In this document: in pieces, positions 1 to 64,000 of the stretch
Layout: each line of letters begins with the position of its first letter
How positions within the stretch are numbered: the stretch's first letter is position 1
NCBI GenBank assembly: GCA_016872835.1
Contig: VGYX01000003.1
Coordinates: forward strand, 1 to 64,000
Reading direction: 5' to 3'
DNA: 64,000 nucleotides
Source: Planctomycetota bacterium
GTDB lineage: Bacteria; Planctomycetota; Phycisphaerae; Phycisphaerales; SM1A02
The notes under the pieces: generated by a model
Databases searched by the model: none
Seen by the model: the letters and a program-made list of their open reading frames with translations, nothing else
Told to the model about the DNA's origin: nothing
Program-made: the position numbers and the translations under genes

Positions 1-85
1 TATCTCGCCCTGTCGAGATCCATCAGCGGCTCGTGCACGCGACGCGCACGAAAGGATCGAGCGTGTCTTCGTGCGCGAACGCCTC

Positions 86-1597
86 TCAACTCATCCAGTT
101 CTGATCCCGCTGCAGCGCCCACTTGCTCGTGATCTTGCGCTGCCTAGTCCAGAAGCGGTAGCCGTCCCAGCCGGTGATGTTGCCGGCGCCGAAGCAGCTG
201 TCGTTCCAGCCGCCGAAGCCGAAGGGTTCGCGCGGCACAGGCACGCCGATGTTCACGCCGCACATGCCGGCCTCCACGCGGGCCATCACGCGACGCGCCA
301 CGTCGCCGCTGGTGGTGTAGACGCTGCTCGCGTAGGGGTTCGCGTTCTCGATCTCGAACGCCTTCTCCAGCGTTGGCACGCGCACCACGCTGAGCACCGG
401 TCCGAAGATCTCCTCGCGCGCGGCGGGCATGTCGGCGGTGCAGCCGTCGATGATGGTGGGGCCCACCCAGTAGCCGCCCGCCTCGGCGCTGGCCTTGCGG
501 CCATCGAGCACGATCCTGGCACCGGCCTTCTCGGCGGCGTCGATGTAGCCGTTGATGCGCTCGCGCGCGGCCTGCGTGGTGACGGGGCCCATGTCCTTGC
601 CGGCCACCATCTTGGCGGCGCGATCACGCACCGCCTTCAGGATGTGATCGACATCGCCGATCGCCAGCAGCACGCTCGCCGCCATGCAGCGTTGGCCTGC
701 GCAGCCCGTGAAGCTGGCGACCACGTTCTCGGCGGTCACCTGCACGTCGGCGTCGGGCACCACGAAGAGGTGGTTCTTCGCGCCACCGAGGCACAGCGCG
801 CGCTTGCCCGCCATGCTGGCGCGGCCGTACACGCTCTTGGCCACCTTGGTGCTGCCCACGAAACCGAACGCCTTCACCTGCGGGTGATCGCACAGCGCCT
901 CGACGACCTCGCGTCCGCCCTGCACCAGGTTGAACACACCGGCGGGTAGGCCCGCTTCCTTCAGCATCTCGGCGAGGCGCATGGTGGAGAGCGGCACGCG
1001 CTCGCTCGCCTTCATCACGAACGCGTTGCCGCCCACGAGCGCCTGCGGAAGCATCCACAGCGGCACCATGAGCGGAAAGTTGAACGGCGTCACGCCGGCC
1101 ACCACGCCGAGCGGCGCGTACACCACTTCGCACGCCACGCCGCGGCTCACCTCAAGCTGGTTGCCCGCCGCGATATTCGGCAGCGAGCAGCCGTACTCCA
1201 CGCACTCGATGCCCTTCTCGACTTCCGCCCTCGCCTCGCTGAAGATCTTGCCGTTCTCGTGGCTGACCAGCCAGCTGAGTTCGTCGATGTTCTTCACCAT
1301 GAGTTCGCGCAGGCGATACAGCACGTGCGCGCGATCGCGGATGGGCCACTCGCCCCATTCGTGCTGCGCTGCGGTGCCGGCCTTCACGGCGGCGTCCACG
1401 TCGTCGGCGCCGCCGAGGTGCACCCTGGCCATGGCCTTGCCGAAGCGGGGGTTGTGCACCTCCAGCGTGGCCTTGCTGCTGATCGGGTCGCGCCAGGCGC
1501 CGCCGATGAAGTGCCGCGCGTCGGCGAAGGTGGCGAACGCGTCGCTGGTGGCGGTGAAACGGCCGACGGTGGTGGGGGCGCTGGTGGCGGTGGTCAT
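86..1597 (-). CDS. mmsA: CoA-acylating (methyl)malonate-semialdehyde dehydrogenase
   Basis: 503 residues, full length for the family. It converts malonate or methylmalonate semialdehyde to acetyl- or propionyl-CoA with NAD and CoA. The catalytic cysteine lies in GCAGQRCMA (about C304), the oxyanion asparagine in TPFNFPL (about N173), and LGGAKNH (about 270-276) replaces the ELGGK glutamate motif of ordinary aldehyde dehydrogenases, which is diagnostic of the MmsA/IolA class. The ATG at 1597 forms an ATGA overlap with the dihydropyrimidinase stop, which fixes the start; longer upstream reading in this frame is a shadow. It is the last gene of the pyrimidine operon and would take the products left after transamination of beta-alanine or beta-aminoisobutyrate. 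The transaminase is not in the window. Confidence 0.93.
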   Translation of the reverse strand: MTTATSAPTTVGRFTATSDAFATFADARHFIGGAWRDPISSKATLEVHNPRFGKAMARVHLGGADDVDAAVKAGTAAQHEWGEWPIRDRAHVLYRLRELMVKNIDELSWLVSHENGKIFSEARAEVEKGIECVEYGCSLPNIAAGNQLEVSRGVACEVVYAPLGVVAGVTPFNFPLMVPLWMLPQALVGGNAFVMKASERVPLSTMRLAEMLKEAGLPAGVFNLVQGGREVVEALCDHPQVKAFGFVGSTKVAKSVYGRASMAGKRALCLGGAKNHLFVVPDADVQVTAENVVASFTGCAGQRCMAASVLLAIGDVDHILKAVRDRAAKMVAGKDMGPVTTQAARERINGYIDAAEKAGARIVLDGRKASAEAGGYWVGPTIIDGCTADMPAAREEIFGPVLSVVRVPTLEKAFEIENANPYASSVYTTSGDVARRVMARVEAGMCGVNIGVPVPREPFGFGGWNDSCFGAGNITGWDGYRFWTRQRKITSKWALQRDQNWMS

Positions 1598-3054
1598 GGC
1601 ACGAATTCCTGTCGTTGAACGGGGGTGGGTGCGAAGTGCGTGTTGCGCGTGGCCTGACTGCGCGCGTAGTCGGTGAAGCAGGGGCGCTCGATGTAGCGGC
1701 CGCGGCCTTCCACGGGCGAGAGCCTGCCGTTCTGCCACAGCACCGTGCCGCGGCTCAGCGTGACGGCGGCGGCGCCGGTCACCTGCATGCCCTCGAAGAT
1801 GTTGAAGTCGTTGCGCGAGTGGTGCGTGGCCACGCCGAGCGTGCGCGTGGCCTTGGGGTCCCACACCACGATGTCGGCGTCGCTGCCCGGCGCGATGGTG
1901 CCCTTGCGCGGGTGGATGTTGAAGATGCGCGCGGCGTTGGCGCTGGTGGCCGCCACGAACTCGCAGGGCGTGATGCGGCCCGTGCGCACGCCGTGATGCC
2001 AGAGCACGCTCATGCGCTCTTCCATGCCGCCGGTGCCGTTTGGGATCTTGCGGAAGTCGCCCTTGCCCGCGGCCTTCTGCTCGGTGCGGAAGGTGCAGTG
2101 GTCGGTGCCGATCACCTCGATGGTGCCGCCCTGCAGGCCGCCCCAGAGCGCCTGTTGGTGCTCGGGCGCGCGGAACGGCGGGCTCATGACATGGTGCGCG
2201 GCGCTGCGCCAGTCGGTGTTTCGGTACACCGAATCGTCTATCACCAGGTGCTGCACCAGCGACTCGCCGAACACACGGTGGCCCGCGAGCTTGGCGCGCG
2301 CGATCGCCTCCATCGCCTGACGGCAGCTGGTGTGCACCACGTACAGCGGCACGCCCACCACGCCCGCGATCTGGCATGCGCGATTGGCAGCTTCGCCTTC
2401 CACCTCGGGGCCGCGCGACAGCGGGTGACCTTCGGGGCCGTGGATGCCGCGCTCGAAGATCTCGTGCTGCATGCGGAACACCAGGTCGCCGTTCTCGGCG
2501 TGCACCAGGCAGATCGCGCCCAGGTCGCGCGCACGCTCGAAGCTGGCGATCAGCGTGGCGTCATCCACCATGATCGCGTTCTTGTAGGCCATGAAGTGCT
2601 TGAAGCTGTTCACGCCGTGCTCGCGGCAGAGCGTGCCCATCTCCTCGAACACCTTCTCGCCCCACCAGGTGACAGCCATGTGGAAGCTGTAGTCGGCGGT
2701 GGCCTTCTTCGCGCGCTCGCGCCAGGTGCGGTACGCCTCCAGCATCGACTGCTGCGGCGCAGGGATGCAGAAGTCGATGATCATGGTGGTGCCACCTGCC
2801 GCGGCGCACGCGGTGCCGCTGAGGAAGTCGTCCACGCTCACCGTGCCCATGAAGGGCAGTTCCATGTGCACATGCGGGTCGATGCCGCCCGGCATGACAT
2901 AAGCGCCGCCTGCGTCGAGCACCTTGGCGCCCGCGGGGGACTGCAGGCCTTCGCCCACGGCCACCACCTTCTCGCCTGCAATCAGCACGTCGCCGCGCGA
3001 CTCGCGCTCGGCCGTGACGATGGTTCCACCGCGAATCAGCGTGGTGTCGCTCAT
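1594..3054 (-). CDS. hydA: Dihydropyrimidinase / D-hydantoinase
   Basis: 486 residues, normal for the family. It opens the ring of dihydrouracil or dihydrothymine to the N-carbamoyl-beta-amino acid. The binuclear metal site is visible: HVH after GGIDP (H61, H63), a lysine in FKHFMAYKN (about K158, expected to be carboxylated), H185 in LVHAENGD, H241 in YVVHTS and the catalytic aspartate in GTDHCTF (about D318). It starts 7 bases after the beta-ureidopropionase gene and overlaps mmsA by 4 bases, so all three are probably on one mRNA. Broad hydantoinase activity is possible, but the neighbours favour pyrimidine degradation. Confidence 0.95.
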   Translation of the reverse strand: MSDTTLIRGGTIVTAERESRGDVLIAGEKVVAVGEGLQSPAGAKVLDAGGAYVMPGGIDPHVHMELPFMGTVSVDDFLSGTACAAAGGTTMIIDFCIPAPQQSMLEAYRTWRERAKKATADYSFHMAVTWWGEKVFEEMGTLCREHGVNSFKHFMAYKNAIMVDDATLIASFERARDLGAICLVHAENGDLVFRMQHEIFERGIHGPEGHPLSRGPEVEGEAANRACQIAGVVGVPLYVVHTSCRQAMEAIARAKLAGHRVFGESLVQHLVIDDSVYRNTDWRSAAHHVMSPPFRAPEHQQALWGGLQGGTIEVIGTDHCTFRTEQKAAGKGDFRKIPNGTGGMEERMSVLWHHGVRTGRITPCEFVAATSANAARIFNIHPRKGTIAPGSDADIVVWDPKATRTLGVATHHSRNDFNIFEGMQVTGAAAVTLSRGTVLWQNGRLSPVEGRGRYIERPCFTDYARSQATRNTHFAPTPVQRQEFVP

Positions 3055-3061
3055 GGGTGCC

Positions 3062-3940
3062 TCACTGGCGCGTGATCTCGGGGTAGGCCTCGGGCCGACG
3101 GTCGCGATAGAACTGCCAGACGCTGCGCACCTGATCGATCATGGAAAGGTCGAGGTCGGTCACGAGCAGCTCGTCCTTGTCCTCGCTGGCCTGCGCCACG
3201 GTCTCGCCGCGCGGGTTCACGAAGTAGCTCGTGCCGTAGAACTTGCCGATGTTCCACGGCGCCTCGGTGCCCACGCGGTTGATGCAGCCCATGTAGTAGC
3301 CGTTGGCCACCGCGTGCGCGGGCTGCTCGATCTTCCACAGGTACTGCGACAGGCCGGCCACGGTGGCGCTTGGGTTGAACACGATCTCGGCGCCGTTCAG
3401 GCCGAGGCAGCGCGCACCTTCGGGGAAGTGGCGGTCATAGCAGATGTACACGCCGACCTTCGCGTAGCGCGTCTGGAAGACGGGGTAGCCGCCGTTGCCG
3501 GGCTTGAAGAAGAACTTCTCCCAGAATCCGGGGTTCACCTGCGGAATGTGCTGCTTGCGGTACTTGCCGAGATACGTGCCGTCGGCGTCGTACACCGCGG
3601 CCGTGTTGTAGAAGACGCCGCTCATCTCCTTCTCGTACACGGGCACCACGCAGGCCATCGCGTGCTTCTTGCAGACACCGGCGATGAGGTCCGTGGTGGG
3701 GCCGGGCACGGCCTCGGCGGCCTCGTACCAGCGCGGGTCCTGGCTTGGGCAGAAATAGGGGCCGTTGAAGATCTCCTGCAGGCAGAGGATCTGCACGCCC
3801 TTCTTGCCGGCTTCCTCGATCATGGCGACGTGCTTGTCGACCATGGCCTTCTGGATCTCGGCCACGGGGCGCTTCTCGTCGTTCAGGGGGTTGCTGCACT
3901 GGATCAGGCCGCAACGCACGATCTTGCTCTTGGTGCTCAT
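3062..3940 (-). CDS. Beta-ureidopropionase (N-carbamoyl-beta-alanine amidohydrolase)
   Basis: 292 residues, carbon-nitrogen hydrolase (nitrilase) superfamily. It releases beta-alanine, ammonia and CO2 from N-carbamoyl-beta-alanine. The Glu-Lys-Cys triad is present: E56 in CLQEIFNGPYFCP, K129 in KYRKQHIPQ and C167 in YICYDRHFPEGAR. The start has a GAGGA ribosome site 8 bases upstream. Its place between preA and dihydropyrimidinase matches the third step of reductive pyrimidine catabolism. Members of this family also include N-carbamoylputrescine amidases with very similar motifs, so the substrate is inferred from context. Confidence 0.92.
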   Translation of the reverse strand: MSTKSKIVRCGLIQCSNPLNDEKRPVAEIQKAMVDKHVAMIEEAGKKGVQILCLQEIFNGPYFCPSQDPRWYEAAEAVPGPTTDLIAGVCKKHAMACVVPVYEKEMSGVFYNTAAVYDADGTYLGKYRKQHIPQVNPGFWEKFFFKPGNGGYPVFQTRYAKVGVYICYDRHFPEGARCLGLNGAEIVFNPSATVAGLSQYLWKIEQPAHAVANGYYMGCINRVGTEAPWNIGKFYGTSYFVNPRGETVAQASEDKDELLVTDLDLSMIDQVRSVWQFYRDRRPEAYPEITRQ

Positions 3941-3971
3941 GTCTTCGGTCCTCGTGAAGGTGCCGGCGCGC

Positions 3972-5240
3972 TCAGTGCGCGCCCTTCTTCGGTCGCAGGG
4001 GCTTGCCCTGATGCACGTGCTCGTTCCAGGTGGCGGGCTTGAAGCCGTTGTTCACCGGCACCAGCGAGATGCACTCGGGCACCGGGCAGACGATCTGGCA
4101 GAGGTTGCAGCCAACACACTCGCTCTCGTCCACGCGCGGTACGCGGCTGTCCTGCTGCGGATGGATGCACTGGTGTGCGCCGTCGTGGCACGCGGCCACG
4201 CAAAGCTGGCAGCCGATGCACTTGTCGGCGTCGATCTTGGCCACGGTCTCGTAGTTGAGGTCGAGTTCGCCCCATTCGCTGAACGCGGGCACCGCCTTGC
4301 CCACCATCTGATCCACGCGATCGAAGCCGTGGCTGCGCATGTATTCCTGGAGGCCGTCGATCATGTCCTCCACGATGCGGTAGCCGCGCAGCATGACCTC
4401 GGTGCATACCTGCACGGTGCTGCTGCCGAGCAGCATGAACTCGACCGCGTCGCGCCAGTTGCACACACCACCGATGCCGCTGATGGGCAGGCCGAACTCC
4501 TTGTGGCGTGCGAGTGCCGCCACCATGTGCAGGGCGATCGGCTTCACGGCAGAACCACAGTAGCCACCGTTCGTGCTCGCGAGGCCCACCCGTGGATTGG
4601 GAACGAACCGGTCGATGTCGACGCCGATGATGCTCTTGATGGTGTTGATGAGCGACACGCCGTGCGCGCCGCCGCGCTTGGCGGCCATGCCGTGCGGGAT
4701 GATGTCGCTCACGTTCGGCGTGAGCTTCACAAGCACCGGCACGGTGCTGTACTGCACCGCCCAGCCGGTGATGCGCTCGTTGATCTTGGGCTCCTGGCCC
4801 ACGGCACTGCCCATGCCGCGCTCGCACATGCCGTGTGGGCAGCCGAAGTTCAGTTCCAGACCGTCGCCACCGGCGTCGATGCTTCGCTTGATCAGATCCT
4901 TCCACTCCGCCTCGGTCTCGACCATCAGCGACACGATGATGGGGTTCTTCGGGAAGAGCTTCTTGGTCTCGGTGATCTCGCGGAGATTCGTCTCGATCGA
5001 GCGGTCGGTGATCAGCTCGATGTTGTTGAACCCCGCACCACGCACGCCACCGATCGTGTGGCCACCGAAGCGACTGCTCACGTTCTGGATCGGCGTACCG
5101 AGCGTCTTCCACACCGCACCGCCCCAGCCCGCCTCGAAGGCACGCTGGATCTGCAGGCCGCTGTTGGCGGGTGGCGCGCTGGCAAGCCAGAAGGGGTTCG
5201 GTGAGTGGATGCCGCCGGTGTTCGTGGACAAGTCAGGCAC
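3972..5240 (-). CDS. preA: NAD-dependent dihydropyrimidine dehydrogenase, subunit PreA
   Basis: 422 residues: an N-terminal FMN-binding TIM barrel like dihydroorotate dehydrogenase (about 1-320) and a C-terminal ferredoxin-like part with two 4Fe-4S motifs, CIGCQLCVAACHDGAHQC and CVGCNLCQIVCPVPEC. It reduces uracil or thymine at the FMN site using electrons from PreT. The substrate loop reads FGCPHGMCERGMGSAVGQ. The start is GTG at 5240, overlapping the end of preT by 8 bases; the following PDLSTNTGGIHSPNPFWLASAPP aligns with the usual PreA N terminus. The pairing with preT and the downstream ring-opening genes supports a catabolic role. Confidence 0.94.
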   Translation of the reverse strand: MPDLSTNTGGIHSPNPFWLASAPPANSGLQIQRAFEAGWGGAVWKTLGTPIQNVSSRFGGHTIGGVRGAGFNNIELITDRSIETNLREITETKKLFPKNPIIVSLMVETEAEWKDLIKRSIDAGGDGLELNFGCPHGMCERGMGSAVGQEPKINERITGWAVQYSTVPVLVKLTPNVSDIIPHGMAAKRGGAHGVSLINTIKSIIGVDIDRFVPNPRVGLASTNGGYCGSAVKPIALHMVAALARHKEFGLPISGIGGVCNWRDAVEFMLLGSSTVQVCTEVMLRGYRIVEDMIDGLQEYMRSHGFDRVDQMVGKAVPAFSEWGELDLNYETVAKIDADKCIGCQLCVAACHDGAHQCIHPQQDSRVPRVDESECVGCNLCQIVCPVPECISLVPVNNGFKPATWNEHVHQGKPLRPKKGAH

Positions 5241-6549
5241 GCGCGGCTCCCTTCATGATCGCGGCGTCGATGGCGCGCGCGGCGGCCTTGCCCTCGGCGG
5301 CGGCGTTCACCACTTCCTTGCCGCCGTTGGTGCAGTCGCCGCCCGCGTACCACTTGGCGCGACCGGTGAAGCCGTGCGCGTCGACCTTCACGATGCCCTT
5401 GTGCACCGAAACACCGGCGAGCGATCCCAGCATGTCGCCCAGCTTCGCCTGACCGATCGCGAGCAGCACAAGGTCGGCCTCGATGGTGAATTCGGTTCCG
5501 GCGATCGGCCTTTTCGAGGCGTCCAGCTTCACGCACTTCACGCGCTGCACGCGGCCCGTGCCCTCGAACGCGATCGGCAGCGACTGCCACGCCGTGCCGA
5601 CACCCTCCTCGAGTGCGGCGCTCCACTCATGCTGGTAGCCGCTCATGCCCTCGCGCGTGCCACGGTAGAGCATGGTCACGCTTCGCACGCCAAGACCGCG
5701 CGTCTCGCGCGAGGCGTCGATGGCGGTGTTGCCACCGCCCACGATCACCGCGCTCTTCACGGCGCTCATGTCGGCCTTGGTGAGCTTCATGTGCTCGATC
5801 CATGCCACGGCGCCGTACACACCAGGCAGGTTCTCGCCGGGAATGCCGAGCGCACTGTCGGCGCCAAGACCCGCGCCCACGAACACGGCGTCGAATTGCT
5901 GTTCGAGCTGCTGCAGCGTGACCTGCTCGCCCACGGTCACGCCGGTCTTCACCTCGATGCCGCCGATCGCCAGCACCCACTCGGCTTCGGTCAGGCTTCG
6001 GTCGGCCTTCATCTTGTAGGGGGCGACGCCAAAGGTGTTCAGGCCGCCGATGGTGGCGCGCTTCTCGAAGATGGTGCAGGCGTGGCCCAAGCGACGCAGC
6101 TCATGCGCCGCAGCCAGGCTGGCTGGGCCAGCGCCGATCAGCGCGACCTTCTTGCCTGTGGGCTTGCCAGCCTCGAAGAAGCGCCAGTTCTTCTCGAAGG
6201 CCATGTCGGTGGCGTAGCGCTGCAACTTGCCGATGGCGATGGGCGGCTGCTCGAGATCGTTGTACACGCACGCGCCCACGCACAGCACCTCGACTGGGCA
6301 GACGCGCGCGCAGCTCATGCCCAGAATGTTCGACTCGAAGATCGTCTTCGCCGAGCTGCGCACATTGTCGGTGGCGATCTTGCGGATGAACTGCGGAATG
6401 TCGATGTGCGTCGGACAGGCGTTCACGCACGGCGCGTCGCTGCAGAAGAGGCAGCGGTTGGCCTCGGCCACCGCCGCATCGCGCATCAACGGAAGCTTGA
6501 AGTCCGCGAAAGCCGTTTCGGAGCGTTGGGCGGGCAGCGGTGCGGTCAT
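5233..6549 (-). CDS. preT: Dihydropyrimidine dehydrogenase subunit PreT (GltD-like NAD(P)H oxidoreductase)
   Basis: 438 residues. The N terminus holds two 4Fe-4S motifs, CLFCSDAPCVNACP and CARVCPVEVLCVGAC, followed by an FAD-binding GAGPASLAAAHELRRLG (about 135-155) and an NAD(P)-binding VGGGNTAIDASRE (about 270-285). This is the glutamate-synthase small-subunit-like architecture that feeds electrons to PreA. It is the first gene of the five-gene pyrimidine operon. The 117 bases upstream to the next gene contain no clear sigma-70 promoter. Without preA it could be read as a GltD homologue, but the overlap with preA makes PreT the better call. Confidence 0.92.
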   Translation of the reverse strand: MTAPLPAQRSETAFADFKLPLMRDAAVAEANRCLFCSDAPCVNACPTHIDIPQFIRKIATDNVRSSAKTIFESNILGMSCARVCPVEVLCVGACVYNDLEQPPIAIGKLQRYATDMAFEKNWRFFEAGKPTGKKVALIGAGPASLAAAHELRRLGHACTIFEKRATIGGLNTFGVAPYKMKADRSLTEAEWVLAIGGIEVKTGVTVGEQVTLQQLEQQFDAVFVGAGLGADSALGIPGENLPGVYGAVAWIEHMKLTKADMSAVKSAVIVGGGNTAIDASRETRGLGVRSVTMLYRGTREGMSGYQHEWSAALEEGVGTAWQSLPIAFEGTGRVQRVKCVKLDASKRPIAGTEFTIEADLVLLAIGQAKLGDMLGSLAGVSVHKGIVKVDAHGFTGRAKWYAGGDCTNGGKEVVNAAAEGKAAARAIDAAIMKGAARA

Positions 6550-6666
6550 GCGGACGAAGGTTCATCGGCGGAAGTCCGACGCACCTGAAGTTGGAAGCCT
6601 ACCGCTGCGGCCCTTGGATTGGAACCGCAACCAGCGGTGATTCAGGGTTTTCCGAATTCGGCGTGC

Positions 6667-8193
6667 CTACCAGTTCCCGACATCCGCGGCTCCCGTGCAG
6701 TCGATCTGCAACTCGTAGGGTGTGGGGTTCGGTGCGCTTTGGTCGATGGAGAAGGTGACGGAGTGGCGCGGGTGCAGGCGCTTCATCCATTCGACCGTGT
6801 TGATGAGGTCGATCGCCTGTGCCGCCGGCATGATGTACGAGCCATGCGAGCGTGCGGGGCGGCAGTCGGCGGGGAAGTAGATGGTTGACTTTGGTGCTTG
6901 GAAGTGCTTGGGTGCCTTCGGGCGGCGGTCCATGAAGGCCAGAATCTGTTCGTTCACCGAGCGTGTGACACGCCATGTTCGCTCGAAGTGACCCGCGCGG
7001 CCGATCAGTCCAAGGAATCCAAGTGCGACGGCGAATCCAAGAACCATGATCGCCGCAGCGCGGACGGCACGCGAGCGGTTCTCAAGACAGAGTGTGGTGA
7101 AGGCGACGGCCAGCAGCAGTGCCACACAGGCGTTGGCGCCGAATCCGTAGAGCTCGGAGACGGATCCCATGGGAAAGGTGACGGACAATGAAATGAGCCC
7201 TGTCATGCACATCAGCAGCACGGGCCACACGAAGCCTCGTTGGCCCTTGAGCCGTCGCAGCACCACGAATTCCAGCGCAAGCGCAAGCAGCACGGCCTCG
7301 GCGACGAGCGTGAGCAGGGGCAGCACGCGAATCAGGACCGGCGCCCCGTCGTTCGAGAGCACATGGAAGGGTCCCGTGCCGACCGCGCCAGCCGTCGACT
7401 GTGCCGCATTGATCAGCAGGTTCATGCCGAACTCAATCTGGTAGCGGTTCTCCTGCTTCAGTTCGAGCGAGCGGCTCATGGAGCCCGTGAGCCAGCGCAG
7501 GATCAGGTGCGCGACTGGCAGTGCGACCACCGGCAGCAGGGTCCACCCAAGTCGCCATGCGGCGCGACGATCGCGCACTGAAAGCCAGGCGGTAGCGCCG
7601 ATCAGGCCGAGGCCGACGCCCGCGCTCCATCCATAGAAGGTTTCCTTCACGTTCACACCCACCGCGAAGATGCAGGCGAGGGCGAGGCATGGAGCCCAGG
7701 TGGAGCGGCCGGCGCGCGCGGCGATGAACGCGCGCCACGCGACCTCGATGGACCACATGCCGAGCGCTGCGGACCATGTCTGCGAAACCGTGTCGATCTG
7801 CCATGCGGCGCACGAGGTGCCGGGTGACAGCGCGACCCAGAGGATCGCAAGTGGCGCGATCCATGGACTTGTGGGCAGCGCGCGACGTGCCAGATGCACG
7901 AGAGCGACACAGAGCGCGGCCAGACCTACGACATGCAGCGGAACGGCCAGAGGCGCGCGCAAGGTTCGCTCGTCGCAGGATGCCGCCACGACCAGTTCCA
8001 GCGGGCGAAATGCCGGAGATCCGAACCACATGTCCGCGATCTGTCGCGACAGCGGCTGTTGATGCGCCACGACCCGCACGAACTTGATGTCGTCGTTCAC
8101 CGCGATCATGCCGCCGATGAGCGGCCATGCCGCCACGAAGCCCATCGTCAGCAGGGCGATCGCCCACAGGATTCGCGCAACGCGTTGCTCCAC
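6667..8193 (-). CDS. Polytopic membrane protein of unknown function
   Basis: About 508 residues from a GTG at 8193 (an upstream GTG at 8256 is also open). Many hydrophobic helices run from WAIALLTMGFVAAWPLIGG near the N terminus to about residue 400, followed by a soluble C-terminal tail of about 100 residues. A conserved-looking acidic pair, AVNDDIKFVRVVAHQQPLS, follows the first helix, a position where GT-C glycosyltransferases keep catalytic acids, and HVVGLAALCVALVHL resembles their helices. I cannot assign a family. It could be a GT-C-type enzyme or an uncharacterised membrane protein. The start is uncertain: AGGA lies only 3 bases before the 8193 GTG. Confidence 0.7.
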   Translation of the reverse strand: MEQRVARILWAIALLTMGFVAAWPLIGGMIAVNDDIKFVRVVAHQQPLSRQIADMWFGSPAFRPLELVVAASCDERTLRAPLAVPLHVVGLAALCVALVHLARRALPTSPWIAPLAILWVALSPGTSCAAWQIDTVSQTWSAALGMWSIEVAWRAFIAARAGRSTWAPCLALACIFAVGVNVKETFYGWSAGVGLGLIGATAWLSVRDRRAAWRLGWTLLPVVALPVAHLILRWLTGSMSRSLELKQENRYQIEFGMNLLINAAQSTAGAVGTGPFHVLSNDGAPVLIRVLPLLTLVAEAVLLALALEFVVLRRLKGQRGFVWPVLLMCMTGLISLSVTFPMGSVSELYGFGANACVALLLAVAFTTLCLENRSRAVRAAAIMVLGFAVALGFLGLIGRAGHFERTWRVTRSVNEQILAFMDRRPKAPKHFQAPKSTIYFPADCRPARSHGSYIMPAAQAIDLINTVEWMKRLHPRHSVTFSIDQSAPNPTPYELQIDCTGAADVGNW

Positions 8194-8270
8194 AGTTCCT
8201 GACACGACAAGGATCGTACGATGCAGCGTTAGGCACGACGCCCCCCCAGACCCCACGCAGGAGAGTTCGC

Positions 8271-8681
8271 ATGGTCAAGATCACGGCACGCTATGAAGGC
8301 GATCTTCGCTGCACCGCAACCCATGGACCGAGTGGCGCCACCATCACCACCGATGCACCCGTGGACAATCACGGCAAGGGGGAGGCGTTCTCGCCGACGG
8401 ACTTGGTCGCCACGGCGCTGCCGACCTGCATGATGACCATCATGGGGATCGTGGCGAAGCGCGATGGCCTGAACCTTCAAGGCATGACGGCGACCACCAC
8501 GAAGGAGATGGCCGCGGCGCCGGCGCGACGGATCGCTCGTTTGGTCACCCGAATCGAGGTGCCGCTGCCGGCGGACCATCCCCGACGCGAGGCGCTTGTG
8601 AACGCGGCGCACACCTGTCCGGTGCACAAAAGTCTGCTGGCCGAGATCGAGTGTCCGGTGGAGTTTGTCTGGACGGGCTGA
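8271..8681 (+). CDS. OsmC/Ohr-family protein
   Basis: 136 residues. The two family cysteines are present in LPTCMMTIMG and AHTCPVHKSLL, the pair used by OsmC/Ohr proteins to reduce organic hydroperoxides with thiol electrons. The N-terminal strand VKITARYEGDLRC and SPTDLVATAL are typical of the YhfA/OsmC branch. The ATG has a GGAGAG ribosome site. It is divergent from the membrane-protein gene at 6667-8193 and stands alone on its strand. A small cytoplasmic peroxide-defence enzyme is likely; the exact substrate cannot be told. Confidence 0.9.
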   Translation: MVKITARYEGDLRCTATHGPSGATITTDAPVDNHGKGEAFSPTDLVATALPTCMMTIMGIVAKRDGLNLQGMTATTTKEMAAAPARRIARLVTRIEVPLPADHPRREALVNAAHTCPVHKSLLAEIECPVEFVWTG

Positions 8682-8879
8682 CAAGGTGTCGGTAACAAGG
8701 GCTGACCCTGTCAAGCGGACGTTGGGTGCGATATCTTCCTCCAGAGGCGCTGCAGCACCCGTGATCTGACTCGCTTGCTTGGCCTGGCCTCTCTGCTGCT
8801 GGCCACCGCATCAAAGCGGAAAAGTCGCGATTCAGGCGGACAGAAGTTGGGCGCATGAACCCGTAAGAATCGTCGGAAT

Positions 8880-10724
8880 TCACGGACACGCGCCGAAACT
8901 CAGCAGCAGCAGCGACAAGTCGGACGGGCCGACCTCACCATCACCGTCGAAGTCCTCGACACATCCCGGGCAGGATCCGAACGCCAGCAGCAGCAGCGAG
9001 ACATCGCCGCCGCCCACCTCGCCGTCGCCATCCAGATCCTCGGTGCACGCCTGCACGGGCCGCACCGTGAGCGTGTAGTCCGCGCGCGTGTCGGTGGAAA
9101 GGAAAACCTCCAGCAGCACGGTGGTCGAGGTGGACGTGTTCGTGCACAGGAACGATTCGTTGTTCACATCATCCAGCGACTCGGCAAGCAGCGTGCCGCC
9201 ACAGGCGTCCCACACGCGGAAGTCCACGTCGCCGTTGGCGTGCGTGTGGCTGGATTGCACGGACAGCTTGCCACCAATCGGAACCTCGATCGCGTACCAG
9301 TCCGGGCTGAGGCGCTTCACCACAAGTCCACCATGCGAACCCTCGATGATCGGTGCAGCAACGGCGCAGGCGTCGTTGGGCTCGTAGGCATCGTCGCTGC
9401 CGGCAGCGAGCAGAGCGCCGAAGCCACCGCTGTTCACCGCCAGATCCCATCGGCCAAACGCGTCCCAGCCGGTGGTGTTGGCGCAACTGCTGATGCCGCA
9501 GGACAGCACGCCGAACATCTGTCGGGTCGACTGTTCCACCAGCGCACTACCGCTGGAGCCGCCTTCGGTGACACCAAGGTTCCACAGCACGGTGGAGGAG
9601 CTCACGACCGGGTTGCACGCGGTGCCGTTGGCGGTCTTGGTGCCGAAGCTGATCGCCTGCTGGAATGACTGCGGGTGATGGATCGTCACGATCGGCGTGC
9701 CGTTGGCCGGCATGCTGGACTTCCAGCCCATCCAGTGCACACCCGAAGGCAGCGCGCCACGGATCATCAGCAGCGTGGAGTCGCTGGATGCATGCGCGGC
9801 CACCAGGTCGGCACCAAGCGCGGCTTGTCCCACGCTGAGCGTGCTGCCGCAACCCTCTACTCGGAAGAAGAAGCGCACGTTCGCGCTGTTGGCCTCGGTC
9901 TGCGTGCTGATGCAGTGGTACGCGGTGCTGAAGTAGGGCGTCTCGTCGGCGGCGGTGGTGGCGAGCAACTGTCCGGAGCAGGCGCGATTCGCGCCGTTGC
10001 GGGTGTACAGGATTCGCCCCGTCGCGTTGGAGAGATCGGCCCAATTCGTGAAGCAGGTAGGGTCGTTGTGGCAGCCCGTCAGCGACTGCACGGCCTCGTT
10101 GGCGAACACGTCGCGATAGCCGTGCGCGTACTCCACGTCGGTGAAGGGCAGTCGCGACGCGACCTGACCATCCGGCACGAACCATTCGATCTCGGCGATG
10201 GGCCCGGGCGAGAAGACACCCCAGACCTCGCCGTCACCCCGTTCGCCGCGATCCGTGATCGGCCCCACCACGCTGGCGGCGTCGCCGGGTGAACGCATGA
10301 AGAGTTCCTGCCCGTCCTGCAGCGCCACGCCCCGCAGATGCAGACGCGTGTTCATGGAACCGATGGCCTCGACTCGGCAGCGCCAGAGGCGACCTCCCGC
10401 GACATCGACCCACTGGCCGTCATCGAGTGTGAGTGACACGCGCCTCTGAATGCCGAACCGCATCGGCTCGTTGGCCGCGTCGGTCTCGTCCTCGAACATC
10501 AACTCGGCTTCATCGATCGGGCCAAGCAGCGCGGCGGGGGGCTCCAGGAAATCCAGACCCAGGCGCTCGGTGTGACTTTGGACCGCCTGCATCTGGCTCA
10601 AGGGAGCCTTGCGTGCGCCATGGCCCAGTGCGGATCGGGAGGGCGGCGCGCCCAACGACACAGCCGCCGAGCAAAGCAGCACGGCGCCCTGCGCAAGCAG
10701 GTTGTGGAGCGGGCGTACGGACAT
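8880..10724 (-). CDS. Secreted trypsin-like (lysyl-endopeptidase-like) protease with dockerin-like tail
   Basis: 614 residues. An N-terminal signal peptide (MSVRPLHNLLAQGAVLLCSA) leads to a chymotrypsin-fold protease with the histidine in STAYHCIS (about 270), an aspartate before STLLMIRG (about 314) and the serine in EGGSSGSAL (about 390). A pre-peptidase C-terminal-like beta domain follows (EPNDACAVAAP to YTLTVRP). The end holds two EF-hand/dockerin-type loops, DLDGDGEVGGGDVSLLLLAF and DFDGDGEVGPSDLSLLLL, of the kind seen on secreted planctomycete proteins. The start was chosen for the signal peptide and a GGGAG site; upstream in-frame codons look non-coding. It is a paralogue of the gene at 13277-15583. 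Confidence 0.9.
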   Translation of the reverse strand: MSVRPLHNLLAQGAVLLCSAAVSLGAPPSRSALGHGARKAPLSQMQAVQSHTERLGLDFLEPPAALLGPIDEAELMFEDETDAANEPMRFGIQRRVSLTLDDGQWVDVAGGRLWRCRVEAIGSMNTRLHLRGVALQDGQELFMRSPGDAASVVGPITDRGERGDGEVWGVFSPGPIAEIEWFVPDGQVASRLPFTDVEYAHGYRDVFANEAVQSLTGCHNDPTCFTNWADLSNATGRILYTRNGANRACSGQLLATTAADETPYFSTAYHCISTQTEANSANVRFFFRVEGCGSTLSVGQAALGADLVAAHASSDSTLLMIRGALPSGVHWMGWKSSMPANGTPIVTIHHPQSFQQAISFGTKTANGTACNPVVSSSTVLWNLGVTEGGSSGSALVEQSTRQMFGVLSCGISSCANTTGWDAFGRWDLAVNSGGFGALLAAGSDDAYEPNDACAVAAPIIEGSHGGLVVKRLSPDWYAIEVPIGGKLSVQSSHTHANGDVDFRVWDACGGTLLAESLDDVNNESFLCTNTSTSTTVLLEVFLSTDTRADYTLTVRPVQACTEDLDGDGEVGGGDVSLLLLAFGSCPGCVEDFDGDGEVGPSDLSLLLLSFGACP

Positions 10725-10752
10725 CGGATCTCCCTGAATAACCGGCTGTGGA

Positions 10753-10780
10753 ACAGTACAACCCTTGCTGCCGTTTCCAA
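10753..10780 (-). promoter_or_regulatory. Possible sigma-70-like promoter for the protease gene
   Basis: On the minus strand, TTGGAA (10780-10775) and TACTGT (10758-10753) are 16 bases apart, about 30 bases before the protease ATG. The inverted repeat GTTTC-CAAGT-GAAAC at 10773-10787 overlaps the -35 element and could be an operator. This is pattern reading only. Confidence 0.35.
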
Positions 10781-10947
10781 GTGAAACGGAGGGTTTTCGG
10801 TCCTGTGAGACGGGCCGCGTCGGGAAGGTGCGATCCCAGACTCCGAGAACCTTCGGTCGGTGGATTGAAGGAGGGAACGGATGGAATATCTGACCTTGCC
10901 AGAGCGAGGCGGGGTCGGCTTGGGGCGCCATCGTTACCTTCGCTCGC

Positions 10948-12240
10948 ATGGACGCCCAGTCTGCCTCGGCCCCCGCGCAGTCCACCTTCCGCACCGTCTT
11001 CGCTGGGCTGTTCGGCAACTTGCTGGAGTGGTTCGATTACGCGGTGTTCGGGTTTCTGGTGCTGCCGATCGGTGCCGCATTCTTCCCCTCCGACGATCCA
11101 CAGGCGCAGGCCCTGAAGACCTGGGGGCTGTTCGCGGTGGGCTTCTTCGCCCGACCGATCGGCGGAATCATCCTGGGGCGGATGGGAGACACCAAGGGCC
11201 GGCGGTGGCTGCTGACCGTGTCGGTCACGCTGATCGCGGTGAGCACGCTGGTGATCGGCTGCCTGCCCACCCACCAGCAGATCGGCTGGCTGGCTCCTGC
11301 AATCTTGATGCTCTGTCGCCTGACGCAGGGTTTCTCCCTGGGTGGCGAGTTCACGGGAAGCATGGCCTATACCACTGAGCACGCAAAGCCGTTCATGCGC
11401 GGACTCATCTCGAGCAGCACGGCATTGGGGACCAGTCTTGGATTCCTGACGGGTTCCGCCGTCGTCATGGTGCTGGATCAGGTCCTGACGCCGGACCAGA
11501 TCAACCAGTGGGGGTGGCGTGTGCCGTTCCTGCTGAGTGTTGTGCTGGCGATCGTGGGCTGGTGGCTGCGCCGCGGGATTCATGAGAGCGAGGCCGGTGA
11601 GGCCGCCCGGGAGATCTCGAACCGGCCTTGGGTCTTCAAGGCCATCGCGGCCGATTGGAAGCCGTCGCTTCAGCTGTTCGCCATCGTGGCCTTCTCGAAC
11701 GCCCTCTACTACTACGTGTTCAACGCCTCGGTGATCTCGGCAAAGGCCGCCGACCCTTCGAATGCTGCGCGATTTCAGGCCGCCAACACCGTGGCCCTGA
11801 TGTTCGTGGCCGTGGGAAAGGTGCTCGGCGGCTGGATGAGCGACCGCATGGGCCGGCGGGGCAGCGCGATCCTGTTCACCGTTTGGGGCCTGTTCGTGAT
11901 GGTGCCGGGATGGCTCACCATGACCCACATGCCGATCGAGCCGCACGCCTTCCTGGCTTCCCAGCTTCTGATGGGCATTCCGATCGCCATGTCGCTGGGC
12001 ATGCAGGGCGCGATGCTGGTCGAGATGTTCCCCGTGGTCAACCGCGTGGTGAGCATGAGCTTCGCCTACAGCGTGGCGATGGCGCTGTCAGGGGGCATCA
12101 TGCCGGGCCTTGACAAGTGGTTCACCACGGAGTGGAACATGCCCGGACTGACCATGGCGTGGATCGGCGCGCTGGGCGTGCTGGCCTCGATCGTGCTGCT
12201 GTGCATGCGCGACACGACGGGTCGCGACCTGCGGACATGA
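10948..12240 (+). CDS. MFS transporter, metabolite:H+ symporter (MHS) type
   Basis: 430 residues with about 12 membrane helices. GNLLEWFDYAVFGFLVLP at the N terminus and GRMGDTKGRR between helices 2 and 3 are hallmarks of the MHS group that includes ProP, KgtP, ShiA and citrate carriers. Other group motifs are CRLTQGFSLGGEFTGS and the second cytoplasmic loop GGWMSDRMGRRGS. A TACCTT hexamer sits 7 bases before the ATG and there is no good ribosome site, so a leaderless mRNA is likely. The substrate cannot be predicted; an organic acid or compatible solute is the usual choice. Confidence 0.9.
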   Translation: MDAQSASAPAQSTFRTVFAGLFGNLLEWFDYAVFGFLVLPIGAAFFPSDDPQAQALKTWGLFAVGFFARPIGGIILGRMGDTKGRRWLLTVSVTLIAVSTLVIGCLPTHQQIGWLAPAILMLCRLTQGFSLGGEFTGSMAYTTEHAKPFMRGLISSSTALGTSLGFLTGSAVVMVLDQVLTPDQINQWGWRVPFLLSVVLAIVGWWLRRGIHESEAGEAAREISNRPWVFKAIAADWKPSLQLFAIVAFSNALYYYVFNASVISAKAADPSNAARFQAANTVALMFVAVGKVLGGWMSDRMGRRGSAILFTVWGLFVMVPGWLTMTHMPIEPHAFLASQLLMGIPIAMSLGMQGAMLVEMFPVVNRVVSMSFAYSVAMALSGGIMPGLDKWFTTEWNMPGLTMAWIGALGVLASIVLLCMRDTTGRDLRT

Positions 12241-12408
12241 GGGCCGGCGAAGAACGCTGAAAAAACTTTCGAGTGGATTCAAGGTGTATGCGGTCGGAAG
12301 TCGATGACGACCCGCTTGCCTTTCGTTCGGCAAGCCCGTCCACAACTCGCACCTCCGACCAAGCGCCTTCGGATGTCCCGTGGACATGCCGTGGGCCTGG
12401 AGCCCGTC

Positions 12409-13185
12409 ATGTCCGAACAGACAACCGTACCCGTCCGCCGTCGCTGGCTCAGCTCGAGCGGCTTCGGCATGTTGGCCCTTGGCGCCGCGCTCGCGATGGG
12501 CTTCGCCTACGCCGCACAAAGCGTTTCGCGAGCCATGATCGCCATGCGCACCGCCAGCACCATCAAGGTGAAGGGAACCGCCAGCATCGACCTGACCAGC
12601 GATCGCGCCGTCTGGAAGGCGGTGGTCACCGCGCGCGGGGCGACCCTACCCGAGGCGTATGCGCGTCTGAACACCGGCGTGGAGCGTCTGAAGCGCTTCG
12701 TGACCGAGAACGGCTTCACGCCGGAGGAGATCCGCCCCGAGGCCGTGGACACCGGCATGACCCATGCGCGTGACACGAAGGGCAACGAGCTGCCGCGCAT
12801 CGAGAGCTACACCCTGAACCAGTCGGTGGCCGTGCTCAGCGACAAGGTGGACAAGGTGAAGCAGCTCTCCGAGCGCGCCACCGAGCTGATCAAGGAGGGG
12901 GTCGAGGTGCGATCCAACGATCCGGCGTTCCTGATCTCGAACCCCGACAACGCCAAGGCGGATCTGCTGGCCGAGGCCACGCGCAACGCCTTCGAGCGCG
13001 CGAACACGCTGGCCAATGGAAGCGGCTCGCGGGTGGGCGCGCTGCAGAGCGCCTCGCAGGGGGTGATCAAGATCCTGGCGCGCGGCGAGATCGACAACAA
13101 CGAATACGGTCGCGACTACGACACGACGGCCATCCAGAAGACCATGCGTGCCGTGGTCAGCCTGGAGTACGCGATCGACCGTTGA
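12409..13185 (+). CDS. SIMPL-domain (DUF541) exported protein
   Basis: 258 residues from the ATG at 12409, which has GGAG 7 bases upstream; a longer in-frame reading from 12304 adds 35 residues of low-quality sequence. An arginine-rich start is followed by a single hydrophobic segment (GFGMLALGAALAMGFAYAA), then a beta-alpha repeat domain of the SIMPL family: IKVKGTASIDLTSDRAVWKA near residue 50 and a late YDTTAIQKTMRAVVSLEYAI. SIMPL proteins are periplasmic or membrane-anchored and of poorly known function. It stands alone between an MFS gene and a convergent protease gene. Confidence 0.88.
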   Translation: MSEQTTVPVRRRWLSSSGFGMLALGAALAMGFAYAAQSVSRAMIAMRTASTIKVKGTASIDLTSDRAVWKAVVTARGATLPEAYARLNTGVERLKRFVTENGFTPEEIRPEAVDTGMTHARDTKGNELPRIESYTLNQSVAVLSDKVDKVKQLSERATELIKEGVEVRSNDPAFLISNPDNAKADLLAEATRNAFERANTLANGSGSRVGALQSASQGVIKILARGEIDNNEYGRDYDTTAIQKTMRAVVSLEYAIDR

Positions 13186-13276
13186 CCGGGCTCTTCCCGG
13201 GGGTGAAGCGGGTCATCCATGGGCGCGGGGTTCCGTCGACTGTCGGAGGTCGCCGGAGCCCCCGCCTTTCGCCGCT

Positions 13277-15583
13277 TCATGGGCAGGGGCCGAAGTCGAG
13301 CAGCATGAGCGACACGTCGGAGGGGCCGGTGACGCCGTCACCGTCCACGTCACTCCGGCAACCCGAGCAGGAGCCAAAGTCCAGCAGCACGACGGAGACG
13401 TCGGATGGACCCACGGCACCGTCGTCGTCCAGGTCATTCGGGCAGAGATTCACGGCGGTGCAGATTGTGGTGAGCGTGCCCGTGCCGGCTCCGGAGCCCG
13501 GACTGCCGATGCGGATGTAGTAGGTGCCGCCCTCGACGGCCTCCCATTCGACGGTGCTTGTGCCGCCGCTGCAGCCGACGCCCGTGTCGTTGCATGCCAG
13601 CACGGCGGTGCTCGCGCCGGGGCAGGATGCGCCGTCATAGATGGCAATGTTGGTGTCGAAGCCAGCGGTGCCACAGGTGCTGGCCGAGGCCACCCCGCTG
13701 CAGGAAGCCGTGTACTTGAACCACACATCTTTGTTGATCGCGGTGCCGCCGCCATCGTTGCACGAGGCCGGGATCGCGTTGGCCGAGTTGGTGGCGCCGA
13801 ACGTGTTGAAGGAGGACGTCGCGTCACCGATGGCCGTGGCGCCCGAGCACTCGTTGTTTGCGGGGGCGGGCGTGGTCACGCTGAAGTTCAGCGAGTAGGT
13901 GTTGCGCGTGTCGGTGGAGAGAGAGACCTCCAGGATCAGCTGGCTGCTGGAGGTGGTGTTCACATAGTTGAACGCCTCGTTGTTCACGTTGGCGTTGCGA
14001 TCAAGCAGCAGCGTGCCACCGCAGGCGTCGTAGAGCTTGAAGTCCACGTCGCCCTGCGCGTGCGTGTAGGTGCTCGACAGCGTGAGCGTGGCGGTGGGAG
14101 GCACCATGAGGGCATAGAAGTCCTTGTCCACACGCTTCACGATCAGGCCGGTATAGTTGCCGGGCGCCAGCGGTCGTGCCGTGGCGCAGGTGTCGTTGTT
14201 GTCCTGCGCGTCGTCGGTGCCGGCCGCCATGAAGGTGCTGAAGCCTCCCGTGGTGAGCGCCAGGTCCCAGCGGCCGTACCAGGCCGAGCCCAGATTGGTG
14301 CACGTCGCGCTGGTCGATCCGCACGACAGGATGCCATAGAGCTTCTGGTCACTGTTCTTGTAGATGCCGGAGCCGCTGCTTCCGCCCTCGATGGTGCCCT
14401 GCGTCCAGTTGATGCGCGAGGCGCCGGCGACCACCGCGCCGGTGTTGCAACTCGTGGTCGTGCTGCTCTTGGGGCCGAAGTGGATGTCCTGCTCGACACC
14501 GTTGGGATGGCTGATGCCGGTGGAGGCCGTGCTGTTGGCCACATTCACTGTGTCCCAGCCGACCCAGAAGACCGTGCTTGGCAGCGTGTTGCGCAACATG
14601 AGCAGGGTGCAGTCAGCGCCCGCGTAGGTGCCGATGAAATCGGAGCCACCCGACACGGTGGTGCCGGCGCTCACGCTTCCATTGCAGGTGTTCGCGCGGT
14701 TGAAGAACTTCACCACGAGGCTGTTGGCCTCGGCGGTGGTGCTGATGCAGTGGTTGGCCGTGGAGAAGTAGGGCGTCTCGTCGGCGGCGGTGGTGGCCAT
14801 GAGCTGGCCGGTGCACACGTAGCTCGCACCGCCGCTGGTGAACGTCATCTGGCCCACGCCGTTGGAGACGTTCGCCCACTGGCTGTAGCACGAGGGATCG
14901 ATCACGCAGCCGGAGGCCTCCTGATGGATGGCCTGATCGAGCTCTTCCTGCGTGGGGAAGACCTGCTTGTAGCCGTGCGCATACTCAAGGCCCGTGAAGG
15001 GCAGGGCGTTCACCTCGACGCCGTTGGGCACGAACCACTCAAGATGGCTCACCTCGCCCGAGGCGAAGGTGCCCCACAGCTCGCCGTTGTCGAAGGGGCC
15101 GGTGCCCGTGATCGGGCCGACCATGCTGTCCGCGATGCCTGGCGTGTTCAGGTGGATCTCCTGACCTTCGCCGAGATTCAGTCCGGAGAGGTGGAGTCGA
15201 TTGTTCAGGCTTCCGAGGCCACGGACCTCCAGGCGCCACACGCGGCCGCCCTCGACGGGCAGCCAGTCACCGTCGGAGAGACGCACCTGCACCGAGCGCT
15301 GGATCGAGAAGCGAAGCGGGCGACTGTCCTGCTCCAGCTCCTCCTCCATGCGAAGCCCTTCCACATCGACGGGGCCGAGCACCCACTGCGGTGCGGCGAT
15401 CATGCTCAAGCCGGCGCGCTCGGCGTAATTCAGGACGAGCTCCTCCTCCAGCGGGACCGCCACGACCAGCGGGCCGTGACCTTCCGCGGACAGGATGCCA
15501 CCCGGTGGCGCGGCGAAAGCGGGTGCGATCAGCGCGAGCGAGGTGACAAGGGTGGTGCAACCGGATGTGGTCAGTCGGCGCAT
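13277..15583 (-). CDS. Secreted lysyl-endopeptidase-like protease with two C-terminal beta domains and dockerin-like tail
   Basis: 768 residues. Signal peptide (MRRLTTSGCTTLVTSLALIA), then a serine-protease domain with histidine in STANHCIS (about 278), aspartate in ADCTLLMLR (about 324) and serine in EGGSSGSGI (about 402). Two different beta-sandwich pre-peptidase C-terminal-like domains follow, one starting DDAQDNNDTCATA, the other NNECSGATAIGD and ending in YYIRIGSPG. Two calcium-loop repeats (DLDDDGAVGPSD and DVDGDGVTGPSD) end the protein. The ATG at 15583 has AGGAG 6 bases away. It shares its whole layout with the protease at 8880-10724 but has one more C-terminal domain, so one may derive from the other by duplication. 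Confidence 0.91.
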   Translation of the reverse strand: MRRLTTSGCTTLVTSLALIAPAFAAPPGGILSAEGHGPLVVAVPLEEELVLNYAERAGLSMIAAPQWVLGPVDVEGLRMEEELEQDSRPLRFSIQRSVQVRLSDGDWLPVEGGRVWRLEVRGLGSLNNRLHLSGLNLGEGQEIHLNTPGIADSMVGPITGTGPFDNGELWGTFASGEVSHLEWFVPNGVEVNALPFTGLEYAHGYKQVFPTQEELDQAIHQEASGCVIDPSCYSQWANVSNGVGQMTFTSGGASYVCTGQLMATTAADETPYFSTANHCISTTAEANSLVVKFFNRANTCNGSVSAGTTVSGGSDFIGTYAGADCTLLMLRNTLPSTVFWVGWDTVNVANSTASTGISHPNGVEQDIHFGPKSSTTTSCNTGAVVAGASRINWTQGTIEGGSSGSGIYKNSDQKLYGILSCGSTSATCTNLGSAWYGRWDLALTTGGFSTFMAAGTDDAQDNNDTCATARPLAPGNYTGLIVKRVDKDFYALMVPPTATLTLSSTYTHAQGDVDFKLYDACGGTLLLDRNANVNNEAFNYVNTTSSSQLILEVSLSTDTRNTYSLNFSVTTPAPANNECSGATAIGDATSSFNTFGATNSANAIPASCNDGGGTAINKDVWFKYTASCSGVASASTCGTAGFDTNIAIYDGASCPGASTAVLACNDTGVGCSGGTSTVEWEAVEGGTYYIRIGSPGSGAGTGTLTTICTAVNLCPNDLDDDGAVGPSDVSVVLLDFGSCSGCRSDVDGDGVTGPSDVSLMLLDFGPCP

Positions 15584-15743
15584 GCGAGCTCCTGTCTTGG
15601 GTTCGTGGATTCCCCGGTAACGTAAAATAGACGAGTTTTTGAACTGGAAAAGGGCTTTTCCCATGGAATCGGTTGATTCCGGAGCAGGTGGTCGTATGGC
15701 AGGAACACGGCGGCCCGGGACGGTCCATAAGTAGTCTTTGTGA

Positions 15744-16868
15744 ATGGCTAAGGCCTACACCCCCGGTCTGAAGGTTTCCGACCATGCCTTGCACCGGGCG
15801 CGAAGGGTCCTGCCGACGCCCGGCGAGGTGCGGGTGGCGCCTGGGGATCGGGTTCAGGGCTCGACGGTGGTGGCCGAAACTTTCCTGGAAGGCGATGTGA
15901 CCCCCATGAAGGTGGCGAATCTGCTGGCGTGTCAGCCCAAGGACCTGCCAGGGCTCATGCTGAAGAGGGTCGGCGAGGCCGTGGCCAAGGATGAGGTGTT
16001 GGCACGCAGCAAGGGCGTGTTCGGCCTGATGAAGACCGAAGTGAAGGCGAGCGCGGCGGGCACGGTGGAGAGCGTGAGCGACTCAAGTGGTCTGGTGCTG
16101 ATCCGCGGGCCGAGGCAGCCAGTGCAGGTGCTGGCGCACGTACCCGGACGGGTGGTTCAGGTGCTGGCGAGCGAGGGCGCGGTGATCGAGACCGACGCGG
16201 CGCTGGTGCAGGGCATCTTCGGCGTGGGTGGCGAGGTACGCGGGCCCATCGCGCTTGCCTGTCGAGCGCCGGAGGAGGAACTGCACGAGGACCTGATCAA
16301 GCCCGAAATGAAGGGTTGCGTGATCGTGGGTGGTGCGCGCATGACCGCCACGGCGATCGCGCGCGCGAAGGCGGTCGGCGCGGCAGCGGTGGTGAGCGGC
16401 GGCATCGACGACGCGGACCTGCGCGACTTCCTTGGGCATGATCTTGGCGTGGCGATCACCGGCAGCGAGAGGTGTGGCCTCACGCTGATCATCACCGAGG
16501 GATTCGGCGAGATCGCGATGGCACGGCGCACCTTCGCGCTGCTGGCGGGACATCAGGGCCGCGAGGCGTGCGTGAACGGCGCCACGCAGATCCGCGCCGG
16601 CGTGATGCGCCCCGAGATCGTGGTGCCCATCGAGCATGCGCCCGCGAAGGTGGATCGTGGCGGCGCCGTCGACGGCGAACTTTCCATCGGCGCGCCGGTT
16701 CGCATCATCCGTGATCCGCACTTCGGGCTGATCGGCAAGGTCGCAGGGTTACCGGAGCGGCCCGCTCTGCTTGACAGCGGCAGCAAGGCGCGCGTGCTGG
16801 AGGTGTGCTTGGAGCAAGGCGGCACGGTGACGGTGCCTCGTGCCAACGTCGAGCGCATCGAGGGCTGA
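15744..16868 (+). CDS. Sandwich-hybrid/KOW-like protein heading an unknown membrane operon
   Basis: 374 residues, no signal peptide or membrane helix. Residues about 60-165 contain repeated lipoyl/RnfC-like sandwich motifs, including FGLMKTEVKASAAGTVESV (95-111). That segment resembles a biotinyl site, but attachment is not claimed. The middle (about 190-290) looks like a Rossmann-type domain: GCVIVGGARMTATAIARAK, then VVSGGIDD and LTLIITEGFGE. The C terminus (about 315-372) is SH3/KOW-like: VRIIRDPHFGLIGKVAGLP. A TAGTCT hexamer lies 6 bases before the ATG, suggesting a leaderless mRNA. The next gene follows after 19 bases. I do not know its function; it may be the cytoplasmic part of the complex encoded downstream. 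Confidence 0.85.
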   Translation: MAKAYTPGLKVSDHALHRARRVLPTPGEVRVAPGDRVQGSTVVAETFLEGDVTPMKVANLLACQPKDLPGLMLKRVGEAVAKDEVLARSKGVFGLMKTEVKASAAGTVESVSDSSGLVLIRGPRQPVQVLAHVPGRVVQVLASEGAVIETDAALVQGIFGVGGEVRGPIALACRAPEEELHEDLIKPEMKGCVIVGGARMTATAIARAKAVGAAAVVSGGIDDADLRDFLGHDLGVAITGSERCGLTLIITEGFGEIAMARRTFALLAGHQGREACVNGATQIRAGVMRPEIVVPIEHAPAKVDRGGAVDGELSIGAPVRIIRDPHFGLIGKVAGLPERPALLDSGSKARVLEVCLEQGGTVTVPRANVERIEG

Positions 16869-16887
16869 GTCGCGTTACATTTCACGC

Positions 16888-17829
16888 ATGGATCGCGCTC
16901 ACCATCGACTCCGGTCGCCGTGGCCGTGGGCGGCGATCCTGGTCGGATGCGTGATTGGATGGGGGCAAGGGCAGCGAGCACACGCGGATGCGGGTGTCGT
17001 TGCGGGCACGGCCGCCGCTGAATCGATCCTGAATGAGCATCGACTTCCGCTGGCCGCGTGGATCGTGGGAATCGGCGCGGCCACCACGATCTTCGTGTGG
17101 CGCGCGCGCCGCGGAAGGCCGCCGACCATCCGTCGCATCGCGGCGCTTGAGGCGGTTGACGAGGCGATCGGGCGCGCCACCGAGATGGGTCGTCCGGTGC
17201 TGTTCATTCCGGGCATCCAGGACATGGACAACATCCAGACAGTGGCCGGCGTGACCATGCTGGGTCGCGTGGCGAAGACCGCGGCGGAGTACGACGCGGC
17301 GGTCGAGGCGCCGGTGTGTCGCTCGCTGGTGATGGAGGCCGCGCGTGAGGCGGTGCAGGCGAGCTGTCTGGCCGCGGGACGTGCCGACGCGTACCAGCCG
17401 GACCGTATCCACTATGTCACCGACGAGCAGTTCGGCTACGTGGCCTATGTCGGCGGCAAGATGATGCGCGAGAAGCCTGCGGCCTGCTTCTACATGGGGT
17501 GCTTCTTCGCCGAGAGCCTGATCTTCAGCGAGAACGGCAACTCGATCGGGGCGATCCAGATCGCCGGCACCGCCGAAAGCAGTCAGCTGCCATTTTTCGT
17601 GGCGGCCTGCGACTACACGCTGATCGGCGAGGAGTTCTTCGCGGCAAGCGCATACCTGAGCGGCGAGCCTGACCAACTTGGCACGCTGCAGGCGCAGGAT
17701 TCGGGCAAGGTCGCGGTGATGAGTTTCATCGTGATCGGTGCCGTGGTCGCGACGGCGGGCGTGCTGATGCCCTCGGCGGCGTGGCTGGGCGAGCTGGGCG
17801 CGCTGCTGCGCAAGGCGATGGGTGGCTGA
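16888..17829 (+). CDS. Membrane protein of unknown function (DUF6754-like)
   Basis: 313 residues. An N-terminal signal/anchor helix (PWAAILVGCVIGWG), a second helix (LAAWIVGIGAATTIFVW, about 52-70), a soluble core and a C-terminal helix (MSFIVIGAVVATAGVLM). The core holds EAIGRATEMGRPVLFIPG, then VEAPVCRSLVMEAAREAVQ and SIGAIQIAGTAESSQLPFF, reminiscent of the uncharacterised DUF6754 family; this is from memory and unchecked. TACATT is 6 bases before the ATG, so an internal promoter is possible. It is second of five genes and is followed after 3 bases by another membrane protein. Confidence 0.85.
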   Translation: MDRAHHRLRSPWPWAAILVGCVIGWGQGQRAHADAGVVAGTAAAESILNEHRLPLAAWIVGIGAATTIFVWRARRGRPPTIRRIAALEAVDEAIGRATEMGRPVLFIPGIQDMDNIQTVAGVTMLGRVAKTAAEYDAAVEAPVCRSLVMEAAREAVQASCLAAGRADAYQPDRIHYVTDEQFGYVAYVGGKMMREKPAACFYMGCFFAESLIFSENGNSIGAIQIAGTAESSQLPFFVAACDYTLIGEEFFAASAYLSGEPDQLGTLQAQDSGKVAVMSFIVIGAVVATAGVLMPSAAWLGELGALLRKAMGG

Positions 17830-17832
17830 GCG

Positions 17833-18537
17833 ATGGTGCTGACCCGGCTCATTCCGCTCTGGATCGCGATCGTCTCGGGCGTGGCGATCCTGGTGAGCGC
17901 GTTCATCCGGCCGATGGAGAGCTGGGGAGAGAACTTCACCGACACGTTCAACGTGATCGCGGCCATCGCGAGCGTGCTTGGCGCGGGCAGCCTGCTGAAG
18001 GCGAACCTGGCGAAGGTGAGTCGTCGTGACGCAGGCTGGGGCTTCGCGCTGGTGGTGCTGGGCACGTTCCTGATCACGCTGGTGGTGGGTCTGGGCAAGA
18101 TCGGCGTGCACCCAAGCCACGACTTCCCGCAGGCGGACTTCGGAGGCAAGCAGGAGAGCGCCGACACGCCGTTCGGGTGGATCTACGAGTTCGCGATGGT
18201 GCCCTTGACGAGCACCATGTTCGCGTTGCTGGCGTTCTATGTGGCCAGCGCGGCGTTCCGCGCCTTCCGTGCGAAGAACCTCGAGGCCAGCCTGCTGCTC
18301 GGCACGGCGTTCGTGATCCTGCTGGGCCGCACCTTCGCGGGCGTGGTGCTGACTGGCTGGCTGCCTGACTGGGCGAGCGGACTTCGACTGGAGAACCTGA
18401 GCGTCTACGTGATGCAGGTCTTCAACACGGCGGGCAACCGCGCGATCATCATCGGCATCGCGCTGGGCGTGGCGGCCACAAGCCTGCGCATCCTGTTGGG
18501 TGTGGACCGCAGCTGGCTGGGAGGTGGCGAGCGATGA
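17833..18537 (+). CDS. Six-helix membrane protein, unknown operon
   Basis: 234 residues with about six hydrophobic helices, from LTRLIPLWIAIVSGVAILVS to a last one near GNRAIIIGIALGVAATSLRI. A short non-cytoplasmic loop rich in His/Asp (HPSHDFPQADFGG) lies after helix 3. AFRAFRAKNLEASLLLGTAFVILLGR is a conserved-looking, positively charged loop plus helix. The ATG is 3 bases after the previous stop, and its own stop overlaps the next ATG (ATGA), so translation is probably coupled. No known transporter motif is visible. Confidence 0.85.
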   Translation: MVLTRLIPLWIAIVSGVAILVSAFIRPMESWGENFTDTFNVIAAIASVLGAGSLLKANLAKVSRRDAGWGFALVVLGTFLITLVVGLGKIGVHPSHDFPQADFGGKQESADTPFGWIYEFAMVPLTSTMFALLAFYVASAAFRAFRAKNLEASLLLGTAFVILLGRTFAGVVLTGWLPDWASGLRLENLSVYVMQVFNTAGNRAIIIGIALGVAATSLRILLGVDRSWLGGGER

Positions 18538-19409
18538 GCCTGCTTGCCCGACTGCAGTCGCTGGATCGACGCTGGATCTTCCTGCTCATGGCGATCGCCG
18601 TGGCGGGGCCGATCCTGTGGAGCGGACTGACGGGCAAGACGCCACCCGAGCAACCCACCGACGCGGCGCGTCGCGTGCTGAAGGTGATCGACGACCTGCC
18701 TGAAGGAAGTCGCGTGCTCTTCGCGTTCGACTACGACCCGGCGAGCGCGGGCGAGCTGCAGCCAATGGCGACGAGCCTGATGCGACAGTGCGCGGCGCGA
18801 AAGCTTCGCATCGTGTGCATTGCGCTGTGGCCACTCGGCGGCAACATGGCGCAGGAGACGATCGCGCACGTGATCCGCGCGGACTTCCCGAGTCTTCGCG
18901 AGGGCGTGGACTTCGTGAATCTGGGCTTTCAGGCGGGCAACGAGGGCGTGATGAAGGTGGTGCTGACGGATTTCACGAAGGCGTTCCCAAAGGACACGCG
19001 CGGTCAGGCCGCGGCGGATCTGCCGATTCTGCAGGGTGTGCGGACGGTGCGTGACTTCCCGTTGCTGGTGAACGTGAGCGCGGGCTACCCGGGCAGCAAG
19101 GAGTGGGTGCAGTACGTGGTCAGCGCGAGCGAGGGCTCGGTGAAGATGATCGCCGGCTGCACGGGCGTGCAGACCCCGCAGATGTATCCGTACTACCCCG
19201 GGCAGCTGGCCGGACTGCTGGGCGCGATCAAGGGCGCTGCGGAATACGAGAACCTGCTGAACGGCGTGATGGGTGGCGATCCTGCGCCCAAGTATCTGGA
19301 GGCGCAGCGACGCATGGCGCCGCAGTTGTTCGGACATCTGCTGCTGGTGGGCCTGATCGTGGTGGGCAACCTGATCCAGTTCATGGGTCGACGGGGGACG
19401 CGCGCATGA
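18534..19409 (+). CDS. Two-helix membrane protein with large soluble domain, unknown operon
   Basis: 291 residues. A helix at about 15-32 (IFLLMAIAVAGPILW) and another near the C terminus (LFGHLLLVGLIVVGNLIQFM) bracket a domain of about 230 residues. The domain has alternating strands and helices: SRVLFAFDYDPASAGELQP, LRIVCIALWPLGGNMAQ, DFPLLVNVSAGYPGSKEW and MIAGCTGVQTPQMYPYYPG. It looks like a flavodoxin- or Rossmann-like fold, but no binding motif can be named. Both ends overlap neighbours by ATGA, so its level should match theirs. Confidence 0.85.
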   Translation: MSLLARLQSLDRRWIFLLMAIAVAGPILWSGLTGKTPPEQPTDAARRVLKVIDDLPEGSRVLFAFDYDPASAGELQPMATSLMRQCAARKLRIVCIALWPLGGNMAQETIAHVIRADFPSLREGVDFVNLGFQAGNEGVMKVVLTDFTKAFPKDTRGQAAADLPILQGVRTVRDFPLLVNVSAGYPGSKEWVQYVVSASEGSVKMIAGCTGVQTPQMYPYYPGQLAGLLGAIKGAAEYENLLNGVMGGDPAPKYLEAQRRMAPQLFGHLLLVGLIVVGNLIQFMGRRGTRA

Positions 19410-20419
19410 ATCGCCAGCGTCTGACATGGATCGTCATCGGCGTGGTGTTCGCCGGGCTGCTTGTGGTGCGTGGCATGACAGGGCAGGGACTTGGGCGCGT
19501 GTATGTACAGCACGAGGACGTGGCGTACGCGAAGGTCGAGACGAAGAGCGCGCAGGGCGCCCCGACGGTGGCGTGGAAGCGTGTCGCTGAGGGTGGTGTT
19601 GCGGACGTGCGCTGGCAGGAGTGGAGTGCCGTGCCGCCGAAGGCGTGGTTCGAGGCGCAGGCGAAGGATCCGCGGCAGAGCGCGATCACGCTCTCGTGGC
19701 CGCGTACGATCGGCCTGTGGCTTGCGGCGTTCTTCACGCTGGCCATCTTCAGCTTCCTGTGGGCCGACAACGTTTTCTACAAGTTCGCCGAGGCCACGGT
19801 GGTCGGCGTGAGTGCCGCGTACTGGATGGTGATCGGCTTCTGGGACACGCTGGTACCCAAGCTGTTCGCCGCGCTGGTGCCGGCCGTGGTGCAGGCCCAT
19901 GTGCAGCCCTCGTTGAGGCCCGTCGACGATGTGCAGTGGTGGAGCATGGCGCTGGCGCTCGTGCTGGGGGGCATGATGCTGTGGCGACTTGCGCCGCGCG
20001 GTGGCTGGATCGGTGCCTGGCCGCTGGCGTTCATCGTGGGCGTGACGGCGGGCCTGAAGATCGTGAGTCATGTCGAGAGCGACCTGATGGCGCAGGGGCT
20101 GGCGACGATGGAGTCGGTCGTGGCGGTGGTGCCTGGTGCCGACGGCGCCACCGACGTGGGCGCGAGCGTCTGGGGCACGCTGGCGAACCTGTTGGTGGTG
20201 GTGGGTGTGCTGAGCGCACTCACGTACTTCCTGTTCAGCGTGGAGCACAAGGGTCTGGTGGGCGGCACCGCGCGCGTGGGCGTGTGGTACCTCATGATCA
20301 CGTTCGGTGCGGCGTTCGGTTTCACGGTCATGGGGCGCATCGCGCTGCTGGCGGCGCGCTTCGAGTTCCTGTTCGACGACTGGCTCTGGCTGATCGATCC
20401 GAATCACCTGCGCGCGTGA
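19406..20419 (+). CDS. Polytopic membrane protein ending the unknown five-gene operon
   Basis: 337 residues. One N-terminal helix (LTWIVIGVVFAGLLVVRGM), a soluble stretch of about 70 residues with YVQHEDVAYAKVETK, and then about seven helices, from IGLWLAAFFTLAIFSFLWAD to GVWYLMITFGAAFGFTVMGR. The tail RFEFLFDDWLWLIDPNHL is aromatic and acidic. It starts in an ATGA overlap with the preceding gene. The N-terminal part could contact the soluble domain of the previous protein. No homology can be named with confidence. Confidence 0.85.
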   Translation: MNRQRLTWIVIGVVFAGLLVVRGMTGQGLGRVYVQHEDVAYAKVETKSAQGAPTVAWKRVAEGGVADVRWQEWSAVPPKAWFEAQAKDPRQSAITLSWPRTIGLWLAAFFTLAIFSFLWADNVFYKFAEATVVGVSAAYWMVIGFWDTLVPKLFAALVPAVVQAHVQPSLRPVDDVQWWSMALALVLGGMMLWRLAPRGGWIGAWPLAFIVGVTAGLKIVSHVESDLMAQGLATMESVVAVVPGADGATDVGASVWGTLANLLVVVGVLSALTYFLFSVEHKGLVGGTARVGVWYLMITFGAAFGFTVMGRIALLAARFEFLFDDWLWLIDPNHLRA

Positions 20420-20565
20420 GGTGCGCGGAGCGGGTGGTCGCAGCCGCGAGCGGTGAAATCAGGAATCGTCAGGAAAAACGGCAGGTCTTTCCGGGGTCCG
20501 GGGTGCGGTGACCTACAAGGTCGTCATGGCGGAGCGTTCCGCCGGTTCAATTCAAGGAGGAAGCG

Positions 20566-21369
20566 ATGCGTCGATCGAATCGTGGCACGGCCGCGGCCCT
20601 GGCGGGCGCGGCGAGTCTGTGGCTCTGCGCGTGCAGCGCGCGGGCGGACGTGGTGGCGAACTGGAACTTCAATGGATTGTCGGGTGCGGTGCCGACGGCC
20701 CTTGGCGCGGATCAGGGCACGGGCTCCCTGAGCCTGCTGGAATTCACCGGTGGCTTGAGTGCGCTGGCGGGCACTGATCTATATGCATGGGGCGGCGATG
20801 TCGCGGGCATGGGACTGGTGGTGACCGGATCGGGCCAGAACGGGCGCGCGGCGGTACTCGAGGTGCGGACCGAGGGGCTGGTAGACCTTGTGTTCGGCGT
20901 GGCAGCGAGACGAAGCGGCAGCGGTTTCGCCATGACCTCGGTGCAGGTCTGGGACGGAATCGGGTGGCGCATGGCCGGATCGATCGACGCCAGCACGACG
21001 CAGTGGCAGGTGCACACGGTGGATCTTTCGGCGTTCGACTTCCTGGAGCAGACTGCGAGCGCGCGTGTGCGCGTGGTGGTGGATGGCGCCACCAGCAGCA
21101 GCGGCAACATCCGTCTCGACAATCTGCGGCTGTCGGCGACGCCTGTGCCTGGGCCTGGACCGGTGGCTGCGATCGGGGCGGTGGCGGCTTCGGTCACCCG
21201 TCGGCGAGGTGGACGCAAGAGTGCAGTGAAGGTCGAGTGTGTGAAGCCGGTTTCGGCCGAGACGAAGAGCGGCGACGATCAGCTGCCCACGCCGCCATCC
21301 TCGGTGCCCGGTTCCGACGCGTGCGAGCGCACATCGGCGCGCGGACGCTCCGGGCGAACCTCGGGCTGA
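20566..21369 (+). CDS. Secreted PEP-CTERM-like protein with an unusual run-on C terminus
   Basis: 267 residues. A strong AGGAGG site precedes the ATG. A signal peptide (RGTAAALAGAASLWLCAC) is followed by a beta-sandwich-like domain starting ADVVANWNFNGL. Near residue 195 comes VPGPGPVAAIGAVAASVTRRRGGRK, a PEP-CTERM-like anchor (VPxPG, hydrophobic run, arginines) where such proteins normally end. Here the frame runs on for about 50 low-complexity residues and overlaps the convergent pdxA gene by 91 bases. A TGA lies one frame off at 21226-21228, so a one-base indel after the arginine cluster could explain the tail. Function unknown. Confidence 0.8.
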   Translation: MRRSNRGTAAALAGAASLWLCACSARADVVANWNFNGLSGAVPTALGADQGTGSLSLLEFTGGLSALAGTDLYAWGGDVAGMGLVVTGSGQNGRAAVLEVRTEGLVDLVFGVAARRSGSGFAMTSVQVWDGIGWRMAGSIDASTTQWQVHTVDLSAFDFLEQTASARVRVVVDGATSSSGNIRLDNLRLSATPVPGPGPVAAIGAVAASVTRRRGGRKSAVKVECVKPVSAETKSGDDQLPTPPSSVPGSDACERTSARGRSGRTSG

Positions 21370-22406
21370 CGCGCAAGTTTCGCCGCCAGCTCGATCGCGG
21401 CCTTCATGCTGTTCGGGCTGGCGGCGTTTCGATTCGCGATGCCGAAGGCGGTGCCGTGATCGGGACTCGTGCGAACGATCGGCAGACCCACGGTCACGTT
21501 CACGGCACGGTCGAAGCCGAGCAGCTTCACCGGGATCAGGCCCTGATCGTGATACATCGCGACCACCAGATCCCACTTGCCCGCGGCGGCATCGATGAAG
21601 ATCGTGTCACCCGGGAATGGGCCGTGCGCGTCGATGCCCGCGCTGCGCGCCATGTCGATGGCGGGGGCGATCACGCGCTTCTCCTCGTCACCGAAAAGGC
21701 CGCGCTCGCCGGCATGCGGATTCAGGCCGCACACGGCCACGCGCGGGCGATCGATGCCGAGCCTGCGGCAGTGCGCGGCTCCCAGCTCGATCGGATCGAA
21801 CACGCGGCCGATCGTGAGCAGGTCCCGGATCTCCATGAGGCCCACGTGCGCCGTGGCGAGCGCCACGCGCAGGCGCGGGCTCTCGAACAGCATGGTGTGA
21901 TGAGGGGCCTTGCAGCGTGCGGCGAAGAGTTCGGTGTGTCCGGGCCAGCGGAAGCCGGCCATGCTCCAGCTCTCCTTCGAGATCGGCCCCGTCACCACCG
22001 CGTCCACGCGGCGTGGGTCTCCGACTGGGCGCAGCGCGTCGGTGATGGCGTCTTCCACGAAGGCCTTGGAAAGCAGACCGCCGGCCCGGCTGGGCGCGTG
22101 CTCACGCGGCAGCGTGTCCTCATGGCCGTAGTCGACCACCACGGGTTCGGCGGCGATCGCGCGCTGGCTTGAGAGGCCCTCCTTCGCAAGACGGAACCAC
22201 GCGGGGCGCAGCCCGGAGCGTTCTGCCGCGTCGACCAGCAGCTGGTTCTGGCCGTACACCACGAAGCGAGCGATGCGCGAGATGGCGGGATCGCACAGCG
22301 ACTTCGCGATCACCTCGGCACCGATTCCCATCGGATCACCCATGCTGACGCCGATCACCGGAAGGTCGGTGAAGGTTGGAATCGGTGAGCCATCCGGACG
22401 GGCCAT
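21279..22406 (-). CDS. pdxA: 4-hydroxythreonine-4-phosphate dehydrogenase
   Basis: 375 residues. PdxA oxidises 4-phosphohydroxythreonine in the DXP-dependent route to pyridoxal phosphate. Family motifs: GVSMGDPMGIGAEV near the N terminus, VTGPISKESW, CGLNPHAGERGLFGDEE, MYHDQGLIPVKLLGFDRAVN and RTSPDHGTAFGIA. The metal-binding histidines are visible in WPGHTELFA and MYHDQ. The last 30 residues (from RQPEVRPERPRADVRS) are an extra tail lying in the overlap with the convergent gene at 20566-21369. TAGAAT lies 6 bases before the ATG, consistent with a leaderless mRNA even though rlmE is just upstream. Confidence 0.94.
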   Translation of the reverse strand: MARPDGSPIPTFTDLPVIGVSMGDPMGIGAEVIAKSLCDPAISRIARFVVYGQNQLLVDAAERSGLRPAWFRLAKEGLSSQRAIAAEPVVVDYGHEDTLPREHAPSRAGGLLSKAFVEDAITDALRPVGDPRRVDAVVTGPISKESWSMAGFRWPGHTELFAARCKAPHHTMLFESPRLRVALATAHVGLMEIRDLLTIGRVFDPIELGAAHCRRLGIDRPRVAVCGLNPHAGERGLFGDEEKRVIAPAIDMARSAGIDAHGPFPGDTIFIDAAAGKWDLVVAMYHDQGLIPVKLLGFDRAVNVTVGLPIVRTSPDHGTAFGIANRNAASPNSMKAAIELAAKLARQPEVRPERPRADVRSHASEPGTEDGGVGS

Positions 22407-22467
22407 GGACCGATTCTAGGGTGCAGGTTTTCGAAAGCCGTGTGGATTCCGCAGGAAAGCGGGGCAA

Positions 22468-23124
22468 TCAAGCCTCGGGCTTGCGCCATCCCGCGCCAGG
22501 CTGAGGCCGGGAGCGTGCCGGAGCCTCGTCGCCGTTCTGCGGCGGGCCCTTCCAGCCCTTGCCCCAGATGAAGATCTCCACACTCTCGGCGCGGCTCGCC
22601 TTGGGCTTGCTTGCGCCCGCCTCGGTGAAGAGCGACTTCGTGCGCTTCAGCAGTTCCGGATAGTCCCCGCCCTCGAAGACCTTCATCACCAGCGTGCCGC
22701 CGGGGCGCAGCAGATGCACGCAGCGATCCAGCAGCGCATGACAGAGCCGGCAGCTGATCGCCGCATCGGCCATCGGCACGCCCGAGGTGTCCGGTGCCAT
22801 GTCGCTGATCACCGCGTCGAAGCGACCACCGCCCAGACTCTCATGCGTGATCTCGCGCAAGTCGGCCTGATGCACGCGCACGTTTGCGGGCAGCCCCTTC
22901 GGATCGATCGCCTTCAGGTCCACGCTCTCCACGCGACCGCGCTCGCCCACGATCCTGGCAGCCACCTGCGTCCAGCTCCCGGGGGCGGCACCCGCGTCGA
23001 GCACGCGATCACCTTTGCGCAGCAGGCGCAGCCGCTCGTCGAGTTCCAGCAGCTTGTACGCGCTGCGTGCGCGGTAGCCCTCGGCTTTCGCCAGCCGGAA
23101 CCAGTGATCCTGCACTTCCTTCAT
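22468..23124 (-). CDS. rlmE: 23S rRNA (uridine-2'-O)-methyltransferase RlmE (FtsJ)
   Basis: 218 residues. It methylates the ribose of U2552 in 23S rRNA late in 50S assembly. The N terminus DHWFRLAKAEGYRARSAYKL carries the first catalytic lysine. The SAM site is VLDAGAAPGSW, the catalytic aspartate is in DAVISDMAPDTSG, and the second lysine is in GGTLVMKVFEGGD. A basic, low-complexity C-terminal tail of about 25 residues is unremarkable. It starts 12 bases after the upstream lipoprotein gene and is probably co-transcribed with it. Confidence 0.94.
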   Translation of the reverse strand: MKEVQDHWFRLAKAEGYRARSAYKLLELDERLRLLRKGDRVLDAGAAPGSWTQVAARIVGERGRVESVDLKAIDPKGLPANVRVHQADLREITHESLGGGRFDAVISDMAPDTSGVPMADAAISCRLCHALLDRCVHLLRPGGTLVMKVFEGGDYPELLKRTKSLFTEAGASKPKASRAESVEIFIWGKGWKGPPQNGDEAPARSRPQPGAGWRKPEA

Positions 23125-23136
23125 GATGCGCCGTGC

Positions 23137-23988
23137 TCAGGGTTTGGCGAAGGTGCCCGTGTCGTGCGGGTCCTCGACCACGATCACGCTGACGTCGCCA
23201 TCCTGCGCGCGCACGATCACGGGATTGGTGCCGCCATTCAGCGTGGCGGCAAGCGAGTCATGATCGTTGCGCGGATCGACCGCGATCCATCGCCCGTAGC
23301 GCGCATACACGTTGATCTTCCCGCCGATCGTCTCGCAGTCGAACTTTCCGCTCGACTCGCCGCGCACGATCCACTCCACGTCGCCGTCCTTCACGTCGAT
23401 GCGACAGGGCTCCAGGACGGGCCAAGGCGTCAGCATGCGGACATCGCCGAAGGTGGTCTTCGCCACCACGCCGCCGCGGTTGTCCACCACCAGCACGCGG
23501 CCATGGTCGGTCAGCACGTCCACGCGACCAAGACGTGGGGTGTCGACCTCGATCTCGCAGCGCACGAACCAGGCCTTCGGATCCTCGGTGGCGATCGCGA
23601 TCTCGAGCAGGCGGCTGCCATCCGGCTGCGGCCTCATCTGCGCGTCCCACTTCATCGTGTCCAGCTGGCTCGTGGCGGCGAAGCCCGAGTCCACCTCGGA
23701 GTTGGGCCGCAGTCGCACCATCGTTTCGCCCCGCGCTTCCCTGCGGCTTCCGCGGATGCGCACGTCACCCTGCAGGTTGCGGACACGCACGTGCACCAGG
23801 CCTGGCGCATCAGGGAAAGTCAGGTTCTGCGTGACGCCGGTCTGTCCGAAGATGCCGTCGCCGCCTTCGCGAAGGAAGCGGTCCGCGTGGCGCTCGAGCG
23901 GTGAATTGCCCTCGCACGCGGCCAGAGCCGCCACCACAAGACCAAGCGCAACAGCGGCTCGGCGAACGATGGCGTCGGGGTGCTGCAT
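23137..23988 (-). CDS. Lipoprotein with DUF4097-like beta repeats
   Basis: 283 residues. The signal peptide ends in a lipobox, LVVAALAAC, giving a lipidated cysteine at about 24. The mature part is a right-handed beta-repeat protein like DUF4097 'adhesin-like' domains: HVRVRNLQGDVRIRGSRREA, GRVDVLTDHGRVLVVDNRGG, KTTFGDVRMLTP, IDVKDGDVEWIVRG. TAGAAT is 9 bases before the ATG with no ribosome site, so it is probably leaderless. It leads the mRNA that includes rlmE, and is divergent from the esterase gene with only about 30 bases between the two starts. Role unknown. Confidence 0.88.
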   Translation of the reverse strand: MQHPDAIVRRAAVALGLVVAALAACEGNSPLERHADRFLREGGDGIFGQTGVTQNLTFPDAPGLVHVRVRNLQGDVRIRGSRREARGETMVRLRPNSEVDSGFAATSQLDTMKWDAQMRPQPDGSRLLEIAIATEDPKAWFVRCEIEVDTPRLGRVDVLTDHGRVLVVDNRGGVVAKTTFGDVRMLTPWPVLEPCRIDVKDGDVEWIVRGESSGKFDCETIGGKINVYARYGRWIAVDPRNDHDSLAATLNGGTNPVIVRAQDGDVSVIVVEDPHDTGTFAKP

Positions 23989-24022
23989 GGCGCCGCGATT
24001 CTAGCGATTACCATCGATGCTC

Positions 24023-25600
24023 ATGCCTCGATTCGCCCTTCGACGCTGCCTGGCGGCGTGGCTCGTGGCGTGCGCCGTGCACGCGGGCGATCGAGTCGTG
24101 GTGCGTGTGCCCGACCCGCTTTCGGAAGCCCTTGCGAACGGGCCGTCCGCGGGCCGAATCATCGTCTTCCTGAAGAGCACGCGATGTCGCGAGGAGGGTG
24201 AGCCCGCTGACGCGCCCTTCTTCAGTGATCCGCAACCGATCTGCAGTCGAGCGGTGGCGGGCGTGCGTGTCGGCAGCGAGATCGAAATGACGGGCGATGG
24301 TGTGTCGGCCTGGCCAGGGCCTGTCGACTCGCTGGATGGACCGTTTCTGGCGCAGGCCGTCTTCAAGCGAAGCAGGGACGAGGCGGGCGTTCGCGCCGCA
24401 GGCAACATGATCGGACCGCCCGTCGAGGTGATGCTGCGCCGCGATGCCGATGACGCCGTGGAGCTGGACCTTGGCGCCGCAGTACCCGCGCCTGAAACCA
24501 CGAATACCCAGCAGATCGCCTGGATCGACGAGCCCAGCCCGATGCTCACGCGCGCGCTGGGTCGCGTGGTGCGTCATCGTGCGGCGGTGGTCTTTCCGCC
24601 TGGCTATCACGACGTGAATCATGCGCGGCGCGTGTGGCCGACGGTCTACGTGATTCCCGGCTTCGGCGGCCGAATGGGCGCGGCGCGGGAGATCGCGCGC
24701 CTGCTCTGGACTCCGGAGAGCGAACGGACCATCCCGCAGGCGGTGCATGTGGTGTTGGATCCCGAGGGCGCATTCGGACACCACGGATTCGCCGACAGCA
24801 TCATGAATGGACCGCGTGGCGCGGCGTTGGTGCGCGAGCTCATCCCGCTGCTTGAGGAGCGATACCGGCTGGTACGCACGCCTGAGGCTCGACTGCTCAC
24901 CGGGCATTCGAGCGGCGGCTGGAGTTCGCTCTGGCTGCAGCTGACCAACCCTGACTTCTTCGGTGGTTGCTGGTCCAGCGCACCGGATCCGGTCGACTTC
25001 AGCGCCTTCCAGCTGAACGATCTCTATCGCGACGAGAACCTGTTCACCAACGCGGACGGCTCCGAGCGCGGCAGTTTTCGACGACCGGTGGGCCCGATGG
25101 AGAAGGTGCTCATGACGGTGCGCGAGGAGATCGCCATGGAACGCGCGATCGATCCATCGGGCGCGAGCGGCCAGCAATGGGACGCGTGGCAGGCGATGTT
25201 CAGTCCGCCTGACGCGACCGGATCCATGCCGCGGCGGCTCGCCGATCCACAGACAGGTGCGATCGACCGTGTGTTGGTGCGCGACTTCTGGAGTCCCTAC
25301 GACATCTCGCGCGTGGTCGAGAAGCGCTGGAGCAAGCTGGATCCGCTCCTGCGCACCAAGGTGCGCGTCCTGGTCGGCGATCGTGACAACTTCTATCTGG
25401 AGCGCGCCGTGCGCAAGCTCGCCGCGAAGATCGAGACGCTGCGCGCGGCGACCGGCGCGAAGGCGGACGGTGCGCAGCCCGATCGGCCGTGCATCGAGAT
25501 CCTGCCCGGGGCCACGCATGACACGGCCGCGGTGATTTCCCGTGGTCGGTTCGCGCTGGAGATGCGCGCGCATCTGAAGCGCCACGGCCTTGGCGACTGA
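24023..25600 (+). CDS. Secreted alpha/beta-hydrolase (esterase D/feruloyl-esterase-like)
   Basis: 525 residues from the ATG at 24023; another ATG lies at 24017. TACCAT is 8 bases before 24023. A signal peptide (FALRRCLAAWLVACAVHA) leads to an N-terminal beta domain and then an esterase domain: VWPTVYVIPGFGG, the nucleophile in LLTGHSSGGWSSLW (about 297), and a late histidine in EILPGATHDTA (about 497). The acid is probably in VRVLVGDRDNFYL. This matches the putative-esterase family that hydrolyses acyl esters of sugars or small alcohols. An uncharacterised N-terminal domain of about 180 residues precedes it. It is not linked to the next genes. Confidence 0.87.
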   Translation: MPRFALRRCLAAWLVACAVHAGDRVVVRVPDPLSEALANGPSAGRIIVFLKSTRCREEGEPADAPFFSDPQPICSRAVAGVRVGSEIEMTGDGVSAWPGPVDSLDGPFLAQAVFKRSRDEAGVRAAGNMIGPPVEVMLRRDADDAVELDLGAAVPAPETTNTQQIAWIDEPSPMLTRALGRVVRHRAAVVFPPGYHDVNHARRVWPTVYVIPGFGGRMGAAREIARLLWTPESERTIPQAVHVVLDPEGAFGHHGFADSIMNGPRGAALVRELIPLLEERYRLVRTPEARLLTGHSSGGWSSLWLQLTNPDFFGGCWSSAPDPVDFSAFQLNDLYRDENLFTNADGSERGSFRRPVGPMEKVLMTVREEIAMERAIDPSGASGQQWDAWQAMFSPPDATGSMPRRLADPQTGAIDRVLVRDFWSPYDISRVVEKRWSKLDPLLRTKVRVLVGDRDNFYLERAVRKLAAKIETLRAATGAKADGAQPDRPCIEILPGATHDTAAVISRGRFALEMRAHLKRHGLGD

Positions 25601-25685
25601 CAGCGTCCGCGTAACAGGGCCAGAGGTTGTTTCGGGCCCCAACGCACTTCGTCCGATCGGCTCTTCGTCTTCACAAACATCTGCC

Positions 25686-25713
25686 TTGCCTGAACTTCCG
25701 GGCGCCGTAGCAT
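25686..25713 (+). promoter_or_regulatory. Promoter for purEK, leaderless layout
   Basis: TTGCCT (25686-25691) and TAGCAT (25708-25713) are 16 bases apart. The -10 ends 6 bases before the purE ATG at 25720, so transcription would begin at or next to the start codon. This is the clearest complete example of the leaderless pattern seen at many genes in the window. Confidence 0.6.
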
Positions 25714-25719
25714 TCCCGA

Positions 25720-26235
25720 ATGACCTCGCCCGCCGCCTCCGCGCCGCTCGTCGGCGTGATCATGGGAAGTCAGAGCGACTGGGAGACGATGCAGCACGCC
25801 GCGTCGGCGCTGCTGCGCCTTGGCGTGCCGCATGAGACCCGCGTGGTCAGTGCCCACCGCACCCCGGACCTGCTGTTCGAGTACGCATCGACGGCCGCCG
25901 AGCGCGGACTCCGCGTGATCATCGCGGGTGCTGGAGGCGCGGCGCATCTGCCCGGAATGTGCGCCAGCAAGACGCTGCTTCCCGTGCTTGGGGTGCCGGT
26001 CATGAGCAGCGCGCTGCAGGGCGTGGACTCGGTGCTGTCGATTCTCCAGATGCCGGCTGGCGTTCCCGTGGGCACGCTCGCGGTGGGCAAGGCCGGCGCG
26101 GAGAATGCCGCGCTGCTTGCGGCCGCGATCCTGGCGCATGATCACCCCGTGATCGCCAAGGCGCTGGCGGCGGATCGTGCGGGACGCTCCGCCGCGGTGC
26201 TGGCGAATCCCGATCCTTCGAGGGTCGCGTCGTGA
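25720..26235 (+). CDS. purE: 5-(carboxyamino)imidazole ribonucleotide mutase PurE (class I)
   Basis: 171 residues. It moves the carboxyl group of N5-CAIR to C4 in purine synthesis. The signature [44 protein letters not shown] and [18 protein letters not shown] are all present. The pairing with purK directly downstream, in a GTGA overlap, supports class I (N5-CAIR) rather than class II activity. No Shine-Dalgarno site is seen; the promoter at 25686-25713 implies a leaderless transcript. Confidence 0.96.
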
Positions 26236-27353
26236 AACTCGGCATCCTGGGGGCCGGCCAGCTCGGTCGCATGCTGGCGCAGGCGGCGGCGCAGATTGGC
26301 GTGGAGTGCAGGTTCCTTGCGCCGCCGGGCGAGACCTGCGTGCAGGGTCTTGGCGAACTGCTGCAAGGCGATCTGTCCGACGACCTGCTGCTGACGCGCT
26401 TCGCCCAGGGACTCGATGCGGTCACTTATGAATGGGAGAACGTGCCCGCTGCAGCCGTGGAGCGGCTGTCACGGCTGGTGCCGGTGCGTCCTGGGGCTCG
26501 ATCGCTCCGCTGCGCGCAGGATCGCGTTCACGAAAAGCAGTTCTTCCGAGGCTGTGGCCTGGCCGTGCAGGCCTTCGCCCCAGTGGATGCGCCGCGCGAT
26601 TTCGTGCCGGCTCTTGCGGGCGTACCGCTGCCCGCGATGCTGAAGACGCGACGCATGGGCTACGACGGCAAGGGGCAGGCGCGCATCGACAAGCCCGATG
26701 ATCTGCCCGCGGCGTTCGAGCGGCTGGGTTCGGTGCCGTGCATTCTTGAGGCCTTCGTCTCTTTCGAGTCGGAGATCAGCCTGCTGGGTGTGCGTGCCGT
26801 GAATGCCGAGGGACGCGAAGAGATGCGCTTGTGGTCGCCCTGCCGCAATGAACATCGCCGGGGCATCCTGGATCGCACTGTCTCGCCTGCCGTGGACCTT
26901 CCCGAAGAGTCGCTGGCGCGCGCGTGCGCGGGCATGGCCGCCACGCTGAGTGGACTGGATCACGAGGGCGTGCTCTGCATCGAGTTCTTCGTGAGTCGAG
27001 GCAGACTGATCGCCAACGAGATGGCACCGCGCGTGCACAACAGCGGGCACTGGACCATCGAGGGCTCGCAGACGAGCCAGTTCGAGAATCATGTGCGTGC
27101 CGCGCTGCGCATGCCCCTCGGCCCGACGGAGAGCAGCGGCGTGTCGGTGCTGCGCAATCTGGTTGGTGACGTGCCTGTTCCCGATGCGACACTGCCTGCG
27201 TCGGTGCGACTGCATCTGTACGGCAAGTCGCCAAAGGTGGGAAGAAAGCTGGGCCACCTGACTGCGGTGGCCCAGCGGGAATCAGATGCGATGTCGGCGG
27301 CCCAAGCGGCGTTCGCCGCGCTGAACGGTCAGCCTGCCTCGGCTCGCGGGTGA
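26232..27353 (+). CDS. purK: N5-carboxyaminoimidazole ribonucleotide synthase PurK
   Basis: 373 residues, ATP-grasp fold. It carboxylates AIR with bicarbonate and ATP to make N5-CAIR for PurE. It starts at a GTG overlapping the purE stop. N-terminal [20 protein letters not shown]-grasp motif [31 protein letters not shown] and [25 protein letters not shown] match PurK. Its last 25 bases overlap the end of the convergent recombinase gene, leaving no room for a terminator between them. Confidence 0.95.
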
Positions 27354-28315
27354 GCCTTGTCGTAGGCCTCACGCATGCGCCCCGACGTGAGGTGCGTGTA
27401 CACCTGCGTGCTGCTGAGGCTCTGGTGACCCAGAAGCTCCTGCACGCTTCGAAGGTCCGCGCCGTTGTCGAGCATGTGCGTGGCGAAGCTGTGACGGATC
27501 GTGTGCGGCGAGATGTCCGGATCGAGACCCACCTGCACCAGGTACTTGGCGACCTTGCGACGCACCGAGCGCGTGCTCAGGCGGGTGCCGTTCTTGTTGA
27601 TGAACAGGGGAGAGGTCGGACCGGCCGGCACCGACGACTTGTGGGTCGCCAGCAGCTGCAGATAGTTCTTCATCGCGGTCATGGCGTGGCCACCAAGTGG
27701 TGACACGCGCTCGCGCTTGCCCTTGCCGCGGATCTGCACGCACTCGCCGTTCTCGTTGAGGTCGCCGCGGTTCAGTCCCACGACCTCGCTGACGCGCATG
27801 CCGGTGGAGTACAGCGCCTCCAGGATCGCGCGGTCACGCGCACCCAGCAGGTCGTTGGAGTTTGGCGCCGCGAGCAGTCGCTCGATCTGGTCCACGGTGA
27901 TCGCCTTCGGCAGACGCTTCGGCTGCTTCGGCGACCGGATCAGCGTCATCGGGTTCGACTGCGTGATGCCGGCACGCTCCATCCACTTGTGGAAGCTGCG
28001 CAGCGTGGCGATCTTGCGGGCCATCGTGGCCAGCGAGTAGTTCTGGTCGCTCAAGTGCGACAGGAAGACGCGAATCGTGTCCACGTTGCACGCGAGAATG
28101 CGACTGGTCACGCTGCGGCCTTGCGTATCGGCCTTGCGCGACTCGAGCGCCGCTTTCTCGGTGGCCATCGAGATCTCAAGACCCGCCTCCGTGGCGATGT
28201 GGTCGATGAATTGGCGCAGATCCAGGCTGTAGCACCGGCCCGTGTAGGGGCTGAAATGGCGCTCATCACCCAGATAGGCGATGAATCGGTCAACGATTGG
28301 CAGGTTGGTTTCCAT
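27329..28315 (-). CDS. Xer-type tyrosine recombinase (XerC/XerD family)
   Basis: 328 residues, typical of chromosome-dimer resolving recombinases. N-terminal SAM-like core-binding domain (about 1-110), then the catalytic domain. The active site is complete: R174 in STGMRVSEVVGL, K198 in QIRGKGKRERVS, H271 and R274 in SPHTIRHSFATH, H297 in LLGHQSLSSTQ and nucleophile Y306 in QVYTHLT. The start at 28315 follows a GGGAGG site. No nearby integrase-style attachment repeats or mobile genes are seen, so a housekeeping role is likely. XerC and XerD cannot be told apart from sequence alone. Confidence 0.9.
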   Translation of the reverse strand: METNLPIVDRFIAYLGDERHFSPYTGRCYSLDLRQFIDHIATEAGLEISMATEKAALESRKADTQGRSVTSRILACNVDTIRVFLSHLSDQNYSLATMARKIATLRSFHKWMERAGITQSNPMTLIRSPKQPKRLPKAITVDQIERLLAAPNSNDLLGARDRAILEALYSTGMRVSEVVGLNRGDLNENGECVQIRGKGKRERVSPLGGHAMTAMKNYLQLLATHKSSVPAGPTSPLFINKNGTRLSTRSVRRKVAKYLVQVGLDPDISPHTIRHSFATHMLDNGADLRSVQELLGHQSLSSTQVYTHLTSGRMREAYDKAHPRAEAG

Positions 28316-28580
28316 GGTGGGTGCCTCCCTTGTTAGCTGTCCGGCCCGCATCCCTCACTTTGGTGCTGCGCGAAACCGGCGTCTTATCAGTCCCCAACTT
28401 CGAATTTCAGAGTCCCTGTGTGCAACGGTAGGCAGTGAAATGGCGCAGATTTTCGGACGAACTTAATTTCGGCTCACTCCTCGTGGTTCCTATAAAGTTG
28501 TCGCGGATGGATTCCAAGGTAACAAAGTCCGAGAATAATCTTTCCAAAAACTTACCAGAGGGGGTACACCGGGGCCTGTG

Positions 28581-28586
28581 TATCCT
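28581..28586 (+). promoter_or_regulatory. -10-like element before tRNA-Lys
   Basis: TATCCT ends 11 bases before the tRNA 5' end. The surrounding 28316-28597 gap is AT-richer than the rest of the window, as expected for a stable-RNA promoter, but no well-placed -35 element could be identified. Nothing else was recognised in this gap. Confidence 0.4.
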
Positions 28587-28597
28587 GCTTGGTCCTC

Positions 28598-28670
28598 GAT
28601 TGCGTAGCTCAGTCGGTAGAGCAGCCGGCTTTTAACCGGCAGGTCCTGGGTTCAAGTCCCAGCGCAATCA
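28598..28670 (+). tRNA. tRNA-Lys (anticodon TTT)
   Basis: Folds as a full cloverleaf: acceptor GATTGCG/CGCAATC, D stem GCTC/GAGC, anticodon stem around CTTTTAA with anticodon TTT, T stem CTGGG/CCCAG with loop TTCAAGT, and discriminator A. The CCA end is not encoded. It is a single tRNA gene between the recombinase and the helicase operon. Confidence 0.97.
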
Positions 28671-28713
28671 TGAGTCTGTCGAGCCCGGCTGTACCCCTCA
28701 GGATCCTCTCTTC

Positions 28714-31700
28714 ATGTCCGTCCTGCACGCGAACTGGCACCGAGGCGCACTGCACCTGTGGGCGGAGTCGGCGGATGCCTATCGAGCGGGGAAGCGCGTC
28801 GCTCCGGCTTCCGCCGATCAGCTCGTGGAACACGCCTTCGTGACTTCGCCCGATGAGGTGCGTGCGCTCGCGCAGACGATGGGCATCGACACCGCGGGTG
28901 CGCGGCCGGCACGACTGCCGCTCGTGCTTCCGTTCGATGGCGATCGCCCCGCGCCGAGCGATCGACTTGCATCCGAGCTCGGTCTCTCGCTCGGTGCCGA
29001 GCGTGATCTGCGTCTGGAAGCCTGCGACATTCCGACGCTTGCCGTGCCTCCCGAAACGGCGCTGCCCGCACTGTTTGCGTTCGACGCGGCGCGCGGCGAA
29101 GACGACCATGCAGGCGGACACGAGCTTCGCTTCTGGTGTGCCGCGGCGCGACTTGCGCTGGAGCTGCTCGAGGACCAGCGCGTGGTGCCGACGGTGCAGC
29201 AGGATCGCTCGGGCCGCATGGAAGCCCGCTGGAGGCCATGGCTCAGCGATGCGCACACCGCCGAGCGCGCGGCCACGCTGCTCGCCGCGATGCCACCGAT
29301 GTGCCGTGCCATCGCCGATGCCACGGAAGCGGACGGCTGGGCCGTGCTGGAGGACTTCCTGGGTGCGTGCGTGGACACGTTCGCACGCGATGTCATGGTG
29401 CAGGAGAGCTACAAGGAAGCGATCGAGGACCGCGATGACGCCGACGTGCATGTCGCGTGGCTTCGCGGCCTGCTGGATCGCGCGAGCGACGTGCCGCAGG
29501 CGAACGCCGGCGACGTGAGCCTGGTGCGAGGCGTGCGCCAGTGGCTTGGCATGCTTGAGGACATCGGCGAGGGCCGCGCGATGCGGCTCATGCTGGAACT
29601 GCTGGAGCCGCCGCCGGCCCTGTTCGGCGAGCGCGACGGCGACGAGGACAAGCATCCGTGGCGGCTCGCGTTCCATCTGGTCACCACCGAGGAACCCTCG
29701 TCGGTCATCGACGCGGAGACGATCTGGAAGCAGGCTTCGGGCAAGGGTGGTTCGAAGAAGGGCGCCGAGAAGAACGCCGAGCTGCTGCTCGGCGAACTCG
29801 CGCGCGCCTCGCGCATCTGGACCAAGATCGAGGACGCGCTCGAAGAGACCGCGCCGACCGGACTCGATCTCGACACGGCGGAGGCCTACGCGTTCCTGCG
29901 CGAGATCCGGCCGATCCTGGAGGAGAGCGGTGTGCAGTGCCTGGTGCCCGACTGGTGGAGCCAGGCGAGCACGCGCGTGGGCGCGCGGCTGTTCATCGAG
30001 GGCGAGTCGATGGACGGCGAAGGCATGCCTCCGATGGGTGACGCACGCCGCGGCGGTTTAGGCCTGCACAGCGTGGTGAACTACGCGTGGCAGATCGCGC
30101 TGGGCGACCAGCCACTCTCGATCGAGGCCTTCGAGGCGCTCGCACGCAAGGGCAGCCCGCTGGTGCGACTGAATGGCCGCTGGGTCGAGGTGCGTCGCGA
30201 GGACCTGGAGACGGGCCTGAAGTTCCTGAAGCAGCACCCCGGCGGCAAGATGTCGCTGATCGAGGCGCTTCGACTGGCGCATGGCGCGGCCGAGGACGCC
30301 AAGGGCCTGCCGATCCTGGGCATGGACGCGAAGGGCTGGGTGGCCGAGGTGTTCGGTCCCACGCACGCGAGCGAGCGTCTGGAGATGATCGAGCAACCCA
30401 AGCGCTTTCAGGGTTCGCTGCGTCCGTACCAGCTTGCCGGCCTGAGCTGGCTGGCGTTCCTGGATCGCTACGGTCTGGGTGCATGTCTTGCGGACGACAT
30501 GGGCCTCGGCAAGACCATCCAGTTGATCGCGCTGCTGCAGCATGAGCGCGAGAAGGCCCCAGAGGGCGAGAAGGTGGGTCCCACGCTGCTGGTGTGCCCG
30601 ATGAGCGTGCTCGGCAACTGGCATCGTGAGCTCACGCGCTTCGCGCCGGAACTGAACGTACACGTGCATCACGGCCTCGATCGCCCGCACGGCGACAAGC
30701 TGATGGCGACCGTCGCCAAGAGCGACGTGATGATCACCACCTACGCGCTGGTGGCGCGCGACAAGGAGAGCCTTGAGAAGGTGGACTGGCGGCGCGTGGC
30801 GCTGGACGAGGCGCAGCACATCAAGAACCCGCCGACCAAGCAGACCGCGTCGATCCGTGCGCTCAAGGCCGGGCATCGCATCGCGCTCACGGGGACGCCG
30901 GTGGAGAACCGCCTGACCGAGCTGTGGTCGATCATGGAGTTCTGTACGCCGGGATATCTGGGGCCGATGGCGGAGTTCCGTCGGCGCTTCGCGGTGCCAA
31001 TCGAGCGTCATCGCGACAAGGAACGCGCGGAACGGCTGCGTGGTCTCGTGCGTCCGTTCATCCTGCGCCGCCTGAAGACCGATGCGAAGGTGATCAGCGA
31101 CCTGCCGCCGCTGGTGGAGTCGCACCAGCATGTGCCACTGACCGGCGAACAGGCCTCGCTCTACGACAAGGTGGTCGACGAGATGCTGGCGAAGGTGGAT
31201 CGCGCCGAGGGGCTGCGCCGCCGCGGCCTGGTCCTGAGCGCGCTGGTGAAGCTGAAGCAGATCTGCAACCACCCGGCCCACTACCTGCGCGAGGCGGCCT
31301 CGCCCGAGGTGGTCGCTGTGGACGCCACCGAGCCGAGCGAGGGCGCGGAGGGCGTGGAGACGCCGATCGAGCTGCCGACCGACGGCCGCCCGCTGTCGGC
31401 GCGAAGCGGCAAGAGCATCCGTCTGATACAGATGCTGGAGGAAGTGGTGGCCGCGGGCGATCGTGCGCTGATCTTCACGCAGTATCGGCAGATGGGCCAC
31501 TTGCTCGTGGCGATGATCCGACGCGAGCTCGACGTGGAGTCGCTGTTCCTGCACGGTGGCACGCCGCAGGCCAAGCGCGACCAGCTCGTGGCGCGCTTCC
31601 AGGATCCCGAGGGCACTGCGCCGATCTTCGTGCTCAGCCTGAAGGCCGGTGGCGTGGGTCTGAACCTGACTGCCGCGAACCATGTCTTCCACTACGACCG

Positions 31701-31950
31701 TTGGTGGAACCCGGCGGTGGAGAATCAGGCCACGGACCGCGCGTTCCGCATCGGTCAGCTGCGCACCGTGAACGTGCACAAGATGATCAGCGCCGGCACG
31801 CTCGAGGAGCGCATCGACCAGATGATCGAGCAGAAGACCGAGCTGGCCACGCAGATCATCGGCGCCGGCGAGCAGTGGCTGACCGAGATGAGCACCGGCC
31901 AGCTGCGTGACATCCTGAGCCTGCGGACGGCCGCGCTGGAGGAAGTGTGA
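28714..31950 (+). CDS. SWI2/SNF2-family DEAD/DEAH helicase
   Basis: 1078 residues. The first 500 or so are an acidic accessory region typical of bacterial SNF2 proteins. The helicase core starts near residue 565 (SLRPYQLAGLSWLAFLD). Motif I is DDMGLGKTIQLIALL (about 594), motif II ALDEAQHIKNP, motif III ALTGTPVENRLTELWSIM, motif V LKAGGVGLNLTAANHV and motif VI ENQATDRAFRIGQ. These are ATP-dependent DNA translocases that remodel protein-DNA or RNA-polymerase complexes. It is followed by a SWIM zinc-finger gene in a GTGA overlap, a pairing common for this class. The start ATG has no strong ribosome site. Confidence 0.93.
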   Translation: MSVLHANWHRGALHLWAESADAYRAGKRVAPASADQLVEHAFVTSPDEVRALAQTMGIDTAGARPARLPLVLPFDGDRPAPSDRLASELGLSLGAERDLRLEACDIPTLAVPPETALPALFAFDAARGEDDHAGGHELRFWCAAARLALELLEDQRVVPTVQQDRSGRMEARWRPWLSDAHTAERAATLLAAMPPMCRAIADATEADGWAVLEDFLGACVDTFARDVMVQESYKEAIEDRDDADVHVAWLRGLLDRASDVPQANAGDVSLVRGVRQWLGMLEDIGEGRAMRLMLELLEPPPALFGERDGDEDKHPWRLAFHLVTTEEPSSVIDAETIWKQASGKGGSKKGAEKNAELLLGELARASRIWTKIEDALEETAPTGLDLDTAEAYAFLREIRPILEESGVQCLVPDWWSQASTRVGARLFIEGESMDGEGMPPMGDARRGGLGLHSVVNYAWQIALGDQPLSIEAFEALARKGSPLVRLNGRWVEVRREDLETGLKFLKQHPGGKMSLIEALRLAHGAAEDAKGLPILGMDAKGWVAEVFGPTHASERLEMIEQPKRFQGSLRPYQLAGLSWLAFLDRYGLGACLADDMGLGKTIQLIALLQHEREKAPEGEKVGPTLLVCPMSVLGNWHRELTRFAPELNVHVHHGLDRPHGDKLMATVAKSDVMITTYALVARDKESLEKVDWRRVALDEAQHIKNPPTKQTASIRALKAGHRIALTGTPVENRLTELWSIMEFCTPGYLGPMAEFRRRFAVPIERHRDKERAERLRGLVRPFILRRLKTDAKVISDLPPLVESHQHVPLTGEQASLYDKVVDEMLAKVDRAEGLRRRGLVLSALVKLKQICNHPAHYLREAASPEVVAVDATEPSEGAEGVETPIELPTDGRPLSARSGKSIRLIQMLEEVVAAGDRALIFTQYRQMGHLLVAMIRRELDVESLFLHGGTPQAKRDQLVARFQDPEGTAPIFVLSLKAGGVGLNLTAANHVFHYDRWWNPAVENQATDRAFRIGQLRTVNVHKMISAGTLEERIDQMIEQKTELATQIIGAGEQWLTEMSTGQLRDILSLRTAALEEV

Positions 31951-32840
31951 GCGCGAATCCCGCCCAAGGTCAGCCTCGGAAGCCCGACTCGCCGCGGCGC
32001 GTGCGGCACGGCATCAAGTTCCGCCGCAAGGAGGGCCTGCAGGGCCTGCCGTGGTTCGCGAAGGCGTTCGTGGACGCGATCGAGAGTCGTGCGGCGCTTG
32101 GCGCGCGCGTGATGGGCATGGAGTACGCGCTGAGCGGACAGGCCGCGAGCTTCAGTCTGGACACCGGCATCGTGGACGCACTGGTGCAGGGCCGCGCTCC
32201 GCGGCCTTATGTGGTGAAGCTGTCGCTGCCACACCTGAGCAAGGAGCAGTGGGTCGATGTGGTGCAGGTGATGGCGCACGAGGCGCTGTTCGCCGCCAAG
32301 CTGCTGGTGGGCGAGATGCCCGAGGGCATCGAGGAGCCGTTCGCCGCGTGCGGGGTGAACCTGCTTCCCAAGACGCCATCCGAGTTGACGGTCGAGTGCA
32401 ACTGCGGTGAGAAGCTGCCGTGCAAGCACGCGGTGGCGGTGGGCTACCTGTTGGCGGAGCGGCTGGAAGTCGATCCGCTGGCTCTGTTCGCGCTGCGAGG
32501 TCTGCCCGGCACCACGCTTCTGGAGCGACTGCAGGAGGCGCGCACCGTTCAGACGACCGGTGTGTCGCAGAGCCACCAGAGCCCACAACTGCCTTCGCAG
32601 AAGGCGCAGTTGCCACCGCTCGAGGCATGCCTCGACGACTTCTGGCGCCCGGGCCGCAAGCTTGCGGACTTCGAGCGCCTGCCCGCGCAGGCGCATGTGC
32701 CGCACGCGCTGCTGCGCCGACTCGGGGCCAGCCCGCTGGGCGGCAAGTTCCCGCTGGTCGGACTGCTGGCGAGCGTGCATGACAGCCTGCGCAGCAAGGC
32801 CATCGAGTTGCGAGAGCGTGTCGAAGGTCACGACGCATGA
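31947..32840 (+). CDS. SWIM zinc-finger protein, partner of the SNF2 helicase
   Basis: 297 residues, starting at a GTG that overlaps the helicase stop. The SWIM motif (CxC...CxH) is in [20 protein letters not shown] at about 150-170. The N-terminal part ([20 protein letters not shown]) is typical of the bacterial SWIM proteins that sit beside SNF2 helicases. SWIM domains are thought to bind DNA or proteins. The C-terminal third is less conserved in appearance. Its own stop overlaps the next gene (ATGA), so helicase, SWIM protein and pyrophosphatase form one operon. Confidence 0.9.
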
Positions 32841-33451
32841 GCGGCGAGGAGCACCAGCGCTTCCGTCCACATCCGTGGCATGGCCTCAAGCCTGGCACGC
32901 AGCCGCCTGACCTGCTGTGCGCGTTCATCGAGATCACGCCCTTCGATCTGGTGAAGTACGAAGTGGACAAGGCGAGCGGCTTCCTGCGCGTGGATCGACC
33001 GCAGCGATCGAGCAGCACGCCGCCCACGCTGTACGGATTCATTCCGCGCACGCTGTGCGGTGCCCGAGTGGCCAAGGTGGCCGGTCTACGGCGCGGCGAC
33101 GACGATCCGCTGGACGTCTGCGTGCTCAGCGAACGCCCGATCGCTCGAGCCGAGGTGCTGCTGGACGTGCGCGTGGTGGGTGGATTGCTGATGGATGATG
33201 GCGGCGAGGCCGACGACAAGATCGTGGCCGTGCTGAAGGACGACGCGATCTGGAGCGAGGCGCGTGACCTGCAAGACCTCCCGGCGCGTCTGGTGGAGCG
33301 GCTGCAGCACTACTTCATGACCTACAAGATGCGACCCGGCGAGCAGTCCACCGTGAAGGTGCACCGCCTGTACGGTGTAGAGCACGCACGCACCGTGGTG
33401 CGCGCCGCGATCGAGGACTACGCCGAGGCTTATCCCGGCCGCGCCGGCTGA
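32837..33451 (+). CDS. ppa: Inorganic pyrophosphatase, family I
   Basis: 204 residues. It hydrolyses pyrophosphate to phosphate. Catalytic and metal-binding residues appear in [29 protein letters not shown], and the aspartate cluster [13 protein letters not shown], with DDKIVAV and a late tyrosine/lysine pair (HYFMTYK). It starts in an ATGA overlap with the SWIM gene. The last 22 bases overlap the convergent tricorn-like gene. Co-transcription with a SNF2 helicase is unusual, although removing pyrophosphate does favour nucleic-acid synthesis. Confidence 0.92.
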
Positions 33452-36400
33452 TCGCCCGCCTTGCTGGCGTTGGCGGCGGGGGGATTTCCCGCAGGCAACC
33501 GGCCAAGCAGGTCGTCCACGGCGGCCTTCAATTGCGCATCGAGATCGTTCGCCTCGTCGACCGGGTTGGGCGGCACGCGAATGTCGGGCAATGCACCGTT
33601 GTTCTCCATGTCGCGGCCTTCGGGGGTGTACCACCCGCGGAAGGGCAGTCGCACGGTGGTGCCGTCGACCAGGCTCGTGCCGCCGGTGCTGATCACGCCA
33701 CCGTAGGTCTGCTCGCCCACCAGCGTGCCGCGCTTGAGGTTCTTGAAGGCGTGGCTCACGATCTCCGCGTTCGAGAAGCTCTTCTCGTTGCAGAGCATGT
33801 TGGTGGGCAGAGTCCAGCGCTGGATGAAGAGGCGGTCCTGCGGATAGCCGCGCGTGTACGAGGCGTCGGCGCCACGCGGCACGGTGTAGGCGTGTGGCTG
33901 CGCCATCAGGCTCGCCAGCACGCGATCGGCCGTGCTTCCGCCGCCGTTGTTGCGCACGTCGACCAGCAGGCCGTCCTTGCCGCTCGCCGCCGCGCACAGG
34001 TCGCGCTCGAAGTCGTCCAGACTCTGCTGGCTCATGGCCTGAATGTGGATGTAGCCCAAGCGGCCGCCGCTCCACTCGTTCACCAGTTGCGCCGCCTTGG
34101 CGGTGGCCGCCTTGTAGTTCAGGTCCGCCTCCTCCATGCCCGCGCATGGCGTGATGAGGCAATCCACCGACTTCGGCTGGCCCTCGGGATCGGCGCGACG
34201 CACCGTGATGAGCGTCTCCTCGCCCACGCGCCCGCGCATGCGCGCCTCAAGCGCGTCGGTGGACTGCAGCGGCTGACCCGCGATCGCGACGATCACGTCG
34301 CCCACCTTCAGCGGGGTCTGGCTCTTCACGGCCGGACCTTCGGGCAGCGTGGCCACGATCTCGAAGCCGCCCTCGACCGGACGCGTGCGGATGCCAAGAC
34401 GGCCCGCGGGTCGCCGCGTGGAGTCGTCCTCGGGTCCGCGCACGGTCACGCCGGTGTGGCTGGCGTTGAGTTCGCCCATCAGCCGTGCCATGCACCACTC
34501 GAACTCATTGTCGGTGCGCGTGCACGCGACCAGATCGCGGTACCTCTTCACCAGCGCGGGCCAGTCGAGGCCCTTCATCGTGGGGTCGTAGAAGCTTTCT
34601 GAGAAGGTGCGCGCGGCCTCGTCGTAGCGGTGCAGCGCCCACTCGCGCCGCTGGATCGGCGTGGTAGCGCTGAAGTCGACGGCCTTCGCCTCGCCGCCGC
34701 CTGCCGGTGAGGCGGTGCTGACGCGGCCCGCGTTCACGATGGTCACCTTGTCGCCGGCGAGGTTCATTTGGGACACGCGGCCACCCGAAGCGACCTTCTT
34801 CTGGTCGCTGCCGTCCCACTTCACGCTGAGCACCGCGGCGCTTCCGCCGTCGTTGCCCGAGAAGACCACGCGATCGCCAGCGGGCGTGATCTCAAGACCG
34901 GTCTCGTCACCCGGAAGGCGCGTGATGCGGCGCACGCGCTGGTATGCGTCGTCGAGGTGGTACTCAGCGGCGGTCGCCTTCGCTTCCTTGCTCTCGCCGT
35001 CCTCCTTCGCGTCCTTGCCGTCCTTCGCGTCGCCGTCGTTCTTGGTGCCGTCCTTGTCGGCCGCCTTCGCGTCCTTGGCCTTGGGCTTCTTCGCGTTGGG
35101 TCCGGGCAGCGGCTTGCGCTTCTTCGCGGCCTCGCCCGCATCCTTGAAGTAGGTCTCAAGCTCGGCTTTCGTGAGCGCCTCGACCGAGGGGTCGAGCGCA
35201 AGCGTGTAGATGTCGAACTCGTTGTTCACGCGACCCGAGGCGAACGCGAGCAGCTTGCCGTCGGCGCTGAAGCGCGGCGCCCGATCGTTGTCGGGATGGC
35301 GCGTGAGGTTCACCGCGGGGGCCGACGCGTCGATCGGCGCGATCCAGATGTCGCGATTGAAGTCGCGATCATCCTGCGCGAAGGCGATCCACTTCGAGTC
35401 GGGACTCCAACGCCACTCGATCTCCTGGTCCCAACCGGGTCGGAACACGCGCTCGGATCCCTTCTCGAGATCCAGGAGCACCAGATCGCCGCCGCGGCGG
35501 AAGGACAGTGTCTTGCCGTCGGGGCTCGCCTGCGGATCGCGTTCACTTGCCGGCGTGGCGACGACCGTGCCCACGTCGAACGCGACGGCCTCGGACCAGC
35601 GCGCAGGATCGAGGCGCGGATCCTTCGGCTTCGTGGGCTCCTCCTTCTCTTCGGGCTGTGGCGCGTCGGGCTTGGAATCGTCCGTCGTTGGCGCGTTGGC
35701 GGCGGGCGCGTCGGGCTTGGCAGCATCCGCAGTGGGCTTGCCGTCGGTCGTGGGCGTCTCGCTCGCGGGCTCGGCCGGCTTCGCGGTCTCCGCCGGCTTG
35801 ACATCGTCCTTCTTCTCTTCCTTGGGCTTCTCGTCCTTCTTCGGAGGATTCGCCTCCTTGCGGATCTCGCCACGCGTGCGCGACACGACCGCCTCCATGA
35901 TGTCGTCGTTGCCTGAGGCGTCGGAGACGAAGTAGAGACGCGTGCCATCGGGGCTCCACGCGATCTCGCGCTCGCGACTTGGTGGCGCGCTCACGCGCAC
36001 GGCGGGGGCCTTCTCGTCCAGGCTGCGCACGAACACGTCGCCATAGGCCACGAACGCCATCGACTTGCCGTCGGGGCTTGCGAGCGCCTCGGTCACGTCC
36101 TTGTCGACCTTGCGCATCTCGACCGGATCGGGCTCGTCGGCCACCGCGGTCACGGTGAGCGCCTCGGGCTTGGTGTCGGGCTTGGACAGATCGAGCCGCC
36201 ACAGCTGCGTGCCGCGGGTCAGGAACACGGTGCGGCCATCGGCGCTCACGTCGTAGCCGGTGATGTCGTCAGGGAAGTCGGTGAGTCGCTTGCCGGCCAC
36301 GTCGATGGGCTCGGTCAGATTCTTGCGATAGAGGTTCACCGCACCATCACGGTCGGAGAGATAGAGATAGTCGTCGGAGCCCGTGAGCCACTGCGCCTGT

Positions 36401-37050
36401 CCATCGTTGCCGGGCCAACTGGTGAGACGGCGGAAGGCCTGCTCCTGCGGCACGCCGGGCGTGAACATCCAGGCGTCGCGCGCATCGGGGCCGCGGTAAT
36501 TGCGCCGAAGCCAGCTGTTGCCGCCGCGCTCGAAGAGCACGCGGCCCTGTGCGTCGGCCGAGGGGCGCGAGCCAAAGGCGTCATGCACGCGCGTGAGCGG
36601 TCCTCCCGTCAGTGGCACCATGTACGGGCGTGGTGCGCGGTACAGGTCGCCTTCGCGTGACGAGTCGCCCATCACCCACACGGAGCCGTCGGATCGCTTG
36701 GCCACGCCGCCCAGCACGACCGCGCTGTCACCGAAGGTGAGTTGGCGGGGTTCACCGCCGTTGGTGGGCATGCACCAGAGATTGCGCGTGCCCTCGCGCG
36801 TGCTCTCGAAGACCAGTGTGGAGCCATCCGGCGTGAACACCGCGCGCAGGTCGTCGCCGGGATTGGTGGTCAGGCGAACGGCCTCGCCGCCGCCGGCGGG
36901 CGCGCGCCAGAGATCGCCACGCCAGCTGAAGACCACCTGCGAGCCGTCGGGGCTGGCGGCCGGGTAGCGGGGCAGATCCACGGTGGCTGCCGAGGCGGAA
37001 AGGGCGATCAGAAGGGCGACGGGGGCGATGGGGGGCATGTGGAAATCCAT
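33430..37050 (-). CDS. Tricorn-type protease (PD40 propellers, PDZ, S41 peptidase)
   Basis: 1206 residues with a signal peptide ([17 protein letters not shown]), so exported. Beta-propeller PD40 repeats cover about 25-390 (for example [20 protein letters not shown] and [21 protein letters not shown]) and about 490-650. A PDZ-like domain follows near 905-985 ([16 protein letters not shown]), then the S41 catalytic domain: [39 protein letters not shown] (probable nucleophile serine) and [14 protein letters not shown]. Two long Lys/Glu/Ala/Pro-rich linkers (about 395-475 and 660-715) are inserted in the propeller region. Tricorn proteases degrade oligopeptides. The gene is convergent with ppa. 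Confidence 0.92.
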
Positions 37051-37213
37051 TCGTCAAGTCTCGGTTCACGAAAAGGTACTGATCCCCGTAGTCGGGTTCG
37101 ACATGTACCGGGAGTCGGCGACCGAGATTCTTGGCTTTTCTGGCGCACGAATAGGAGAGTGCTTCTGAAGGGCAATTCAGGGCCGTCCAAGGCCCCAAAG
37201 GAGGCAGGAAACC

Positions 37214-37498
37214 ATGGAAACGAATTTGACGGGAAATGGCATGCAGGGTGGCTCGGGCGGGGTTCCGACCCGGTTCGAGCATTTGCGCGGCTTGCTTCGC
37301 CGCATGGACCGGATCGTGGACTCGTCCCGGGACCAGCGCTTGGGGCGCGTGATCGTGGCGCCGACGGTGGCACCGGCCTCGATTCCGTTCCCGAAGGCGC
37401 AGGCGACTGCGAGCAGCGGCAAGCCGCGTGCCGTGGCGAAGAGCCTGCAGGATTTCGAGGCCGCGTTCGCGCGCTTGACGGATCGTCAGGTCGGTTGA
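37214..37498 (+). CDS. Small protein of unknown function, 94 residues
   Basis: Preceded by AAAGGAGG at the right distance from the ATG, one of the best ribosome sites in the window, so it is very likely translated. The sequence starts with a glycine-rich segment, then RFEHLRGLLRRMDRIVDSS, an amphipathic basic helix, a Pro/Ala-rich middle and a short C-terminal helix (SLQDFEAAFARL). There is no signal peptide, cysteine or known motif. It is divergent from the tricorn-like gene and followed 72 bases later by an M42 peptidase gene with its own leaderless-type promoter. Function unknown. Confidence 0.72.
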   Translation: METNLTGNGMQGGSGGVPTRFEHLRGLLRRMDRIVDSSRDQRLGRVIVAPTVAPASIPFPKAQATASSGKPRAVAKSLQDFEAAFARLTDRQVG

Positions 37499-37570
37499 TC
37501 GCGGTGAAGGTCATCTAAGGGTGCCGGCGAGTCGATTCGCGAAGGCCGTGGCGGATACATTCCGCTCCCC

Positions 37571-38671
37571 ATGCGCCCCGACTCGCTGACCTTTCTTCGT
37601 GCCCTTCTCGACACCCCAAGCCCCAGCGGATTCGAGCGGGCGGGCCAGCAGGTCTGGCTGAGCTACGTCCGGCCCTTCGCCGACAAGGTGTGGAACGACG
37701 CCTACGGCAACTGCTTCGCGTCGATCGAGCCCGCGGGCGTGAAGCCGGGCGCGAAGGTGATGACCGTGGCGCTGTGCGGCCATGCCGACGAGATCGGCCT
37801 GATGGTCAATCACTTCGACTCGAACGGCTACATCTATTGCAAGTCGATCGGCGGCATCGATGCGGGCAGCATCGTGGGCAAGCGCGTGCAGTTCCAGAGC
37901 ACGGTGCCCGGGGTGAAGAACCCGGTGCTCGGCGTGATCGGTGCCACCGCGATCCACCTGCAGGACAAGAGCGTCGAGGGCAAGGTGCGCAAGCTGCACG
38001 AGCTCTACATCGACATTGGCGCGAAGGACCAGGCGGCCGCACAGGCGATGGTGAACATCGGCGACCCCGGCGTGTTCATGGATTCCAGCATGCTGATGGG
38101 CGACGGCCTCATCGTGGCGCGCGGCCTTGACAACCGCATCGGCACCTTCGCCGCAGCCGAGGGCCTGCGTCTGGCGAGCGAGAAGCGTGGCGAGCTGAAG
38201 GTGCGCGTGGTGGCGGTGAGCACCGTGCAGGAGGAGGTGGGTCTGCGCGGCGCGGCGATGATCGCCGAGGCGCTGCACCCCGACGTGGCGTTGGTGACCG
38301 ACGTGGGACACGCCACCGACAGCCCTGGCATCAACCACGCGCAGCACGGCCATTTCAAGCTGGGCGGCGGCCCCAAGATCTCGATCGGCGGCTCGATGCA
38401 GCCCGAGGTGGTGGCGCGCCTGTTCGAGGTGGCGAAGCAGCGGGAGATTCCCGTGCAGCGCACCGCGGCGCCCGGCAGCAGCGGCACCGACACCGACGCG
38501 ATCTTCGTGCGGCGTGGCGGCATCGCGAGCGGGCTGGTGAGCCTGCCGATCCGCTACATGCACACCACGGTCGAAATGACCGCGCTGAGGGATCTGGAGC
38601 AGATCGGCGAGATCTTCGCGGGCTTCTGCCTGGGCCTGAAGGGTGACGAGAGTTTCGTGCCGGCGCTCTGA
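37571..38671 (+). CDS. M42-family metallo-aminopeptidase
   Basis: 366 residues. Dinuclear metal ligands and catalytic acids appear in order: LCGHADEIGLMV, GLDNRIGTFAA, VSTVQEEVGLRGA (catalytic and metal-binding glutamates), ALVTDVGHATDSPG and a late histidine in IRYMHTTVEM. Substrate-side motif TPSPSGFE is near the N terminus. M42 enzymes form tetrahedral particles that trim peptides, often downstream of tricorn-like or proteasomal proteases; a tricorn-like gene lies nearby on the other strand. TACATT lies 9 bases before the ATG. The exact specificity cannot be read. Confidence 0.93.
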   Translation: MRPDSLTFLRALLDTPSPSGFERAGQQVWLSYVRPFADKVWNDAYGNCFASIEPAGVKPGAKVMTVALCGHADEIGLMVNHFDSNGYIYCKSIGGIDAGSIVGKRVQFQSTVPGVKNPVLGVIGATAIHLQDKSVEGKVRKLHELYIDIGAKDQAAAQAMVNIGDPGVFMDSSMLMGDGLIVARGLDNRIGTFAAAEGLRLASEKRGELKVRVVAVSTVQEEVGLRGAAMIAEALHPDVALVTDVGHATDSPGINHAQHGHFKLGGGPKISIGGSMQPEVVARLFEVAKQREIPVQRTAAPGSSGTDTDAIFVRRGGIASGLVSLPIRYMHTTVEMTALRDLEQIGEIFAGFCLGLKGDESFVPAL

Positions 38672-38694
38672 GCGCGGCTCGTAGACTGTCCCCC

Positions 38695-39372
38695 ATGTTC
38701 CGTTTCGTCCGCGAGGCCTTCCGCGACATTCGCCACACCGGCAGCGTGTGGCCGAGCAGCCCCGCGCTCGCCAAGGCGATGACACGCGGGCTCGGTGACC
38801 TGCGTGGCAAGCGGCGCGTGCTTGAGGTGGGGCCGGGCACCGGGCCGTTCACGGAGCGCATCCTGCGGGGCCTGCGCGATGGCGACCACTTCGACATCGT
38901 GGAGCTGAACCCAGTGTTCTGTAGGGAGCTTGAGCGACGACTGGTTGCGCCGTACCGCAAGCGCAAGCCCCGCATGATGGTGGCGCTGCATCAGGCGGCG
39001 ATCCAGGAGGCGCCGCTCGAGGGGCCCTACGACCTGATCGTGTGCGGGCTTCCGTTCAACAACTTTCCGCCGACGCTCGTACGATCGATCTTCCGCCGCA
39101 TGATGGCGCTGCTGCGCGAGGGCGGCGAACTGGCGTACTTCGAGTACGCGGGCGTGCGCACGATCAAGGCGCCGCTGGTGGGCGAACGCGGGCGCAGGCA
39201 GCTCAAGGGCGTGCAGTATGTGGGGGAGAGCCTTCGCCGGCGCCATCGCGGCAAGCGTGAGTTGGTGCTGAGCAACATCCCGCCGGCGGTGGCCACACAC
39301 CTTCGCAAGAGCGAGGCAACGCCGGCCAAGCGTGCGCCGGAGACCCGCAAGCGGCGCACAGCGCCGGCCTGA
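38695..39372 (+). CDS. SAM-dependent methyltransferase, PmtA/KsgA-like
   Basis: 225 residues. The SAM-binding motif I is RVLEVGPGTGPFTERIL (about 40-57), and the acidic residue closing strand 2 is in DIVELNPVFC. Post-motif I elements are DLIVCGLPFNNFPP. The N terminus FVREAFRDIRHTGSVWPSSP is characteristic of the rRNA-adenine-methyltransferase-like group that includes phospholipid N-methyltransferases. The substrate is therefore probably a phospholipid head group, but this is not proven. The C-terminal 20 residues are basic and low complexity. TAGACT is 7 bases before the ATG. Confidence 0.85.
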   Translation: MFRFVREAFRDIRHTGSVWPSSPALAKAMTRGLGDLRGKRRVLEVGPGTGPFTERILRGLRDGDHFDIVELNPVFCRELERRLVAPYRKRKPRMMVALHQAAIQEAPLEGPYDLIVCGLPFNNFPPTLVRSIFRRMMALLREGGELAYFEYAGVRTIKAPLVGERGRRQLKGVQYVGESLRRRHRGKRELVLSNIPPAVATHLRKSEATPAKRAPETRKRRTAPA

Positions 39373-39380
39373 GCTGAGGC

Positions 39381-40619
39381 ATGGCGCGCGTCAACGAGCA
39401 TTTCCTGAAGCTGGCCGCGGGATACTTCTTCCCGGAGATCGGCCGACGCGTGAACGCGTTCGCGGCGGAACGACCGGACCTCGCTGGGCGCATCATCCGC
39501 TGCGGCGTGGGCGACGTGACCGAGCCTCTGCCCGAGGTGGCGGTGCGTGCGCTGCACGAGGGTGCCGACGATCTGGCCACGCGCGAGCGGTTCCAGGGTT
39601 ACGGCCCGGCGACGGGGCACGAGTTTGTTCGGAAGGCCATCGCGCAGGTGGACTACCGCGACCGTGGCGTGCAGGTGGCCGACGACGAGATCTTCCTGTC
39701 GGACGGTAGCAAGCCCGACGCGAGCAACCTGCTCGAGATCCTGGGGCAGGGCAATCGCATCGCGGTGCAGGATCCGGTGTATCCGGTGTGCGTGGACACT
39801 AACGTGATGGCCGGCAACACCGGCGCCGCGATGGAAGGCGGTCGGTACGAAGGCATCACCTATCTCGAAGGCACTCCCGACAACGGCTTTGCGCCACCGC
39901 CGCCCGCGGAGCGCCTTGACGTGGTGTACCTGTGCTTCCCGAACAATCCGACCGGCGCCACGATCACGCGCGAGGGCCTGAAGCGGTGGATCGACTGGGC
40001 TCGCACGAACGACACCCTGGTGCTGTTCGATGCGGCCTACGAGGCCTACGTGCGTGATCCGGCGGTGCCGCGCAGCGTGTACGAGGTGCCGGGCGCGCGC
40101 GAGTGCGCGATCGAGTTCCGCAGCTTCTCGAAGAACGGCGGATTCACGGGCGTGCGGTGTGGCTACACGGTGGTGCCGAAGGAACTCACCGGCAGCACGC
40201 GCGACGGCACGCGTGTGCCGCTGCACGGCCTGTGGATGCGGCGCTGGAGCACCTGCAGCAACAGCGTGAGCTGGCCGGTGCAGAATGCGGCGGCCGCACT
40301 GTGCACACCGGAGGGGCAGCGTCAGATGCGTGCGCTGACCGACTTCTATCTGGAGAACGCGCGCATCCTGCGTGGCGCGGTGCAGGCGCTTGGGCTGCGC
40401 TGCTGGGGCGGTGACAACGCGCCGTACGTGTGGATCAAGTGCCCTGAGGGCCTGCACAGTTGGGATGCCTTCGACCGCCTGCTTCGTAACGCGCAACTGG
40501 TGTGTACGCCAGGCGCGGGTTTCGGCCGCTGTGGCGAGGGCTTCATTCGCGTGAGCGCCTTCAACAGTCGCGCGAATGTGGAAGAGGCGGGTGGCCGTCT
40601 CGCCGCGCTGGTTTCGTGA
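39381..40619 (+). CDS. dapL: LL-diaminopimelate aminotransferase
   Basis: 412 residues, fold-type I PLP enzyme. It converts tetrahydrodipicolinate directly to LL-diaminopimelate for lysine and peptidoglycan synthesis. Diagnostic segments: YFFPEIGRRVNAF near the N terminus, CGVGDVTEPLPEVAVRAL, FQGYGPATGHEFVRKAIA, SDGSKPDASN, CFPNNPTGATI and the PLP-lysine motif EFRSFSKNGGFTGVRCGY. It starts 8 bases after the methyltransferase gene and is probably on its mRNA. The usual planctomycete and chlamydial lysine route uses this enzyme. Confidence 0.95.
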   Translation: MARVNEHFLKLAAGYFFPEIGRRVNAFAAERPDLAGRIIRCGVGDVTEPLPEVAVRALHEGADDLATRERFQGYGPATGHEFVRKAIAQVDYRDRGVQVADDEIFLSDGSKPDASNLLEILGQGNRIAVQDPVYPVCVDTNVMAGNTGAAMEGGRYEGITYLEGTPDNGFAPPPPAERLDVVYLCFPNNPTGATITREGLKRWIDWARTNDTLVLFDAAYEAYVRDPAVPRSVYEVPGARECAIEFRSFSKNGGFTGVRCGYTVVPKELTGSTRDGTRVPLHGLWMRRWSTCSNSVSWPVQNAAAALCTPEGQRQMRALTDFYLENARILRGAVQALGLRCWGGDNAPYVWIKCPEGLHSWDAFDRLLRNAQLVCTPGAGFGRCGEGFIRVSAFNSRANVEEAGGRLAALVS

Positions 40620-40686
40620 GTCGAACCGATTGAAACAGCCCGATGCAGACAGAACGGCACGAAAGGCCAGACGTTCAACGCGTTGC

Positions 40687-40744
40687 GAGTGTCCTCTCCG
40701 GTCACGGGCATGCCTCCATTGCATGGCCCACGGTAGCGACACTC
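40687..40744. repeat. Long imperfect inverted repeat between convergent genes
   Basis: Three nested stems: outer GAGTGTC (40687-40693) with GACACTC (40738-40744), middle CCG (40698-40700) with CGG (40731-40733), inner GGGCATGC (40706-40713) with GCATG-G-CCC (40721-40729, one bulged G) around the loop CTCCATT. It lies between the convergent dapL and outer-membrane-protein genes, where a bidirectional 3' end is expected. There is no T-tract, so a Rho-independent terminator is not shown; an RNA 3'-end stabiliser or REP-like element is possible. Confidence 0.6.
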
Positions 40745-40829
40745 AAGAGTGCGCCGGGAAAGTGAGACCATATTTCCCTCGACCGCAGCGAATCGGCACG
40801 GCCCCCATGCCGACACGCCCGCTCGCGCC

Positions 40830-41821
40830 TCAGAACCGGTAGCTCACGAACGCACCGAGAATCAGCGCCGGATTGCCACCCGTGCTGGTGACCGTGCCGC
40901 CACCGCCATCAAGCGTCTTCACGCGGCTGTACAGCGCACTGCCGGCCACGAGGTCCATGCGCAGATTCGTGATCGGCCGCCACTCGATGCGCCCGTAGAT
41001 CGACGTGTTCGACTCCTGGAAGATGAAGTCGGCGTCCGGGCCACTGTCGTCGAGTCGCGCCTGCCGGAACTCCCACGCGCCACCGAAGCCGACGTCGAGA
41101 CTCGGTCCAAGTTCATGCTCGATCTCCAGGCCTACGAAGGGATTCGCCTCGGGACCGCGGATGTTGCTGATGCGCGTGCTCTCGCCGATCTTCCAGTCCA
41201 CCAGCGGCGCGGGCACCACAAGCACGCCACTGCCAAGCAGGCCTTTGGCCAGGATGCCGAAGCCGAGCACATGCTCCTGATCGAACGCGTAACGGAAGTT
41301 CGCGATCGCGCCGCCCGTGATGGTCTTGCCTCCGTCGGCATGGCTTTCGCCCGCCATCTGAAGGATGGGTGCGCCGCCGATTGCCCAATGGCGGTCCAGC
41401 GCGACGGTGAATCGTGGCGTGATGCTGAGTGCCTCGGTGTTGAGCGTGCTGCCGAGGCCGAAGTTCGTGCCGTGGAACTCGTAGTGATCGAACTCGTAGC
41501 CGATGCCCATGTCGAGCATCATGTTCTCGGTCAGGACGGCCTTGCTGCTGAAGGCGGCATAGGCGCGGCTGGCGGCGTAGTTGCCTCCGCTGTTCACCGT
41601 GGTGTTGAACTGCTGAACGAACCCGCCGGCAAGCTTGAAGCGCGTGGCGGTGCCGGGGCCCGCCGCAGGTGCGTCGGCCGGCGGCTGCGTGTCGCCGGTG
41701 TTCTGGATCGCCTCGCGCGATTCCGTGGTGCGCGCGCCTGCGCCAACGTTCTGGGCGGCGGCGATGGAGCAGAGGGCGAGTGAGGCGAGTGAGGCGGTGG
41801 TGGCACGCATGACGAGGGTCA

Positions 41822-41822
<1 letters not shown>
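40830..41822 (-). CDS. Outer-membrane beta-barrel protein of unknown function
   Basis: 330 residues. Signal peptide (TTASLASLALCSIAAAQ), a Pro/Ala-rich linker, then alternating amphipathic strands such as FKLAGGFVQQFNTT, YAAFSSKAVLTENMMLDMGIG and RMDLVAGSALYSRV. The end is FVSYRF with a terminal phenylalanine, the classical BAM recognition signal for outer-membrane insertion. It resembles DUF6268-type barrels, but this is not certain. The start ATG at 41822 overlaps the moxR stop as TGATG; the ATG at 41810 (RATTASLAS) is an alternative and fits the signal peptide equally well. Confidence 0.85.
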
Positions 41823-42820
<998 letters not shown>

Positions 42821-42869
42821 AGGGTTGAAATGTTACGAAAGGCTTGAGCGGCCGCTTGCCGGATTCGAG

Positions 42870-43010
42870 CCGCGTGGTAAGGTGTGCGCGTTCGCCGATG
42901 TCCGGCGAATGGCCCCCAGGCGGGGGAAGGCGGTGCGAATCCGCCGCGAACGCGTCACCGTGTGCCTGCCGTCCTTATCTACGGCAGGCGAGTCGGGTCT
43001 ATCGCCTGAG
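42870..43010 (+). promoter_or_regulatory. Probable cobalamin (B12) riboswitch
   Basis: The core matches the B12 element: GGGGGAAGG, then GGCGG-TGCGAAT-CCGCC and CGCG-AA-CGCG, followed by GTCACCG. The downstream box GAGTCGGGTCTATCGCC is a degenerate match to the usual AGYCMGGAGACC-GCC. Supporting stems are TTCGCCG/CGGCGAA (42891-42909), CCCCC/GGGGG (42913-42926) and a perfect 9-bp stem GCCTGCCGT/ACGGCAGGC (42964-42989). It lies about 130 bases upstream of the PEP-CTERM-like gene at 43143. The moxR/43143 gap (42821-43142) holds this element and a short GC hairpin; no other gene is seen. Exact ends are estimated. Confidence 0.75.
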
Positions 43011-43142
43011 GGTCCGTGCTTGTTCCCGCCCGCGCAGCTCGGGTGGACGGCCGTCGCGCCCTCGGGCGCGCACCCTCCATCGTGTCTGCACGGCTTCTCC
43101 CGTGTTTTCCGCCGCGCGATCGGCGGACGAAAGGTTCGACCC

Positions 43143-43667
43143 ATGACCCGAAGCATGTCCTGTCTGTCTGCACTCACTTTCTCCTGCACGCTCACCGTCG
43201 GTGCGACGGCAGGGCTGGTGAGCACGCAGACCATCGGCTCGGGCGCGAAGAGCGCCAGCCTGCAATTCGACTTCGAGAACGGCAACACGCATGTGGTGAA
43301 CGTGCGCTGGGACGGAACGCTCACCGGATTCGGCGCGCTGGAACTCATGTCGACTCAGGCGACCGGTGGCCGTCTGGACTACCAATCCTTCAGCTTCGGC
43401 AAGTTCGTCACGGGTCTCGGCGTGGGTGGTGACTACCAGTACGGCGAGGGTGAACTGTGGCCCGTCGAGAACTACTGGCACTACTGGACGGCCGAGGGCG
43501 ACGCGGCGTTCGAGGCCCCGATGTTCGGCGCCTCCGGTCGCGCGATGCAGGACGGCTCGCGCGACGCGTGGGTATTCGGCTCCTCGGCTGCGCCGGCGGT
43601 GATCCCTGCGCCTGGTGTGCTGGCGCTCGCGGCGTGTGTGGGTATGTGCAGGCGTCGAAGGGCCTGA
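43143..43667 (+). CDS. PEP-CTERM-like secreted protein under a cobalamin riboswitch
   Basis: 174 residues. A signal peptide (MSCLSALTFSCTLTVGATAG) leads to a domain rich in aromatic residues: QFDFENGNTHVVNVRWDG, YQYGEGELWPVENYWHYWTAEGD. The end is VIPAPGVLALAACVGMCRRRRA, an anchor of the PEP-CTERM type. A modest AAAGG site precedes the ATG at 43143; longer in-frame reading upstream runs through the riboswitch and is not coding. Because the riboswitch should reduce expression when B12 is plentiful, a role in capturing cobalt, cobalamin or a precursor at the surface is a reasonable guess only. Confidence 0.82.
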   Translation: MTRSMSCLSALTFSCTLTVGATAGLVSTQTIGSGAKSASLQFDFENGNTHVVNVRWDGTLTGFGALELMSTQATGGRLDYQSFSFGKFVTGLGVGGDYQYGEGELWPVENYWHYWTAEGDAAFEAPMFGASGRAMQDGSRDAWVFGSSAAPAVIPAPGVLALAACVGMCRRRRA

Positions 43668-43703
43668 TCGCGGCTCCCGCGGGCGTGCAGGTATCGTGCG
43701 CGT

Positions 43704-44396
43704 GTGCTGGTCGCGCCCGATCACATCTTGTTGGACCGTCGTGTGCCGGCCGGCATGCCATTGCTGGAGTCGTGGTGGTGGCGTGCCTTCGCGGCGGGCG
43801 TGAGCATCGGGCTGGTGCCGCTGCTGATCGTGCTCTGGCACTTCATCGACGTGCCCTTCGGCGCGTGGATGGAGGCGCACTGGCCAGCGCTTCTGACAGG
43901 ATTCAGCATCCTGGGCGCGCCGGAGTTCTGGCTTGTCGGTTCCGGCGCGGCGTTCCTGTTGATGGCGGCGCAGCGCGAGCGCGAGCGAGCGCAGGAAGCG
44001 TTCGTGCTGTTCGTGACGATTGGTGCGAGTGTGCTGGCGTGCGGGTTCTGCGACGCCTTTGCGGAGGGCGCGGTCTGGATCGCGGCTGGCGGCGCTGATG
44101 CATGGGAGCATCTGAGCCCGAATCCGCGCGCGGCCACCATCGCGGCGGCGACCATCTGGACGTGGACTGCGGCGCCGCGATGGCGGCGACGCGTGGCGAT
44201 CGCGCTTCCGCTGGTGCTTGCCGCCGAGGTGGCGGTGGGCGTGGCGTTCCTGGCCGACGCCCTCGCCGGCGCCTGGCTGGGTGTGCTGGTCGGCCTTGTG
44301 GTGCCGTGGATCCGCTGGCGCGGTCGCGATCGATGGACGCATCGACGCCGATGGAGCATCAGCTCCACAACGGTCGAGTCGCCTGAGCGGGCGTGA
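43704..44396 (+). CDS. PAP2-like membrane protein lacking catalytic histidines
   Basis: About 230 residues with five or six hydrophobic helices. The arrangement and the segment AFLADALAGAWLGVLVG (181-197) recall PAP2-type lipid phosphatases, whose motif there is HYPSDVLAG. Here the histidine position is alanine and the earlier SGHA motif position reads PRAAT (141-145), so both catalytic histidines are missing. TATCGT ends 6 bases before the GTG at 43704, supporting this start. It could be an inactive lipid-binding relative. The similarity is weak, so the family assignment is tentative. Confidence 0.7.
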   Translation: MLVAPDHILLDRRVPAGMPLLESWWWRAFAAGVSIGLVPLLIVLWHFIDVPFGAWMEAHWPALLTGFSILGAPEFWLVGSGAAFLLMAAQRERERAQEAFVLFVTIGASVLACGFCDAFAEGAVWIAAGGADAWEHLSPNPRAATIAAATIWTWTAAPRWRRRVAIALPLVLAAEVAVGVAFLADALAGAWLGVLVGLVVPWIRWRGRDRWTHRRRWSISSTTVESPERA

Positions 44397-44400
44397 GCGA

Positions 44401-45018
44401 TCAGCCCTGCGCGGGCGCGGGCGCCTTCACCGGCAGCTTCTCCAGCACGCGGTCGATGAGCCCGTAGGTCTGCATCTCCGCGGCCGTGAGCCACTTGTTG
44501 CGCTCGCAGTCCTCGGCGATCTGCGTCTTCGGCTTGCCGGTCTGCCGCGCGTAGATGTCGTAGAGCTGCTCACGCATGCGCAGGATGTGCCGGGCCTCGA
44601 TCTCGAGGTCGGTGGCCTGGCCCTCGAGCACGCCGCCGATGAGCGGTTGGTGCATCAGGTTCTCGGCGTTCGGAAGCGCGAATCGCTTGCCCTTGGTGCC
44701 GCTGCACGCGATCACGCTGCCCATGCTGGCGGCCTGACCGATGATGTAGGTGCAGACGTCGCAGGGCACGAAACGCATCGTGTCCACGATGCCGAGACCG
44801 CTGGTCACGCTGCCACCCGGGCTGTTCACGTACAGGTGGATGTCGGCCTTCGGATCCTCGTTGGCCAGGAACAGGAGCTGCGCGACGACCAGGTTGGCCA
44901 TCACGTCGTTCACGGGTCCGCCCACGAAGATGATGCGGTCGTTCAGCAGACGGCTGTAGATGTCGTAGGCGCGCTCGCCGCGGCCGGTCTTCTCGATGAC
45001 GATGGGGACGAGGGTCAT
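44401..45018 (-). CDS. clpP: ATP-dependent Clp protease proteolytic subunit (ClpP), copy 1
   Basis: 205 residues, the standard length. Self-compartmentalised serine protease subunit. Catalytic serine S98 in GQAASMGS, histidine H123 in [11 protein letters not shown] and aspartate D170 in QIAEDCERN are in the canonical order. The N-terminal [24 protein letters not shown] and [12 protein letters not shown] are family-typical. It lies 25 bases downstream of the second clpP copy and is the last gene of the astB-clpP-clpP group. No clpX or clpA gene is in the window. Confidence 0.95.
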
Positions 45019-45043
45019 GGCTGGTTCCGTGGGGTGCTCGGGT

Positions 45044-45727
45044 TCACTTCTTGCTCTTGTCGGGGAAGCTGGCGACCTCGTCGACCAGCCCGTAGGCCTT
45101 CGCCTCGGCGGCGCTGAAGTACTTGTCGCGCTCGCCGTCCTTCGCCACCTGCTCGAACTTCTGGCCGGTGTGGCGCGCCAGGATCTCGTTCAGCATGCGC
45201 TTGTCCTTCAGGATCTGCTCGGCCTGGATCTGGATGTCGCTGGTCTGGCCGCCCACGCCGCCGAAGGGCTGATGGATCATCACCTTCGCGTGGGGCAGGA
45301 TGTGGCGCTTGCCGGCGTGGCCGCTGGCCAGCAGCACGGCGCCGCCCGAGTATGCGCGGCCGATGCAGAAGGTGGCCACCTCGCTGCTGATGAACTGCAT
45401 GGTGTCGTAGATGGCCAGCGTGTCGTCGACCGCGCCGCCGGGGCTGTTGATGTAGAAGTTGATGTCCTGCCCGCGCTTCTGGTTCTCCAGATAGAGCATC
45501 TGCATCATCACGCGCGCGGCGCTGGCGTGGTTGATCTCGCCGATGAGGAACACCACGCGGTTCTCGAGGAGCAGTTCGTCGATGCTCATCTCGCGCGTGC
45601 GCTGGTAGCTGATCGAGGCGACCAGCTCGCGGGGCAGGCCCGCGAGCACTTCCGGGGTGATCACATTCGGGGTCTTGAACATGGAGGCGGGATCATAGTG
45701 CGGTGCCGCCATCGCCGCCGCGTTCAT
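45044..45727 (-). CDS. ClpP-family protease subunit, divergent copy 2
   Basis: 227 residues. It keeps the catalytic serine (S127), histidine (H152 in [10 protein letters not shown]) and aspartate (D197 in [11 protein letters not shown]), but the serine motif is [11 protein letters not shown] rather than the canonical GQAASMGA, and the N terminus has about 35 extra residues. [18 protein letters not shown] is conserved. Start at 45727 is fixed by an ATGA overlap with the astB stop; a second ATG at 45712 is possible. Paired clpP genes often form mixed rings, so it may partner with copy 1. Confidence 0.93.
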
Positions 45728-47106
45728 GGGGGTGTGGCGCCCTGGAAGGTGTAGATCGCGCCCACACCCATCCATCGGGTCAGCTCGTCGAGGGCGTCCC
45801 GCGAGCGCCGAAGCAGCGTCGGGTCGCACAGGTCCGCGGGCCGAAGTTCCTCTGGGTAATGGCGTTCGATCCATCCATGCAGCCATGCGATGCGTTCGGG
45901 TGAAAGCAGGAAGCCAGGATGCAGGGCCGCACGCCCGACTTCGTCAAGCGGCACGCGCAGGCGCAGGCACGCGGGTCCGCCGCCATTGCGCATGCTCTCG
46001 CGCACGTTCAGGTAGACCGCCGTCTTCACGGGCGAGAATGGATCTCTCAGGATGCGGTCCACCACCGCGCAGGCGCGCGGATGCTCGCGGACCTCGATCG
46101 GGCACACCAGGATCTGGTGTCCATCCGGGGCCTGCAACAACTGGGAATTGAAGAGATAGGTAGAGACCGCGTCGGCCACCGAAATCTCGTCACGACGCAC
46201 GACGAGTGGGTGGAATCCATCGCCGACGGCGCGATGCAGCGCGTCGATGGTCGCGGCACCGTCCAGAAACGCGTCCTCGTGATGCAGCAGCGTGCCGCCG
46301 GTGCCCACGCAGATCACGTCGTTGTGGAACACGCCCGCGTCGATCACGGCGGGGGACTGTTGCGCATGCACGCAGTGCGAGGCCGGCACGCGCAGCAGGT
46401 GCGCGACTTCGCGACTTGCCTCAAGCGTCTGTCGGGCCGGATGCTTGGCGGGTGCAGGGCCGCCCGTCGCCGCGGCCCCATGCACGAAAAGGTGGATGCC
46501 TTGCGCGCCCGCGGTCGCGAGTCGCGTGTGGTTCGCGGCACCCTCGTCGCCGAAGGCTCCGGATGGGTCGAGCGCCGCGTGCACCTCGAAGCGACTGGAA
46601 TCGTGGAAGAGCGCGCGCAGCGTGCGCAACGTCTGTGGCGGCTCGATCGAGCGATGCGGCATCGCACGAAGGTTCGCCACCACAGCATGCAGTCGACCAT
46701 CGTCGGTGTCCTGTGCGGGCGCGATCGTGGCGGCGTTGGCAGTCCACATGGCGCTGGCGCTGCAGGCGCGCGCGAGCAGCAGGGGGTGATCGCGCGCCGC
46801 TGCTGCGAGCACCTGCTCGTCGCTGCCGGACAGTCCCGCCGCACGAAGCGTCCACAGGGCCGGTCGCTCCTGCGGTGGCAGGAAGCCCTGCACGAAGCCA
46901 AGCCCCGCCACCGCGCGCATCTTCGCGAGGCCCTGCAGCGCGGCGCGGCGCGGACGCGAGATCGCCTGCGCGTTGGACTGGCTGGCGATGTTGCCCTGAC
47001 TCAGTCCCGCGTAGTTGTGGGTGGGGCCCACGAGCCCGTCGAAGTTGGCCTCGAACGTGTCGATGCGCGAAATGTATGGCGTGGCGGCGGGTAGAGTCTT
47101 CCGCAT
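45724..47106 (-). CDS. astB: N-succinylarginine dihydrolase
   Basis: 460 residues. It hydrolyses N-succinylarginine to N-succinylornithine, ammonia and CO2. Family segments: NFDGLVGPTHNYAGLSQGN, ACSASAMWTANAATIAP, AQDTDDGRLH, GAFGDEGAANHTR (catalytic E188), DAGVFHNDVICVG (H261) and RNGGGPACLRLRV (nucleophile C380). The ATG at 47106 directly abuts the divergent holA-like start, and no in-frame start lies between it and the conserved NFDGLVGP. Other arginine-succinyltransferase pathway genes are absent. It leads an operon with two clpP genes, an uncommon context. Confidence 0.93.
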   Translation of the reverse strand: MRKTLPAATPYISRIDTFEANFDGLVGPTHNYAGLSQGNIASQSNAQAISRPRRAALQGLAKMRAVAGLGFVQGFLPPQERPALWTLRAAGLSGSDEQVLAAAARDHPLLLARACSASAMWTANAATIAPAQDTDDGRLHAVVANLRAMPHRSIEPPQTLRTLRALFHDSSRFEVHAALDPSGAFGDEGAANHTRLATAGAQGIHLFVHGAAATGGPAPAKHPARQTLEASREVAHLLRVPASHCVHAQQSPAVIDAGVFHNDVICVGTGGTLLHHEDAFLDGAATIDALHRAVGDGFHPLVVRRDEISVADAVSTYLFNSQLLQAPDGHQILVCPIEVREHPRACAVVDRILRDPFSPVKTAVYLNVRESMRNGGGPACLRLRVPLDEVGRAALHPGFLLSPERIAWLHGWIERHYPEELRPADLCDPTLLRRSRDALDELTRWMGVGAIYTFQGATPP

Positions 47107-48124
47107 GGCAGCGCGAGCCGACACGCCCATGAACCCGACCGCCGAGATGCGGGTGGTGGTGCTGCACGGCAAGGACGCGTTCCTGCGACTGGAGCGTGGT
47201 CGGCGGCTCGAGACGCTGCTTCAGGAACGCTTCGGCGGCGTCGACCGGACCGATCTGGACGGCACGCAGGCGGCGCTGGCCGACGTGCTGGACGGCCTTC
47301 GCACGCCGGGCCTCTTCGCGCCGCACAAACTGGTGGTGCTGGAGAACGCCGAGGCGTTCATGGGCGCCGAGGATCGCCGTCGCGCGATGGAGGGCTATGC
47401 CCAGTCGCCGTGCGCCGACGCCACGCTGCTCATGCGATCCGCGGGCGGCTGGCGCCCGGGCAACTTCGACAAGCTGGTGGCGAAGGTTGGCGCGGTGATC
47501 AAGTGCGAGAGTCCCTCGCCCGACGAGGCGGTGGCGTGGTGCATCGCGCGCACGCGCAAGCGTCACGAGGCGGAGATGGAGGGTGCCGCGGCGGAACTGC
47601 TTGTCGAACGGATTGGCTGCGATCTGGGTCGGCTCGATTCGGAACTCGGCAAGCTCACGTCGGCGGCGCTTCGGCCCGGCGGCGGTGCCGCGAAGGTCAC
47701 GCGCGCCATCGTGCAGGAGTTCACCGGACTCTCGCGCGAGGAGCAGGCGTGGGAGATCCAGGGGCCGGTCGTGCAGGGTGATGCGGCGGGCGCGTTGCGC
47801 AAGCTTGACGAACTGCTGCGTGTGAGCCGCGTGCCCGAGGTGATGATCGGATGGAGTCTGGTGGACCTGGCTCGCAAGGTGCACGACGCAAGTTGCTTGC
47901 TGGCGCAGGGCGAAGGCGAGGGCGCCGTCGCCAAGACGCTGAAGCTGTGGGGTCCGAGTGCCGCAAGCGTGGTGCGCGCGGGCAAGCGCCTGAAGCCGCA
48001 TGCCGCGGCCACCATGTTCCGCATGGCGGTGCAGACCGATCGCGCCACGAAGAACGGCACCGCGCCCGAGCCGGCACGCGCGTTCGAGGGACTGATGGTC
48101 CGGATGTCCGAGGCGTTCGCCTGA
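47105..48124 (+). CDS. holA: DNA polymerase III delta subunit-like protein
   Basis: 339 residues from the ATG at 47105, which has TAGAGT 7 bases upstream. ATGs at 47129 and 47147 are alternatives, and the conserved part begins near 47147 (RVVVLHGKDAFLRLERG). The protein shows the delta-subunit layout of clamp-loader AAA+ domains without a Walker A motif: LFAPHKLVVLENAEAF, CIARTRKRHEAEM, LGRLDSELGKL and FTGLSREEQAWEIQ. HolA opens the beta clamp and loads it on DNA. It is divergent from astB with the starts touching. The family is divergent in sequence, so the call is not fully certain. Confidence 0.83.
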   Translation: MAARADTPMNPTAEMRVVVLHGKDAFLRLERGRRLETLLQERFGGVDRTDLDGTQAALADVLDGLRTPGLFAPHKLVVLENAEAFMGAEDRRRAMEGYAQSPCADATLLMRSAGGWRPGNFDKLVAKVGAVIKCESPSPDEAVAWCIARTRKRHEAEMEGAAAELLVERIGCDLGRLDSELGKLTSAALRPGGGAAKVTRAIVQEFTGLSREEQAWEIQGPVVQGDAAGALRKLDELLRVSRVPEVMIGWSLVDLARKVHDASCLLAQGEGEGAVAKTLKLWGPSAASVVRAGKRLKPHAAATMFRMAVQTDRATKNGTAPEPARAFEGLMVRMSEAFA

Positions 48125-48335
48125 GCGTCAGCCGCAGCAGTTGGAGCGCCTCATCCGGTCAGCTTCTGCCTGGGCGTGCGCGGCCTCTCGCGGTGCATCC
48201 AACGTTGCGTGCCGGGCTTGAAGCGAGGCCGCGTCGAAGTCGTGGAAATGGGCTCAAGTTGGTCAGCGCCGCGGCCAGAACGCGGCACGGTGGATGGATC
48301 ATCTCGGAAGGCATGAGTAGTGTCGGTTGCGGAGT

Positions 48336-50339
48336 ATGATGGAGGGTTCCAGCCGGCCGCACATGCAGGCCAACACCGACCATCCAGCGCCATCGGACCA
48401 CTCGGTGATCGAGGAGGGCCATCCCTCGCACAGGAAGGCGACCCACGCGGCGCTTGCGCTGGCCGCGCTCGGCGTGGTTTTCGGTGACATCGGAACCAGC
48501 CCGCTGTACGCGCTGAAGGATTGCGTGCGACATCACGGACTTGGCGAGAAGTCCTTCACCGACACCTTCATCCTGGGCTCGCTGTCGCTCATCTTCTGGG
48601 CGCTCATGCTGGTGGTGAACGTGAAGTACCTGCTGGTGGTGCTGCGCGCCACGAATCATGGCGAAGGCGGAATCTTCTCGCTGCTTTCGCTGGTGCCGCG
48701 CAGCCTGAGTGAGCGACCGAGCCGCGAGAAGGTGACGCTGGCGATGCTGGCGATCCTTGGCGCGGGCCTGCTGTTCGGCGACGGGATCATCACGCCCAGC
48801 ATCTCGGTGCTCTCGGCGGTGGAGGGCATCCAGACGCTGCCCGGCGGATCGATGACGTGGGTCGGCAAGGTGATCGTGCCTCTGGCGCTCGTGATCCTCG
48901 TGGGCCTGTTCTTCGTGCAGCAGTTCGGCACCGGGCGCATCGGCATCGTCTTCGGACCCGTGATGGTGGTGTGGTTCGTCACGCTCGGCGCCCTGGGTGT
49001 CTGGAGCATCGTGCGGGAGCCGGAGGTGCTGCGCGCCATCCATCCAGCATGGGCGTTCCGGCTGTTCGCCGAGCATCCGTGGCACACCTGCACGCTGCTC
49101 GGAAGCGTGGTGCTCGTGACGACCGGCGCCGAGGCGCTCTACGCTGACATCGGCCACTTCGGTCTCAAGCCGATCCGCATGGCGTGGTACGGGCTCGCCT
49201 TGCCATCGCTGATACTGAACTACTTCGGGCAGGGGGCCTGGACGCTGTCCCAGATCAACGCGGGCATGCTGGTCGAGTCCGGATGGAGGGGCTTCAATCC
49301 CTTCTTCGAGATGGCTCCGCCGTGGCTGCGCGTGCCGCTCGTCCTGCTTGCCACGCTTGCGGCGATCATCGCGAGTCAGGCGATGATCAGCGGCGTGTTC
49401 AGCATCGCGCGCCAGGCGATGCGCATGGGCTACCTGCCACGCCTGGAAGTGGTGCACACCAGCCGCAGCGAGGAGGGGCAGATCTACCTGCCCGCCGTGA
49501 ACCTGCTGATGCTGGTGGGTTGCGTGATCACCGTGCTGTGGTTCGAGAGCAGCGACCATCTCGCCGCGGCCTACGGCATCGCGGTCACGGCCACGTTCGC
49601 GATCACGTCGGTGCTGATCTCGTTCGTCGCGCGTCGACTGTGGCGCTGGAGTCGTCTGCGCGTCGCCTTGCTGATGGGTCCGTTGCTGCTGATCGATCTG
49701 GCGTTCCTTTCCGCGAACCTGCTGAAGATCGGATCGGGCGGCTGGGTCGCGGTGCTGGTGGGCGTGGCCGTGGCCACGGTGATGGGCACCTGGATGCAGG
49801 GCAGCTACTACGTGGGCCGCCGGATGGCCGAGGCCGCCGGCAACATCCACGAGTTCCTGGCGAGCCTGTGGAGCGAGGCCGTGCCGCGGGTACCGGGGAC
49901 CGCGGTCTTCCTGACGACCAGCAGCGCCACGCCGTTCTCGCTCGCGGCCTTCGTGGAGCACAGCCACGTGCTGCACAAGCAGGTGATCCTGCTCAGCATC
50001 CAGCCCGCGCACATGCCGGTCGTGCCGGCGAAACGGCAGGTGCGACTGGAATGGATGCCCGACGGATTCTGGAAGCTCACGGCGCAATGCGGCTTCATGG
50101 AGACGCCGGATGTGCCGAAGTTCCTCGAGCGAGCGCGCGAGCATGGTCTGGAGTGGGATCCGGCGGCGACCACCTACTTCGCGCGACGCATGGTGGTGCT
50201 GCCCACCGGCGATGCGCCCATGACCCGCTGGCGCAAGCGCCTCTTCGCGCACCTGAACGCGAACGCAGTGGACAGCATCCGATTCTTCAACCTGCCGCCT
50301 GACCGCGTGGTCGAGTTCGGCGTGCAGATGGAGCTCTGA
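48336..50339 (+). CDS. kup: KUP-family potassium uptake permease
   Basis: 667 residues with about 12 helices and a soluble C-terminal domain. The start HAALALAALGVVFGDIGTSPLYALKDC is diagnostic, as is LLVVLRATNHGEGGIFSLLSLV and IFGDGIITPSISVLSAVEG-like LLFGDGIITPSISVL. The C-terminal third (VFLTTSSATPFSLAAFVEHS) is the cytoplasmic domain. The start is unclear: ATG codons at 48336, 48339 and 48363 are all possible, and the first about 30 residues are low complexity. KUP proteins are K+/H+ symporters. Its stop is 3 bases before the ABC-exporter permease gene, so they are probably co-transcribed. Confidence 0.93.
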   Translation: MMEGSSRPHMQANTDHPAPSDHSVIEEGHPSHRKATHAALALAALGVVFGDIGTSPLYALKDCVRHHGLGEKSFTDTFILGSLSLIFWALMLVVNVKYLLVVLRATNHGEGGIFSLLSLVPRSLSERPSREKVTLAMLAILGAGLLFGDGIITPSISVLSAVEGIQTLPGGSMTWVGKVIVPLALVILVGLFFVQQFGTGRIGIVFGPVMVVWFVTLGALGVWSIVREPEVLRAIHPAWAFRLFAEHPWHTCTLLGSVVLVTTGAEALYADIGHFGLKPIRMAWYGLALPSLILNYFGQGAWTLSQINAGMLVESGWRGFNPFFEMAPPWLRVPLVLLATLAAIIASQAMISGVFSIARQAMRMGYLPRLEVVHTSRSEEGQIYLPAVNLLMLVGCVITVLWFESSDHLAAAYGIAVTATFAITSVLISFVARRLWRWSRLRVALLMGPLLLIDLAFLSANLLKIGSGGWVAVLVGVAVATVMGTWMQGSYYVGRRMAEAAGNIHEFLASLWSEAVPRVPGTAVFLTTSSATPFSLAAFVEHSHVLHKQVILLSIQPAHMPVVPAKRQVRLEWMPDGFWKLTAQCGFMETPDVPKFLERAREHGLEWDPAATTYFARRMVVLPTGDAPMTRWRKRLFAHLNANAVDSIRFFNLPPDRVVEFGVQMEL

Positions 50340-50342
50340 CGT

Positions 50343-51506
50343 ATGCGCCGCATCGCGCTGCAGATGCTCTTCGGCGACAGCGCCAAGTTCTACGGCATCC
50401 TGCTGGGCCTGACCTTCGCCACGCTGCTCATCACGCAGCAGAGTGCGATCTTCGTGGGCCTCATGACGCGGACCTACGCGCTGATCGAGGAGATTCCGCA
50501 GGCTGACCTGTGGGTCGCGGATCCCACGCTGCAGTTCGTCGACGACACCAAGCCGATGCCCGTCACGGCGCTCGACCGCGTGCGCAGCGTGCAGGGCGTG
50601 GAGTGGGCGAGTCCGCTGTTCAAGAGCATCCTGGTCGCGAAGCTGCCCAATGGCGGCCGGCAGCTCTGCGACGTGGTGGGCGTGGACGACGCCACGCTGA
50701 TCGGCGCGCCCGCCACGGTGGTGGAGGGCAAAGTGGAGGACCTGCGCAAGCCCGACGCGATCTTCGTGGAGACACGCGGCGCAGGGAAGCAACTGATGCA
50801 GCCGGCGACCGATGATCCCAACGGCCCGAAGCGACCCATGCGGGTGGGCGACGTGCTCGAGCTGAACGAGCGGCGCGCGGTGGTGGTGGGCATCGCGGAG
50901 ACGCGACCGAGCTTCCAGAACGTGCCCACGATCTACACCACGTATTTTCGCGCGATCGGCTTCGCACCCGCGAATCGCCGCACCCTCAGCATGGTGCTGG
51001 TGAAGGCCGCACCTGGACAGGACATCGGTGAGCTCGAGCGGCGCATCGAGCGCGAAACAGGGCTGAGCGCCTATACGCCCGACGAGTTCAGCTGGAAGAC
51101 CCTTGACTACTGGATGAAGCAGACGGGCATCCCGATCAACTTCGGCATGGCGATCGCGCTGGGCTTCCTGGTGGGCGTCGCGATCGCGGGTCAGATGTTC
51201 TACAACTTCACGCTGGACAACCTGAAGTACTTCGGCGCCATGAAGGCGATGGGCGCCACGAGTGCGCAACTGCTGGGCATGGTTGCGCTCCAGGGACTTT
51301 CAGCGGGCGTGCTGGGACTTGGCCTTGGCCTTGGCGTGACGGCCGCGTTCGGACTCAGCATTCCGGCGGATCGGCTGGCGTTCAAGCTGATCTGGCAGTT
51401 GCCGGTGCTCAGCACGATGGCGGTCACGATCATCGTGGTCGGCGCGAGTTCGCTCAGCATGCTGAAGGTGATCCGGTTGGACCCCAAGGAGGTCTTCTCC
51501 GGATGA
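50343..51506 (+). CDS. DevC-type ABC transporter permease (FtsX fold)
   Basis: 387 residues. One N-terminal helix (SAKFYGILLGLTFATLLI) is followed by a large extracytoplasmic domain, ADLWVADPTLQFVDDTKPM to SGHENRET-like region at about 260, and three C-terminal helices (AIALGFLVGVAIAGQMFY, LLGMVALQGLSAGVLGLGLG, LPVLSTMAVTIIVVGASSL). This is the MacB/LolC/DevC layout. It overlaps the ATPase gene by an ATGA. Together with the ATPase and membrane-fusion gene it makes a DevBCA-like exporter; cyanobacterial DevBCA exports heterocyst glycolipids, but the substrate here is unknown. Confidence 0.9.
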   Translation: MRRIALQMLFGDSAKFYGILLGLTFATLLITQQSAIFVGLMTRTYALIEEIPQADLWVADPTLQFVDDTKPMPVTALDRVRSVQGVEWASPLFKSILVAKLPNGGRQLCDVVGVDDATLIGAPATVVEGKVEDLRKPDAIFVETRGAGKQLMQPATDDPNGPKRPMRVGDVLELNERRAVVVGIAETRPSFQNVPTIYTTYFRAIGFAPANRRTLSMVLVKAAPGQDIGELERRIERETGLSAYTPDEFSWKTLDYWMKQTGIPINFGMAIALGFLVGVAIAGQMFYNFTLDNLKYFGAMKAMGATSAQLLGMVALQGLSAGVLGLGLGLGVTAAFGLSIPADRLAFKLIWQLPVLSTMAVTIIVVGASSLSMLKVIRLDPKEVFSG

Positions 51507-52246
51507 GTGACGAAGGCGCGATCGACACCCGCGGGATGGTGAAGACCTACGGAACCGGCGACTCGGCCGTCCGGGCGTTGCGAGGTGTGGACCTGAGCGC
51601 ACGCTTTGGCGAGATGGTGGCGCTCGTGGGCCCGTCTGGCTGCGGCAAGACCACGTTCATCAGCATCCTGGCGGGGCTTCTCTCGCGCGATGGCGGGTCG
51701 CTGCGGCTGGCAGGTGTGGACCCCGACACGCTTGACAACCGCGAGCGAACGCTCTGGCGACGTGAGAATGTGGGGTTCATCTTCCAGCAGTTCAATCTGG
51801 TGCCGCAGATCAGCGTGGTCGAGAATGTGGCCATCCCGCTGCTGCTGCGTGGCATGCGCCGCACCGAGGCCATCGAGCGTTCCATGGCACTGCTGGAGCG
51901 CGTCGGCCTGAAGGGTCGCGAGCGAAACCGGCCGACGGCGCTCAGCGGTGGCCAGCAGCAGCGCGTGGCGATCGCGCGCAGTCTGGTGCACGGACCTCGC
52001 ATCCTGGTGTGCGACGAGCCCACCAGCGCGCTCGACGGAGCGACCGGCCAGCGCGTGATGGAACTGGTCCGCGAGCAGGGGTGTCGTCCGGATAGATTGG
52101 TCGTCTTGGTGACCCACGACGAGCGCATCTTCCATTTTGCGGACCGCATCGTGCACATGGATGACGGTCTGGTCACGCGCGTGGCCGACGCCAAGAGCGA
52201 GGTGGCGGCGCTGCGTGCCGCGGTCGCCGCGGAAAGGCCCGCCTGA
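51503..52246 (+). CDS. DevA/LolD-type ABC transporter ATPase
   Basis: 247 residues. Walker A GPSGCGKTTFISILAG, Q-loop FIFQQFNLVPQIS, signature ALSGGQQQRVAIARSLV, Walker B RILVCDEPTSALD and the H-loop VLVTHDERIFHFADR are complete, so an active ATPase is expected. The sequence is of the LolD/MacB subfamily that works with FtsX-type permeases. It starts in an ATGA overlap with the permease gene and ends in a TGATG overlap with the membrane-fusion gene. Confidence 0.94.
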   Translation: MSDEGAIDTRGMVKTYGTGDSAVRALRGVDLSARFGEMVALVGPSGCGKTTFISILAGLLSRDGGSLRLAGVDPDTLDNRERTLWRRENVGFIFQQFNLVPQISVVENVAIPLLLRGMRRTEAIERSMALLERVGLKGRERNRPTALSGGQQQRVAIARSLVHGPRILVCDEPTSALDGATGQRVMELVREQGCRPDRLVVLVTHDERIFHFADRIVHMDDGLVTRVADAKSEVAALRAAVAAERPA

Positions 52247-53376
52247 TGGGCATCAAGGTGCGATACGTGCTGCTGCCGGTGCTGGCGCTGACCGGCGTCG
52301 GCCTGACCCTGTACACGGTGAAACTGCAGGCGCGTCCTGCGCCGGCGGCAGCGCCGAGTGGCGAGCCCACACGGAGTCCCTTCGGCAATCGCGTGGCAGG
52401 CAGCGGCCTCGTGGAGCCTGTCTCCGAGATCATCAATGTGGGCACACCGATGTCGGGCGTGGTGCAGTCCGTCAATGTGCAGGAGGGCGTCGAGGTGAAG
52501 AAGGGCCAGACGCTCTTCACCATCGACCAGCGCATGCTGCGCAGCCAGTTCCAGTCGGCGAAGGCGCGGCTGGAGGTCGTGCGCCGAAAGCTCGACCAGT
52601 TGAAGTCGCTGCCGCGAGCCGAGGATCTGGCGAAGGCTGAAGCGGTGGTGGAGCAGCGTCGCGCCGCGCTGAAGGACGCGCAGAGTCGACTGGATCGCCT
52701 GAACCAGATCGCGGATCCGACCGCGATCAGCCCCAACGAGCGCCCGACGCGTGAGTACGAACTCGCCAACGCGAAGGCTCGCATGGCCGAGGCCGAGGCG
52801 GACCTGGTCGAGGTGCGGAAGGGGTCCTATCCGGAGGATCTCGCGGTGGCAGCCGCCGACGTGCAGGTGGCCGAGGCGGAGGTGAAGTCGCTGCAGACCG
52901 ATCTTGACCGCAGCGATGTGACCTCGCCGATCGACGGCACGATCCTGCGTGTCACCGCGAGGCCAGGGCAGTACGCGGCCGCCACGCTGAGCGCGGGTGA
53001 GGGTCTGGTCACGCTGGGGCAGCTCTCGCCGCTTCACATTCGCGTGGATGTGGACGAACTGGACGCGTGGCGCTTCGATCCGAAGGGCAAGGCCGTGGCG
53101 GTGCTGCGCGGTGGCAAGCGTGTGGAGCACCCGATCGAATACGTGCGCACGGTGCCGGTGGTCATTCCCAAGAAGACGCTGACTGGCGACAACGCCGAGC
53201 GCATCGACACGCGCGTGCTGCAACTGATCTATCGCTTCACCGAGAACGAGCCAGGCGTGCTGCCGGGCCAGGTGCTCGATGTCTACGTGGAGACGGGCGG
53301 CGGCGGTGCCGCGGCGGGCGCCGTCTCGGGCACGGGTGGTGCCCAGGGTTCAAGCGCTGGCTCGGTCGGCGGCTGA
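52246..53376 (+). CDS. HlyD/DevB-type membrane fusion protein
   Basis: 376 residues. An N-terminal helix (LLPVLALTGVGLTLYTVKL) anchors the protein. Next come a lipoyl half-motif (VSGLVEPVSEIINVGTPMSGV-like NVQEGVEVKKGQTLFTID), a coiled-coil hairpin of about 130 residues (about 95-235; LEVVRRKLDQLKSLPRAEDLAKAEAVVEQR), the second lipoyl half (SPIDGTILRVTARPGQY) and a beta-barrel domain. It couples the inner-membrane transporter to the outer membrane. The last about 30 residues are Gly/Ala/Ser-rich and overlap 94 bases of the convergent lipoprotein gene. Confidence 0.9.
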   Translation: MGIKVRYVLLPVLALTGVGLTLYTVKLQARPAPAAAPSGEPTRSPFGNRVAGSGLVEPVSEIINVGTPMSGVVQSVNVQEGVEVKKGQTLFTIDQRMLRSQFQSAKARLEVVRRKLDQLKSLPRAEDLAKAEAVVEQRRAALKDAQSRLDRLNQIADPTAISPNERPTREYELANAKARMAEAEADLVEVRKGSYPEDLAVAAADVQVAEAEVKSLQTDLDRSDVTSPIDGTILRVTARPGQYAAATLSAGEGLVTLGQLSPLHIRVDVDELDAWRFDPKGKAVAVLRGGKRVEHPIEYVRTVPVVIPKKTLTGDNAERIDTRVLQLIYRFTENEPGVLPGQVLDVYVETGGGGAAAGAVSGTGGAQGSSAGSVGG

Positions 53377-53987
53377 ACCAGCCACGCGGCGTCGCGGCCC
53401 CACGACGGAAGGTCGCGCTCGCATGCGTCCCACGGCGTCGGCGAGCGTTCCGGAACGCTCTGCGTGCGATCGAAACTCACCATGCGTGCGAGGGGACGGC
53501 GCGTGACCGCGTCGACCACCTCGCATTCGAAGGCGAAGCGCGCAGGGACCTCGCCCCATCCATGATGCGTGGCCGTCGGTGGTTCAAGACCGCGGTCAAG
53601 CAGCGCCGTGGTGATGGCGGACTTCACCACCAGCACCTTGCCAGGTTCGGCATCCACAGCGTCATCTCGCAGCGTGAGGCGCGGCGTGAGTGCCTCGACC
53701 AGCCAGTCCCGCATCGCGTGCTGCATGGCCGCACGAGCCTCGGGCCCCGGCAACTGGTCGTCTGGTCGGCGTCGGATCGCGGGCAGGTCCACCATCACCT
53801 CGCGGTAGTCGTCCAGATTCGCGCCATGCAGGCGCCACACGAACAGGTCAGGTCGCAGTGGATCAGGTTGCAGATGCGCATAGGTGCTCAGGAATCCATC
53901 GTCGATGCGTCCGTGGGTGGGCGCAGGCGGTGCACCGCACGCGGCCAGCAGCAGTGCAGAAATGATCGCGCAGGGACGCCGGTTCAT
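53283..53987 (-). CDS. DUF3313-family lipoprotein
   Basis: 234 residues. The signal peptide has the lipobox ALLLAAC, giving a lipidated cysteine near 17. The mature part begins with GFLSTYAHLQPDPLRPDLF and has a central RLHGANLDDYREVMVDLP, matching DUF3313 (uncharacterised outer-membrane or periplasmic lipoproteins). The Pro/Ala-rich C-terminal tail (about 30 residues) is encoded inside the 3' end of the convergent membrane-fusion gene. It starts in an ATGA overlap with the universal-stress-protein gene, so both are on one mRNA. Confidence 0.86.
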   Translation of the reverse strand: MNRRPCAIISALLLAACGAPPAPTHGRIDDGFLSTYAHLQPDPLRPDLFVWRLHGANLDDYREVMVDLPAIRRRPDDQLPGPEARAAMQHAMRDWLVEALTPRLTLRDDAVDAEPGKVLVVKSAITTALLDRGLEPPTATHHGWGEVPARFAFECEVVDAVTRRPLARMVSFDRTQSVPERSPTPWDACERDLPSWGRDAAWLVQPPTEPALEPWAPPVPETAPAAAPPPPVST

Positions 53988-54838
53988 CGCACCACGAGCA
54001 CCGGTCGATCCGCCTGATGCACCAGATCCGCGGCCACGCTGCCAAGCAGCATGCGGGCTGCGCCGGCCGGCGCAGTCGTGCCGACCACCAGGATGTCGGC
54101 CTGTCGCTCGTTGGCCACGTCACGCATCGCTTCCACGGGCGAGCCCGGACAGCTCAGTCCCTCGATGCGAACGCCGTGTCCGCCCAGCTGCTGCACGCGG
54201 TTGGAGAGCGCCTCGCGCGCGGGGGCGTCGGACTCGGCTGGCTCGACGATCGGTACCGCGGGCATCTCGACGCCGACGAACGGGGTTGCGATCACGCTTG
54301 CGTGCAGGAGACCGATCACGGCCTCGGACTTTGGAGCCGCGAGTTGCCGCGCAAACGCCGCGGCGCGATCCGCCTCGGGCGAGAAGTCCATGCCCACAAG
54401 CAGGCGCGCACAGCGTGGCTTGCGCTGGGCATCGCCCGGGTGCACCACAAGCGTGGGCAGCGAGACCTGCCTCAGGGTTGCGTCCGCCACGCTTCCAAGC
54501 AGCAGCCGGCTGATCGGATTGCGTCCACGGCTTCCGATCACCAGCATGTCGGCGCGGGACTCCATGGCGAGCTTCGCCACCACCTGAGTCGCTGTGCCTT
54601 CGTGCATCTCCACATGAACCTGTAGTCCATGCGCGGTCTCGACTGCGGCGAGTCCCGCCAGCGCGGCGCGTGTCTCCTCCGCGGAAAGTCCCGGATCCTG
54701 CTTGGTGTACGCGTGCACCAGCAGCAGCGAGGCACCGTGCACGCGGGCGATGGCGCTGGCCCATCCAAGCGCGGTGGCCGCCGGGGCGCTGAAGTCCGTG
54801 CCGACCACGATGCTGCGGATGGAGTCGGATGCGCCCAC
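53984..54838 (-). CDS. Tandem universal stress protein (UspA-like)
   Basis: About 284 residues with two USP repeats. Repeat 1: SIRSIVVGTDFSAPAATALGWA to VIGSRGRNPISRLLLGSVADATLRQVSLPTLVV, where GSRGRN...GSVAD is the ATP-binding motif. Repeat 2: RLLVGMDFSPEADRAAAFA to VVGTTAPAGAARMLLGSVAADLVHQADRPVLVV, a degenerate version. GTG at 54838 is chosen because the ATG at 54874 would overlap the divergent CDF start; both are open. The DUF3313 lipoprotein is its coupled downstream neighbour. USPs are induced by stress or starvation; ATP binding by repeat 1 is likely. Confidence 0.87.
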   Translation of the reverse strand: MGASDSIRSIVVGTDFSAPAATALGWASAIARVHGASLLLVHAYTKQDPGLSAEETRAALAGLAAVETAHGLQVHVEMHEGTATQVVAKLAMESRADMLVIGSRGRNPISRLLLGSVADATLRQVSLPTLVVHPGDAQRKPRCARLLVGMDFSPEADRAAAFARQLAAPKSEAVIGLLHASVIATPFVGVEMPAVPIVEPAESDAPAREALSNRVQQLGGHGVRIEGLSCPGSPVEAMRDVANERQADILVVGTTAPAGAARMLLGSVAADLVHQADRPVLVVR

Positions 54839-54872
54839 CAAAGGAAGCGTAACCGCGGGGTACGCTGCCTGC

Positions 54873-55781
54873 ATGCCACAGGCCACGCTGGAACGCCGCG
54901 CCGCTTGGATCGCCGTGACCGTGGCGATCGCGTTGATGGCCACCAAGATCGCGGCGTACCGGCTCACCGGCAGCACGGCGGTTTTTGGCGACGCGATGGA
55001 GAGTCTGGTGAACGTGGCGGCGTCGCTGCTGGCGGTGTGGAGCATCTGGATGGCGCATCGGCCCGCTGATCGCACGCATCCCTACGGGCACGGCAAGGCG
55101 GAATTCGTGTCGGCCGCTATCGAAGGTGGTCTCGTGGTCGCCGCAGCCGGTGCCGTGGCCGTGAAGAGCGTGAGCGATTTCGGTGCCACTGAGGATGCGC
55201 TCACGCGGATCGACCTGGGCGTGATGCTGCTGGTGGTCACGGTCGCGGTGAATGCGCTTGTCGGTGGCTGGCTGCTCCATCTTGGCCGCAGCGGGGGCAG
55301 CGCCGCGCTCGAGGCCGACGGCGTGCACCTGCTCTCCGACGCCTGGACCAGCGGTGCGGCGATCGCCAGCCTGCTGCTCGTGCGCAGCACAGGGTGGCAA
55401 TGGATCGATCCGGTGATCGCGATGGTGATGGCCGTCTGGCTGGTGTGGTGCGGCTGGCGGGTGGTGCGGCGCTCGCTCGGCAACCTCATGGATGAGCAGG
55501 ATCAGGGGGATCTGGTGCAGGTGCAGGCGTTGCTCGAGGCGCACGCGAAGGACGGTGGTCCCGAGCCGCGTATCTGCTCGTTCCACAAGGTGCGCAGCCG
55601 CCACAGCGGTCGCGAGCACTGGGTCGACTTCCATGTGGAGTTGCCGCCGGCCACCGACCTGCGCGCCGCGCACGAACTTGCCACGCGCATCGAGTGCGAG
55701 ATCGAGGGCGCTCTTGGAGGCACCGCGACTGCGCACGTGGAGCCGTGTCGATCCCCGGACTGCCATCGCTGCCGACCATGA
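54873..55781 (+). CDS. Cation diffusion facilitator (CDF) metal exporter
   Basis: 302 residues with six helices and a cytoplasmic C-terminal domain. Metal-site and signature residues: STAVFGDAMESLVNVAASL (helix 2 D/E), HPYGHGKAEFVSA, and ALEADGVHLLSDAWTSG (helix 5 HxxxD). The C-terminal SFHKVRSRHSGREHWVDFHVEL and the tail CRSPDCHRC (His/Cys-rich) could sense metal. It exports Zn2+, Fe2+, Co2+ or similar in exchange for protons. TACGCT lies 6 bases before the ATG. It overlaps the first fluc gene (ATGA), so all three transporters share an mRNA. Confidence 0.93.
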   Translation: MPQATLERRAAWIAVTVAIALMATKIAAYRLTGSTAVFGDAMESLVNVAASLLAVWSIWMAHRPADRTHPYGHGKAEFVSAAIEGGLVVAAAGAVAVKSVSDFGATEDALTRIDLGVMLLVVTVAVNALVGGWLLHLGRSGGSAALEADGVHLLSDAWTSGAAIASLLLVRSTGWQWIDPVIAMVMAVWLVWCGWRVVRRSLGNLMDEQDQGDLVQVQALLEAHAKDGGPEPRICSFHKVRSRHSGREHWVDFHVELPPATDLRAAHELATRIECEIEGALGGTATAHVEPCRSPDCHRCRP

Positions 55782-56164
55782 GCGCGTTACCGCTCGTGCT
55801 GATCTCGGCCCTGTTCGGAGGCCTGGGCGCCGCCGCACGCGTGACGATGATCCTGCTGTGCACCGAGCGGTATGGGCTGCCGCTGCGCTGGACCATCCTG
55901 ATCGTGAACCTATCGGGCTCGGTATGCGTGGGTGCGTGCACCGTGGCGTTCACGCGCATCGACCCCAACGGGATCGCGCATGCCGCGGTGATCGGCGGCA
56001 TCCTCGGCGGCTTCACCACCTTCAGCAGTTTCGCGATCGAGTGCATCGAGGAGTGGCAGCGGGGGTCGCGCCGCGGTGCGGTGCTCTACTCGATCGAAAG
56101 CCTCGCGGGATGCGCCATCGCCGCCTGGATCGGCTTCGAGATCCTTCGGAGACTGTGGCCGTGA
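55778..56164 (+). CDS. crcB: Fluoride channel FluC/CrcB, first of a pair
   Basis: 128 residues with four helices. Family segments GGLGAAARVTMILL, LIVNLSGSVCVGACTVAF and GGFTTFSSFAIECIEEW contain the conserved Asn and the TTFSS phenylalanine signature. It exports fluoride passively as a dimer. It starts in an ATGA overlap with the CDF gene and ends in a GTGA overlap with the second channel gene. Two adjacent fluc genes usually make a heterodimer with inverted topology. No fluoride riboswitch was found upstream of the CDF gene. Confidence 0.93.
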   Translation: MSALPLVLISALFGGLGAAARVTMILLCTERYGLPLRWTILIVNLSGSVCVGACTVAFTRIDPNGIAHAAVIGGILGGFTTFSSFAIECIEEWQRGSRRGAVLYSIESLAGCAIAAWIGFEILRRLWP

Positions 56165-56613
56165 AGTCGGTTCCGGAGACACCATGGCTGGTGGCTGTAC
56201 TCGCCTTCGCTGGCGGCGCATGCGGAAGCGTCCTGCGCGTGGTGAGTGACCACGCAGGTTCCGCGATGGGCATGCCGGTCTGGGGTTCCACGCTCGCGGT
56301 GAACGTGGTGGCGTGCTTCCTTGGAGGCTTCCTCGGCCGCTGGCTGCTTGGCCGAATCACGCGCCAGCAGGCGATCGGGTCGGAAGTGCTTGATCCCTAC
56401 GCGGTTCGCGCGCGCCGTCTCACCACACTGCTGGTCACGGGTTTCTGCGGAGGTCTGAGCACCTTCAGTACGCTCGGACAGGAGTTGAATGAACTGTGCC
56501 GGATGCAGCAGATCGGCCAGACCGTCATGGTCGCTGGACTTTCGCTGGTGCTCGGCCTTGGCGCGGTGTGGGGCGGACTCGCACTCGGCATGCGCCTGCA
56601 GCGTGACCGGTAG
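56161..56613 (+). CDS. crcB: Fluoride channel FluC/CrcB, second of a pair
   Basis: 150 residues, starting at a GTG overlapping the previous stop. Conserved segments: GGACGSVLRVVSDHAG, STLAVNVVACFLGGFLGR and TGFCGGLSTFSTLGQELN, including the STFST phenylalanine motif. A loop of about 20 residues (ITRQQAIGSEVLDPYAVRARR) between helices 2 and 3 is longer than in copy 1. The proteins differ enough to suggest an obligate heterodimer rather than redundancy. Confidence 0.92.
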   Translation: MKSVPETPWLVAVLAFAGGACGSVLRVVSDHAGSAMGMPVWGSTLAVNVVACFLGGFLGRWLLGRITRQQAIGSEVLDPYAVRARRLTTLLVTGFCGGLSTFSTLGQELNELCRMQQIGQTVMVAGLSLVLGLGAVWGGLALGMRLQRDR

Positions 56614-56622
56614 ATTGCACGC

Positions 56623-57354
56623 ATGCCCTCACGTCCGGTCCGGCCACCTGTCTCGGATTCCTGGGGCGGCGCGCCGCTCGACATCGCACGCTTGCGCAAG
56701 CTTTGGAAGCCCCGGCGCGATTCCTATGCGCGCGCAATCCTGTATGAGGATGTGCGGATCCGAATCCATCGCGCGCTGACCTGGCTAGAGTTCGCGGAAC
56801 GCTGCGACGCCTCGGAAGACCTCGACGCCCGTCTGGTCGCACAGTGGATCGCGCTCAACAGCCTGTACGGACGCTGGGACGATCGCGCCGGATCGCCGAT
56901 GCCGGATCGTGAGAGCCTGCGGGTGTTCGCGGAGCAGATCCTGTCGCACGACCACGATCGACTGGTCGCTTCGGTCCTGCGTGCGCATGCCAAGTTGGCG
57001 ATCAGCCTGTTCGAGGATCGCTATCTCTGCCGCCACTTCTGGGAGGCGCCCAGTGCGCCTGCTGGACGCAACCGCAACCGCGACGTCGCGTGGGGAGCCG
57101 CGAACGCACGCGAGCACCTGCGCGAGGGTCGGCACGCAGCAGTGCTGGATCGTGTGCTCGATCGCATCCACTTCGTGCGCAACCAACTGGTGCATGGCGG
57201 CAGCACCTACAACGGCCGGCTCAATCGTGCGGCGGTTCGCCGCGCCAGCCAGATGATGGACCATCTGCTTGCCTGCTTCCTGCAGATCCTGATGGAGCAC
57301 GGCTACGTCGACGACTGGGGCGGTCTCTGCTATCCGCCGATCGACGAGCGGTAG
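56623..57354 (+). CDS. HEPN-like protein, RNxxxH motif
   Basis: 243 residues, all-alpha, with no signal peptide or cysteine cluster. Near the C terminus DRIHFVRNQLVHGGSTYNGRLNR holds R186-N-x3-H191, the R-x4-H motif of HEPN domains. Flanking helices begin with RSDSYARAILYEDVRIRIHRA-like DSYARAILYEDVRIRIHRA and WIALNSLYGRWDDRAG. HEPN proteins are often RNases or RNA-binding partners in toxin-antitoxin and defence systems. No nucleotidyltransferase or antitoxin partner is beside it. TAGATT lies 6 bases before the ATG. Function not assigned beyond the fold guess. Confidence 0.78.
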   Translation: MPSRPVRPPVSDSWGGAPLDIARLRKLWKPRRDSYARAILYEDVRIRIHRALTWLEFAERCDASEDLDARLVAQWIALNSLYGRWDDRAGSPMPDRESLRVFAEQILSHDHDRLVASVLRAHAKLAISLFEDRYLCRHFWEAPSAPAGRNRNRDVAWGAANAREHLREGRHAAVLDRVLDRIHFVRNQLVHGGSTYNGRLNRAAVRRASQMMDHLLACFLQILMEHGYVDDWGGLCYPPIDER

Positions 57355-57356
57355 GG

Positions 57357-58577
57357 TCATCCAGCCTCGGGCAGGGGGCCCGTGTCAGAAACGTCCCGTT
57401 GGGATCTTCGGCCCTGCACGCGCGAGCCACCGCGTCGCAACGCGTCGGGCCCGAAACGGCGGACGGCCTCGTCCGCGATCGCGTCAAGCGCGCGCTGCCG
57501 CGTGTCAGGCACGGCGTCGAAGAGCGACGTTTCCGATGGAGACGACTCCGCGCGGTCCACGCTCACGCCGAGCAGTCGAAGCGGACCAGGCTGCTGCGAC
57601 CACCATGCATCCAGCAGCGCCGCGGCCGCCTGCCAGATCATCAGGGTCGCGTCGGTGGGTTCGGCAAGCGTGCGCTGTCGTGAAACGGTGATGAAATCGG
57701 GGCGTCGCAGCTTGATCGAGACCACGCGCGCCACACCACCGCCGGCGCGAAGTCGCGTGCCGACACGTTCGCACTGCTCCTGCAGCACCGAGCGAAGCAC
57801 GTCCAGATCCCCCTCGTCCCGATCAAAGGTCTCCTCGTGGCCCACGCTACGCGCGCCGCGGTCCACCTCGATCGGGCGATGGTCGATACCAAGCGCAAGC
57901 CGGCGCCACTCGACACCCTGTTCGCCCAGCAGCAGCCGAAGCGCGCCCTCGTCGCGTCGCTGTAGATCCGCGAACGAGTGCAGGCCGAGCGCATGCATTC
58001 GCGGCGCCGTCCGAGGTCCGACACCCCACATGCGCTCGATCGGCAGCGACGCCAGACGCGTGGCGGCCTCGTCGGCCGCGATCACGGTCAGCCCATCGGG
58101 CTTTCGTATGTCGCTCGCGATCTTCGCCACGAACTTGCATGCGGCCACACCCACGCTCACGCCAAGACCAAGTTCCTCGCGGGTACGCGATCGAATGGCC
58201 TGCGCGATGCGCTCGCCACTTCCGAGCAGTCGTTGCGATCCAGTCACGTCCACGAAGGCCTCGTCGATGCTCAGCGGCTCGACCAGCGGCGACTGGTCAA
58301 GCAGGATCGCGCGAAAGCGCGCGCTGAGTTCCGCGTATCGATCGAAGCGAGCCGGCCGCACGATCGCGGCGGGGCAGAGTCGTCGCGCCTGCAGCATCGG
58401 CATCGCGCTGCGACAGCCGAACGTGCGCGCCTCGTAGCTGGCGGCGGCCACCACAGAGCGGTCGCCTGTGCCACCAACCAGCACCGGCCTTCCCCTCAAG
58501 GTCGGGTCGTCGAGCTGCTCGACGCTGGCGAAAAAAGCGTCCAGATCGGCGTGAAGGATGCACCGTTCCCAAATCAC
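57357..58577 (-). CDS. dinB: DNA polymerase IV (Y-family)
   Basis: 406 residues from the GTG at 58577, which has CAGAAT 6 bases before it; further upstream reading to 58658 is possible. Catalytic metal ligands are D in ILHADLDAFFASVEQ and D/E in LSIDEAFVDVTGS. Other family segments: RPVLVGGTGDRSVVAAASYEAR, SVGVAACKFVAKIASDIRKPDG (helix-hairpin-helix follows at MWGVGPRTAPRMHALG) and little-finger motif KLRRPDFITVSRQ. It performs error-prone bypass of damaged template. The C-terminal tail is Arg-rich and does not show a clear beta-clamp motif. No LexA box was recognised upstream. Confidence 0.94.
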   Translation of the reverse strand: MIWERCILHADLDAFFASVEQLDDPTLRGRPVLVGGTGDRSVVAAASYEARTFGCRSAMPMLQARRLCPAAIVRPARFDRYAELSARFRAILLDQSPLVEPLSIDEAFVDVTGSQRLLGSGERIAQAIRSRTREELGLGVSVGVAACKFVAKIASDIRKPDGLTVIAADEAATRLASLPIERMWGVGPRTAPRMHALGLHSFADLQRRDEGALRLLLGEQGVEWRRLALGIDHRPIEVDRGARSVGHEETFDRDEGDLDVLRSVLQEQCERVGTRLRAGGGVARVVSIKLRRPDFITVSRQRTLAEPTDATLMIWQAAAALLDAWWSQQPGPLRLLGVSVDRAESSPSETSLFDAVPDTRQRALDAIADEAVRRFGPDALRRGGSRVQGRRSQRDVSDTGPLPEAG

Positions 58578-58674
58578 CTCTGGATTCTGAGCGTCCGGTC
58601 GGCATTTGTCTGTTTCTCGGACGCCCGAGGTGCAAAAAGACTTCGTGGAACCGCTCAACTTGCCCTGAATTACC

Positions 58675-58704
58675 TTGACACGGTCGCAAAACCGGCGACA
58701 TTAG
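58675..58704 (+). promoter_or_regulatory. Candidate promoter for the 58705-58897 RNA
   Basis: Consensus TTGACA (58675-58680), an 18-base spacer and CATTAG (58699-58704). It points into a stretch of consecutive hairpins ending in an intrinsic terminator, and is about 255 bases from the next coding start, which has its own -10 element. Confidence 0.5.
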
Positions 58705-58897
58705 GCCCAACCAAGGGGTCTGTCTCCTTGGGGAGTGTGGCCCAACAGGGCTGTCGCATGCTGCGATGGCCTTGTTTCATCATGATCGGGAGGGGAGAGA
58801 CCAGCGCGTTCGGCTTGGATGGACGCGCGGAACCCCCGCAAAAAAGGGCGTGGGCGCTCGGCTCAAACCGGGCGACTCACGCCCTTCTTCTCTTTTT
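58705..58897 (+). ncRNA. Candidate structured non-coding RNA
   Basis: About 190 bases containing five hairpins in order: CCAAGGGG/CTCCTTGG (58711-58731, 8 bp), GGCCC/GGGCT with loop AACA (58739-58752), TCGCA/TGCGA (58754-58766), GCGCGT/ACGCGC (58804-58828) and the terminator stem at 58846-58884. A promoter-like pair precedes it. The neighbouring gene has its own leaderless start at 58960, so this is better read as a separate transcript than as a leader. It does not resemble 4.5S RNA, tmRNA or RNase P. The size matches 6S RNA, but the fold does not obviously match. Identity unknown. The dinB-to-58960 gap contains only this. Confidence 0.5.
58846..58897 (+). terminator. Intrinsic terminator, possibly bidirectional
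   Basis: GGGCGTG (58846-58852) pairs with CACGCCC (58878-58884), with an inner stem GCTCGG/CCGGGC around CTCAAA. A T-rich run TTCTTCTCTTTTT (58885-58897) follows. On the other strand six T residues (from AAAAAA before 58846) also follow the stem, so it could work in both directions. No gene upstream on the plus strand needs it apart from the candidate RNA. Confidence 0.75.
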
Positions 58898-58959
58898 CGC
58901 GCGCCGTCGACTCGCACGCATCAGGCGAGCCCGTGGCCGCGTTCCTTAGCATGCGCCTC

Positions 58960-60042
58960 ATGCTGCTTGCCGACGCTGCCGTGGATCCCGTGGCTCACGC
59001 TTGGATCGAGTTCCTTGGTCTCATGCACCCCTTGGTGCTGCACTTTCCGCTGGCTCTGCTGTTGGTGGGTGCGGCCGCAGTCGTATGGAACTGGTTCCGC
59101 GGTGAGGAGGGCATCGGCGAGTTCGCCTTCCACTGCATCTGGATCGGTGCGGCCATGGCACTGGTCGCTGCCGTGACTGGATGGTTCCTGGGCGAGGACG
59201 AGGCCGGAGAGAAGGGACTTGAACTGCATCGATGGTTCGGCGTGGGCAGTGCCGCCGCGGCGGTGGCGTTGACCGCGATGGCGAGCCTGTCCCGAACCGA
59301 TGCCCGCCCCGGACTGCTTGGCATGACACGCATCCTGGCGCTGGTGACCGCATTGGGCATCGGTTTCACGGGACATCTGGGTGGCGAGATGGTGTGGGGC
59401 GAGAGTCAGGTCTCGGGCAAGTTCGCCAAAGCCGTGGGTGCGACATGGGATCGATATCGCGAGGAACTGGGAAAGCCGGCCGAGGTGCCGAAGCCGGCCG
59501 AGTCACCAAAGGCCGAGTCCGCGCCGAAGGGTCATGCGGTCGCACCGCCACCCGCGCTTCCTGCGCCATCCACCGCGGCGAAGTCCACCAGCCCCGGCGC
59601 GGTTCGCGGAAGCGACGGCGAGGAGCCGCTTGCTGGTGCTGGCGCATCTTCCAGTGGCGAGCCGCCTGCGAAGGAAGGTGCCGGAGATGCGAAGCCCGCG
59701 GAGAAGTCCGGCATTCCTGCGCCGATTCCTCCGAAGAAGCCGGTGAGTTTCAAGACGGATCTGCTACCGCTGCTCAAGGATCGCTGCTTCGAGTGCCACA
59801 GTGGCGACAAGCCCAAGGATGGTGTGGCATTCGATCACATGGACGAGCTCATCAAGACGGAAGGCAAGCGTGCTGTCGTGATGAAGGGCGATCCCACCCG
59901 CAGCACCATGTTCACCATGGTCATGCGAGGTGACGAGTCCAAGAGGCGCATGCCGCCTCCGAAGTCCGGCAAGCGTCTCACGCCGGAGCAGGCGGGCATC
60001 ATCCAGACCTGGATCAAGGAAGGCGCGAAGCTCGACAGCTGA
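58960..60042 (+). CDS. DUF2231 membrane protein fused to a planctomycete-type cytochrome c domain
   Basis: 360 residues. TAGCAT lies 7 bases before the ATG at 58960; the ATG at 58951 sits inside the hexamer. Four helices of the DUF2231 type (LMHPLVLHFPLALLLVGAAA with a possible haem-ligand histidine, then FHCIWIGAAMALVAAVTGW) cover 1-150. A Pro/Ala/Glu-rich linker (about 185-260) leads to a C-terminal domain with the haem c motif RCFECHSGDKPKDG and a later distal region VMRGDESKRRMPPPKSGKRL, as in planctomycete cytochromes. It may be an electron carrier to the periplasm. No partner oxidase is in the window. Confidence 0.87.
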   Translation: MLLADAAVDPVAHAWIEFLGLMHPLVLHFPLALLLVGAAAVVWNWFRGEEGIGEFAFHCIWIGAAMALVAAVTGWFLGEDEAGEKGLELHRWFGVGSAAAAVALTAMASLSRTDARPGLLGMTRILALVTALGIGFTGHLGGEMVWGESQVSGKFAKAVGATWDRYREELGKPAEVPKPAESPKAESAPKGHAVAPPPALPAPSTAAKSTSPGAVRGSDGEEPLAGAGASSSGEPPAKEGAGDAKPAEKSGIPAPIPPKKPVSFKTDLLPLLKDRCFECHSGDKPKDGVAFDHMDELIKTEGKRAVVMKGDPTRSTMFTMVMRGDESKRRMPPPKSGKRLTPEQAGIIQTWIKEGAKLDS

Positions 60043-60045
60043 GTG

Positions 60046-61293
60046 TCAGCGCTGCGCCAAGGTCTCGGCGCGCGGCCGAATGCAGAGCATCAGTAGCACG
60101 GCCAGCACCGCGATCGCGGCGAAGGCGGTGAAGATCACGTTCAAGGGAACCTGCGCGTCACGCATGCGCCCGAAGCCCAAGTCCGCCACGCCGCCGCAGC
60201 TGATGCTCACCAGATTCATGAGTCCGTAGCCAGTGGCGCGCGCGCCTGGCGCGGCGATCTGGCAGAGGATCGGCATGTTGTTGCAGTCGAAGATGCCCCA
60301 TCCAAGGCCGAAGAGGATCAGGAACGCCACCGCCATGCCGAGCGATCCCGCGTTGCCCACGCCGTAGAGCGCAGGCACCAGCAGCGCGATGCCGATCGCA
60401 CTGGCGAAGGTGCGGCCACGTGGCGTGAAGCGGCTCCAGCGATCCGCAATCCACCCGCCCAGCATCGCGCCTCCCAGCGCCGCGATGTTCCAGTAGAGCG
60501 ACGCCGAGACGCCGGCGGCACCCTGACCAATGCCGAACTGCTGCTTCAGGATCGCCGGCATCCAGTCGCGCACCACCCACGCGGCCAGCGCGGGCAGCGT
60601 GAAGCACGCCATGAGCAGCAGGAAGGGAACGCTGGTCAGGAGATCGCGGATCACGCCAAGGGAGCCGGCGCGCGCCGCCGTCGGCATCTCCTCGCGTGCG
60701 GGCGCCTCACGCAGCAGCAGCGCGAGGGGCAGGGCATAGGCCAGTCCAGCCACGCCTGCGGCGTGGAACGCGGTGCGCCATCCGATCGCGGGCGCATCCG
60801 CTGCATAGCCACCGAAACCGCCCAGCATCACGCCTGCGTAGATTGCCATCTGGTGTACGCCCACCGCGCGCGAGCGGGTCGCCGCGGCATGGTGATCGCT
60901 GATCAGGGCGAGCGCCGCCGGAATGTAGAAGGCTTCGCTGAAGCCCATCGCGGTGCGTATCCACAGCAGTTCGCGATAGGTGGTCGCCTCGCCCGTCAGC
61001 CACGTGACGGCGCTCCATGCGGCAAGACTCGCCACGATCGTCCGCTTGCGGCCGAATCGATCCGCCACCCAGCCGCCCAAGGGGCTCAGGAATGCGTACA
61101 CCCACTTGAACTGTCCGAGCATGAGACCCCAGTTCGCCTCACTGCCGATGTCGGCGATGTCCTGCATCACCGAGAACTTCATCGAAGCCATCATCTGCCG
61201 GTCGAGGTAGTTCAGCAGCGCCACGGGCCACAACAGCAGCACGGCCAACCACGCTGTGCGCCACATGGCTCGGGATGAAAACAGGCCGCCCAT
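60046..61293 (-). CDS. MFS transporter, ACS (anion:cation symporter)-like
   Basis: 415 residues with about 12 helices. LNYLDRQMMASMKFSVMQDI in helix 1 and GGWVADRFGRKRTIVASLAAW between helices 2 and 3 are typical of the ACS group, which includes hexuronate and glucarate carriers. RTAMGFSEAFYIPAALALISD follows. CATACT lies 7 bases before the ATG, consistent with the leaderless pattern. It is convergent with the cytochrome gene, only 3 bases apart, and stands alone on its strand. The substrate is unknown. Confidence 0.9.
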   Translation of the reverse strand: MGGLFSSRAMWRTAWLAVLLLWPVALLNYLDRQMMASMKFSVMQDIADIGSEANWGLMLGQFKWVYAFLSPLGGWVADRFGRKRTIVASLAAWSAVTWLTGEATTYRELLWIRTAMGFSEAFYIPAALALISDHHAAATRSRAVGVHQMAIYAGVMLGGFGGYAADAPAIGWRTAFHAAGVAGLAYALPLALLLREAPAREEMPTAARAGSLGVIRDLLTSVPFLLLMACFTLPALAAWVVRDWMPAILKQQFGIGQGAAGVSASLYWNIAALGGAMLGGWIADRWSRFTPRGRTFASAIGIALLVPALYGVGNAGSLGMAVAFLILFGLGWGIFDCNNMPILCQIAAPGARATGYGLMNLVSISCGGVADLGFGRMRDAQVPLNVIFTAFAAIAVLAVLLMLCIRPRAETLAQR

Positions 61294-61349
61294 GCTGCCC
61301 AGTATGGGGCAGCGCGGACGGCCTGTGGGTCAGCGAATCGAAGATTCGA

Positions 61350-61865
61350 TCACGTGCCGAAATACAGCAGCACCAGGGCCAGATCACCACCGCTGATCTC
61401 ACCATCCTGGTCCGCGTCGCCGAAGGACACGAGCGGGCTGTCCCAGAGGCCGAGCACGTAGAAGAGGTCGTTCTGGTTGACGACGCCATTCAGGTTCACG
61501 TCGCCACGCGCGCGCTCGCAGGTGTCGATCTGTCCGTCCCTGTCGAGATCCTCGGCGCCATTGGCAATGTCCTGCCAATCGGGCGTGCCGTTGCCGTCGC
61601 AGTCGCCGGTGTTGCCGGTCAGGTTCGAGCTCTCGCCCTCGACCACGTCCTGCGCGTCGGCGGTCTCGAACGTGTCGATCACCCAGCCGCCCGAAGCGTC
61701 GCGGGTCTCGATCTCGATGGCCTCGATCTCTTCGGTGGCCTCGTCGAATGAGGCGATCAAGCGGGTGTTCTGGCCCGTGACGATGGTGACATCATCAGCG
61801 AGGCAGGTGACGGACGGGAGAGTCACCACGGTGATGGCAACGACGATGGAGGTGTGGATGTGCAT
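61350..61865 (-). CDS. Secreted protein with dockerin/EF-hand-like repeats
   Basis: 171 residues. Signal peptide (HTSIVVAITVVTLPSVTCLA). A short beta-rich N-terminal part is followed by calcium-loop repeats: DCDGNGTPDWQDIANG, DLDRDGQIDTCE, GDVNLNGVVNQNDLFYVLGL and GDADQDGEISGGDLALVLL. The last pair ends the protein just as in the two proteases of this window, but no catalytic domain is present. It may be a free binding or scaffolding module. GGAAG lies before the ATG. Function unknown. Confidence 0.85.
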   Translation of the reverse strand: MHIHTSIVVAITVVTLPSVTCLADDVTIVTGQNTRLIASFDEATEEIEAIEIETRDASGGWVIDTFETADAQDVVEGESSNLTGNTGDCDGNGTPDWQDIANGAEDLDRDGQIDTCERARGDVNLNGVVNQNDLFYVLGLWDSPLVSFGDADQDGEISGGDLALVLLYFGT

Positions 61866-61964
61866 CGGGGGGTCTTCCTTTCAAAAGGCGTCACTCGATT
61901 CGACGCCCCGCTGGGTTCGACTGCGCGTTTCATCGGATTCAAAAAGACGACCGAAGGCCAAACA

Positions 61965-61994
61965 AGTAAATTGCAAGTCTCGGCAAACGAGCAA
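61965..61994 (-). promoter_or_regulatory. Possible promoter for the dockerin-like gene
   Basis: On the minus strand TTGCTC (61994-61989) and TTTACT (61970-61965) are 18 bases apart in an AT-rich stretch 100 bases before the ATG at 61865. The rest of the 61866-62066 gap shows nothing else recognisable. Confidence 0.35.
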
Positions 61995-62066
61995 GTTGCG
62001 GCTCTCGACCCGTTGACCAGGGTAAATCTCGCGCGAGGGCGAGCCACGCCCTCATCGTGTTTGAAG

Positions 62067-62140
62067 CGTCCCTGGCAGGAGTCGAACCTGCGACCTGGAG
62101 CTTAGAAGGCTCCTGCTCTATCCAACTGAGCTACAGGGAC
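62067..62140 (-). tRNA. tRNA-Arg (anticodon TCT)
   Basis: Full cloverleaf on the minus strand: acceptor GTCCCTG/CAGGGAC, D stem GCTC/GAGC, anticodon loop CTTCTAA with TCT, T stem GCAGG/CCTGC with loop TTCGACT, discriminator G. It reads AGA codons, rare in this GC-rich genome. CCA is not encoded. A TAAACT hexamer (62155-62150) 9 bases before its 5' end is a likely -10; it lies over the stop codon of the upstream gene. Confidence 0.97.
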
Positions 62141-62152
62141 GAGGCCCACAGT

Positions 62153-63001
62153 TTACGCCCTGACCTCGGCGCGCTGGATGTTCCGCACCGTCCGCCAGCG
62201 ACGCGGCTCCGGGGAATGAAGCGGGGTCGCCGCGCGTCGCAACCGCAATGCGCCACGCGTGACTTCAAGCCAGCCCCAGCGTGCCGGCAGCTCATGTGCC
62301 TTCAGCAGTCCGCCTTGGGTGCAGAGATACAGCCGATCCGCAAGACGCCAGTGCGCAAGCTTGTCGAACTTCACCTGCGCCTGCAGAGTTCCGCGCGCAA
62401 GCCGCTCGTCACGATCCGCCTGCCGCACGCTCGCAAGCTTCGAGCTCGATGCGTCCCAGCCATCGGTCTCGGGAAAAAGTGTCTCGCCATCGCGACGAAG
62501 GTGCGGTTCCCAGCGGGGGAGCAGCTGTTCGCGGATACGGTCGCGTCGGCGTTGCATGCGTGCGTGATGTTCGACCGCTTCGGTCAGGTCGGCGCGGTCA
62601 CTCAGGAAGTCCGCGCGCGAAGCCTTGCACTCGACCAGCACCGTTCGCACCGACTCCATGCATCGTCGGATGGCCGCGGGTTGTGGCGCAGGATCCGGAT
62701 TTCCGAACAGATCCATGGCGCCCGCGTGCCGCAGCAGTCTTTCAAGAGGATTCGCCTCCACGACGGCGAAGAGCGAAGCGAGATCATCGGAGGCCGAGGC
62801 GCGATGCGTACGCTCGATCTCTGCGCGCGGCAGGGCGGCGGTCCGCTCCAGGCCGGATTCGTCGCCCTCCAGCCAGCCCGCGACATCGGCGCGCCAGAAC
62901 GGGATCGCGGTGCGCACCTCGTGTGCGGCAGCCGAGGCCCCGGCCGCCCGCAACCACGCGAGTGCCGCGCTCTTGAGTGTTCGGTGAAGGTCCGACTCCA
63001 C
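62153..63001 (-). CDS. PD-(D/E)XK nuclease-like protein (MmcB-like)
   Basis: 282 residues. The restriction-endonuclease-like core shows ESDLHRTLKSAALAWLR, an aspartate in PFWRADVAGW, and the catalytic pair in TVLVECKASRADFLSD (E-x-K at about 123-125), the layout of MmcB-type DNA-repair nucleases. A C-terminal basic half (about 150-282) has a winged-helix-like region, DKLAHWRLADRLYLCTQGGLL. MmcB proteins are linked to the ImuABC mutagenesis system; none of those genes is nearby. The stop lies 12 bases upstream of the tRNA-Arg 5' end. Confidence 0.78.
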   Translation of the reverse strand: MESDLHRTLKSAALAWLRAAGASAAAHEVRTAIPFWRADVAGWLEGDESGLERTAALPRAEIERTHRASASDDLASLFAVVEANPLERLLRHAGAMDLFGNPDPAPQPAAIRRCMESVRTVLVECKASRADFLSDRADLTEAVEHHARMQRRRDRIREQLLPRWEPHLRRDGETLFPETDGWDASSSKLASVRQADRDERLARGTLQAQVKFDKLAHWRLADRLYLCTQGGLLKAHELPARWGWLEVTRGALRLRRAATPLHSPEPRRWRTVRNIQRAEVRA

Positions 63002-63044
63002 GGCAGCAGACTAGGCAGGCGGATCCGGGTTCTCCGCGCAGCCC

Positions 63045-63075
63045 AAAAACGGAAGCGGCCTCCGGTGGAGGCCGC
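63045..63075 (-). terminator. Intrinsic terminator downstream of nuoC
   Basis: GCGGCCTCC (63055-63063) pairs perfectly with GGAGGCCGC (63067-63075) around a 3-base loop. On the minus strand a T5 run follows 5 bases later (AAAAA at 63045-63049). Upstream on the same strand lie nuoC and the partial gene, so it would end that mRNA. A second inverted repeat, GACGACGG/CCGTCGTC, is at 63094-63117. The 63002-63335 gap contains these two and no recognisable gene. Confidence 0.72.
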
Positions 63076-63335
63076 ACTCCGCTGCTTGGTGCGGACGACG
63101 GGTTCCCGTCCGTCGTCGACGCGTGCGTTCAGGCCGGTTCCCGCGGCCGTCATTGCAGGGTGCTGGTCGAGTTCCCGTCGACCTGCACCACTTGTCCTTC
63201 ACCAACTGAAACGAGAAATCGGGGTGTCACCGCTCACGCCTCGCAAGATTTTTTCGCAGCACGCCACAGAGTCCGGTTTTGGACGAAAAACCCACTTCCC
63301 TGATCGAATTCGGGCGTCAGTGCGGCTGTGCGCCG

Positions 63336-63893
63336 TCAGGCGGAGTCGCGCGCCAGCTTCTGGTAGTGCTCGCGCTCGCCGCGGCCGCGCAGGGGATAGT
63401 CCTTGCGCAGCGGGTGGGCGGGGAAGTCCTTCCAGGTCAGGATGCGGCGCAGGTCCGGGTGGTTCCGGAAGCGGATGCCGTACATGTCGTACACCTCGCG
63501 CTCCATCCACTCCGCGCCGGGCCACAGGTCGGTCACGCTGTCCACGATGAGCGCCGGGTCGGCGTCGATGCCGGTGGTGTCGATCGTGGGGTTCATGAAC
63601 ACCTTCAGGCGCAGGCGGCGATCGTTGGCGTGGCTGACCAGATTCCAGATCACGGCGAAGCGGCCAGGCTGCGGGGCGGGGTAGTCCAGATAGTCGACCG
63701 CCGTCACGTCGCTCAGGAAGTTGTATTGGCAGCGTGGATCGTCGCGCAGGAAGCGGGCCACGTCGTGCAGCTTCTCGGCAGGCACCACCAGCGTGGTCTG
63801 GCCTCGGAACTCCGTGGCCATGAACTTCACGTCGGCGAAGCGCTCCTTCACCAAGGGCAGCGAGGGGTGGTCAAGCTTGGGTGCGGCGGCCAT
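63336..63893 (-). CDS. nuoC: NADH-quinone oxidoreductase subunit C
   Basis: 185 residues, normal for a separate NuoC (30 kDa subunit). It is part of the peripheral arm of complex I. The signature region ERVYDLFGI is seen here as MEREVYDMYGIRFRNHPDLRRILTW, and DFPAHPLRKDYPLRG near the C terminus is the family motif. TACGAT lies 9 bases before the ATG. The gene upstream on the same strand may be nuoB, but nuoD does not follow it downstream; a terminator and unrelated genes do. Confidence 0.94.
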   Translation of the reverse strand: MAAAPKLDHPSLPLVKERFADVKFMATEFRGQTTLVVPAEKLHDVARFLRDDPRCQYNFLSDVTAVDYLDYPAPQPGRFAVIWNLVSHANDRRLRLKVFMNPTIDTTGIDADPALIVDSVTDLWPGAEWMEREVYDMYGIRFRNHPDLRRILTWKDFPAHPLRKDYPLRGRGEREHYQKLARDSA

Positions 63894-63935
63894 GGGGCGA
63901 ACATCGTAGCAGCGGCAGGTGCCGATTTCCTCGCG

Positions 63936-64000
63936 TCATCGTGAGGCCTCGCGTCCGATCGCGCGCCAGCCCGGGATGCGCTCGTGGTCGAAGGGTTGGG
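63936..64000 (-). CDS. C-terminal end of a gene running off the window (possibly nuoB)
   Basis: The last 20 codons of a minus-strand frame, ending in RIPGWRAIGREASR and a TGA at 63936-63938, before the nuoC promoter region. The frame is open to the window edge. Position upstream of nuoC would fit nuoB, but the visible tail has no diagnostic residue, so this is position-based only. Confidence 0.4.
   Translation of the reverse strand, partial: QPFDHERIPGWRAIGREASR

Follow-up and report, generated by a model that had tools for sequence, protein, structure and literature searches.

An eight-gene set comprising DUF6754, a MutL-type protein and membrane proteins of one conserved order: a candidate ATP-driven envelope complex

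Five co-directional genes of a Planctomycetota genome encode members of a conserved set that numbers at most eight proteins (c7, c6, MutL, P1, DUF6754, P3, P4 and P5). All eight gene types are adjacent in stretches L144, L150, L148, L155, L159 and L170, whereas in the genome studied here c7, c6 and MutL are located on contig C26, apart from P1–P5, the only members found in the window (the whole stretch of 64,000 nucleotides that was analysed). A preliminary description of the window had proposed a tightly coupled machine of membrane proteins, not described before, with one soluble component; this proposal is retained, but the full unit has eight genes and not the five that were described. The best of the readings considered, though a tentative one, is that the set encodes an ATP-driven complex for transport or remodelling at the envelope.

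Gene content and layout
The five ORFs, identified from the ORF listing and their translations, are all carried by the forward strand and span 15744–20419 of the window (Table 1). Their coordinates reproduce the intergenic spacings given earlier (19, 3, -4 and -4 bases, from P1 to P5). Hydropathy predicts 0, 2, 6, 2 and 5 transmembrane (TM) helices for P1 to P5, which is close to the first description of the four membrane proteins. P2 is the only one of these five proteins that passes a curated Pfam cut-off, and DUF6754 and MutL are the only two to do so among the eight.

Table 1. Coordinates of the five genes in the window
Gene	Position	Strand	Protein length
P1	15744–16868	+	374 aa
P2 = DUF6754 (PF20539)	16888–17829	+	313 aa
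P3	17833–18537	+	234 aa
P4	18534–19409	+	291 aa
P5	19406–20419	+	337 aa

Conservation of gene order and distribution
Of 40 stretches taken from other genomes of the phylum, 31 contain all five genes arranged as in the window. DUF6754, P3, P4 and P5 follow one another in this order in 112 of the 114 copies that have at least 4.5 kb downstream (22 of 136 copies had too little downstream room and were excluded; the 114 include three duplicate stretches, each in order), and both exceptions carry a P4 gene elsewhere in the genome. These two counts exclude a chance arrangement, and the gene neighbourhoods compared did not show the loss of order in related genomes that would have spoken against the proposal. 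Conversely, no P4 match was found in three genomes of the taxonomic order that lack DUF6754. The set is present in Planctomycetota, Nitrospira, Armatimonadota, Bacillota, WOR-3, Binatia, Gemmatimonadota and one archaeal metagenome-assembled genome (MAG). A gene set held in a single order by many bacterial phyla, and found in related form in an archaeal MAG, probably does something basic, and it is probably an important, so far unstudied piece of cell biology. A literature search retrieved no mention of DUF6754 by name, of PF20539 or PF13941 (the MutL domain) by accession, or any description of the eight-gene set. GlmL, a relative of MutL, does occur in 15 papers of the literature searched, two of which are possibly relevant judging by their titles (PMC4682846, PMC11633334).

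P2–P5 are multiplied in 13 stretches, mostly as whole blocks and not as single genes, which fits the fixed stoichiometry inferred earlier from the tight coupling; L091, where one extra DUF6754 lacks its own P3–P5, is a partial exception. Pairwise-distance correlations between six families range from 0.68 to 0.95 over 49 stretches, values that have no background from unrelated genes and are not counted as evidence.

The MutL-P1 pair and its relation to B12-dependent mutases
Of the 64 MutL matches with sufficient room, 53 have P1 as the gene downstream, at most 600 bases away, and the two are fused as a single ORF in L131/L210 and L209 (one genome), L205 and L268. A survey of 294 genomes from the phylum finds DUF6754 together with P1 in 68 (DUF6754 alone in eight, P1 alone in two) and together with MutL in 70 (DUF6754 alone in six, MutL alone in 10). 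When 22 genomes were chosen for having no MutL near DUF6754, 21 encoded it elsewhere. Two genomes depart from this pattern: G342 carries MutL and four copies of P4 but no detected P1, and G354 carries P4 and DUF6754 with no MutL and only a weak, partial P1 match. The MutL domain PF13941 scores over its cut-off both in L080 (426.9 bits, E = 1.2e-127) and in the MutL encoded by C26 of the studied genome (441.1 bits). A profile search of MutL against the PDB gave no match. MutL belongs to the ASKHA class of ATPases. P1 is predicted to be soluble and is a candidate cytosolic partner of this ATPase; the cytoplasmic accessory subunit announced in the preliminary description is therefore soluble as claimed, yet belongs with a MutL-type ATPase encoded outside the window. 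We infer that the eight proteins form one physical complex and that ATP drives it.

The ATPase domain is shared with GlmL and Or-4, the nearest named relatives of MutL, which are accessory proteins of B12-dependent mutases. It is conceivable, if very improbable, that MutL is an ordinary protein of this type and that the membrane genes serve B12-dependent amino acid fermentation. Besides the common domain, in five genomes with the set (L173–L177) a MutL is also found next to an aminomutase-like gene (named by eye). However, glutamate mutase E (PF06368) is over cut-off in none of 32 genomes with the set, the studied genome included, G344 having one weak partial match. Furthermore, the MutL of the set in a genome of the same phylum (L080:13424–15223) is below three NCBIfam GlmL-type cut-offs (TIGR01319, NF040745 and NF040744; 161.9/204.05, 230.6/475 and 208.5/600 bits), whereas the MutL from L173 scores above the cut-offs of Or-4 and of the GlmL family model. 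P1 or c6 lies within 1.5 kb in six of 10 long MutL loci but in none of the five MutL loci beside aminomutase-like genes. With no PF06368 above cut-off and the failed GlmL cut-offs, the glutamate mutase reading is nearly excluded. In the phylum, the MutL that pairs with P1 has about 600 aa, against 450–460 positions in the GlmL models; length is no sure criterion, as a MutL of 485 aa in L198 also pairs with P1.

Predicted structure of DUF6754
P2 is, as had been suspected, a member of PF20539 (371.9 bits against a gathering cut-off of 27 bits, E = 1.7e-111), which Pfam lists as a domain of unknown function. According to the structure model (pLDDT 88, core above 95), the charge pattern and the N-terminal lengths, it probably consists of a first TM helix, an alpha/beta domain on the cytosolic side and a second TM helix. 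It does not have the long N-terminal part with a FnIII domain that is present in many homologues. The domain is predicted to be Rossmann/sirtuin-like: the best alignment of the model is with Sir2 (Z 12.3, 139 residues, 3.3 A), followed by transhydrogenase domain III (Z 9.6, 144 residues, 3.6 A) and the CODH epsilon subunit (Z 9.3, 137 residues, 3.2 A), an arrangement known as the DHS-like fold. Unlike these three, the DUF6754 domain is flanked on each side by a predicted TM helix and, unlike Sir2, P2 has no SIR2 match at Pfam E 1. Nine residues (E99, E209, E215, Q224, Q233, D242, E248, E249 and K274) are each conserved, at two-digit precision, throughout the 84 aligned rows, and C241 is conserved in 99% of them, which suggests a binding or active site.

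These alignments and residues are what would be expected if DUF6754 bound NAD(P) or FAD within a membrane-bound redox or nucleotide-binding complex, with a reaction coupled to the passage of ions through P3 and P5. This is nevertheless unlikely, as Foldseek returned nothing under 1e-3 with the DUF6754 model and a common fold proves no function; moreover, P1–P5 match no NAD-binding, flavin or Fe-S family at Pfam E 1, and none of P1 (69 aligned rows), P3, P4 and P5 has a cysteine that reaches 80% conservation.

The soluble protein P1
P1 had been described as made of sandwich-hybrid, Rossmann-like and KOW/SH3-like parts. The first and last find weak backing in Pfam matches below cut-off (Biotin_lipoyl, E = 0.008; KOW, E = 0.14) and in matches of a profile of 46 homologues to PDB sequences (a transcarboxylase carrier domain, E = 0.012; SPT5 over the KOW part, E = 0.0028), but the Rossmann-like part is not established, the best PDB profile matches there having E-values of just 0.2–0.3. 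P1 also resembles the barrel-sandwich proteins RnfC/NqrA of ion-pumping redox complexes through a weak RnfC_N signal (E = 0.14), which reaches 12.6 bits against a cut-off of 25.6 bits and so does not place P1 among them. Proteins of the RnfC/NqrA type require Fe-S cysteines, whereas P1 has no conserved cysteines, and, unlike in Rnf/Nqr complexes, no Rnf or Nqr family is found among the Pfam matches of P2–P5.

The membrane proteins P3, P4 and P5
P3 has no Pfam match at E 1, and its homologues directly follow DUF6754 in relatives. With hhalign, P3 matched all the other alignments at about 99% over 7–58 columns, and these hits were judged artefacts. P5 is a multi-helix membrane protein whose five helices are above threshold; T111, N122, E129, R311 and R318 are invariant across all aligned rows, and a profile search against the PDB gave no match.

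The single soluble domain between two helices initially attributed to P4 is recovered in its structure model (pLDDT 96); together with fold comparison and the charge pattern, it indicates a first TM helix, a Rossmann-like alpha/beta domain that is probably extracytoplasmic and a second TM helix. All PDB profile matches of P4 have E > 1, and the only Foldseek match below 1e-3, a trehalose transferase, was rejected (TM 0.27, rmsd 14.5). P2 and P4 are not paralogues detectable from sequence (hhalign probability 1.9); the structural neighbours 1kjn and CODH epsilon, common to both, are only a hint of a common fold.

Predicted alpha/beta domains on opposite sides of the membrane, together with the FnIII domain of many DUF6754 homologues, would also suit a signalling complex in which the outer domain of P4 senses a ligand and DUF6754 relays this to MutL-P1. 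Such a role seems quite improbable, since searches of the set found neither a kinase nor a cyclase nor a DNA-binding domain, and the highly conserved residues of P3 and P5 seem to exceed what a relay needs.

Genomic context and possible function
P1–P5 and the scanned homologues of MutL, c6 and c7 contain no domain of ABC, MFS or other known transporters above cut-off, and no known complex matches the set, in agreement with the initial statement that known transporter, secretion or respiratory motifs are absent. Opp/Dpp oligopeptide ABC importers and FtsX-type systems adjoin the set or MutL-P1 in some lineages but, unlike them, the set encodes no ABC_tran or BPD_transp_1. In L138 (Gemmatimonadota), it lies between SBP_bac_5 with two permease genes and two oligopeptide-type ABC ATPases; L090 has SBP_bac_5 and a permease after P5, SBP_bac_5 is encoded beyond P1 in L099 and L112 (Binatia), and in L148 (Latescibacteria) P5 is followed by an oligopeptide-type ATPase. 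Such Opp-type neighbours were seen in few stretches only, and the clustering of flanking ORFs, which gave mostly antisense shadow ORFs, was used only for them and for Nitrospira neighbours. The transport role proposed earlier is thus suggested by operon context in some lineages, while the function and the substrate remain speculative.

An ATP-driven envelope complex could work as follows. P3 and P5 would form a core in the cytoplasmic membrane, from which DUF6754 would hang its Rossmann/sirtuin-like domain into the cytosol, with a FnIII domain outside in many homologues, while P4 would hold its Rossmann-like domain outside. MutL with its partner P1 would dock from the cytosol, and its use of ATP would drive a conformational change by which the complex might transport or remodel an envelope substrate, possibly peptide-like. 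If MutL-P1 does drive membrane machines, its ATPase superfamily would be added to those that power transport.

Upstream of 43 MutL-P1 pairs, mostly extra pairs and mainly from one Bacillota class, an FtsX-type permease is found in 15 cases (a raw count, without background), MFS in two and SBP_bac_5 in two; the 28 non-FtsX neighbours include IMPDH, asparaginase II and ETF. No transporter family is common among 39 downstream neighbours (ABC_membrane 2, ABC_tran 2, MFS_1 1 and ACR_tran 1 in the first 25 of 31 families). This proximity to unrelated membrane proteins, like the accessory function of GlmL and Or-4, would suit an ASKHA-type chaperone or clamp by which membrane protein complexes are matured or remodelled; P2–P5 would be its dedicated partner in the membrane, and no substrate would be moved vectorially. 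Such a role in envelope assembly or quality control is rather unlikely: phylum genomes with the set mostly have one MutL and one P1 match, and L157 and L165 contain several P2–P5 blocks with a single MutL in the stretch, which is unlike a general chaperone. MutL-P1 might also be a portable ASKHA-type ATP motor of a kind unrelated to ABC ATPases, by which membrane machines are powered or gated, DUF6754-P3-P4-P5 being its main client and the paralogous pairs of Bacillota serving FtsX-type, MFS and peptide transporters. This idea is doubtful but, if true, would define a new class of ATP-driven membrane system. Symbiobacterium thermophilum and Nitrospira lenta appear as MAG names among the records, so cultured relatives may allow tests.

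Gene order and its conservation

Five consecutive ORFs occupy the positions that the preliminary description had assigned to them, with spacings of 19, 3, -4 and -4 bases. They encode a soluble protein (P1), a DUF6754 protein (P2; PF20539, E 1.7e-111) and three further membrane proteins (P3 to P5). P2 alone among the five passes a curated cut-off; none of the other four reaches that of any Pfam or NCBIfam family. The parts earlier proposed for P1 are plausible and weakly backed, barrel-sandwich and KOW signals being found below the cut-off, while the Rossmann-like part was not established.

Coordinates of the genes and neighbouring ORFs
Feature	Location	Strand	Description
P1 to P5	window 15744-20419	+	Five-gene set
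Upstream ORF	window 13277-15664	-	Large ORF, divergent to P1, for a secreted protease-like protein; C-terminal repeat dockerin-like (by eye)
Downstream ORF	window 20566-21369	+	Follows P5; relatives near the set in 7 of 40 Planctomycetota stretches (cluster c9)
MutL	contig C26 (own genome) 5009-6808		MutL gene of the window's genome
Gene after P5	L136 (Nitrospira-type stretch) 12386-13648		Matches AmmeMemoSam_B / MEMO1; only copy scanned

In tblastn searches of other Planctomycetota genomes, the window order of all five genes was found in 31 of 40 stretches, with identities of about 25-73%. The remaining nine mostly have no nearby P1; P1 lies after P5 in L086, L059 has P1 only, and L075 and L077 have only P1 and DUF6754. 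When one genome per species was scanned, at least 577 stretches proved to encode DUF6754 relatives; 80 of them were taken into the analysis. Going by record titles, the carriers include Planctomycetota, Candidatus Binatia, Bdellovibrionales, Armatimonadota, Bacillota, Symbiobacterium, Nitrospira, WOR-3, Gemmatimonadota, Latescibacteria, Zixibacteriota, Elusimicrobia and one Methanomethylicota archaeon MAG; DUF6754 was found in none of 14 named control genomes. A profile search detected 136 copies in 120 of 122 stretches. Among the 114 copies with at least 4.5 kb downstream (including three duplicate copies, all ordered), 112 have P3, P4 and P5 next to them in that order, downstream and in the same orientation; in the other two, L075 and L077, P4 is elsewhere in the genome. 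DUF6754 occurs two or three times in 13 of the 120 stretches (L072, L080, L081, L090, L091, L120, L121, L129, L147, L157, L158, L165 and L170), mostly as whole P2-P5 blocks, and the repeated block of L121 is inverted.

An eight-gene set including a MutL ATPase

In relatives, a conserved gene upstream of P1 encodes a product of about 600 aa with a MutL domain (PF13941, E 1.2e-127), an ASKHA-class ATPase. It is accompanied by two small genes. The product of c6, some 140 aa long, matches no family; that of c7 has two helices, and one of its homologues gives a bacterial PH signal below the cut-off. All eight gene types are adjacent, in permuted orders, in L144, L148, L150, L155, L159 and L170. In the window's own genome, c6 (E 2.6e-38) and c7 (E 2e-25, within a longer ORF) lie directly upstream of MutL on C26, so that the set is divided between two places.

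MutL and P1 form a pair. P1 starts within 600 bases after MutL in 53 of the 64 cases with room, and some of the 11 misses are due to over-long ORF starts. The two are fused into a single ORF in one Fermentibacteraceae genome (at L209 and at L131, which coincides with L210); the same fusion is seen in the two Bacillota-class genomes of L205 and L268. Three Bacillota genomes (G345, G348 and G361; e.g. L198-L207) have up to 8 MutL and 13 P1 matches each, some being pieces of one gene; many are MutL-P1 pairs and several adjoin FtsX, MFS or SBP_bac_5 genes.

Among 294 Planctomycetota genomes, DUF6754 was detected in 76, MutL over the cut-off in 80 and a strong P1 match in 70, one extra weak match being left out. 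DUF6754 is accompanied by P1 in 68 (DUF6754 alone 8, P1 alone 2, neither 216) and by MutL in 70 (6, 10 and 208, respectively); the Fisher values (7e-55 for P1, 4e-49 for MutL) are not taken as probabilities, because related genomes are not independent. MutL is present elsewhere in 21 of 22 genomes reached via loci without MutL beside DUF6754, of which G359 and G360 match G130 and G061 of the 294 in matches and places. P1 was found at E 0.001 in 23 of 24 such genomes (strong in 22), two of them added for their MutL-P1 fusions. The WOR-3 MAG chromosome CP070795.1 (L172) has one MutL and four P4 copies, and a search of this genome at E 0.001 found no P1. In G354, the P1 match is weak and partial and MutL was not found. 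Both are present in the archaeal MAG, whose contigs could be misassigned.

That MutL serves a glutamate mutase, as GlmL does, is nearly excluded: one long MutL from Planctomycetota misses all three GlmL-type cut-offs, and glutamate mutase E exceeds its cut-off in none of 32 genomes. Five other MutL genes (L173-L177; ORFs of 451-595 aa), from Bacillota genomes also carrying a long MutL, adjoin a gene that we take from its sequence to be aminomutase-like, a naming supported by the L173 MutL passing the Or-4 model. No P1 was found within 1.5 kb of these five, whereas P1 or c6 lies within 1.5 kb of 6 of 10 long MutL loci. Length does not separate the two kinds strictly: L198 has a MutL of 485 aa with a P1 partner.

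Predicted structure and topology

The structure predicted for DUF6754 is of good quality (pLDDT 87.9 on average, over 95 in the core) and has no Foldseek match under 1e-3. Its top VIA-align matches are four sirtuins (Z 12.3 to 11.2, 139-144 residues, 3.3-3.7 A), followed by unrelated and related Rossmann-type proteins, including transhydrogenase domain III (Z 9.6) and CODH epsilon (Z 9.3). A redox function of the complex, for which such folds might be considered, is unlikely. In 84 aligned sequences, E99, E209, E215, Q224, Q233, D242, T244, E248, E249 and K274 are 100% conserved (to two digits). The best matches of the very good P4 model (pLDDT 96.0), 1kjn (Z 9.6) and CODH epsilon (Z 9.0), reappear among those of DUF6754. 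These models suggest that P2 and P4 might share an origin, which stays a suggestion because Z values of 7-8 are common.

Charge counts agree with a cytosolic location of the DUF6754 domain (K+R 4.43 after TM1 vs 1.62 before; 84 sequences). For P4 they point, more weakly, to an extracytoplasmic domain (3.56 following the last helix vs 2.21 preceding it, and 2.23 before TM1 vs 1.54 after; 123 sequences). The N-terminal part of a 54-homologue DUF6754 profile matches FnIII domains of solved structures (titin, E 1.8e-22); among 125 core-motif copies, this part is long in 68 and short, as in the window, in 39. A sensing role for these proteins seems improbable.

Proposed mechanism and genomic neighbours

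The likeliest reading, though a tentative one, is that P2-P5 and MutL-P1 constitute an ATP-driven complex. Its core in the membrane would consist of P3 and P5, alpha/beta domains on either side of the membrane would come from DUF6754 and P4, and MutL with P1 would drive the complex from the cytosol with ATP, so that an envelope substrate would be transported or remodelled. The multiplied P2-P5 blocks suit membrane-part variants sharing one motor. That the complex instead acts as a chaperone or in assembly is rather unlikely.

Several neighbours are transport genes. In L138 (Gemmatimonadota), SBP_bac_5 and two permeases precede P1, DUF6754, P3, P4, P5 and two oligopeptide-type ABC ATPases; SBP_bac_5 and a permease follow P5 in L090, SBP_bac_5 lies beyond P1 in L099 and L112 (Binatia), and an oligopeptide-type ATPase follows P5 in L148 (Latescibacteria). 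Neighbours were also scanned around 54 MutL-P1 pairs, which come from 56 stretches and are for the most part divergent pairs from a single Bacillota class. The 43 upstream neighbours outside the set include 15 FtsX, 3 ABC_tran, 2 MFS_1 and 2 SBP_bac_5, besides IMPDH, asparaginase II, ETF and more, and the 39 downstream neighbours include 2 ABC_tran, 2 ABC_membrane, 1 MFS_1 and 1 ACR_tran; these counts are a lead only, as they derive from longest fitting ORFs, with no background and many related genomes. The literature searched, with a minority of subscription papers and no bioRxiv preprints among it, contains no mention of DUF6754, PF20539, PF13941 or the eight-gene set. In Nitrospira-type stretches, a gene related to that of L136 follows P5 (similar in L123, L132, L133, L135, L151, L153 and L162).
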